From NCBI GenBank assembly GCA_025463415.1, contig JAOBWO010000267.1:1-38945 (forward strand): a DNA stretch of 38,945 nt, given 5' to 3'. Source of the DNA: Acidimicrobiales bacterium (lineage in GTDB: Bacteria > Actinomycetota > Acidimicrobiia > Acidimicrobiales > Ilumatobacteraceae). Positions within the stretch are counted from its first letter, which is position 1. Each line of letters starts with the position of its first letter. Below, piece by piece: positions 1 to 38,945 of this stretch. The notes under the pieces were generated by a model. That model made no database searches and had not been told where the DNA came from. It saw only the letters and a program-made list of their open reading frames with translations. The translations under genes were made by a program, and so were the position numbers.

Positions 1-970
1 CGGCCGGCGGGTAGCCGCGGCCCTTCTGGGTCATCACGTGCACGCAGATCGGGCCGTCGCTGGACAGCTCGACCGCGTTGCGCAGCGCGATCTCCAGCTC
101 TTCGATGTTGTGCCCGTCGACCGGACCCACGTAGCGCACGCCGAGGGCCTCGAAGAACGACGGCGGCTGGAGGAACTCGCGGACCGCCGCCTTGAACGCC
201 TCCATGCCCTTCTCCGCCTGAGGGCCGACCAGCGGCAGGTCGCGCAGGAAGCGCTCGATCCGGCGTTGGCGCCGGACGTAGGTGGGGTTGAGCCGGATGT
301 TGGTGAGGCTGTGGCTGAGCTTCTCGGTGATCCTTCCGGGCAGCGTTGCCGCTTCGGTCGGATCGGTCGGCACGACCTGTGGCAGGGGCATCGGTGAGGA
401 CGCCGCCGTGGTCAGGTTCGAGATCGTCGGTGCGTAGCTGCGCCCGTTGTCGTTGAGCACGACGATCACCCGCCGCTTGCTGTGGCCGATGTTGTTGAGC
501 GCCTCGTACGCCATCCCGCCGGTCATCGAGCCGTCACCGATCACCGCGACGATGTGCCGCCGATCGCCGTCGGCGCCGGCGTCGCGTGCGGTCGCCAGTC
601 CGTAGGCGTACGACAAGATCGTGCTGGCGTGGCTGTTCTCGACGAAGTCGTGCGGGCTCTCCTCGCGGCTGGGGTAGCCGGACAGCCCGTTGGCCTGGCG
701 AAGGTGCTCGAAGCTCTTGCGCCGGCCCGTCACGATCTTGTGGATGTAGGCCTGGTGACCGGTGTCCCAGAGGATCGCGTCGCGTGGCGATTCGAACACG
801 CGATGCAGGGCGAGGGTCAGTTCGACCGCGCCGAGGTTGGAGCCGAGATGTCCGCCGGTGTCGGCGACGGCCCTGACGACGAAATCACGGATCTCGCCGG
901 CCAGCTCGTCGAGTTCGGGGTAGGAGAGGATCCGGAGATCAGCCGGCTGGCTGATCGACTCAAGCGTCAT
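1..970 (-). CDS. dxs: 1-deoxy-D-xylulose-5-phosphate synthase, N-terminal part (3' end truncated by window edge)
   Basis: Reverse-strand reading gives MTLESISQPADLRILSYPELDELAGEIRDFVV...GGHLGSNLGAVELTLALHRVF...WDTGHQAYIHKIVTGR...GDGSMTGGMAYEALNNIG...VGPVDGHNIEELEIAL, typical of DXS. Confidence 0.95.
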   Translation of the reverse strand, partial: MTLESISQPADLRILSYPELDELAGEIRDFVVRAVADTGGHLGSNLGAVELTLALHRVFESPRDAILWDTGHQAYIHKIVTGRRKSFEHLRQANGLSGYPSREESPHDFVENSHASTILSYAYGLATARDAGADGDRRHIVAVIGDGSMTGGMAYEALNNIGHSKRRVIVVLNDNGRSYAPTISNLTTAASSPMPLPQVVPTDPTEAATLPGRITEKLSHSLTNIRLNPTYVRRQRRIERFLRDLPLVGPQAEKGMEAFKAAVREFLQPPSFFEALGVRYVGPVDGHNIEELEIALRNAVELSSDGPICVHVMTQKGRGYPPA

Positions 971-1053
971 AACAGAGTCGACGATACCGCTCCGACGAGG
1001 CGCGTTGGTAGTCGCCTGCGGCGGATGCGGCCGGTCGGCGCCGACTGCCGCGC

Positions 1054-2631
1054 CTACGGCGTGCAGGGTGACAGCAAGCGGATGCCGTCGATGGAATCGA
1101 TCTGGCAGTAGCCCTTCGCGACGAACGCAGCGATCGGGCTGGTGGCCAGGGGGTAGCGGTCGCCGCCGCGCACCGAGGCGATCGCGGCGTCGATGATGAG
1201 CGCCGGGCGGTTCTTCTCCAGATCAGCGAGGAGGTTCTCTGCCGCACCGGGCTGGGCGAGCACGTAGGCAGGGACACCCGGGCGCTTGGGGGTGACACCG
1301 GTGATGAAGCCGACGTGCGGATACCGGGTGGCCGGGTCGCGGTCGCTCATCCAGTAGATCTCCGGGGCCTGGCCCCAGACGAAGATCGTGTCGCCCGGCT
1401 TGGTGACGGCGTCGATCGCGCGCACCACATCGTCGACCTTGGGCAGGTCGTGGAACACCGTCGGCAGCAGCACCGTGACCATGCTGAACACCGCCGCGCC
1501 GGCCATCCACACCAGCCCGAAGCGGGCGACCTTGGCGCGCGCCGCCGAGAGCGGACCCTGCAACGAGAACGTCGCGGCCGTCATCGCCGGGGCGGCGAGC
1601 AGGACGAGCGGTGGCAGCAACTGGTTGAAGTAGTGGAGGATGAACCGCAGTCCGATGGCCGTCGCGAGCAGGCTGGCCACCAGCCAGACGGCGAGGTCGC
1701 GCGAGATCCAACGATCTCGCTCTCCCCGTTGCCACATGCCTTCCGGCCTGCGGCCCCACACGCGTCCCCACGTGACCGCGGCAAGGATGAGCAAGCCCAT
1801 CGTCAGCCCCGCGAAGGATCCGAGTTGTTCGAGCGTGATGATCGCGACCGTGCTGAGGTGGGTTCCGCTCAGGTACTTGTCACCACTGCCGGCGAACCAC
1901 GAGAAGGCGTTGCGCAGCCCGAACGGGGCGAGGCCGGCGGCCACCGTCCCTGCAGTCACCACGCCCGCCAGCGCCAGGTCGAGCACGCGTCGCGACCAGC
2001 GCGGCACGGTCACACCCGACCGTGCGCTGAGGCACTGCACCGCGAGCGGTGCGGCACCGAGCAGCATCGGCTGCTTGAACAGTCCCGCCAGCCCGAGCAT
2101 GACGGCCGCCGGCAGGATGCGCCGGCGCGCGCCGAGCACGAACGCGGCCACCGCCGGGAGCGTCGCCAGGAGCTCGAAGCCGACGGCGCGCGAGTCCTCG
2201 GCGGGCAGCACGGAGAACGCGACGATGCCGAGGACGGCGACGGCAACGGGCGAGACCGTCGGCCAACGTCGTCGCGCCTCGAACCCGAGGATCCACATCG
2301 CGACGACCGTGAGCGTCAGTGCCAGCCATCTGCCGGCGGTGAGCGTCCAGGCGCCGAAGATCGGCTCGAGCAGCCGGTAGACGGTGAACGCACCGGGCGG
2401 CTTGCGATCGACGGCGCTCGTGTACAACTGCGCACCGTGGCGCAGCATCCGTGCGACCGTGGCGATCGTCGCCTCGTCGCTGTTCAGCGCGGACTTGCGG
2501 ATCAACGCGGGGAAGTGCAGCACGAGCGCGACGACGACCGTGATCCCGATGTTGCGCGGCGTCAGCTGCGCGCGATGTGTGTCCGGCGTCGATGCAGCCG
2601 ACGCGGACGGGTCAGCCGACGAGGGCTGCAT
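1054..2631 (-). CDS. Polytopic membrane glycosyltransferase (GT39/ArnT-like), 525 aa
   Basis: Many TM segments; N-terminal KSALNSDEATIATVARMLRHGAQLYTSAVDRKPPG resembles the luminal loop of GT39/ArnT-type enzymes. Confidence 0.7.
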   Translation of the reverse strand: MQPSSADPSASAASTPDTHRAQLTPRNIGITVVVALVLHFPALIRKSALNSDEATIATVARMLRHGAQLYTSAVDRKPPGAFTVYRLLEPIFGAWTLTAGRWLALTLTVVAMWILGFEARRRWPTVSPVAVAVLGIVAFSVLPAEDSRAVGFELLATLPAVAAFVLGARRRILPAAVMLGLAGLFKQPMLLGAAPLAVQCLSARSGVTVPRWSRRVLDLALAGVVTAGTVAAGLAPFGLRNAFSWFAGSGDKYLSGTHLSTVAIITLEQLGSFAGLTMGLLILAAVTWGRVWGRRPEGMWQRGERDRWISRDLAVWLVASLLATAIGLRFILHYFNQLLPPLVLLAAPAMTAATFSLQGPLSAARAKVARFGLVWMAGAAVFSMVTVLLPTVFHDLPKVDDVVRAIDAVTKPGDTIFVWGQAPEIYWMSDRDPATRYPHVGFITGVTPKRPGVPAYVLAQPGAAENLLADLEKNRPALIIDAAIASVRGGDRYPLATSPIAAFVAKGYCQIDSIDGIRLLSPCTP

Positions 2632-3505
2632 CGTCGACCGCTGCGGTCGGTTCGGGAGCGTCGCGGTGGGTGGTCAGCCGTTCGAGCCCGACCCCGATCA
2701 GATAGCCCGCGCCGACGATCACCAGACCACCGGCCGCATCGATGATGTAGTGGTTCGCGGTTGCGACGATCGCGGTGAGGGTCAGGATCGGGTACAGCAC
2801 GGCCAGCACCTTGGTTCGCCGACGCTTGGCGAACCGGAGCAGCACGAGCGTGCACCACGTGCTCCAGCCGATGTGGAGGCTGGGCATCGCCGCGTACTGG
2901 TTGGAGACGCTGTCGAGCTTCTTCGAATCGAAGTTCCAGAGCCCTCCGACCTCGCGCAGCGTGTCGACGAACTTGTAGTCCGGTTCGTGCAGTGCGACAG
3001 CCAGATCGCCGCCGCCGTATCGGTAGCAGATCGTGTGCTCCGTGCCGGGGCCGCAGTCGTGCGCGAACGCGTTGAACAACCGCGGCGGCATCAACGGGAA
3101 CAGCATGAACCCGATCAGCGCCAGCACCGTCGTGGCCATCAGCGTGGTCCGCCACCGTCCGAACGATTCAGGGCGGGTGACGAACAGCCAGATCAGGATC
3201 CCGAGCGTGACGGCGAAGTGGGCGGTGCCGTAGAAGATGTTGAAGAACTTGATCAACGGCGTGCCGAGGAACCAGCGCTGCACGGTCTGCTCGTGGAACA
3301 GCCCGATCGCCTTCTCGAGGTTGATGATGTCGACCGCGTTGTGGAACGCGTGGCGCGGCTCGTCGCCGATCTGCACGTTCGCCGAGCCGAACTGGTTCCG
3401 GACCAACGTGTACACGAGGTAGATCGCGCCGATGACGGCGATCTCGCGGAGCCACGGAACGGCGGTGCGCAGCTTCGAGGTTTGGTTCTCGATTGGCGCA
3501 GACAC
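2612..3505 (-). CDS. PAP2-family / inositolphosphotransferase-like membrane protein, 297 aa
   Basis: AMPSLHIGWSTW and ANHYIIDAAGG motifs (PAP2/Aur1-type His motifs) plus TM helices; 3' end overlaps the start of the glycosyltransferase. Confidence 0.8.
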   Translation of the reverse strand: MSAPIENQTSKLRTAVPWLREIAVIGAIYLVYTLVRNQFGSANVQIGDEPRHAFHNAVDIINLEKAIGLFHEQTVQRWFLGTPLIKFFNIFYGTAHFAVTLGILIWLFVTRPESFGRWRTTLMATTVLALIGFMLFPLMPPRLFNAFAHDCGPGTEHTICYRYGGGDLAVALHEPDYKFVDTLREVGGLWNFDSKKLDSVSNQYAAMPSLHIGWSTWCTLVLLRFAKRRRTKVLAVLYPILTLTAIVATANHYIIDAAGGLVIVGAGYLIGVGLERLTTHRDAPEPTAAVDDAALVG

Positions 3506-3593
3506 GAACCACGACTCTAGGTCGTCGCCCTCGCCGTCACAGATCGAGGCTCGGGTCGATCATGCGACTCGAGCAGGCTTCAGGTCCGTCGCG

Positions 3594-3977
3594 TCAGACC
3601 GTCTTGCCCATGAACCGTTCGACGTCGACCATGACGCGGGTGACCTTGCCGGCGGCGACGAGGCCGCGATTGTCGTGGACCGACACGGCGAACGTCAGCC
3701 GGCGGCCCTCGATGTGCTTGAGGAACGCCTCCGCTGTCACCTCGTGCCCGACCGCGGTCGGCTGCAGGTGATCGACCTGCACGCGCATCCCGACGGTGGT
3801 GACACCTTCCGGTAGGCGCTCGCCGACCGCAGCGATCGCGGCGCGTTCGCACAGTTCGATCACGCACGGAGTCGCGAACACCGGCACGGAGCCGGTGCCG
3901 TGGGAGATCGCCGTGTCGGCCTCGGCGACGGTGGCCCGTGCCTCACCGCGCAGACCGACTTCGACCGCGTTCGCCAT
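3594..3977 (-). CDS. Thioesterase (FlK-like, hot-dog fold), 127 aa
   Basis: MANAVEVGLRGEARATVAEADTAISHGTGSVPVFATPCVIELCERAAIAAVGERLPEGVTTVG resembles FlK-like thioesterases; the longer ORF is an artefactual N-terminal extension. Confidence 0.75.
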   Translation of the reverse strand: MANAVEVGLRGEARATVAEADTAISHGTGSVPVFATPCVIELCERAAIAAVGERLPEGVTTVGMRVQVDHLQPTAVGHEVTAEAFLKHIEGRRLTFAVSVHDNRGLVAAGKVTRVMVDVERFMGKTV

Positions 3978-4085
3978 GCGGCTGAGGTTAGCCACGTCAC
4001 GGTGCCAGAACGGCTTCTGCCGACGGAGGCGTGTCGACGGATCGGTCGTCAGGGCCACTGCTGCCACGAAGCAGGTCTCGTTAGC

Positions 4086-5486
4086 ATGAGATCCGTGATC
4101 GAACAGGACGTGTTGGAACGAGTGCTCGGAACCGCGTTGCGTGCCGGCGGTGATTTCGCGGAGGTGTACGCCGAGGACAAGTCGTCGACGTCGGCCGGGC
4201 TCGACGACGGCAAGGTCGAGCAGGTCACCAGCGGTCGCGATCGCGGAGCCGGCATCCGCGTCGTGCGTGGGGAGACCACCGGGTTCGCCTACACGGCCGA
4301 CCTGTCCGAGAAGGGTTTGCGGGCTGCGGCGGAAGCCGCCGGCGCAGTCGCAGCACAGGGCGGCGGCGGCACCCGCACCGTGGGCCTCACCCGGCAGGCA
4401 CCGCATCCGGTCAACGTCGTCGAGGTCTACCCCGACACCGTCAGCAAGTCCGCCAAGGTCGCGCTGCTGCAGCGCATCGATGATGCCGCGCGATCCGCGG
4501 GTGCTGCCATCGGTCAGGTGTCCGCCGGCTACGGCGACAGCCGCAAGCGGATCATCGTCGCCAACAGCGATGGCCTGCTGGCGGAGGACGAGCAGGTTCG
4601 TCACCTCCTCCGCATCAGCGTCGTCGCCAATGGCGACGCAGGCATGCAGACCGGCTTCGAATCACTGGGCCACACGATCGGGTTCGAGGTCTTCGATGCC
4701 AACGACGTCGAAGAGCTCGCTCGCCGCGCTGCGCAGCAGGCCATCACCAAGCTCCGCGCCCGTCCGGCGCCGAGCGGCTCGATCCCCGTCGTGATCAAAG
4801 CGGGCAGCGGCGGAGTGCTCTTCCACGAGGCCTGCGGGCACGGCCTCGAGGCGGACCTCGTCGGCAAGAACGCCAGCGTGTACGCCGGCAAGGTCGGTCA
4901 GCAGGTGGCCTCGCCGCTCGTCACGCTCGTCGACGACGGCACGATGGCCGGCGAGTGGGGCGCGATCGGCATCGACGACGAGGGCCATCCCAGCCAGTAC
5001 AACGAGCTGATCAAGGACGGCGTGCTCACCGACTACATGTGGGACCACCTCCGTGCACGCAAGGAGGGTCATGCGCACAGCGGCAACGGCCGCCGGCAGA
5101 GCTACATGCACCTGCCGATGGTGCGGATGACCAACACCTACGTGCTCAACGGCACCGAGACGCCGGAGGACATCATCCGCAACACGCCGAACGGTGTGTA
5201 CGTGGCCAAGCTCGGTGGCGGCAGCGTGAACACCGCGTCGGGCGACTTCGTGTTCGGCATGACGGAGGCGTACCTGATCGAGAACGGCGAGATCACCGAG
5301 CCGCTCCGCGAGGGCAACCTGATCGGCAACGGCCCGCAGGTGCTGCGCGACATCGAGGCACTCGGCAACGACTTCGCGATGGGCAACCCCGGCACATGCG
5401 GCAAGGACGGCCAGGGCGTCCCCGTCGGCGATGGCCAGCCGACCCTGCGGGTCAAGACGATGACGATCGGTGGCACGGCCGCGTGA
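4086..5486 (+). CDS. tldD: Metalloprotease TldD
   Basis: Internal start MRSVIEQDVLERVLGTALRAGGDFAEVYAEDK; HEACGHGLEAD metalloprotease motif; C-terminal NPGTCGKDGQGVPVGDGQPTLRV. Confidence 0.92.
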   Translation: MRSVIEQDVLERVLGTALRAGGDFAEVYAEDKSSTSAGLDDGKVEQVTSGRDRGAGIRVVRGETTGFAYTADLSEKGLRAAAEAAGAVAAQGGGGTRTVGLTRQAPHPVNVVEVYPDTVSKSAKVALLQRIDDAARSAGAAIGQVSAGYGDSRKRIIVANSDGLLAEDEQVRHLLRISVVANGDAGMQTGFESLGHTIGFEVFDANDVEELARRAAQQAITKLRARPAPSGSIPVVIKAGSGGVLFHEACGHGLEADLVGKNASVYAGKVGQQVASPLVTLVDDGTMAGEWGAIGIDDEGHPSQYNELIKDGVLTDYMWDHLRARKEGHAHSGNGRRQSYMHLPMVRMTNTYVLNGTETPEDIIRNTPNGVYVAKLGGGSVNTASGDFVFGMTEAYLIENGEITEPLREGNLIGNGPQVLRDIEALGNDFAMGNPGTCGKDGQGVPVGDGQPTLRVKTMTIGGTAA

Positions 5487-6844
5487 GCACGATCAAGGAG
5501 ATCGCGCCGGAGCTGCAGGCGATCGCCGATCGCGTCATCGCCCAGGCCGGCAAGGGCGAGCAGATCGAGGCCTACGTTGCACGTGGGCGGGAGACGGACA
5601 TCCGGATCTACGAGGGCGAGGTCGAGCACTTCGTCAGCGCGCAGAGCGAAGGCATCGGCATCCGCGTCATCCGCGAGGGTCGAACGGGCTTCGCCTACGC
5701 CGGCACGCTCGACGACGACGCGATCGCCTCGGTCCTCGCCGACGCCCGCGACAACGTCGCCTTCGGCACGCCCGACGAGTGGGCGGGACTGGCCGAGGCC
5801 GATGGCGTGCCGGTGGTCGCTCAGGAGCTGTGGAGCGACGCGCTGGCCGCCTATGCGACAGACGGCAAGATCGAACTGGCCAAGGAGCTGGAGCGCCTGA
5901 CCCGCGGCGCGGACTCACGGGTGCGGGTCGACGACGCCAACTACAGCGACGCGTCCGGCGAAGCCGCCGTCGCGTCGACGAGCGGGATCCGGGTGAGTGG
6001 CCGCGAGAACGGTTGCTACTGCTCGGTCAGCACGCTGGCGGATGACGGCGACGAGACCCAGACCGGTTTCGGGTTCGCCGTCGGCCGTTCGCCGCAGGAG
6101 TTCGATCTCGCCAAGGCGGCTCGCGAGGCCGCTGATCGCGCGACGCGACTGCTCGGGGCGGTCAAGCCGCCGTCGAAGAAGATCACCGTCGTGCTCGATC
6201 CGTATGTGACTGCGCAGTTCCTCGGTGTGCTCAGCAGTGCGCTGAACGGCGAGAACGTCGCCAAGGGCCGCAGCCTGTTCGCCAACCGCGTCGGGGAATC
6301 TGTTGCCTCGCCGCTGTTCACGCTCGTCGACGATCCCACCAACCCCAAGGCCTACACGGCCACCGACATCGATGGCGAAGGGTTGGCCGCGCGACGCAAC
6401 GCATTGATCGACGGCGGCGTGTTGCAGGGGTTCGTCCACTCCTCCTACAGCGCCCGCCGGGCCGGCACGAAGAGCACCGGCAATGCGGTGCGCGGCGGGT
6501 TCGAGGGCACGCCGGGCGTCGGCTGCCTGGCCATGCAGCTGCAGCCCGGGACCCGCTCGCAGGCCGAGCTGATCGCTGACGTCGACGACGGCGTCCTGAT
6601 CCAGAGCGTGCAGGGTCTGCACAGTGGGGTCAACGCGATCAGCGGCGACTTCTCCACGGGCGCTTCGGGCCTGCTGATCAGCAACGGTCAGCTCGGCGGG
6701 CCGGTGCGCGAGTTCACGATCGCCTCGACGCTGCAGCGGATGCTGCACGACATCGTCGAGGTCGGCGGCGACGTCGACTGGCTGCCGATGCGGGCCGCAG
6801 GTGTCAGCCTCGTGATCCGCGACCTGACGATGAGCGGCGCGTAG
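5483..6844 (+). CDS. TldD/PmbA family protein (TldE)
   Basis: GTG start overlaps the tldD stop (GTGA); VSTIKEIAPELQAIADRVIAQAGKGEQIEAYVARGRETDIRIYEGEVE and GLHSGVNAISGDFSTGASGLLISNGQ are PmbA/TldE-like. Confidence 0.9.
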   Translation: MSTIKEIAPELQAIADRVIAQAGKGEQIEAYVARGRETDIRIYEGEVEHFVSAQSEGIGIRVIREGRTGFAYAGTLDDDAIASVLADARDNVAFGTPDEWAGLAEADGVPVVAQELWSDALAAYATDGKIELAKELERLTRGADSRVRVDDANYSDASGEAAVASTSGIRVSGRENGCYCSVSTLADDGDETQTGFGFAVGRSPQEFDLAKAAREAADRATRLLGAVKPPSKKITVVLDPYVTAQFLGVLSSALNGENVAKGRSLFANRVGESVASPLFTLVDDPTNPKAYTATDIDGEGLAARRNALIDGGVLQGFVHSSYSARRAGTKSTGNAVRGGFEGTPGVGCLAMQLQPGTRSQAELIADVDDGVLIQSVQGLHSGVNAISGDFSTGASGLLISNGQLGGPVREFTIASTLQRMLHDIVEVGGDVDWLPMRAAGVSLVIRDLTMSGA

Positions 6845-6853
6845 GCGAACGTC

Positions 6854-7786
6854 GTGCTCGTCCCGGTGATCGATCTCGCTGGTGAGGCCGATGTGGTCGC
6901 CGAGCAGATCGGCAGCGCGTGCCGGCACATCGGCTTCTTCCAGGTCCTCAACCACGGCGTGCCGGCGGCGGTCAGCGATGGTGCCTGGGCGGCGAGCCGG
7001 GACTTCTTCGACGAACCACTCGAGGTGCGTCAGGCGGTCGCCGTCCCGTACAGCGGGTACCCCTACGGCTACATCGGGTTCGAGGTCGAATCGCTCGCGG
7101 CCTCACTGGAGCACGCGACCCCGCCGGACCGCAAGCACACCTACTCCTTCGGTCCGCTCGATCGACCTCGCGTGGCGCCGACCGACCCGGACGAGATCTG
7201 GGTGCGCTCTCCGAGCCGCTGGCCGGCAGCGCCCTCCGGCTTCCGACCGGCGCTGGAGACCTACTACCTCGCGATGTCCGCGCTGGCCGCCGAGCTGCTC
7301 GGTCACATGGCCGTCGCGCTCGGACTGGACCGCACCTACTTCGAGCCGATGATCGACCATCACGTCAGCGCACTGCGCTGCCTCGACTACCCGGCGCTCG
7401 ACGTTCCGCCCCTGCCTGGCCAGCTGCGCGCCGGCGCGCACACCGACTACGGCACGCTGACGATCTTGCGCACCGCGCCCGGCAGCACGGGCCTGCAGAC
7501 CCAGGATGCGTCAGGTGCGTGGACGCCGATCGACGCGGCCGCGGACGGGTTCGTCGTCAACCTCGGCGACAGCCTCGCGCAGTGGACGAACGATCGCTGG
7601 CGCTCGACGATGCATCGGGTCGTCGAGCCGCCGGATGCCGCCCGACGCACCTCGCTCGCGTTCTTCCACAACGCGAACTGGGACGCACGCATCGAGTGCC
7701 TGCCCGGCCTCGGCACACCGAAGCACGAACCGGTGCTCGCGGGTCGCCACCTGATGAACAAGTTCCAACGCACCGTCGGTGCGTGA
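6854..7786 (+). CDS. 2OG-Fe(II) oxygenase, isopenicillin N synthase-like, 310 aa
   Basis: VPVIDLAGEADVVAEQIGSACRHIGFFQVLNHGVP; iron-binding HTDYGTLTIL and STMHRVVEP; NLGDSLAQWTNDRW. Confidence 0.9.
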   Translation: MLVPVIDLAGEADVVAEQIGSACRHIGFFQVLNHGVPAAVSDGAWAASRDFFDEPLEVRQAVAVPYSGYPYGYIGFEVESLAASLEHATPPDRKHTYSFGPLDRPRVAPTDPDEIWVRSPSRWPAAPSGFRPALETYYLAMSALAAELLGHMAVALGLDRTYFEPMIDHHVSALRCLDYPALDVPPLPGQLRAGAHTDYGTLTILRTAPGSTGLQTQDASGAWTPIDAAADGFVVNLGDSLAQWTNDRWRSTMHRVVEPPDAARRTSLAFFHNANWDARIECLPGLGTPKHEPVLAGRHLMNKFQRTVGA

Positions 7787-7796
7787 AACGAGCACC

Positions 7797-7832
7797 GGCC
7801 GGCGGGCCGCCCCGAAGAGCGGCCCGCCGGCC
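7797..7832. terminator. Strong GC hairpin between convergent genes (candidate bidirectional terminator)
   Basis: GGCCGGCGGGCCGC-cccgaaga-GCGGCCCGCCGGCC, perfect 14-bp stem, 10 bp after the oxygenase stop and 26 bp from the end of the convergent lipoprotein gene; no clear T-tract. Confidence 0.65.
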
Positions 7833-7857
7833 GATGGCTGTCCGTTGGTGCCCGAGA

Positions 7858-8277
7858 TCAGGGGGCGCTGGTGATGCAGGTCGAGACCTGCGCGCCCAGC
7901 ACCTCGCCGGACGAGCTCAGCGTCGGCTGACCGTCGGGGCCGGCATCGTTGATGAGCTTGACATCGGCGTCGCTGAGCTGATTGACGATGTTGATGAAGC
8001 AGGCCGGGTCGAGGACGGCGCCGGCCGCAGCGGCGCTGGCGATGCCGGAGGTGACCGCCTGGGCGCGTGCCGCATCGAGGCCGGACAGGTCGACGCTGCC
8101 GGCAGTGGCGGCGCCGGTCGTGGCAGCAGTGCTGTCTGCGGTGGAGGCGCCGGTGGAGGCGTCGGAGCTGACCGCGGTGGCGGCCGTGGTGGTGGGGGTG
8201 GACTTGGAGTCGCTGCTGCACGAGGCCGCTGCGAACAGCAGGCCCACTGCCATGGTGGTGGTCATGAAACGCTTCAT
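7858..8277 (-). CDS. Small secreted lipoprotein, 139 aa
   Basis: MKRFMTTTMAVGLLFAAASC lipobox signal peptide followed by a Thr/Ser/Ala-rich linker; RBS-like AAAAGAGCA upstream. Confidence 0.75.
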   Translation of the reverse strand: MKRFMTTTMAVGLLFAAASCSSDSKSTPTTTAATAVSSDASTGASTADSTAATTGAATAGSVDLSGLDAARAQAVTSGIASAAAAGAVLDPACFINIVNQLSDADVKLINDAGPDGQPTLSSSGEVLGAQVSTCITSAP

Positions 8278-8398
8278 ACATTGCTCTTTTCCGTCGTCAG
8301 GACCGATGGTCCTGGTTGTTCACGGCGGCTCACCATAGTCGGGGGTGCCCCGCGCCGGTCGGCGCCCGGATGTGCCACATGTCTGCCACGATGGTGCG

Positions 8399-8899
8399 GT
8401 GAACGTGCTGCTCGTCGCCGACACGCACCTCGCTGCGGACCACGCGAGCCGGCTGATCGAGACCCTCGGCCCGCTGCTGGCGGACGCGGACGAGATCGTC
8501 CACGCGGGCGACATCACCCATGGCGACGTCCTGCACGCGCTCGAGGTGTACGCGCCCGTGCACGCTGTGCTCGGCAACAACGACCGCGGGATGACGTTGC
8601 CCGAGCGGCTCCTCGTCGACATCGGCGGGTGCTCGATCGGCGTGGTGCACGACAGCGGTCCGGTCAGTGGTCGGGCAGCGCGACTGAGGCGTTGGTTCCC
8701 CGATGCCGACGTGGTCGTGTTCGGTCACTCGCACCTGCCGGGGCACGAGGTCGACCGCCGCGTGCGCGATGGTCACGAACAACATCAGATCAATCCCGGT
8801 TCGGCCATCCAGCGCCGTCGGGCGCCACGCCGGACTGCCGCGGTGGTCGAGATCGAGGCCGGGGCTGTGCTGGCGGTGCGCCACGTTCCGTTGACCTGA
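8399..8899 (+). CDS. YfcE-type metallophosphoesterase
   Basis: VNVLLVADTHLAADH...IVHAGDIT...VLGNNDR...VVFGHSHLPG...INPGSAIQRRRAP; GTG start inferred in the 8345..8899 ORF. Confidence 0.88.
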   Translation: MNVLLVADTHLAADHASRLIETLGPLLADADEIVHAGDITHGDVLHALEVYAPVHAVLGNNDRGMTLPERLLVDIGGCSIGVVHDSGPVSGRAARLRRWFPDADVVVFGHSHLPGHEVDRRVRDGHEQHQINPGSAIQRRRAPRRTAAVVEIEAGAVLAVRHVPLT

Positions 8900-8909
8900 G
8901 GACTGCGGC

Positions 8910-9332
8910 TCAACCCAGCGTGGTCGAGGTCTTCGAGGTGGTGGACGTGCCGATCGTCGTCGTCGGCGCCGGGCCGGGCTTGACGCAGTGCTGCACCGCG
9001 GCTGCGAGGGTCGAGCCCTGTGCGCTCAGGATCGGCTCCGCGTTCGGCGCGGTCGCCGCGTGCGTGTTCGCGTCGTCGATCAGCTTCGCGTCGGCGTCGC
9101 TGAACTGGGCGGCCACCGACACCAGGCAGCCGTAGTCCATGTTCACACCCCGCGCGACGGCCGCAGCATCGGTGATCTTGAGGACCCGCTCCTGCAGCGA
9201 GGTCAGCGTGGCTGCATCCGCGGGCGGGTACGACAGCACCGGCGTCGGGGCGGTGTCCGAGGAGTTGCCGCTGCACGATGCCGCGGCGAACAGCAACCCG
9301 ATCGTCAGCGAACCCGACATCCATCTCTTCAC
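8910..9332 (-). CDS. Small secreted lipoprotein, paralog of 7858..8277, 140 aa
   Basis: GTG start gives MKRWMSGSLTIGLLFAAASC lipobox; shares the QxSDADxKLIxDA core and two Cys with the 7858..8277 product. Confidence 0.72.
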   Translation of the reverse strand: MKRWMSGSLTIGLLFAAASCSGNSSDTAPTPVLSYPPADAATLTSLQERVLKITDAAAVARGVNMDYGCLVSVAAQFSDADAKLIDDANTHAATAPNAEPILSAQGSTLAAAVQHCVKPGPAPTTTIGTSTTSKTSTTLG

Positions 9333-9388
9333 GTGTGCAGCTTTCTGTCGTTCCCGGCGGCGCACCAAGGTACCGGCCAGGTCCGGCT

Positions 9389-10198
9389 TCATCGCAGCGC
9401 CTCGCCGATCCGACGGACGCGGAGCCCGAGTCCATTCGCCACCGAGCTGTCGAGGACGATGCGCGCCGGGCGGGTCATCCCGGATGCGGCGAGCGTCTCG
9501 GTGCGCAGCCGGTTCGGGTTCATGCCCAGCCAGTTGGCGACGGCGACCGCGAGCTCGGCTCGGCTCAGCACCTCCGGTCCCGCGATGTGGATCGGTCCGT
9601 TGACTTCGGGCATGGCCGCGAGCTGGGCCACGGCCGCGGCGATGTCGGCTGCGTGGGCCGGGCACCGGAACTCGTCGGTGAAGAACGTCGGCGTGGTCTC
9701 GCCGCGCAACGCGCGTTGCACCTCGATCTGCAGCGGCGCCAGGAACTCGGTCGCGTACATCAGCGAGGTGCGCACGATCGCTGCCGCGGGGTTGATGGCA
9801 CGGACCGCCTGCTCGGCCTCCGCCTTCATCCGTCCGTACTCGGTGATCGCGAACGGCTCGTCGCGCTCGGTGTAGGGCGCAGGCCGACCGGCGAACACGA
9901 CGTCGGTCGACAGGTGCACGAGCCGTGCGCCGCACGCGGTGGCCGCCTCGGCGATGTTGCGGCTGCCGTCGACGATCACCCGCCGATCGTCCTTGCGGTA
10001 CGCCAGGTGCACCACCACCGCCGGCTTCCATTCCGTGATCATGTCGAGCACGGCGTCGCGCCGGCAGATGTCGAGCGAGTGCGAGCCCGGAGCCACGATG
10101 TTCCACGTCGCCGCCTGCGGGCTGCGTTGCAGATGGCGACCGAGGAGACCGCCGGCGCCGGTGATGAACGTCAACTTCGCCCGCCGTCCCAGTGCCAC
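9389..10198 (-). CDS. RmlD-like dTDP-4-dehydrorhamnose reductase / NAD(P)-dependent sugar epimerase family protein
   Basis: LTFITGAGGLLGRHL Rossmann motif; DAVLDMITEWKPAVVVHLAYRKDD; LSTDVVFAG; EYGRMKAEAEQ; start codon (GTG) approximate. Confidence 0.82.
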   Translation of the reverse strand: MALGRRAKLTFITGAGGLLGRHLQRSPQAATWNIVAPGSHSLDICRRDAVLDMITEWKPAVVVHLAYRKDDRRVIVDGSRNIAEAATACGARLVHLSTDVVFAGRPAPYTERDEPFAITEYGRMKAEAEQAVRAINPAAAIVRTSLMYATEFLAPLQIEVQRALRGETTPTFFTDEFRCPAHAADIAAAVAQLAAMPEVNGPIHIAGPEVLSRAELAVAVANWLGMNPNRLRTETLAASGMTRPARIVLDSSVANGLGLRVRRIGEALR

Positions 10199-10246
10199 GC
10201 GCTGATGTTGCCACGTGCCGAGACCGCCCGGGTACCGTGAGCATCC

Positions 10247-10972
10247 ATGGTCGATCCGGTCTGCGCCCCCGACCCGGCCTCTGTGGCGAGGCACCCGCAC
10301 CTCGCTGCAGTGGTTCCCGCCGGGTGGGTCCGGGTCGACATGCACAGCCACACGATGTGGAGCGGCGATTCGACGACGACGCCGGAGGAGATCGTGGCCG
10401 CGGTGATCGCGACCGGGATCGACGTGCTGTGCATCACCGACCACAACGCGATCGCGGGAGCCGTCGAACTGGCCGCGATCCTGCCGTGCAGGGTGGTGAT
10501 CGGCGAGGAGTTGAAGACGCACGCCGGCGAGATCATCGGGCTGTTTCTCGACGAGCGGGTGCCGATCGGCGTGCAGCCGGCGGAGGCAGCCGAGCGGATA
10601 CGCGACCAGGGCGGGCTCGTCTACATCCCGCACCCCTTCGATCCCATGCGCCGCAACCTCGCCGAGCCTGCGATGCGCGCGTTGGCCGAAGCCGGTCTGG
10701 TCGATGCGATCGAGGTGATCAACGCGAAGACATCGCTGCCGTCGTTGAACCGGCGCGCAGCCGAGTTCGCGGCTGAGTTCGACCTCGCCGCCGGGGCGGG
10801 CAGCGATGCCCACGTGCCGCTCGCGCTCGGGGCCGCGTACGTCGAGATGCCCGACTTCGACGGCGCGGCCGACTTCCTGGCCAAGCTGCGCCTCGGTCGC
10901 CCCATCGGTCACCACTGGGACCAAGCCCGTCCGTGGTCGCCCCGGATCGTCCCCAGCACCCGGATCCTCTGA
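10247..10972 (+). CDS. PHP-domain metal-dependent phosphoesterase, 241 aa
   Basis: VDMHSHTMWSGDSTTTPEEIVAAVIATGIDVLCITDHNAIAGA and AGSDAHVPLALG. Confidence 0.88.
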   Translation: MVDPVCAPDPASVARHPHLAAVVPAGWVRVDMHSHTMWSGDSTTTPEEIVAAVIATGIDVLCITDHNAIAGAVELAAILPCRVVIGEELKTHAGEIIGLFLDERVPIGVQPAEAAERIRDQGGLVYIPHPFDPMRRNLAEPAMRALAEAGLVDAIEVINAKTSLPSLNRRAAEFAAEFDLAAGAGSDAHVPLALGAAYVEMPDFDGAADFLAKLRLGRPIGHHWDQARPWSPRIVPSTRIL

Positions 10973-11011
10973 CCTCCGACATCCGATGGCCTGTGCTCAG
11001 GGGGCGTCGTA

Positions 11012-11617
11012 TTACGGGCCAGGTGCCGGCGCAGCGCCGGTGCTGAGCGCGACGACCGCGTTGCGCTCGTTGGCCGCTGCTGCGACGGTCGGGGCATCGG
11101 CGAGCGGCACGGCGATGACGACGTCGGTGGCACCGACCTCGACGATGACGGCCGAGCCGGCGATCGCGATGCCTCCGCCGAGTACGGCGGCCGAGTCGCC
11201 CACGGTGAACAGGCCGGGGTTGGCGACGTCAGTGATGTCGATCGCCAACCAGCCATCGGGGATCAGTGCCTGCGGTCCGGTCGAGTCGACGACGTCATCG
11301 CCGACCACGATCTCACCCCGACGGATCCGCTGCGTCGCCGTCGCTTGGGCGGGCACGGCGGCCAGTGCCGACTCCGGGACGAGGGCCTGAGGTACCTCAC
11401 GCGGCTCGACGGCGCCGGCGACGGGATCGCCCGCGACCAGGTCCTTCGTCGCGACGTAGACCGTGGTGGAGTGGCCCCAGGCATCGCGCTCGCGTCGAAC
11501 TCCGGCGAGACCCGACGCGACCGAGCCACCGACGCCGAGCGCGAGGATCCCCACGAGCACCCACCGGATCCACGGCCGCCGAGCCAATTGCATGCGAACG
11601 TTCGCCAACAGCCGCAT
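11012..11617 (-). CDS. SAF-domain (CpaB/RcpC-like) membrane-anchored protein
   Basis: MRLLANVRMQLARRPWIRWVLVGILALG TM anchor, then VYVATKDLVAGDPVAGAVEPREVPQALVPESAL SAF-like segment. Confidence 0.72.
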   Translation of the reverse strand: MRLLANVRMQLARRPWIRWVLVGILALGVGGSVASGLAGVRRERDAWGHSTTVYVATKDLVAGDPVAGAVEPREVPQALVPESALAAVPAQATATQRIRRGEIVVGDDVVDSTGPQALIPDGWLAIDITDVANPGLFTVGDSAAVLGGGIAIAGSAVIVEVGATDVVIAVPLADAPTVAAAANERNAVVALSTGAAPAPGP

Positions 11618-11705
11618 CGCGCGACCCCTCTCGTGTGCTGCCGAACCGGCAGGGAGACGTTGGGGGAAGGCGGTGGGGAAAGGTGTCGACGAGCCGTTGG
11701 CGAGG

Positions 11706-12095
11706 TCAGTCGCTGCTGGCGGCCTTGGCCGGCGCGGCGGCCGGTGTGCTGGTGCTCGACGACGACTCGCCCGACGAGGGCTTGGCCGATGACGACTTGG
11801 CCGGCGTGTCGCTGCTGGACGACGAGCTGTCGGAGGACGACGAGCTGCTGGACGCGTCGCCGGAGGCCGAGCCGGCAGCGGTGGACGAGCCGGACGTGCT
11901 GGAACCTCCGCGGCTGTCGGTCTTGTAGAAACCGCCACCCTTGAAGGACACGCCGACGGGGAGGAAGACCTTCTTGACCGGCATCGTCTCGCCGCTGGCG
12001 GGGTGCACTGCCTCGGTGAGCGCATCGTCGCTGAAGGCCTGCTGGACTTCGATCGTCTCACCGGTGTCGATGAACTTGTAGACGTAAGTGGGCAT
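11706..12095 (-). CDS. FmdB/Ruc (Rv0991c)-family serine-rich protein lacking the zinc-ribbon cysteines, 129 aa
   Basis: MPTYVYKFIDTGETIEVQQAFSDDALTEAVHPASGETMPVKKVFLPVGVSFKGGGFYKTDSRGGSST...SSSSSSDSSSSSSD; FmdB scaffold followed by a Ser-rich tail; adjacent to galU. Confidence 0.82.
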   Translation of the reverse strand: MPTYVYKFIDTGETIEVQQAFSDDALTEAVHPASGETMPVKKVFLPVGVSFKGGGFYKTDSRGGSSTSGSSTAAGSASGDASSSSSSSDSSSSSSDTPAKSSSAKPSSGESSSSTSTPAAAPAKAASSD

Positions 12096-12171
12096 GTCCT
12101 GGTCTCTCCGACGGCGCAAGCACTCGACGTTTGCGAGCGCCAACGATAGCGGCTTTGTAGGCTGGCGACCC

Positions 12172-13056
12172 ATGCGAGTACGTACGGCCGTCATCCCCGC
12201 CGCCGGCCTCGGCACCCGGTTCCTGCCGGCCACCAAGGCCGTTCCCAAAGAGCTCCTCCCGATCATCGATGTGCCCGCATTGCAGCTGGTCATCGACGAA
12301 GCCGTCGGGGCCGGCATCGATCACGTCGTCATCGTCAACAGCCGCAGCAAGCCGTCGATCGAGGCATACTTCGCCGATTCACCTACCGTCATCGAGAAGT
12401 TGATCTCCAGCGGCCGGGCCGAGATGGCCGAGCGGCTGCAGGCGATCGGGCGCGACGTGCGGATCAGCTTCGCCTACCAGGACGATCCCCGCGGCCTCGG
12501 TCATGCGGTCGGCTGCGCTCGCGACGCGGTCGGCGACGAGCCCTTCGCCGTGCTGCTGCCCGACGAGTTGATGGGCACGAGCGAGCTCCTCGCCGCGATG
12601 TGCGAGGTGTGCGTGTCCACCGGCGGCAGCGTGGTGGGGCTGAAGCGGGTCCCGCTCGAGGACGTCAGCGCGTACGGCGTGATCACACCCCGCGGCGAGA
12701 TCGATGCCGACGGCGTGATCGCGATCGCCGACCTCGTCGAGAAGCCTGCCGTGGCCGACGCGCCGAGCGACCTGATCATCATCGGCCGGTACGTGCTGAC
12801 GCCGGATGTGTTCGACGCGATCGCCGAGCTGCGCCCCGGCGCCGGCGGCGAGCTGCAGCTCACGGATGCGTTGCGGGTCCAGGCCGCCTCGCGGCCATTC
12901 CACGGCGTGCTCCGCGACGTGCGCCGGTTCGACACCGGGAACCCGATCGGCTGGCTGGGCGCCGTCGTCGAGATCGCGCTCGAGCACCCGACCTACGGCC
13001 CGGGCATCCGCGCCGAGCTGGAGCGCCTGCTCGGCAACGGAGCGCCTCCGCGCTAA
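12172..13056 (+). CDS. galU: UTP--glucose-1-phosphate uridylyltransferase
   Basis: MRVRTAVIPAAGLGTRFLPATKAVPKELLPIIDVPALQLVIDEAVGAGIDHVVIV is canonical for GalU. Confidence 0.95.
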   Translation: MRVRTAVIPAAGLGTRFLPATKAVPKELLPIIDVPALQLVIDEAVGAGIDHVVIVNSRSKPSIEAYFADSPTVIEKLISSGRAEMAERLQAIGRDVRISFAYQDDPRGLGHAVGCARDAVGDEPFAVLLPDELMGTSELLAAMCEVCVSTGGSVVGLKRVPLEDVSAYGVITPRGEIDADGVIAIADLVEKPAVADAPSDLIIIGRYVLTPDVFDAIAELRPGAGGELQLTDALRVQAASRPFHGVLRDVRRFDTGNPIGWLGAVVEIALEHPTYGPGIRAELERLLGNGAPPR

Positions 13057-13673
13057 CGGACCCGGCGGAACAGCGTCGGGTAGTCGCGCACGAGGCCGTG
13101 CTCGTCGACGTCGAACTCCTGGGCCCAACCGGTGGAGAGTTGTTGAAACCTCCAGTGGTGCTCGCCGATGCGCGTGTAGCGCTGGCGATCGGGGCGGACG
13201 TCGAGGGTCTCGACGTCGACGTACGCAACGGTGATGTCGGCCGAGTCCCCGACGTGCAGCGGGAGGCGGCGGATCGGCAGCGTGTTGGTGAAGGGGGTGC
13301 ACGCGAGGTCGAGGTCGATGCAGCCGTCGAGCTCGGGCCGATGTGCGCCGTTCATCTCACCCCACCGGCCATGACCATCGGTGCCGAGCCACAGGTCGGG
13401 GTCGTCCATGTCTCGGAACAGCAGGAACTGGCGCACTTGCCACGTCGGCGAGATCCTCAGGATGTAGTGGATCTGCTCGCGTCCGACGACGCCCGACGCC
13501 GTCCAGGCCTCGTTCTCCCACGTGATCGTGAGCTCCTCCGTGACGTCATGGCTCGACTCGTCATCGCTCGACTCGTCATCGCTCGACTCGTGCACGTTCG
13601 AGTCGGCATCCCAAGGCGTCCAGCGCGCGACGTGGCCGTCGGAAGAGAACGATGGGTAGCTCGGCGCGACCAT
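13053..13673 (-). CDS. Putative glycolipid-binding protein (PF06475/DUF1089-like), 206 aa
   Basis: DGHGRWGEMNGAHRPELDGCIDLDLACTPFTNTLPIRRLPLHVGDSADITVAYVDVETLDVRPDRQRYTRI matches the family signature. Confidence 0.8.
   Translation of the reverse strand: MVAPSYPSFSSDGHVARWTPWDADSNVHESSDDESSDDESSHDVTEELTITWENEAWTASGVVGREQIHYILRISPTWQVRQFLLFRDMDDPDLWLGTDGHGRWGEMNGAHRPELDGCIDLDLACTPFTNTLPIRRLPLHVGDSADITVAYVDVETLDVRPDRQRYTRIGEHHWRFQQLSTGWAQEFDVDEHGLVRDYPTLFRRVR
13551..13595. repeat. 15-bp in-frame tandem repeat, about 3 units
   Basis: GCTCGACTCGTCATC x2, then GCTCGACTCGTGCAC; encodes ESSDDESSDDESS in the glycolipid-binding protein. Confidence 0.9.
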
Positions 13674-13724
13674 GTGTCGAGTCTCGCAGACGATCCCGAA
13701 GATCGCAGCCGGTACCGTGCACGC

Positions 13725-14960
13725 ATGGACCGGTTGCGCGTCTCGATCGTCGAAGCCCGCGAGCTCGTGTTGGCCGAGTGCCCTCGGCTCGCGCCGGTGA
13801 CGGTCGAGCTCGCCGACGCGATCGGCCGCGTGCTGGCGGTGGACATCGTCTCCCCGGAAGACGTGCCGCCGTTCGCGAACAGCGCGCTCGACGGCTACGC
13901 GGTGCTGGCCGCAGATGTGGCGACGGTCCCCGTCGAGTTGCCGGTGGTCGCGGAGATCGCTGCCGGTGCGGCGGCAGACCGCCCCCTCGCACCGGGCGAG
14001 GCGATCCGGATCATGACGGGCGCTCCCGTGCCGGCCGGGGCGGATGCGATCGTGCTCGTCGAGCGCACCGAGCGCCTGGATGGCGGTGCACGCGTCCGCA
14101 TCCACGAGACCGTCCGCTCCGGTCAGGCCGTACGCGGCGCGGGCGACGACATCGCCGTCGGCAGCACGGTGTTCACGGCTGGCACGGTGGTGCGGCCTGC
14201 AGTCGCCGGCGTGCTGGCCAGCGTCAACGCACGGTCGTTCCCGGCAGTCCCTGCGGCACGCGTTGCCGTGCTCTCCACGGGCGACGAGCTGATCGACGAC
14301 GGCAGTCCGCTCGGGCCGGGCCAGATCCGCGAGAGCAACAAGACGATGCTGCTCGCACTCGTCGCCGAGACCGGCGCCACGGCCGTCGACTTCGGCGTCA
14401 TCCGAGACGACGAAGCCGCGCTCGAAGTCGCGCTGCGCGCGGCCACCGACACCTGCGACATCGTGATCACCAGCGGCGGCGTCAGCATGGGCGACTATGA
14501 CGTGGTCAAGGCCGTGTTGTCGCGCATCGCCGAGATGACCTGGCTGGAGATCGCGATCAAGCCGGCCAAGCCCTTCGCGTTCGGACGTTTGCGCCGCGCC
14601 GACGGCCGGCCGGTGCCCATCCTCGGATTGCCGGGCAACCCGGTGTCGTCGCTGGTCAGCTTCGAGCTCCTCGCCCGCCCGGCGCTCCGTCAGATGATGG
14701 GCCACACCGAGCCGCTGCTCCGCCAGAGCATCGTCGCGGTCGCCGACACCCCGCTGCGCCGTTCCACCGACGGCAAGGTGCACTACCAGCGGCTGCACGG
14801 CGGGTTCGGCGCGGACGGCCGGTACCACGTCAGCGCGGGCGGGCCGCAAGGCAGCCATCAGCTGGCGGCCTCCGCCGTGGCGAACGCGCTGGCCGAGCTG
14901 CCCGACGGCGACGGCGTGGCGGCAGGCTCCGACGTGCTCGTCTACCTGCTCTCCTCCTGA
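13725..14960 (+). CDS. moeA: Molybdopterin molybdotransferase MoeA
   Basis: MDRLRVSIVEARELVLAECPRLAPVTVELADAIGRVLAVDIVSPEDVPPFANSALDGYAV; STGDELIDDGSPLGPGQIRESN; ITSGGVSMGDYDVVK. Confidence 0.95.
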   Translation: MDRLRVSIVEARELVLAECPRLAPVTVELADAIGRVLAVDIVSPEDVPPFANSALDGYAVLAADVATVPVELPVVAEIAAGAAADRPLAPGEAIRIMTGAPVPAGADAIVLVERTERLDGGARVRIHETVRSGQAVRGAGDDIAVGSTVFTAGTVVRPAVAGVLASVNARSFPAVPAARVAVLSTGDELIDDGSPLGPGQIRESNKTMLLALVAETGATAVDFGVIRDDEAALEVALRAATDTCDIVITSGGVSMGDYDVVKAVLSRIAEMTWLEIAIKPAKPFAFGRLRRADGRPVPILGLPGNPVSSLVSFELLARPALRQMMGHTEPLLRQSIVAVADTPLRRSTDGKVHYQRLHGGFGADGRYHVSAGGPQGSHQLAASAVANALAELPDGDGVAAGSDVLVYLLSS

Positions 14961-14978
14961 GCGGCGTAGCCTGACCTG

Positions 14979-15998
14979 ATGGATCTCGTCGATCCCTTCG
15001 GGCGCACAATTCGAGACCTTCGCATCTCCGTCACTGACCGGTGCAACTTTCGCTGCACCTACTGCATGCCCGAGGAGGGGATGAAGTGGCTGCCGCGCAC
15101 CGACGTCCTCACGTTCGAGGAGATGGAACGGCTGGCGCGGATCTTCGTCGAACGGTTCGAGGTCGACGGTCTCCGCCTGACAGGTGGCGAGCCGACGGTG
15201 CGCGCCCACCTGCCTGTCCTGGTCCGCAAGCTCGCCCAGCTGCGTGTTCCCGCCACATCGGCCTCGCCGCACGCCGGCAGGAAGCCCGATCTGTCGATCA
15301 CCACCAACGGTTCGTCGTTCCGCCTCCTCGCCCACGAGCTGCGCGACGCCGGCCTGGACCGCGTCAACATCAGCCTCGACACGCTGCAGCGCGAGAAGTT
15401 CCAGCGGATGACCCGTCGTGACGAGCTGGAGCGTGTGCTCGACGGCATCGAGGCCGCGAAGGAAGCCGGCTTCTCGCCGGTGAAGATCAACGCGGTCATC
15501 GAGCGCGGCACCAACGACGACGAGATCGTCGATCTCGCCAGGTTCGGCCGAGAGCACGATGTCGAGGTCCGGTTCATCGAGTTCATGCCGCTCGATGCCT
15601 CGGGTCACTGGATCAACGACAGCGTCGTCACCCAGGATGAGATCGTCGAGAAGATCCATGCGGTGCACCCGATCGAGCAGATGCCGGCGCGGGGCACAGC
15701 TCCGGCGGACCGGTGGCGCTACCTCGACGGCGCGGGCACGATCGGGATCATCCCCACGATCAGCCATCCGTTCTGCGGCGACTGCGATCGCGTCCGTCTC
15801 ACGGCCGACGGCAACTTCCGCACCTGTCTCTTCGCCACCGACGAGTTCGGCTTGCTGCCGATGATGCGTCGGGGCGGCAGCGACGACGACCTCGCCGCAG
15901 AGATCCAACGTGCGGTCGGCACGAAGTGGGCCGGCCACCAGATCAACCAGGTCAACTTCATCCGCCCGAGCCGCTCGATGAGCCAGATCGGCGGCTGA
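14979..15998 (+). CDS. moaA: GTP 3',8-cyclase MoaA (radical SAM)
   Basis: LVDPFGRTIRDLRISVTDRCNFRCTYCMPEEG (CxxxCxxC), LRLTGGEPTVR; C-terminal cluster FCGDCDRVRLTADGNFRTCLF. Confidence 0.97.
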   Translation: MDLVDPFGRTIRDLRISVTDRCNFRCTYCMPEEGMKWLPRTDVLTFEEMERLARIFVERFEVDGLRLTGGEPTVRAHLPVLVRKLAQLRVPATSASPHAGRKPDLSITTNGSSFRLLAHELRDAGLDRVNISLDTLQREKFQRMTRRDELERVLDGIEAAKEAGFSPVKINAVIERGTNDDEIVDLARFGREHDVEVRFIEFMPLDASGHWINDSVVTQDEIVEKIHAVHPIEQMPARGTAPADRWRYLDGAGTIGIIPTISHPFCGDCDRVRLTADGNFRTCLFATDEFGLLPMMRRGGSDDDLAAEIQRAVGTKWAGHQINQVNFIRPSRSMSQIGG

Positions 15999-16002
15999 CC
16001 GC

Positions 16003-17010
16003 ATGCGCCGTGCAGCCCGCGCCGCTGGTTTCGCCGGCGCCGTGGTGGTGCTCGGCGGCGCTGCTGTCGCCGCGCTCGCGGCACCCTCCCTCACCGCCAT
16101 CTCCACGGCTGCGATGGTGAGCGCACAGGCCCAGCGGGTCACCCCGCCGACGTCGTCGGGTACGTCACCCACGCTCGGGGGCTGCGCGATGTACCCGCCG
16201 GACAACCCGTGGAACATGCGCGTCGACTCGCTGCCGTTGCGGGCGGGCTCCGCCCAGACCATCGCGAAGATCCTGTCGATCGGCAACACCACGCTCCACC
16301 CGGACTTCGGAGAGAACCCGGACTACGGCATTCCGTACGTCGTGGTCCCCGCGACCCAGCCACCGGTGCCGATCGTCTTCCGCGGCAACGGCGCCGACGA
16401 GAGCGATCCTGGCCCGTACCCCGTCCCGCCCGACGCTCCCGTCGAAGGTGGCGGCATCGGCGATGCACACGTGCTCGTCCTCCAGCAGGGCAGCTGTCGG
16501 CTGTACGAGCTCGACGAAGCCGTGCGCCAGGGCGCGGGCTGGCTCGCCAGCTGGGGAGCCGAGTTCGATCTGACCTCCAACGCGCTCCGTCCGCTGGGCT
16601 GGACCAGTGCCGACGCTGCGGGGCTGCCGATCCTGCTCGGACTCGTGCGCTACGACGAGGTCGCGGCCGGTCACATCGACCACGCGATCCGCGTCACGTT
16701 CTCCCAGACGCAACGCGCGTACATCCTCCCGGCCACGCATGTCGCCTCCAGCCGCACCGATCCGACGCTGCCGCCGATGGGCCTTCGGCTGCGACTCACG
16801 GCTGGCTACGACCTCAGTGGCCTGCACGGGCAGGCACTGGTGATCGCCACGGCGATGAAGCGGTATGGGCTGATCGTGGCGGACAACGGCAGCAACTGGT
16901 ACTTCCAGGGTGCCCCCAGCACGGGTTGGAACGACGACGACCTCAACCAGCTCAAGGGCATTCCCGGATCAGCGTTCGAGGTCGTCGACACGGGTCCGAC
17001 GCGCGGCTGA
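16003..17010 (+). CDS. Conserved secreted protein of unknown function, 335 aa
   Basis: N-terminal signal/TM segment; internal ESDPGPYPVPPDAPVEGGG, LTSNALRPLGWTSADAAGLPILLGLVRYDEV and MKRYGLIVADNGSNWYF segments look conserved; no assigned domain recognised. Confidence 0.75.
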   Translation: MRRAARAAGFAGAVVVLGGAAVAALAAPSLTAISTAAMVSAQAQRVTPPTSSGTSPTLGGCAMYPPDNPWNMRVDSLPLRAGSAQTIAKILSIGNTTLHPDFGENPDYGIPYVVVPATQPPVPIVFRGNGADESDPGPYPVPPDAPVEGGGIGDAHVLVLQQGSCRLYELDEAVRQGAGWLASWGAEFDLTSNALRPLGWTSADAAGLPILLGLVRYDEVAAGHIDHAIRVTFSQTQRAYILPATHVASSRTDPTLPPMGLRLRLTAGYDLSGLHGQALVIATAMKRYGLIVADNGSNWYFQGAPSTGWNDDDLNQLKGIPGSAFEVVDTGPTRG

Positions 17011-17074
17011 GACGCGTCCGTCACAGCGAGGGTGCACCAAGCGCGGCACCGGAGGTCACTACGCTGTCCGACGG

Positions 17075-17590
17075 ATGTCTGATCTCTCCTTCACCCACCT
17101 CGACCCCATGGGTCGGGCACGCATGGTCGATGTCACGCCGAAGGAGCCGACGCATCGCCGTGCGGTCGCCCGGTGCATCGTCTCCATGCAGCCCGAGACC
17201 ACCGCTGCCGTTGCGAATCGCGAGGTGAAGAAGGGCGACGTCCTCGCCGTCGCCCGTGTCGCCGGCATCCAGGCCGCGAAGCGGACCTCCGACGTGATCC
17301 CGCTGTGCCACCCGTTGCTGGTTGGTTCCGTGTCGATCAACTTCGAGATCGGCGACGACCACATCGCGATCGAAGCCCAGGTCGACACGGTGGATCGCAC
17401 CGGTGTCGAGATGGAAGCACTGCATGCGTGTTCGGTGGCCGCGCTGACGATCTACGACATGTGCAAGTCGGCCGACAAGGGCATGGTCATCGGCGAGCTG
17501 GCCTTGTGGGAGAAGACCGGTGGCCGATCAGGGGTGTACCGCAGGGGTGGCGACGTTGCTGCTACCGTGACGAATGTTGTACAATCGTAA
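17075..17590 (+). CDS. moaC: Cyclic pyranopterin monophosphate synthase MoaC
   Basis: MSDLSFTHLDPMGRARMVDVTPKEPTHRRAVARC...RTSDVIPLCHPLLVGSVSINF...VEMEALHACSVAALTIYDMCKSADKGMVI. Confidence 0.97.
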   Translation: MSDLSFTHLDPMGRARMVDVTPKEPTHRRAVARCIVSMQPETTAAVANREVKKGDVLAVARVAGIQAAKRTSDVIPLCHPLLVGSVSINFEIGDDHIAIEAQVDTVDRTGVEMEALHACSVAALTIYDMCKSADKGMVIGELALWEKTGGRSGVYRRGGDVAATVTNVVQS

Positions 17591-17601
17591 TGTTATTACG
17601 A
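17577..17601. promoter_or_regulatory. Candidate promoter/operator: TACAAT -10-like hexamer abutting a 7-bp inverted repeat
   Basis: TTGTACAA palindrome followed by TCGTAAT-GTT-ATTACGA in the only clearly AT-rich stretch of this area, spanning the moaC stop; upstream of the 17691 ORF. Confidence 0.4.
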
Positions 17602-17690
17602 ACTCGTAACCACCCGATCGGGTGCGGTGACGACCTCGCAATGCCTCTTCTCATCATGACCAACACCTCTCTCACGACAAGCGGTGAACA

Positions 17691-18308
17691 GTGACCAAGA
17701 TTGTTCTTCTCGCAGTAGCAGCCGCATGGGCGGCCGTCCTGCTCCCTCCGCTCTTGCGCAACCGCAGCGAGAACCGCCCGGGAAGTTCGGTCTCCGACTT
17801 CAACCGGCAGCTGTCCAGCCTCCAGCGTTCGGTCCCCACCCGCGGCATGGCCCCGATGCGTGCAATGGGTCGCCCGCTGGCACAGTCGCCGCTCGCTCGC
17901 CCGGCCGCTGCGGGTCGTCCGGGGCAGATGCATCGCACCCTTTCGGTTGCCTCCTCACAGCATCGTGAGCAGTCGTCGGCGCCCGTGGTGCACCGCACCC
18001 ACGGCGAGCCCGGCACGTCGCGCAGCCACGACGCCACGTCCGGTCAGCACCGCCAGGCGATGGTGCACCGCACGGTGAGCAGCCGTCAGGAGATCAAGCG
18101 GCGCCGCACGAACATCGTGTTCTTCCTGCTGATGCTCACGGTCGGCTCGCTGTTCCTCGCCGCCACCACACACGCCAACGCGATGATGTACACGTTCGCT
18201 CTGTCGTTCCTGTCGCTGTGCGGGTACTGCTACAAGTTGGTTCAAGTTCGCCAGCTGGAGCAGCAGAACAGCGCCTATTCCGAGAACCAGTGGTTCCGCG
18301 CCGCCTGA
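17691..18308 (+). CDS. Small membrane protein, candidate SepX/GlpR-like divisome protein, 205 aa
   Basis: N-terminal TM then AAVLLPPLLRNRSENRPGSSVSDFNRQLSSLQRS, Arg-rich middle, RRRTNIVFFLLMLTVGSLFLAATTHANAMMYTFALSFLSLCGYCYKL C-terminal TM pair; gene context galU-moeA-moaC-tRNA. Confidence 0.55.
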   Translation: MTKIVLLAVAAAWAAVLLPPLLRNRSENRPGSSVSDFNRQLSSLQRSVPTRGMAPMRAMGRPLAQSPLARPAAAGRPGQMHRTLSVASSQHREQSSAPVVHRTHGEPGTSRSHDATSGQHRQAMVHRTVSSRQEIKRRRTNIVFFLLMLTVGSLFLAATTHANAMMYTFALSFLSLCGYCYKLVQVRQLEQQNSAYSENQWFRAA

Positions 18309-18365
18309 TCGATTTCTCGCCCGGTATCGCCGACCCCCACCGCTAGGCTGGCGTCCGCATTCCTC

Positions 18366-18438
18366 GGGGGTGTAGCTCAGTTGGTAGAGCGCGACTATCG
18401 CACAGTCGAGGCCAGGGGTTCGATTCCCCTCACCTCCA
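18366..18438 (+). tRNA. tRNA-Ala (anticodon CGC)
   Basis: Cloverleaf: acceptor GGGGGTG/CACCTCC with G3:U70 wobble, D-arm GCTC..GAGC, anticodon arm CGACT-ATCGCAC-AGTCG, T-arm AGGGG-TTCGATT-CCCCT, A73; CCA not encoded. Confidence 0.95.
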
Positions 18439-18469
18439 CCCGAAGCCCACAGCACGCAGTCGCACCGAT

Positions 18470-18501
18470 CAGGACCGCATCCGCCCGGCGGAGCGGTCCT
18501 G
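18470..18501 (+). terminator. Candidate terminator downstream of tRNA-Ala
   Basis: CAGGACCGC-atccgcccggcgga-GCGGTCCTG, 9-bp perfect stem followed by TTGCGTTCT. Confidence 0.55.
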
Positions 18502-18641
18502 TTGCGTTCTCCGAATCGGACCCGTCGGGAGTCGATCGCAGTGCCCGATCTGTGTACGCCAACGTGTCGCTGAGGGCAGATCGGCGTACGCGGAAGCGTG
18601 TTGGCCAACACACCGCGTGACCGGATCGACCAGTCACGCAC

Positions 18642-19472
18642 TCATGTGCGGTCGAGCGTGCAGCCGGCGGGAATCGTCAGTAGGGGAACGGGATCGACCA
18701 CGCCGTGCTGGGCGCCGGCGGGGTGCACCTCGAAGTGGAGGTGGTAGTTGCCCGGGCCTGCGTCGCCGGTGTCGCCGACGTAGCCGATGATCTGGCCGCG
18801 GCTGACAGCCGAGCCGTTCCGGAGACCGGGCGCGAACCGGTCGAGGTGCGCGTACATGTAGTACGTCTTACCCGTGAGCGCGTTCAGACGCCAGGAGTTG
18901 CCGGAGAGGGTGACGGCCGTCGAGCCCGAGCCGTTGTCGACGACCTGGTTGCTGAGCGTGCCGTCGATCACCGCGTACACCGCCTGGTTGGGAGTGGCCT
19001 GGATCGTGTCCCACCGGTAGTAGCCGAGGATGTCGGTGCCTTCGTGGGTCCGTCCGCCGGAGCGTGGATCGCCGAAGTTGTTGAGCAGTTCGCACGCAGG
19101 CTTTTGCGGAACGCACGGCCCTTCGGGGATGACCTCGATCGGGAAGAACAAGCCGGTCGTCGGCAGGCTCGTGGTGCTCGTCGAGGTGGTGGTGGTGGTG
19201 CTCGTCGTGGTGGTGGTGCTCGTCGAGGCGGCGACCGTGACGGTCGTTGCGGTGGTGCTCGTCGCTGCGGCGCAGTTGCCGAGCGAGATCGGGATCGTCG
19301 TGGTGGTGGCCGACAGCCGCACTGCGGGGAGAACCGCCTGCGCGGGTCCGCCGACGACGATGAGCGAGTCGCTGCCGACATCCGCCGCTGCCGGACCGAC
19401 GAGCTCGAACGCGCCGATGCACGTGCCCACCACCAGCGCGACGACGGCGCACCTCACCTGCCCGCGGTTCAT
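18642..19472 (-). CDS. Secreted M23-family peptidase with Thr-rich linker
   Basis: Signal peptide MNRGQVRCAVVALVVGTCIGAFELVGPAAA; DPRSGGRTHEGTDILG and GYVGDTGDAGPGNYHLHFEVHP (M23 HxxxD and HxH); long ST-rich linker. Confidence 0.88.
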   Translation of the reverse strand: MNRGQVRCAVVALVVGTCIGAFELVGPAAADVGSDSLIVVGGPAQAVLPAVRLSATTTTIPISLGNCAAATSTTATTVTVAASTSTTTTTSTTTTTSTSTTSLPTTGLFFPIEVIPEGPCVPQKPACELLNNFGDPRSGGRTHEGTDILGYYRWDTIQATPNQAVYAVIDGTLSNQVVDNGSGSTAVTLSGNSWRLNALTGKTYYMYAHLDRFAPGLRNGSAVSRGQIIGYVGDTGDAGPGNYHLHFEVHPAGAQHGVVDPVPLLTIPAGCTLDRT

Positions 19473-19558
19473 GTGCGGGCACGCTACCGGCGGCATCGGG
19501 TCCACCCATCCCGCTGCCCAGCGGGCACGCCGCGCGTGCCCTGCGTAGCATCACGCTC

Positions 19559-20206
19559 GTGTACCTCCCACAGCACTTCGCAGTCGACGACGTCGACGTG
19601 CTGCACGACGCAATCGACGCGGCCGGTCCGGCCCATCTCGTCACCCTCAACCGCACCGCGGACGGACAACGCACCATCGAGTCCAGCGTCGTCCCGCTGC
19701 TCCTCGACCGCGCCTCGAACCGACTCGTCGGCCACCTCGCCCGAGCCAACCATCAGTGGCGCGATGTCGACGGCGAGGTGGACGCGGTGGCGATCTTCAG
19801 CGGACCGAACGCGTACGTCTCGCCGAGCTTCTATCCGTCGAAGCGCGAGACCGGCCGGGTCGTGCCGACGTGGAACTACGAGGTCGTCCACGCCGCCGGG
19901 AGGCTCGTGGTGCACGACGACGTCGACTGGGTCGTGGACCTCGTGACCCGTCTGACCGAGCGGCACGAGGCCGGACGCGAGCAGCCGTGGTCGGTCACCG
20001 ACACGCCGGAGGGCTACATCGAGAACACGGCGCGCAGCATCGTCGGGATCGAGCTGCAGATCACCCGGCTCGAGGGCAAGCACAAGCTCAGCCAGAACCG
20101 GTCCGTGGCCGATGTCGACGGCACCATCGCTGGCCTCATCGACGGCACGCCCGATGAACGTGCGGTGGCGGCAGCGATGCAGCGTGCCCGGACGTCAGCC
20201 GGCTGA
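19559..20206 (+). CDS. FMN-binding negative transcriptional regulator, PaiB family
   Basis: MYLPQHFAVDDVDVLHDAIDAAGPAHLVT...GHLARANHQW...AIFSGPNAYVSPSFYPSKRETGRVVPTWNYEVVHAAG. Confidence 0.92.
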   Translation: MYLPQHFAVDDVDVLHDAIDAAGPAHLVTLNRTADGQRTIESSVVPLLLDRASNRLVGHLARANHQWRDVDGEVDAVAIFSGPNAYVSPSFYPSKRETGRVVPTWNYEVVHAAGRLVVHDDVDWVVDLVTRLTERHEAGREQPWSVTDTPEGYIENTARSIVGIELQITRLEGKHKLSQNRSVADVDGTIAGLIDGTPDERAVAAAMQRARTSAG

Positions 20207-22450
20207 GCGGACCAGCTGCACCGGGACCGACTTGTAGGTCGGCGTGCCGGCCTCGCCGGTGCTGTGCAGCGGCACGAGCACGTTCGTCTCGGGGAAGTAG
20301 GCGGCGCAGCAGCCCGCCGAGATCTCGTAGCTGACGACGCGGAACCGTGGCGCCGTACGGACCTCGCCGGCTGCATCGGTGGAGACGAGATCGACCGTGT
20401 CGCCATCCGACAGGCCGAGCGCGACGATGTCCTGCGAGCTGACGAACACGACACGGCGACCGCCGTGGATGCCGCGATAGCGATCGTCGAGACCATAGAT
20501 CGTGGTGTTGTACTGATCGTGGCTGCGCAACGTCTGCAGCAGCAGCGTGCCAGGCTCGGCGCTCACGAAGGTGAGCGGGTTGAGGGTGAGGTTGGCCTTG
20601 CCCGATGCCGTGTGGAACTCACGACGATCGCGTGGGGCGTGCGGCAGCGTGAACCCGCCGGGGTGCTGGATCTTGGTGTTGAAGTCGGCGAAGTCCGGCA
20701 GCACCCGACCGATCGCGTCGCGGATCGAATCGTGGTCCGCTCCCAAGCGGTCCCAATCGGCGTTGCTGGCCTCGGGTCGCAGCGTGGCCGCGGCGAGTCG
20801 GCTGACGATCTGCACCTCGCTGAGCAGGTGCTTCGACGCAGGTTCGAGGCCACCCCTCGAGGCGTGGACGACGCCCATCGAGTCCTCGACGGTGACCATT
20901 TGCTCCGCGCCGTCGACGACGTGGCGCTCCGTACGGCCCATCGTCGGCAGGATCAGCGCTTCGTCCCCGGTGATCACGTGCGAGGCGTTGAGCTTGGTCG
21001 AGATGTGGACGGTGAGGCGGCAGGTCTCCAGCGCACGATGTGACGCCGTCGTGTCCGGTGTGGCGGACGCGAAGTTGCCACCCATTCCGATGAACACCTT
21101 GACCTTGCCGTCGATCATCCCCTGGATGGTCTCGACGGTGTCGAAGCCGTGGTGTCGTGGTGGCTCGAACGCGAACTCGTGGGCCAGCGAATCGAGGAAC
21201 GCATCACTGGGCTTCTCGTAGATCCCCATCGTGCGGTCGCCCTGCACGTTCGAGTGGCCGCGCACCGGGCAGACGCCGGCGCCGGGGCGGCCGATGTTGC
21301 CGCGCAGCAGCAAGAAGTTGACGACCTCGCGGATCGTGGCCACCGAGTTGGCGTGCTGGGTGAGGCCCATCGCCCAGCACACGATGATGCTCGTGGATGC
21401 CCGGACGCGCGCGGCGAACGCTTCGGCGACGTCGCGGTCGAAGCCCGTGGCCGCTGCGTACTCGTCCCAGTCGAACGTCGCCGCGCCGTCGGCGAAGGCG
21501 TCGAAGCCGGCCGTGAACTCGTCGATGAAGGCACGGTCGATGTCGCCCGTGGTGACGAGGAGGTGGTTGACCGCCTTGAAGAACGCGAGGTCGCCGTTGA
21601 CCCTGATCTGCAGGTAGTCGTCGGCCAACGCAGTGCCATTCCCGATGATGCCGCCGGCCTTCTGCGGGTTCTTGAACCGCAGCAGCCCGGCTTCCTGGAT
21701 GGGGTTGATCGCGACGATCGCAGCGCCGTGCCCCTTGGCCTGCTCGAGCGCGGACAGCATCCGTGGGTGGTTGGTGCCGGGGTTCTGCCCGACGACGACG
21801 ATCAGGTCCGCGCGGTCGAAGTCGCTGATGTGCACGGAGCCCTTGCCGATGCCGATCGTCTGGCTCAACGCCATCCCACTGGACTCGTGGCACATGTTCG
21901 AGCAATCGGGCAGGTTGTTCGTGCCGAACGAGCGTGCGAACAGTTGGTAGAGGAACGCAGCCTCGTTGCTCGTGCGGCCCGACGTGTAGAAGGCGGCCTC
22001 GTCGGGCGAGTCGAGCTCGCGGAGCCGGCGACCGATGAGCTCGAACGCGTCATCCCACGAGACCGGTGCGTAGTGGGTGGCTCCCGATGCCTTGTACATC
22101 GGTTCGGTGAGCCGGCCCTGCTTGCCCAGCCAGAACTCTTCGCGCTCGCGCAGCTCGGCCACCGAGTGCTCGGCGAAGAACGCGCGCGTCACCCGCTCCG
22201 TGGTGGCTTCCTCGGCAACAGCCTTGACGCCGTTCTCGCAGAACTCGGCGACGTGCGGCTTGTCGGGTTCGGGCCACGCGCACCCCGGGCAGTCGAACCC
22301 GGTGGGCTGGTTGAGGATCCGCAGCGTCGACAACGTGCGACGAAGGCCCATCTGGCCGATGCCGGACTGCATCGACTTCACGACTGCGGGCGTGCCGGCC
22401 GCCCATCGCTTCGATGCTTCGATCGTGCCGGAGAAGTCCTCGGTGGTCAC
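20195..22450 (-). CDS. FdhF/YdeP-family molybdopterin-dependent oxidoreductase, 751 aa
   Basis: QPTGFDCPGCAWPEP, CSNMCHESSGMAL, VVVGQNPGTNHPRMLSAL, VCPVRGHSNVQGDRTMGI, typical of YdeP/FdhF-like enzymes. Confidence 0.92.
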   Translation of the reverse strand: MTTEDFSGTIEASKRWAAGTPAVVKSMQSGIGQMGLRRTLSTLRILNQPTGFDCPGCAWPEPDKPHVAEFCENGVKAVAEEATTERVTRAFFAEHSVAELREREEFWLGKQGRLTEPMYKASGATHYAPVSWDDAFELIGRRLRELDSPDEAAFYTSGRTSNEAAFLYQLFARSFGTNNLPDCSNMCHESSGMALSQTIGIGKGSVHISDFDRADLIVVVGQNPGTNHPRMLSALEQAKGHGAAIVAINPIQEAGLLRFKNPQKAGGIIGNGTALADDYLQIRVNGDLAFFKAVNHLLVTTGDIDRAFIDEFTAGFDAFADGAATFDWDEYAAATGFDRDVAEAFAARVRASTSIIVCWAMGLTQHANSVATIREVVNFLLLRGNIGRPGAGVCPVRGHSNVQGDRTMGIYEKPSDAFLDSLAHEFAFEPPRHHGFDTVETIQGMIDGKVKVFIGMGGNFASATPDTTASHRALETCRLTVHISTKLNASHVITGDEALILPTMGRTERHVVDGAEQMVTVEDSMGVVHASRGGLEPASKHLLSEVQIVSRLAAATLRPEASNADWDRLGADHDSIRDAIGRVLPDFADFNTKIQHPGGFTLPHAPRDRREFHTASGKANLTLNPLTFVSAEPGTLLLQTLRSHDQYNTTIYGLDDRYRGIHGGRRVVFVSSQDIVALGLSDGDTVDLVSTDAAGEVRTAPRFRVVSYEISAGCCAAYFPETNVLVPLHSTGEAGTPTYKSVPVQLVRSAG

Positions 22451-22470
22451 GCGTGCAGCTTACGGGCGGG

Positions 22471-22541
22471 CATCTCAGCTCGTCGGTCGTGGAACTCGGG
22501 CCGACGCGTCGACATCTAAGCTCGTCGGCCGTGGAGCTGCG
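22471..22541. repeat. Imperfect direct duplication (about 26 bp, 42-bp period) of the translation-start region
   Basis: CATCTCAGCTCGTCGGTCGTGGAACT (22471) and CATCTAAGCTCGTCGGCCGTGGAGCT (22513). Confidence 0.85.
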
Positions 22542-23283
22542 TTTGCACACCTTGGCGGAGCGCCCTGAGCTCGAAGCGTCGGCCGACCAGATGCCCACGA
22601 CGTGGGAGGAGTTCATGACCCACGATCTCTGCGCCGGCTTCTACTTCAGCGGCCTCGACCGGTTTGCCGAGCACGTGATCTACGGCGTCAGCGACGAGGC
22701 ACCTGACGTCGTCATCGCCAAGGCCTTCAGCATCCCCTTCGTGCTCGAGCCGAGCGGCCGCGGATCGGAGCTGCCGATGGACGGCTGGGATCGGGTGGTC
22801 CTCTGGGGTTGCGCCGACCATGCCGCCGGCCGCGAACCGAACATCGTGTCGGCGATCGAGATCTCCGTCCATCGCGACTGGCAGGGCTACCACCTCAGCC
22901 GGCAGATGGTGATCGCGATGCGCAACAACGTCGCCCGTCTCGGGTTCGAGCGGTTGGTCGCGCCGGTGCGACCGAACGGCAAGCACCGCGAGCCGGACAC
23001 GCCAATGACGGAGTACGCGTTCCGCACCCGAGACGACGGACTGCCGTACGACGACTGGCTGCGCGTGCACGTCCGTCTCGGTGCGCGGATCCTCCAGGTG
23101 GCGCCGACGTCGATGGCGATCACCGGTTCGCTCGCCGAATGGCGTGAGTGGACCGGCATGGCGTTCGACACGACCGGCCGGCTCCACGTGCCTGGCGCGC
23201 TGTCGCCGGTTCGCGTGGACGTCGAGCACGACAACGCGGTGTACATCGAGCCGAACGTGTGGGTCGAGCACCGGCTCGGGTGA
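22531..23283 (+). CDS. GNAT-like acetyltransferase superfamily protein (probable)
   Basis: EISVHRDWQGYHLSRQMVIAMRNNVARLGFERLVAPVRPNGKHREPDTPMTEYAFRTRDDGLPYDDWLRVHVRLGARILQVAPTSMAI resembles the acetyl-CoA-binding/GNAT core; GTG start inferred. Confidence 0.6.
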   Translation: MELRLHTLAERPELEASADQMPTTWEEFMTHDLCAGFYFSGLDRFAEHVIYGVSDEAPDVVIAKAFSIPFVLEPSGRGSELPMDGWDRVVLWGCADHAAGREPNIVSAIEISVHRDWQGYHLSRQMVIAMRNNVARLGFERLVAPVRPNGKHREPDTPMTEYAFRTRDDGLPYDDWLRVHVRLGARILQVAPTSMAITGSLAEWREWTGMAFDTTGRLHVPGALSPVRVDVEHDNAVYIEPNVWVEHRLG

Positions 23284-23313
23284 CACGCCGAGCGCCCTCG
23301 CCGCGGGACCTGG

Positions 23314-23946
23314 CTAGCTGACGGTGCAGCCCGCAGGGATCGTCAACACGGTGAGGGCATTCACTGCCGCTCCACCGTTCGGGTGCACCTCGAAGTGGAG
23401 GTGGTAGTTGCCGGGCCCTGGATCGCCGGTGTCACCGACGTAGCCGATCACCTGTCCCTGGTGGACGAAGGAGCCGTTGGCGAGGCCGTCGGCGAAGTGC
23501 TCGAGGTGCATGAAGGCGTAGTACGTCTTCGATGTACCGGTGGCGTCGAGGTGCCACGAGTTGCCCGACAGCGTCGAGTCTGCGGTGCCGTTGATCACCT
23601 GGTGCGAGAGCGTGCCGTCGACGACTGCGTAGACCTCCTGGCCCTGGGTGGCCATCATGTCGGTGCCCTCGTGCGACCGGCCGCCCGAGCGCGGATCGCC
23701 GAAGTTGTCGAGGATCGCGCACCTCGGCGTCGTCTGCATCGGGAAGATCGGCCGGGAGACGTCGATGTTCAGCCGCTTGGCCTGACGCGTGGCCGCGGCG
23801 GGTTGGCCGACCGAGCCGGAGGCATCGAGCTGCGCTCCACCCGCAGCGGACGACGTCGCCACGCTGCTGACGGTCAGCGCACCCGCGAGGGCGAGGGCGA
23901 CGAGTGCCGCAGGGGGCACGCGGAAGAGGGGTCGGTTGTTCGACAT
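23314..23946 (-). CDS. Secreted M23-family peptidase, paralog of 18642..19472
   Basis: DPRSGGRSHEGTDMMATQGQ, GYVGDTGDPGPGNYHLHFEVHPNG, C-terminal TIPAGCTVS; N-terminal signal peptide. Confidence 0.88.
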   Translation of the reverse strand: MSNNRPLFRVPPAALVALALAGALTVSSVATSSAAGGAQLDASGSVGQPAAATRQAKRLNIDVSRPIFPMQTTPRCAILDNFGDPRSGGRSHEGTDMMATQGQEVYAVVDGTLSHQVINGTADSTLSGNSWHLDATGTSKTYYAFMHLEHFADGLANGSFVHQGQVIGYVGDTGDPGPGNYHLHFEVHPNGGAAVNALTVLTIPAGCTVS

Positions 23947-24036
23947 GACAGCACCCTTTGGATCTCGTCGATCCGTCCGCGGCGACGACCCTACCGGCGG
24001 TCGGCGGTGCGTGCCAGGCGCTGCGGGCGCCTTCAC

Positions 24037-26559
24037 TCAGCCGGCGAGGAGGTCCTTGGCGAAGGTGTCGGCCTCGCGGCTGCGCACCCCGGCGTTCACC
24101 CGCTGCCGCTCCAGCACCTGAGCGAGCATCATCGAGGACTGCTTGATCGGGTGCTCGGCGAAGAACCCCTGCACGTCAGCTACGGCCGTCTCGGTGTTGA
24201 GCGTCTTCACCGGATCGACCATGCGGATGATCGACGGGTTCGGAAACATCTCGTTGGCCGCGGTCCAGTTGGTGCGGACGATCTTCCAGGCCACCGCGCC
24301 GTGGGCACGGTTGGCGACGCAGCGCTGCAACAGGTACGGCGCGTTCTGCGTGCGGACCTCGCCGGAGAACGCGAACTCACACGTCTGGCGGATCAGGTCG
24401 GCGTCGTCGAAGTCGGCGAGCGCATACAGGTTGCGCAGCTGAGCCTGCGGGTTCTCGGCGGTGCGGAACCCGTCCGCGAACCGGTCCCAGTCCTGCTGAT
24501 CGCCGAACGCGGCGACGACGGTGGTGGCGGCGTCGACGAGCTCCGGATCCGTCGCAGCGAGATCACCGGCCAGGATCACTCGGCAGCGTTCGCGAGCCTC
24601 GACGTTGCCGCCGCTGACCGCGCTGGTGGTCACCAGGAGGCCGCGCAGCGTCGACGCCAGGTCGTCCTCGCCCTCAACGGGTTCCCAGCCCAACGATGCC
24701 AGCGCCGGAGCGACGAGTGCATCGACGCGCGCCATGAACGGGACGCGTGCCTCTCCGTCGAGCAAACGGCTGAGCCGGCCGAGCGATGCCGTGACCGCCT
24801 GCCACACCGCCAGCTCGCGCTCACCGGAGAAGCCCTCGAGGAACGACAGCAGCGCGGTCGCCGAGAGGCGGCCGGCGACGAACGCCGCGCTCGCATCATC
24901 GACGAGGTTGTAGCGTTCGACGGTGTTCAGCGTCGCCAGCGCGTCGGCTCCGAGGCGGCTGCGCAAGGTGTCGTCGTAGGCGACGCGGTAGAAGCCGTGA
25001 CCGCCGGCGTTGACGACGATCGCGTCGTCGGTGTGGACGTCGATCGACGCGTCCGAACCGTCGAGCAGGATCGTGTGGGTCTCGGCACCGACGCGAATGC
25101 TGACCGGGATGATGAACAGCGTCGCATCGATCGGTTCCTCACCGAAGCCGAAGCGCTCCTGGCGCAGCAGCAGCTCGCCGCCGACGAGCGACGCCGAGAC
25201 CAGCGGATAGCCCGCCTGCCAGATCCAGCTGTCCATCAGGTCGCGCACCGGCTCGTTGCCGCCATCCGCGCGAGTGATGGCCTCGATCGCGTCCCACAGG
25301 TCCGATGTCTCCGTGTTCGCGTAGCTGTGCGTGCGGAGGTAGTTGTTGACGCCCTGACGGAAGCGCTCCTCGCCGAGGTACTGCTGCAACATGCGCAGCA
25401 GCGCGCCGCCCTTCTGGTAGGTCAACACGTCGAACATGCCCTCGCACTCCGATGGCGCGCGCACGGGGAACTCGACGGTGCGCGTGGCGGCCAGCGAGTC
25501 GACCTCGAACGCCGCGGAGCGCTCCAGGCTGAAGCTGGTCCAGCGCTTCCAATCGGGGCGGAAGGCCTCGACGGCCATCACCTCCATGAAGGTCGCGAAC
25601 GCCTCGTTGAGCCAGATCCCGTTCCACCACCGCATGGTCACGAGGTCACCGAACCACATGTGGGCCAGCTCGTGGCTGACCACGTCGGCCACGTTCTGCT
25701 GATCGAACTGCGTGCTGGTCTCGGGGTCGACGAGCAGCAGCGACTCCCGGTAGGTGATGCAACCGAGGTTCTCCATCGCGCCGGCAGCGAAGTCCGGCAG
25801 GGCGACCATGTCCAGCTTCTGGGCGGGATACGCGATGCCGTAGTACTCCTGGAACCACGCCAGGCTGGCAGCGCCCACGTCGAGCCCGAACTGGGTCAGG
25901 TGGCCCTTGCCGGGGACGTGCACGAGCCGCATCGGCGTGCCCCCGACATCGATCGGCTCGGTGGCTTCGAGGCGGCCCACGATGACGGACACGAGGTACG
26001 TGCTCATCACCATCGTGTCGGCGAAGGTCACGGCAGTGCGTCCATTGGCCTGGGTCGCCCGACCGATCTCGGGGCCGTTCGAGACGGCCATCATTGCGTC
26101 GTCGACGACCAGCGTGATGCCGAACGAGGCCTTGAGGTCCGGCTCGTCGAAGCACGGAAAGCCGCGTCGGCAGTCGGTGGCCTGCATCTGCGAGCACGCA
26201 ATGACGTGCTCGACGCCGGCGTCGTCGCGGTAAGTGCTGCGGTAGAAGCCACGCAGGCGGTCGTTGAGCGTGCCGAGGAAGGTGATCGCGATCTCGATCG
26301 AACCCGGAGCGACTGCGGCGTGGATGAACAGCCGCTCGGTGCCCTCGTCGAGGGTGAAGTTCGCGGCACGGCCATCGACCGTGACGGACTCGATCTCGAG
26401 CTCGATCGCGTTGAGCACGATCTGCTCGGCGGCCTCGACGACGTCGGCGGCGATCGTCACGCTGCCGCTGAACGTGGCGGCAGCCAGCTCGGGCTCGAGG
26501 GTGACCGTGTAGTGACGGGGGAGCACCGCGCGGGGGAGTCGGTAGGGATCGAGGTCCAT
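24037..26559 (-). CDS. pepN: Aminopeptidase N (M1 family), 840 aa
   Basis: GAMENLGCITYRE and HELAHMWFGDLVTMRWWNGIWLNEAFATF zinc motif. Confidence 0.95.
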   Translation of the reverse strand: MDLDPYRLPRAVLPRHYTVTLEPELAAATFSGSVTIAADVVEAAEQIVLNAIELEIESVTVDGRAANFTLDEGTERLFIHAAVAPGSIEIAITFLGTLNDRLRGFYRSTYRDDAGVEHVIACSQMQATDCRRGFPCFDEPDLKASFGITLVVDDAMMAVSNGPEIGRATQANGRTAVTFADTMVMSTYLVSVIVGRLEATEPIDVGGTPMRLVHVPGKGHLTQFGLDVGAASLAWFQEYYGIAYPAQKLDMVALPDFAAGAMENLGCITYRESLLLVDPETSTQFDQQNVADVVSHELAHMWFGDLVTMRWWNGIWLNEAFATFMEVMAVEAFRPDWKRWTSFSLERSAAFEVDSLAATRTVEFPVRAPSECEGMFDVLTYQKGGALLRMLQQYLGEERFRQGVNNYLRTHSYANTETSDLWDAIEAITRADGGNEPVRDLMDSWIWQAGYPLVSASLVGGELLLRQERFGFGEEPIDATLFIIPVSIRVGAETHTILLDGSDASIDVHTDDAIVVNAGGHGFYRVAYDDTLRSRLGADALATLNTVERYNLVDDASAAFVAGRLSATALLSFLEGFSGERELAVWQAVTASLGRLSRLLDGEARVPFMARVDALVAPALASLGWEPVEGEDDLASTLRGLLVTTSAVSGGNVEARERCRVILAGDLAATDPELVDAATTVVAAFGDQQDWDRFADGFRTAENPQAQLRNLYALADFDDADLIRQTCEFAFSGEVRTQNAPYLLQRCVANRAHGAVAWKIVRTNWTAANEMFPNPSIIRMVDPVKTLNTETAVADVQGFFAEHPIKQSSMMLAQVLERQRVNAGVRSREADTFAKDLLAG

Positions 26560-26641
26560 CTTCCGAGCCTAGTTGGCAGGGGTTCCGGGCCGGAGAGCGG
26601 CTCTGCGTCAGCAACGGTTGCGTCCGCTAGCGTCAACCCAC

Positions 26642-27661
26642 GTGCCAGACGCAACCCGAGAGCCCGAGTTCGATGTGGCCGAGTCCGCTGTGGCCGAGTT
26701 CGATGTCGTCGGCATCGGCAACGCGCTGGTCGATGTCATCGCCCACGCAGACGAAGCGTTCATCGCTCGGGAGTCACTGGTCAAGGGCTCGATGACGCTC
26801 ATCGAGACCGAGCGCGCGGTGTCGCTGTACAGGTCGCTCGGATCGGCCGTCGAGATGAGTGGCGGCTCGGCGGCGAACACGATGTGTGGCGTCGCCTCCT
26901 TCGGCGGGCGCGCCGCGTACATCGGCAAGGTGTGTGACGACGAGCTCGGTCAGGTCTTCGGTCACGACCTCCGTGCCGTGGGCATCACGTTCCGCCCGGG
27001 CGCTCCGGAGGCGGACACGCCGACAGGCCGTTGCATCATCGTTGTCACGCCCGATGCGGAGCGGACGATGAACACCTACCTCGGTGTGTCGTCGCTGCTG
27101 TGCCCGCCCGACATCGATGCAGCCACTGTCGCGGCCGGCAAGGTGCTCTACATGGAGGGCTACCTGTACGACCGGCCCGCGGCGAAGGAAGCGTTCCGTG
27201 CGGCCGCACGCATCGCCCACGCGCACGGTCGGGAGGTGTCGCTGACCCTGAGCGACGCATTCTGCGTCGACCGCCACCGCGACGACTTCCGGGGCCTCGT
27301 CGCCGACGAAGTCGACATCCTGTTCGGCAACGAAGACGAGCTCACCTCTCTCTACGAGGTCGACGACTTCGATACAGCCGTCGCTGCTGTGCGGCGTGAC
27401 TGCGCCCTCGCCGTCATCACCCGCGGCGCCAGCGGCTCCGTCATCGTCACCGGTGACGGTGTCATCACGGTCCCGGCAGAAGCCGTCCATCGTGTGCTCG
27501 ACACCACGGGTGCAGGAGACCTCTTCGCGTCTGGGTTCCTGTACGGCTACACCAACGGCATGTCGCTGCCGGAGTGCGGTCGACTCGGCTCCGTCGCCGC
27601 TGCCGAGGTGATCTCCCACGTCGGCGCCCGACCGCTCGTCGAGCTCCACAAGCTGGCGTGA
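26642..27661 (+). CDS. PfkB-family carbohydrate/nucleoside kinase (adenosine-kinase-like)
   Basis: VVGIGNALVDVIAHAD...MSGGSAANTMCGVASFGGRAAYIGKVCDDELG...DTTGAGDLFASGFLYGYTNG. Confidence 0.88.
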   Translation: MPDATREPEFDVAESAVAEFDVVGIGNALVDVIAHADEAFIARESLVKGSMTLIETERAVSLYRSLGSAVEMSGGSAANTMCGVASFGGRAAYIGKVCDDELGQVFGHDLRAVGITFRPGAPEADTPTGRCIIVVTPDAERTMNTYLGVSSLLCPPDIDAATVAAGKVLYMEGYLYDRPAAKEAFRAAARIAHAHGREVSLTLSDAFCVDRHRDDFRGLVADEVDILFGNEDELTSLYEVDDFDTAVAAVRRDCALAVITRGASGSVIVTGDGVITVPAEAVHRVLDTTGAGDLFASGFLYGYTNGMSLPECGRLGSVAAAEVISHVGARPLVELHKLA

Positions 27662-29259
27662 TGGAGCCGGTGTCGTCGGTTGCCCGGGCGTGGCTCGCTG
27701 CGGAGCCGGACGACGACGTCCGCATCGAACTGGCGCGGTTGATCGACGGTCCACAGGACGTGCTCGCGGCACGGTTCGAGGGGCGTCTGCAGTTCGGCAC
27801 CGCCGGCCTGCGCGGTGAGATGGGTGCCGGCCCGCTGCGGATGAACCGACTCGTCGTTCGCCAGGCCGCCGCCGGCCTCGGCCGGTACGTGCTCGACCAC
27901 TGGAGCGACGCCGCCGAGCGAGGGATCATCATCGGCTTCGATGCGCGCCGCAAGAGCAACGACTTCGCGATGGACACGGCGCGGGTGCTGGCGGACATGG
28001 GCGTGCGTGCGCTGCTGCTGCCGTCGGCGCTGCCGACCCCGGTGCTGGCCTGGAACATCCTCGAGCACGACGCAGTCGCCGGCGTCGTCGTGACCGCGAG
28101 CCACAACCCGCCAGCGGACAACGGCTACAAGGTGTTCCTCGGCGACAGCGCGCAGATCGTGCCGCCGCACGACATCGGCATCGCCGCGTGCATCGACATG
28201 TTCGACCCCTGCACGGTGCCACTCGCGCCGAGTGATCATCCGCTCATCGTCCGCCTCGACGGAACGCCTCTGGAGCGGTACCTCGCCTCGGTCCCGGCTG
28301 CTCGGTTGCGTCCCGAGCTCCCCGGTGTGCCCGTCGCCTACACCGCGATGCACGGCGTCGGTGGCGCCACCTTGGCGGCTGCGTTCGAGCGCGCCGGATT
28401 GCCCGCTCCGTTCGTCGTGGCGGAGCAGCAGGAACCGGACGGCACGTTCCCGACGGTGTCCTTCCCGAACCCGGAGGAGCCCGGCGCGATGGATCTGCTC
28501 CTCGCCCGTGCCGCGGAGACGGGAGCGTTGCTGGCCATCGCCAACGATCCCGATGCCGATCGGCTCGGTGCCGCGATCCCGACTCCGGCCACGGCCACCG
28601 AGCCCGGTGGCTGGCGGCGCCTGACCGGTGACGAGATCGGTTGGCTGCTCGGCGATCACATCCTCCGCCACACCAGTGGTGACGATCGCCTCGTCGTCAC
28701 CACGCTCGTGTCCTCGTCGTTGCTCGGCCGGCTGGCGGCAGCGCACGGCGTGCACTTCGCGGAGACCTACACGGGGTTCAAGTGGATCGGGCGCACCGCA
28801 CTCGATCACCCCGACCTCCGCTTCGTGTTCGGCTACGAGCAGGCACTCGGCTACCTCGTGTGCCGGCAGCCGCTCGACAAGGACGGCATCACGGCCGCCG
28901 TGCTGCTGTCCGAGGTCGCTGCGCTCGCGGCGTTCGAAGGCGTCACCCTGCAGGATCGGCTCGACGATCTCGCCGTACGCTTCGGCCGCCACGTCACGGC
29001 CGAGCTGTCGATCCGCCTGGATCCCGTCGACGCCGCAGCGAAGGTCGCCGCGATGCGCGCCACCCCACCGACCGAGGTCGTCGGTTGGCCGGTCACCGGC
29101 GTGGAGTGGTACGAAGAAGCCGGCCTGCTGCGCCTCTGGCTCGACGACGTCCGCCTGCAGATCCGCCCGAGTGGCACCGAGCCCAAGGTCAAGCTCTACG
29201 GGGAAGCGATCGGCTCCGACCCCGCGCCGCTCCTCCAAGCCCTCGCCCACCTCCTCTGA
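27661..29259 (+). CDS. Phosphoglucomutase/phosphomannomutase (PmmB-like)
   Basis: LQFGTAGLRGEMGAGPLRMN; VVVTASHNPPADNGYKVF; ANDPDADRLGAAIP; RIQIRPSGTEPKVKLY-type C-terminus; start overlaps previous stop (TGATG). Confidence 0.93.
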   Translation: MEPVSSVARAWLAAEPDDDVRIELARLIDGPQDVLAARFEGRLQFGTAGLRGEMGAGPLRMNRLVVRQAAAGLGRYVLDHWSDAAERGIIIGFDARRKSNDFAMDTARVLADMGVRALLLPSALPTPVLAWNILEHDAVAGVVVTASHNPPADNGYKVFLGDSAQIVPPHDIGIAACIDMFDPCTVPLAPSDHPLIVRLDGTPLERYLASVPAARLRPELPGVPVAYTAMHGVGGATLAAAFERAGLPAPFVVAEQQEPDGTFPTVSFPNPEEPGAMDLLLARAAETGALLAIANDPDADRLGAAIPTPATATEPGGWRRLTGDEIGWLLGDHILRHTSGDDRLVVTTLVSSSLLGRLAAAHGVHFAETYTGFKWIGRTALDHPDLRFVFGYEQALGYLVCRQPLDKDGITAAVLLSEVAALAAFEGVTLQDRLDDLAVRFGRHVTAELSIRLDPVDAAAKVAAMRATPPTEVVGWPVTGVEWYEEAGLLRLWLDDVRLQIRPSGTEPKVKLYGEAIGSDPAPLLQALAHLL

Positions 29260-29344
29260 CCCCGCGGTTCCGCGCACCCCGCGGTTCCGCGCAAGGTCCG
29301 GCCCCCTACACGGCCGTCTTTCCTGCGAACTCTTGCAAGCGCGA
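29260..29344 (-). repeat. Dispersed intergenic repeat, copy A (inverted relative to B and C), with a 17-bp tandem duplication
   Basis: CCCCGCGGTTCCGCGCA twice in tandem (29260-29276, 29277-29293), then ...TTTCCTGCGAACTCTTGCAAGCGCGA; aligns to the reverse complement of B and C. Confidence 0.85.
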
Positions 29345-30256
29345 ACGCATGCGGTGGATGTTCACGACCTGGCGACCGCACGATGTGAGGTCGCGCAGCT
29401 CCAGCTCGTCGAAGCGAAGGATCCGCCAGCCGATCTCGTCGCACGCCCGGTCGCGCCTGCTGTCCTTCCGGGCTCGTTGGTCTCCACTGTGCCACCACGT
29501 CGCACCGGGCTCGAGGCCGAGCCGGACGCTGGGCCACGCAGCATCGAGGTGGATGGTCTCCCCATTGAGCAGCGTCAACGGGAACTGTCGGTCAGGGTCG
29601 GGTAGCCCGAGCTCGACGACCTTCGCGATGAGGTCGATCTCCAGGCTGCTCTGCGCAGGACGCGGACGTTCGATCGCCTTCTCCAGCCACCGCTCGAGCC
29701 GTGTGACGCCGCTGCGGCCCTGCCGTCGCACTGCGTGCAGGTACACGTCCGCCTCGGCGGGAGTGATCAGGCGCTTGAGCCACATCTGCTCCGCGATCTT
29801 CTCCAGTCGTACGTCGCTGGTGGTTGCCGCGCATCGGAACAACGCTCGAAGGGGCGACGCGACGATGCGGCCGTCGGCGAGCTCGCGCCGATCGGACACC
29901 ATGCGCCAGGAACTGCGGGTCGAACGTGCCCAGCTCGGCAGCTTCGGGTCACGGCCGTCCGGCACCATCACCTCGAGCACCGTCGCGGGAACGCACGTCA
30001 CCCCGTACTGGCGCGCCGCCGTCATTCCCGACACGAACCCTGAGGCACCGGCGTAGAGGCTGAGGGCCATCACTCGCGACTCCACGGTCTCGGGCATTCC
30101 GACCAGCCGCTTGACCTTGGGGAGCTCGAGCTGGAAGAGACCGATGTCGACGGCGCGCTTCAACTGGCGTTGGCTGAGATGTTCGAGCAGCTGCTTGTTC
30201 GACGCGATGCCGAGCTGGCGTCCGAACAGGTGGAGCATCGCCGGTGAGAGGATCAT
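29306..30256 (-). CDS. AbiEi-antitoxin-like protein with DUF559/Vsr-like C-terminal domain, 316 aa
   Basis: N-terminal AbiEi-like wHTH region; C-terminal TLLNGETIHLDAAWPSVRLGLEPGATWWHSGDQRARKDSRRDRACDEIGWRILRFDELEL resembles DUF559. Confidence 0.65.
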   Translation of the reverse strand: MILSPAMLHLFGRQLGIASNKQLLEHLSQRQLKRAVDIGLFQLELPKVKRLVGMPETVESRVMALSLYAGASGFVSGMTAARQYGVTCVPATVLEVMVPDGRDPKLPSWARSTRSSWRMVSDRRELADGRIVASPLRALFRCAATTSDVRLEKIAEQMWLKRLITPAEADVYLHAVRRQGRSGVTRLERWLEKAIERPRPAQSSLEIDLIAKVVELGLPDPDRQFPLTLLNGETIHLDAAWPSVRLGLEPGATWWHSGDQRARKDSRRDRACDEIGWRILRFDELELRDLTSCGRQVVNIHRMRSRLQEFAGKTAV

Positions 30257-30299
30257 GCTCCACTGAGTGCTGTGAGCCGGCCAGAACGGAAAACGCGGA

Positions 30300-30369
30300 T
30301 CGCGCTTGCAGAAGTTTGCAGGAAAGGATGCGCTCTGAGGGGCTGGAAGTTGCTCGGAACCGCGAGGGG
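30300..30369 (+). repeat. Dispersed intergenic repeat, copy B
   Basis: TCGCGCTTGCAGAAGTTTGCAGGAAAGGATGCGCTCTGAGGGGCTGGAAGTTGCTCGGAACCGCGAGGGG, just downstream of upp. Confidence 0.85.
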
Positions 30370-30376
30370 AGAATGG

Positions 30377-31009
30377 TCAGGCGGCGCCGAACTGGCGGTC
30401 GCCGGCGTCGCCGAGGCCGGGGACGATGTACGCGTTCTCGTTGAGCCGTTCGTCGATGGAGGCGGTGTAGATGATCAGGTCGAGGTCGGTGGTGCGGAGG
30501 AAGTCGAGGCCTTCGGGCGCGGCCAGGGCGCAGACGACGATGATCGGCCCGGTCGCACCGGCGTCCACCAGCAGGCGGCACGTGTGGGCCAGCGAGCCGC
30601 CGGTGGCGAGCATCGGATCGAGCACGATGCAGACCCGGTTCTCGAACGATTCCGGCAGCTTGTTGACGTACGGCTTCGGCTCGAAGGTCTCCTCGTCGCG
30701 ACTGATCCCGATGAAGCCAACGTCTGCCGTCGGGAGCAGGACCTGCGCGGCGTTGAGGAATCCGAGTCCGGCGCGCAGGACCGGCACCACGATCGGCTGG
30801 GTGGACAGCACTCGGCCGGTGGTCTCTTGGATCGGCGTCCGCACGGACACCTCATGGGTCGGCAGGTTCCGGGTCGCTTCGACGATGAGCAGCGTTCCGA
30901 TCCGCTCCAGCTCCTGGCGGAACACGTTGTTCGGCGTCGCTTCGTCGCGAACCTTGGTGAGTGACGCGGCGGCCAGGGGGTGTTCGACGAGGTGGACGGC
31001 GACGGGCAT
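30377..31009 (-). CDS. upp: Uracil phosphoribosyltransferase
   Basis: MPVAVHLVEHPLAAASLTKVRDEATPNNVFRQELERIGTLL...PVLRAGLGFL...VCIVLDPMLATGGSLAHTCRLL. Confidence 0.96.
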   Translation of the reverse strand: MPVAVHLVEHPLAAASLTKVRDEATPNNVFRQELERIGTLLIVEATRNLPTHEVSVRTPIQETTGRVLSTQPIVVPVLRAGLGFLNAAQVLLPTADVGFIGISRDEETFEPKPYVNKLPESFENRVCIVLDPMLATGGSLAHTCRLLVDAGATGPIIVVCALAAPEGLDFLRTTDLDLIIYTASIDERLNENAYIVPGLGDAGDRQFGAA

Positions 31010-31063
31010 CCGCTCATCTTGCCAGGTCGTCGCGTTTGGTCCGAAAGGGCCGCCGAACCGGCC

Positions 31064-31130
31064 GCGCTTGCAGAAGTTCGCAGGAAGAAGCGCGCCCTGG
31101 GGGGCTTGGAGTTGCGCGGAACCGCGGGGT
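31064..31130 (+). repeat. Dispersed intergenic repeat, copy C
   Basis: GCGCTTGCAGAAGTTCGCAGGAAGAAGCGCGCCCTGGGGGGCTTGGAGTTGCGCGGAACCGCGGGGT, just downstream of add. Confidence 0.85.
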
Positions 31131-31141
31131 GGTGAGGGTTC

Positions 31142-32218
31142 TCAGATGCCGAGGGTGTGCTCGGCACGGAGGAGGGCATAGCGCGGCTTGATCAGGCCGT
31201 TGATGATCCGCAGGCGCTCCGGGAACGGTGCGAACGCGCTCTTCATCGCGTTGACCGTGAGCCACTCCATGTCCTCGAGGCCCCACCCGAACGCCTCGTT
31301 GAGCTCGATCATCTCGTGCGACATCGACGTCGCGCTCATCAGCCGGTTGTCGGTGTTGACCGTGACCCGGAACCGCAGGCGGCGCAGCATGCCGATCGGG
31401 TGATCGGCGATGGACGCGCACACGCCGGTGCCGACGTTTGAGGTGGGGCACAGCTCCAGCGGGATCCGGCGGTCACGGATGTACGCGGCCAGGCGGCCGA
31501 GCGTCTCGTCCCCGCGGGAGCCGGTGATGTCGTCGACGATGCGCACGCCGTGGCCGAGTCGTTCGCCACCGCACCACTGCACGGCCTCCCAGATGGAGGG
31601 CAGGCCGAACGCTTCCCCCGCGTGGATCGTGGAGTGGAAGTTCTCGCGCTGCACGTGCTGGAACGCGTCGAGGTGACGTGTCGGTGGGTAGCCGGCCTCG
31701 GCGCCGGCGATGTCGAAGCCGACCACGCCGCGGTCGCGCCAGTTGACGGCCAGCTCGGCGATCGCCAGCGACCGCGCGGCGGTGCGCATCGCGGAGCAGA
31801 TCGCGTAGATGGTGAGGTCGGTGCCGGCCGAGCCGCGGGCGAAGCCGTCGAGCACGGCTTGGACGACCTCGTCGAGGGTGAGTCCGGCGTCGGTGTGCAG
31901 CTCGGGGGCGAACCGCACCTCGGCGTAGACGACCCCGTCGGCGGCGAGGTCGACCGCACACTCATAGGCCACGCGCTCGATCGCGTCGCGGTGCTGCATC
32001 ACGCCGCACGTGTGCGCGAACGTCTCGAGGTAGAGGACGAGGTCGTTGCGCTTGGCCCCGCGGTTGAACCAGCTGCTCAGCTCGGCGGCGTCGTGCGAGG
32101 GCAGCGCGGTGTAGCCGTACTCGTCGGCGAGCTCGATCACCGTCGACGCGCGCAGGCCGCCATCGAGGTGGTCGTGCAGCAGGGCCTTGGGGGCGCGCCG
32201 GATGAGGTCGTGGATCAC
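31142..32218 (-). CDS. add: Adenosine deaminase
   Basis: [81 protein letters not shown] start overlaps preceding gene stop. Confidence 0.95.
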
Positions 32219-33099
32219 GCGGTGACCGCGGATCGGTCGAGCCGGCGCAACGGCAGTTCGGCCGAGCGCTGCAGCCAGTTCCACGCCGGGTACTCCGCCG
32301 CGGCCGAGATGCAGTGCAGCGAGTAGGCGTGGCGGCTGGTGGCCGAGCGGTTGACGTCGCTCCAGTGGGGGAGCAGCCCGTGGAGCACCACCATCGTGCC
32401 TGCCGAGACCTCCAGCGGGACGAGCTCGGCGGGCGCAGGCAGAGGCGCGGGGTCGAGGACCTCGAACTCCGTGCCCTCGGCGTCGGCGAACGACGGACCG
32501 CGTCGCTTGAAGACCTTGCGCAGGCTCGTGCGGTGACCGCCCGGTGCCGCCCACAGGCAACCGTTCTCGAGCGTGGCGTCCTCGATCGCGAACCAGAAGC
32601 CCGTGACCGTCATCGGATCGGTGTAGAGGAACGTCGCGTCCTGGTGGCAGCCGACCTCTCCGCCGATGTGCGGCTGCTTGAAGATGTACATGCTCTGCAG
32701 CGCGAGTGCGTCGGCGAGCCCGATGTCCGCTGCGATGCCGGCGAGATCCGCCGTGTAGCTGAACGACTCGAACGTGTCGTCGAGGTCGTGCATCGCGTGG
32801 CCGATCTTGTTGATCGACAGCGTCTTGTCCTGGCGGAGCGCGCCGGTGTCGTCGAAGGCCTCCTCTTCGAAGAAGCACCACGTACCGTTGGAGGACGCGA
32901 GGAACTCGCCATCACTGATCCGGTCCTGCTCGTTCGTCGTGAAGATCGAGCGGTGGTCGGTGGGCTCGAACGCCTCGACCATCTCGACCGCGCGCCGGCG
33001 GAGGTCGGCGCACGCCTGCGGCCCGGCGAGACCCTCGACCACGAGGAACCCGTCGGTGCGGTACCGGTCGATCTGCTCGTCGGACAGGACCTGAGACAT
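32215..33099 (-). CDS. Phytanoyl-CoA dioxygenase (PhyH)-family protein, 294 aa
   Basis: [111 protein letters not shown]. Confidence 0.88.
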
Positions 33100-33124
33100 G
33101 TCAGCCACCGTAGCCTTTGGGGGC

Positions 33125-33517
33125 ATGGAACTCACCGAGACCAGCCACCTCACGATCCTCGGCAACACGGTGCGGCATCCCGTCGAGCACGTCGAGGTCT
33201 TCGACGCTCCGGCGAACGTGTCGTCGGTCCGGTTCACCAACGACGAGCTGAACAGCATGTGCCCCGTCACCGAGCAGCCCGACCTCTCCCACGTCGTGAT
33301 CGAGTACGTGCCGGACGCGCTGTGCGTCGAGAGCAAGAGCCTCAAGCTGTACCTGTGGGGCTTTCGCGATCGTGCCGTGTTCGCCGAGGCGCTGGCGGCC
33401 GAGATCGCCGGCGAGATCATGCTCAGCGCTGCGCCGCACCGGGTCAAGGTGACGCTGACCCAACGCGCCCGCGGCGGCATCGAGGTCCAGGCGATCAGCG
33501 AGATCGAACGGGACTGA
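33125..33517 (+). CDS. queF: QueF-family NADPH-dependent 7-cyano-7-deazaguanine reductase
   Basis: RFTNDELNSMCPVTEQPDLSHVVIEYVPDALCVESKSLKLYLWGFRDRAVFAEAL: catalytic CPVTxQPD and ESKSLKLYL motifs. Confidence 0.88.
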   Translation: MELTETSHLTILGNTVRHPVEHVEVFDAPANVSSVRFTNDELNSMCPVTEQPDLSHVVIEYVPDALCVESKSLKLYLWGFRDRAVFAEALAAEIAGEIMLSAAPHRVKVTLTQRARGGIEVQAISEIERD

Positions 33518-33545
33518 GCACTCGACACAGTCGTCGGGGGGCGGC

Positions 33546-34799
33546 CTACTGGCTGTCGTACGCCTGCCCGGCCGCCCGAGGAGCGCGTGACCGTCCGACG
33601 AAGCCGGCGACGACGATGATCGTGGCCAGGTACGGCAGCATCTGCACGAACTCGCCGGGAATGCCGGTGTTGAGGAACGACAGCTTGGCCTCCATCGCGT
33701 CGAAGAAGCCGAACACGAGCGCACCGGCCAACGCGCCCGCCGGGCTCCATCGACCGACGATCACCACGGCCAACGCGATGAACCCACGTCCGTTGGTGAT
33801 GTTCTCGTTGAACCGGCCGACGTTTGCCGTCCACCACGAACCGCCGAACCCGGCGACGGCTCCGGCCGCGATCACGTTGCGATAGCGGAGCTGGTTGACG
33901 TTCACGCCCAGGGTGTCTGCGGCGCGTGGATGCTCGCCGATCGCCCGCGTGCGCAGGCCCCAGCGCGTCTTCGCGAAGGCCCACGCCAGGAAGGCCACCA
34001 ACGCGAACGCGATGTAGACGAAGATCGTCTGCTCGAAGAGGATCGGCCCGATGACCGGGATCGAGTGCAACCCCGGGATCTTCCACGGCACGAGTGTTCG
34101 GACCTGGTTGTACGCCTCGTCGACGGCCAGGATGCGGTTGCCGAGGAACGACGTGAGGCCGAGCACGAAGAAGTTGATGAAGAAGCCGACGATCACCTGG
34201 TCGACCTTGAACCGGATCGCCAGCCAGGCGAGGAACCAGGCGAACAGCGCGGCCACGACCATCGCTGCGCCGACGCCGACCCAGAAGTTGACGACCGAGC
34301 CGACGAGCGCCGAGGTGAACGCGCCGCTGAGCAGCAGACCCTCGATCGCGATGTTGACCACGCCCGAGCGCTCGCACATGATCCCGGCCATCGCGCCGAA
34401 GATCAGCGGTGCCGAGTAGGTGACGCCCTGCGACAACATGCCCACGAACGCGAAGCTGTTCGGCGCTGCAGCCCAGGCGAGCAGGGTGAAGATGAACACC
34501 ACCGCCACCGCCGCCAATGCCGCGGTCTGCCACTTGCCGAGGCCACGGGCCAGCTGCACGCCGCCCATGACGGCCAACGAGCCGGCGACCACCCAGGCCA
34601 GTGGCGTCGCAGCCACGCCGAACGAATGCCCACCACTCAGGTTGAACGTGGCCGTCCCTGCGTGGCTGGTGAGCCGCCACGCGGTGATCGCTGCGAGGAT
34701 GAGGTAGACGATGCCCAGGTTGCGCGAACGCTTGATCTGCTCCAGGGAGCGGCCGACCGCCAACTGCGCGTCGCGGTACACCTCGGTCGGTGTGCTCAT
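33546..34799 (-). CDS. ABC transporter permease (simple sugar/nucleoside, BMP-type system)
   Basis: GVTYSAPLIFGAMAGIMCERSGVVNIAIEGLLLSGAF; multiple TM helices; in the transporter operon. Confidence 0.92.
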   Translation of the reverse strand: MSTPTEVYRDAQLAVGRSLEQIKRSRNLGIVYLILAAITAWRLTSHAGTATFNLSGGHSFGVAATPLAWVVAGSLAVMGGVQLARGLGKWQTAALAAVAVVFIFTLLAWAAAPNSFAFVGMLSQGVTYSAPLIFGAMAGIMCERSGVVNIAIEGLLLSGAFTSALVGSVVNFWVGVGAAMVVAALFAWFLAWLAIRFKVDQVIVGFFINFFVLGLTSFLGNRILAVDEAYNQVRTLVPWKIPGLHSIPVIGPILFEQTIFVYIAFALVAFLAWAFAKTRWGLRTRAIGEHPRAADTLGVNVNQLRYRNVIAAGAVAGFGGSWWTANVGRFNENITNGRGFIALAVVIVGRWSPAGALAGALVFGFFDAMEAKLSFLNTGIPGEFVQMLPYLATIIVVAGFVGRSRAPRAAGQAYDSQ

Positions 34800-35992
34800 C
34801 AGCCCCATCCCTTGAACAGCTGTGCGCCCTCTTCGCCGCCGGAGTCCTTGAGCCGCCAGATGATGCGGGTCAACGACGGGGCTGCGACGAACAGGACGAT
34901 GAGCGCCCGGATCACCAGGACGAGGTCGATGGGTACATGCACTTGCAACTGCATCTCCTGGCCACCCGCCTGCAGCGCGCCGAACAGCAGGGCTGCAGCC
35001 GTCGTGCCCCAGGGCGAGGATCGCCCGAGCAGCGCGACGGCGATCGCGTCGAAGCCGATGTTGCCGGCGAACGACGAGGTGGCGTGACCCTGGTTGATCC
35101 CGCCGAGGATCTCGCTGCCCCCGCCGAGGCCGGCGAACGCACCCGCGAGGAGCATGGCCCCGATGGTCAGCCGGCCGGGGTTCATGCCCGCGTACCGAGC
35201 CGCCTCGGGGTTGGCGCCGAGGGTGCGGAACTGGAAGCCGAGCTTGGACTTCTTGAGCAGCCACCACACGAAGACGGCGAGCGCGATCGCGATCACGAAG
35301 CCGAAGTGGGCGCGGAGATCGATGGACGAGCGGTGCAGGAAGCCGAACAGGAATGGCAGCCGAGCTGACTTGGCGACGTCGCGGGACACCGCGTCACTGC
35401 GGCCGTGCGCCTGGAACGCCGTCGTCTTGAGCAACCACAGCACGGCGAAGGAGGCGACGTAGTTGAGCATGATCGTGGTGATCACCTCGTGCGCTCCCGT
35501 GCGCGCCTTGAGGAGGCCGACCAGACCACCCCACAACCCGCCGGCGACGGCCGCTGCGGCCATGGCGAGGATGATGTGCGGCACCGCCGGGATGTCGATC
35601 GCGAAGCCGACCCACACCGCCGCCAAGCCGCCGGCGAACACCTGACCCGTCGCGCCGATGTTGAACAGGCCCGCTTTGAACGCAACGGCGACGCTGAGCC
35701 CGGCGAAGATCAGCGGCGTCGCGTAGGTGACCGTCTCGCTGAAGCCGCGCAGGCTGCCGAAGGCGCCCTTCGCCAGCGCGATGTAGGAGTCCTTCACGTT
35801 GGTGAGCATCCCGCCGACATCGCCGTGCTTGAGCTTGTCGAGGTCGGAGATCGCGATGATCAGCGCCGAGAGGATCAGTGCCGTGAGCAATGCCAGTGCG
35901 TTGAGGCGCACGCTGATCCAGCGATGCGGCCAGGGTGAGTGGCGAGGCTCGGCATCGGGCGCCGGCCTCGGAGACGCGATGGCCGCGGTCAC
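34799..35992 (-). CDS. ABC transporter permease (simple sugar/nucleoside, BMP-type system)
   Basis: ETVTYATPLIFAGLSVAVAFKAGLFNIGATGQVFAGGLAA; ATGA overlap with the next gene. Confidence 0.92.
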   Translation of the reverse strand: MTAAIASPRPAPDAEPRHSPWPHRWISVRLNALALLTALILSALIIAISDLDKLKHGDVGGMLTNVKDSYIALAKGAFGSLRGFSETVTYATPLIFAGLSVAVAFKAGLFNIGATGQVFAGGLAAVWVGFAIDIPAVPHIILAMAAAAVAGGLWGGLVGLLKARTGAHEVITTIMLNYVASFAVLWLLKTTAFQAHGRSDAVSRDVAKSARLPFLFGFLHRSSIDLRAHFGFVIAIALAVFVWWLLKKSKLGFQFRTLGANPEAARYAGMNPGRLTIGAMLLAGAFAGLGGGSEILGGINQGHATSSFAGNIGFDAIAVALLGRSSPWGTTAAALLFGALQAGGQEMQLQVHVPIDLVLVIRALIVLFVAAPSLTRIIWRLKDSGGEEGAQLFKGWG

Positions 35993-37506
35993 GAGATGTG
36001 TTCTCCTTTGGCCCCGGCCATGTACAGGCCGACATCGTTGTGGCTCGTCTCCGAGCGTTGCAGATCGGCGATGATGTCGCCGTCGAACATCACGAGGATG
36101 CGGTCCGACAGCGCCATGATCTCGTCCAGCTCGGTGCTGACGACGAGGACGGCGACGCCCTTGTCGCGGAGCTCGACGAGCCGCTGGTGGATGTACTCGA
36201 TCGAGCCGACGTCGACGCCGCGAGTGGGCTGGCTGGCGATCGCCAGCTTCAGCGGCCGGCTGATCTCGCGAGCGACGATCACCTTCTGCTGGTTGCCACC
36301 GGACAGCTTGCCGGTGGTGGTCTCGGTCGACGGCGTGCGGATGTCGAAGTCACGCACCAGGCGCTCGGCCTCGGTGCGCGCGCCCTCCCAGTTCATGTTC
36401 ACGCCCTTGCTCAACGGCGCCTCGTAGTAGCCGGTCAGGGCGAGGTTCTCGGTGATCGAGAAGCTGCTGACGAGACCGTCGCGCTGACGATCTTCGGGGA
36501 TGTGCGCGACGCCGCACCGGTGCCGATCGCGCGGGGTGAGGTGGGTGATGTCCGCGCCGTCGAGGGTGACCGTGCCGTCGATGGGTCGACGCAAGCCGAC
36601 GAGGGTCTCGACGAGCTCGCTCTGGCCGTTGCCCTGCACCCCGGCGATGCCAACGATCTCGCCGGCGCGCACCTCCAGGTTGACGTGGTTGACGAGCAGC
36701 CGGCCATCGGGATCCGTGACGGCGAGGTTGGAGACCTTCAGCATCGTCGTACTGCCCTCGGCCTCGGTCTTGGAGACGACCAGCTCGACCGGGCGGCCGA
36801 CCATCATCTCGGCGAGCTGGGCCGGTGTGGCGGTCTTCGGATCGGCCTCACCGACGGTCTTGCCTCGACGCAGCACGACGATCCGGTCGGCGATCCGACC
36901 CGCTTCTTTGAGCTTGTGGGTGATGAACACGACGCCGCGGCCGGCTGCGGTGAGGGTCTCGACGATGCGGAAGAAGTCCTCGATCTCCTGTGGCGTGAGC
37001 ACCGCCGTGGGCTCGTCGAACACGACCACCTTGGCGTCGCGGAACAGCACCTTGACGATCTCGATCCGCTGCTGGATGCCAACGGCAAGGGTCTCGGTGA
37101 GCGCGTCCGGATCGAGGTCGAGACCGAAGTCCCGGGACAGCTGAGCCACGCGCTTGCGCGCCGAGCGGCGGTTGATCCGGCCCAACGAGATCGTCGGCTC
37201 GACGCCGAGGATGACGTTGTCCGCGACCGAGAAGTTGGGCACCAGCATGAAGTGCTGATGGACCATGCCGATGCCGGCCTTGATGGCATCGCGCGGCGAC
37301 GCGAAGTGCACCGTCTCGCCGTCGATCAGGATCTCGCCCTCGTCGGCCCGGTAGAGGCCGTAGAGGATGTTCATCAATGTGCTCTTGCCGGCACCGTTCT
37401 CGCCGAGCAGTGCCAGGACCTCGCCGCCGCGCACGGTCAGGTTCACGTTGTCGTTCGCCACCACCCCCGGGAAGCGCTTCGTGATGCCCCGCAGCTCGAG
37501 TTCCAT
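35989..37506 (-). CDS. ABC transporter ATP-binding protein with two ATPase domains
   Basis: MELELRGITKRFPGVVANDNVNLTVRGGEVLALLGENGAGKSTLMNILYGLYRADEG; second domain with KLSGGNQQKVIVAREISRPLKLAIASQPTRGVD. Confidence 0.95.
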   Translation of the reverse strand: MELELRGITKRFPGVVANDNVNLTVRGGEVLALLGENGAGKSTLMNILYGLYRADEGEILIDGETVHFASPRDAIKAGIGMVHQHFMLVPNFSVADNVILGVEPTISLGRINRRSARKRVAQLSRDFGLDLDPDALTETLAVGIQQRIEIVKVLFRDAKVVVFDEPTAVLTPQEIEDFFRIVETLTAAGRGVVFITHKLKEAGRIADRIVVLRRGKTVGEADPKTATPAQLAEMMVGRPVELVVSKTEAEGSTTMLKVSNLAVTDPDGRLLVNHVNLEVRAGEIVGIAGVQGNGQSELVETLVGLRRPIDGTVTLDGADITHLTPRDRHRCGVAHIPEDRQRDGLVSSFSITENLALTGYYEAPLSKGVNMNWEGARTEAERLVRDFDIRTPSTETTTGKLSGGNQQKVIVAREISRPLKLAIASQPTRGVDVGSIEYIHQRLVELRDKGVAVLVVSTELDEIMALSDRILVMFDGDIIADLQRSETSHNDVGLYMAGAKGEHIS

Positions 37507-37576
37507 TGAGCCCCTTTCGAGTGGCGACGGCAGAGGACGGACAATACGCCATCCTCAGCGTTGGCAACGGAAAAAG

Positions 37577-37606
37577 CGAGGAGGGGTCCCGCAGGACCCC
37601 TCCTCG
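37577..37606 (-). terminator. Strong intrinsic terminator/attenuator-like hairpin between substrate-binding protein and ATPase genes
   Basis: CGAGGAGGGGTCC-cgca-GGACCCCTCCTCG, 13-bp perfect stem; on the minus strand followed by CTTTTTCC. Confidence 0.85.
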
Positions 37607-37657
37607 TTTCGAGACCAGCCGGATCACCCGGCAGGCATCAACTTCGTGTGGTCGAGA

Positions 37658-38914
37658 TCAGCTCTCGACGGACTTGATCTTGCCCGAGATGAGGTCGGCC
37701 TGGATCTGGGTCAGCTCGTCCTTCAGCGCCTGCGGGACCTTCGAGTCGAAGTCGTGGAAGTCCGCCAGGCCGACGCCCTCGTTCTCGAGTGTGCCGAGGT
37801 AGGACGCGCCGGGCTTGCCCGTGTTGACGACGTTGGTGATGGTGTCCAGCACCGCGTTGTCGACGTGCTTGAGCACCGAGGTGAGGTAGACAGCGGCATC
37901 CTGCGGGTTCGACACGAACTGGTCCGTGTCGACGCCGATCACCGAGATCTTGCCGCTCGACGTGGCGTACGCCGCCGTGCCGAGACCGACGCCACCGGCG
38001 ACCGGGAAGACGATGTCCGCACCCTCGTCGGCGAAGCCCCGGGCGAGCGACGTGCCCTTGTCGAGGCTGGTGAAGTCACCGGCGAACGAACCGGTCTTGC
38101 CGTCCCAACCGAGCACCTTGACCGACGTCGACTTCTGGGCGTTGTAGTAGTTCACACCGTTCAAGAAGCCGGTCATGAAGATGTCCACCGGCGGGATGTC
38201 GATGCCGCCGTAGGTGGCGACGGTGCCGGTCTTGGTCATGCCTGCGGCCAGGTAGCCGGCCATGAACGACGGGTCAGCCGTGTTGAACAGCAGCGGGCGG
38301 ACGTTGGGCAGTGCCACGTCGTCGCTGAAGTCGTCGGGCGTGCCGTTGTTGTCCATCGCGGCCGAGTCGATGATCGCGAACTGCTGGTCGGGGTTGGCCT
38401 TCGCGGCAGTCGCGGTGGCGCTGTCGAGGTTGAAGCCGACCGTGATGATGACCGAGCAGTCCTTCGACAGGAAGCTCTGGATGTTCGGGGCGTAGTCCGC
38501 GTCGGTCTTCGACTCGAGCAGGTCGCCCTTGGTGCCGAGGGTCGACGTGGCCGTTTGGACGCCCGCGTAGGCGGACTGGTTGAAGCCCTTGTCGTCCACG
38601 CCGCCGGTGTCGGTGACTTCGCACGCGGTGACGGTGGCCGGATCGAGCGAACTGCCGGTGGCGGCTTCGCTGCCGGCCGTGCTGCCGTCGGTGGAAGCAG
38701 CGGTGCTGCCATCCGTCGATGCTGCGGTGCTGTCGCCGGTGGTGGTCTCGGCGGTGCTGGCGGCAGTTGTGTCCACGGTGCTGCCAGCCGTCGTCGGGGC
38801 CGTTGTGGCCTTGGTGGTGGCGGTCGATTTCGAATCGCTGCCACAGGCCGCGGCCGTGAGGCCGAGGACCGTGGTGATTGTGAGCGCGCTGAGCATCTTG
38901 TTGCTCTTCCGCAT
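37658..38914 (-). CDS. BMP-family ABC transporter substrate-binding lipoprotein
   Basis: MRKSNKMLSALTITTVLGLTAAAC lipobox; TACEVTDTGGVDDKGFNQSAYAGVQTA; DIVFPVAGGVGLGTAAYATSSGKISVIGVDTDQ. Confidence 0.93.
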   Translation of the reverse strand: MRKSNKMLSALTITTVLGLTAAACGSDSKSTATTKATTAPTTAGSTVDTTAASTAETTTGDSTAASTDGSTAASTDGSTAGSEAATGSSLDPATVTACEVTDTGGVDDKGFNQSAYAGVQTATSTLGTKGDLLESKTDADYAPNIQSFLSKDCSVIITVGFNLDSATATAAKANPDQQFAIIDSAAMDNNGTPDDFSDDVALPNVRPLLFNTADPSFMAGYLAAGMTKTGTVATYGGIDIPPVDIFMTGFLNGVNYYNAQKSTSVKVLGWDGKTGSFAGDFTSLDKGTSLARGFADEGADIVFPVAGGVGLGTAAYATSSGKISVIGVDTDQFVSNPQDAAVYLTSVLKHVDNAVLDTITNVVNTGKPGASYLGTLENEGVGLADFHDFDSKVPQALKDELTQIQADLISGKIKSVES

Positions 38915-38945
38915 TGCTCCCCCTTATGTGTGGATAGTTGCCCGG

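Follow-up and report, generated by a model that had tools for sequence, protein, structure and literature searches.

The window analysed here, a stretch of 38,945 nt corresponding to contig C268 of G000, a MAG of 4.7 Mb, contains a 68-nt REP/MITE-like repeat, two inverted units of which bracket a gene whose product joins an AbiEi-like DNA-binding domain to a nuclease domain of the EDxHD/Vsr type. This nuclease is probably the cognate enzyme of the repeat, which would make the two comparable to a REPtron, with the spread and homogenisation of the repeat brought about by an AbiEi-EDxHD nuclease in place of an HUH/RAYT transposase. Pairwise comparison in the window showed three copies with 76-82% identity over 67-69 nt, located where the original prediction had placed them, and the 20-mer inner block CTTGCAGAAGTTCGCAGGAA occurred three times in the window at ≤3 mismatches compared to 0.00 times in shuffles. 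Unit 1 (29277..29343, plus strand; type A, model positions 2-68) is the left arm of the bracket and begins 18 nt past the stop (29259) of a plus-strand phosphomannomutase/phosphoglucomutase gene (27658..29259; Pfam and gene call), which is the left neighbour of the nuclease gene. In tandem to unit 1 lies a partial repeat of 17 nt (29260..29276, plus strand) that comprises the left end only (CCCCGCGGTTCCGCGCA), is identical to the unit left end at 17/17 positions and also corresponds to D19 among the direct repeats and I11 among the inverted ones. The right arm, unit 2 (30301..30367, minus strand), is approximately 10 nt past the stop of the right neighbour, upp (30377..31009, minus strand; Pfam). 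Unit 3 (31063..31129, minus strand) is a single copy approximately 13 nt past the stop of add, encoding adenosine deaminase (31142..32218, minus strand; gene call, with Pfam on 31142-32194). The three units have the same sense relative to the phosphomannomutase gene, upp and add respectively. Copies had been expected at the 3′-ends of minus-strand genes, which was the case for upp and add; copy 1 follows the phosphomannomutase gene, which is on the plus strand, and at the same time overlaps the 3′-end of the AbiEi-like gene. Similarly, two direct copies do lie around upp as had been described, but the key arrangement is that of inverted copies 1 and 2 around the AbiEi-like gene. That bracket, and its generality, had been overlooked.

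The bracketed gene (29306..30256, minus strand) encodes a protein of 316 amino acids, the domains of which were assigned by PADLOC, PDB profile, an AlphaFold (AF2) model (pLDDT 86) and Foldseek. The N-terminal part is AbiEi-like (PADLOC AbiEi 2e-9; Foldseek match to the AbiEi structure 6y8q) and the homing endonuclease I-Bth0305I is a relative of the C-terminal domain (PDB profile 3r3p, E=2e-4; Foldseek 3r3p_B, TMt 0.76). This domain has a Vsr-like nuclease fold with the E, D, H and D residues of the EDxHD family, and the window protein retains the catalytic-motif residues E206, D238, H256, D265 and R268. Among 15 relatives the motif residues D, E, H, D and R were invariant; the E of SxxE was kept in 12, and E was replaced by Q in three (L150, L151 and L155). 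Unit 1 overlaps the final 38 nt of the gene, such that its inner end encodes the C-terminus RLQEFAGK in antisense. As the neighbours are the phosphomannomutase gene and upp, there is no AbiEii toxin gene beside the nuclease gene and the bicistronic organisation of AbiE is absent. At least seven AbiEi-EDxHD genes were found in G000 (L157, L154, L148, L160 and matches in C335, C207 and C474).

BLAST analysis of G000 revealed about 20 clear copies of the window repeat. A sequence-only model, R1, built from 32 units, matched G000 at least 50 times, G005 37 times and G004 10 times, the last two being sister MAGs placed in the Ilumatobacteraceae by synteny and search kinship. In the other members of the genus the R1 model gave weak, chance-like matches only. 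A pattern scan of about 85,000 GTDB species found nothing outside the three species except one match in coding DNA, and the matches beyond these genomes were rejected as due to chance. The suggestion of an undescribed REP/MITE-like intergenic family was therefore borne out by a multicopy repeat confined to three species, with presence and absence at orthologous sites. That local duplication or chance accounts for the copies, for which their proximity to each other is the sole support, can be practically dismissed given at least 50 genomic matches, clustering at 3′-ends and an expectation of 0.00 in shuffles.

Alignment of the units was near-gapless over 68 nt and showed CCCCGCGGTTCCGCGCAA, a variable core around CCCCCAGAGCGC and then CTGCRAACnnnnGCAAGCGCG. 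A shorter variant, type B, has the left end and core of type A and ends in ACGCGGAGAACYG, a repetition of its left end in inverted form; type B thus has conserved terminal inverted repeats, as do MITEs, and paired type A elements share this feature. A single type A unit is not self-palindromic, unlike most other bracket families, and type A units are frequently paired head to head to form hairpins of about 160 nt (-77 to -130 kcal/mol). Exactly 13 nt separated the units in 13 of 19 head-to-head pairs, and this spacer length was kept although the spacer sequence varied (e.g. pairs L071, L075 and L112). Covariation between paired partner units was also sought and was weak, since the complementarity of true partners exceeded that of shuffled ones only slightly (p=0.08 and 0.16).

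Of the 62 sites that could be classified across the three genomes, 34 were convergent, 25 tandem and 3 divergent, and two more were inside called genes. Convergent intergenic regions accounted for 22% of intergenic bases (p=3e-8) and divergent regions for 38% (p=1e-9); these p-values are optimistic as orthologous sites were counted separately. Sites lay a median of 8 nt from the closest stop codon (90th percentile 34 nt). A strict sense orientation appeared strong at first look and was dropped, since convergent sites always count as sense and the single copies at tandem sites were 13 sense and 9 antisense. Integron attC-like sites were considered because of the position of the units after stops, and were rejected as no core-site motif was seen by eye and the flanking genes are syntenic housekeeping genes. 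As well as the RLQEFAGK tail of the window nuclease, the repeat adds a protein tail to an unrelated gene in G005, where a unit (L109:291-356, gene 319-1587) encodes the aminotransferase C-terminus SRLQEFAAERAL in antisense. One convergent intergenic space (L090 in G000, C427; L119 in G005, C341) carries a type B unit in one of these two species and a type A unit of opposite orientation in the other, which represents independent use of one site.

Position next to stop codons, a preference for convergent sites and the strong hairpins of paired units would also be expected of bidirectional transcription terminators or mRNA 3′-end elements maintained at gene ends by selection. On neither strand did the folding energy of a single unit surpass that of shuffles, RNAalifold found no consensus structure in the unit alignments, covariation in the type B terminal repeat was lower than in shuffled controls and there was no match to the curated Rfam models. 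The weak folding of single units and the low type B covariation indicate that conserved sequence, rather than conserved pairing, is kept. A folded RNA element in the repeat family is thus unsupported, and the transcript 3′-end role that had been offered as one alternative was abandoned in the light of this and of the lack of a clear sense bias. Units are moreover missing in sister species at orthologous genes, and selection at gene ends leaves the bracketing of one gene family unexplained, so that a terminator function is very improbable.

Comparison of orthologous loci revealed both filled and empty sites. Unit 1 is orthologous in G005 and G004. The orthologues of L071, L072, L074 and L075, together with the add-upp site of unit 3, were filled in G000 and G005 and empty in G004, whereas L078 was filled in G000 and empty in G005, and L085 was filled in G000 and empty in G004. 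No target-site duplication was established, as the intergenic sequence around the empty sites was too diverged to define one. In G001, a repeat-free member of the genus, upp and the phosphomannomutase gene are convergent with stops 26 nt apart and lack both repeat and nuclease gene; in G000 1117 nt separate the two stops and hold a unit-gene-unit arrangement, the order of which is the same in G005 and G004. This comparison suggests a gene gain at the upp-phosphomannomutase locus.

The cores of the units were found to be species-specific. Among type A units, 17 of 26 in G005 and 1 of 33 in G000 had the core CACGTTTTC, a difference that held at orthologous sites too, and 5 of 7 in G004 had the core GCGMAGGTYCCGG. 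At shared sites the unit ends retained some locus-specific letters while the core followed the species. Orthologous units had a core identity of 58% and about 85% identity at their ends, and the 4-fold sites of upp and add diverged by 27%. Such species-specific cores are the product of concerted evolution or repeated replacement.

Filled and empty sites, and the conserved terminal inverted repeats of type B without RNA covariation, are also what would be seen with ordinary MITEs that a transposase, itself undetected, moves in trans, with the AbiEi-nuclease gene as a passenger or stabilising cargo. The units resemble MITEs in being short, non-coding and dispersed with inverted ends; neither a parent transposase nor a target-site duplication was identified for the window family. 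A search for full-length IS with matching ends using the pattern RGTTCTCCGCGT gave type B sites and a few isolated matches, and no transposon. RAYT/Y1_Tnp (PF01797) was found in none of five genus genomes and was positive in five control genomes. Since a trans-mobilised MITE would also have to explain why one gene family is bracketed in many genomes by repeats of completely different sequence, we regard this origin as rather unlikely.

The G000 nucleases examined with full flanks had different bracket repeats from one another. A degraded paralogue (C206, L148) is bracketed by a second, unrelated repeat, and the flanks of every relative were therefore scored for their best inverted match, with an IR score of ≥20 taken as a bracket. 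In the genus, 17 of 28 scored nuclease genes reached this threshold (20 after the correction of three gene boundaries); the 28 include orthologues and represent about 12 independent groups. None of 201 ordinary genes was bracketed, and in a second control set the figure was 1/255, the sole bracketed gene being one that adjoins a nuclease gene and shares its repeat. In a draw from the class Acidimicrobiia, 21 of 29 nuclease relatives reached 20 and 8 failed, while 0/25 neighbouring genes scored ≥18. Outside the class the association was weaker, with 6 of 15 relatives from other Actinomycetota bracketed and 9 failing. Flanks paired across loci, as background, reached 20 in 0.7% of cases. Numerous bracket arms were near-perfect palindromes, e.g. 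GCGTGAACAAACTGCGGAACTATTCCGCAGTTTGTTCACGC in G027.

Further copies in their own genome were found for 20 of 22 bracket families tested, the window family included; the brackets of L152 and L160 were not dispersed. Match counts for these families take in both strands of palindromes. For each of ten class bracket families, the matches listed were all from the genome of origin. The 24 copies examined in the complete genome G027 comprised 13 convergent, 8 tandem and 3 divergent ones, and none was inside a gene.

The main rival to the nuclease as agent is that the palindromic repeats spread by other means and are used as safe landing sites by a selfish AbiEi-EDxHD homing endonuclease, which would cut the centre of a paired element, copy itself there and so come to be bracketed. 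EDxHD is indeed a homing-endonuclease family, the I-Bth0305I dimer binds nearly 60 bp (PMC3943268), and the window nuclease gene occupies the position of the 13-nt loop in other paired elements. A homing parasite would be expected in many copies within one repeat family, whereas the several nucleases of a genome have different families; the arms of most other families are complete palindromes and not halves; and the search for RAYT revealed no other mobiliser. We therefore consider a parasite of independently spreading repeats unlikely, although less so than the other alternatives.

We infer instead that the nuclease acts on the repeat by binding, cleavage and repair-driven copying. The winged-helix domain of AbiEi is what binds inverted repeats in the promoter of its own gene (PMC3985639), and the I-Bth0305I target is acted on by a dimer (PMC3943268). 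In the proposed mechanism, the AbiEi-type winged-helix domain would bind the palindromic repeat and the EDxHD domain would nick or cut it. Repair from other copies would then spread the repeat into intergenic sites at gene ends, take the nuclease gene with it where two copies flank that gene, and homogenise the copies within a genome to give species-specific cores. Such recognition, cutting and repair would account for the bracket, the dispersal and the tendency to one repeat per nuclease, as well as for placement where insertion is harmless and for the species-specific cores.

REPs are intergenic palindromes, mostly at convergent or tandem sites near 3′-ends and present as singles or inverted pairs, and RAYT genes are flanked by REPs or TIRs, the bracketed gene being specific to its own repeat (PMC3733652, PMC8266576). 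The window family is likewise intergenic, lies near 3′-ends at convergent and tandem sites, occurs as singles and inverted pairs and brackets a gene with its own repeat; the placement of the units alone is equally that of RAYT REPs (PMC3733652). The system differs in that the bracketed gene encodes an AbiEi-EDxHD nuclease and not an HUH tyrosine transposase, and in that REPs of REPtrons are palindromes of 20-40 nt with a tag, whereas bracket repeats here are 40-70 nt or, in the window family, 68-nt half-units that are not self-palindromic. No GTAG/CGTC tag was noticed on inspection of the 68-nt consensus. The system thus works like a REPtron but fails its defining tests, having no HUH transposase and no tag seen.

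The nuclease shares with I-Bth0305I a nuclease domain by profile and fold (3r3p) and the conserved E, D, H and D, and differs in being fused to AbiEi, free-standing between housekeeping genes and bracketed by repeats rather than located in an intron or intein. A winged-helix domain at the N-terminus and the AbiEi fold as a whole (6y8q, 1zel) are common to it and to type IV antitoxins and Rv2827c, which differ from it in lacking the C-terminal nuclease domain and, for AbiEi, in adjoining an AbiEii toxin gene. An association of AbiEi, DUF559, Vsr or homing endonucleases with palindromic, REP or inverted repeats was not found in the literature searched, which covered few subscription journals and was judged from titles, abstracts and term counts.

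HUH transposases (RAYTs) are generally regarded as a requirement of REP-like palindromes, and to our knowledge some REP-like families have no known enzyme. There is about an even chance that AbiEi-EDxHD nucleases are an unrecognised dedicated class, widespread in Actinomycetota, each co-evolving with a genome-specific palindromic family that it spreads and homogenises by cleavage and repair, i.e. REPtrons without an HUH transposase; the chance that this class of enzymes merits a separate name is fair. If this is true, a second, unrelated enzyme class would account for palindromic repeats in Actinomycetota without RAYTs, and a function would be given to a large family labelled AbiEi or DUF559 and often counted as toxin-antitoxin or phage defence. 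It would also be a case in which concerted evolution driven by cleavage can be tested on dispersed repeats. As the probable target of each nuclease stands on both sides of its gene, specificity is directly testable.

Two further observations were made on the bracket repeats. The repeat that brackets the L148 paralogue (CGGTTCTTTGCACCCCTCGGACCCC..GGGGTCCGAACTGCCACCAAGTTCGG) was also present singly after a stop codon in G005, and at L178 (G005:C28:10805-10858) it occupies the site that holds a 68-nt unit in G000. Additionally, GGGCGCG(A/G)TT or a similar stretch was common to otherwise different arms from several genera (L134, L135, L136, L252, L253 and L254), and is possibly a common recognition core.
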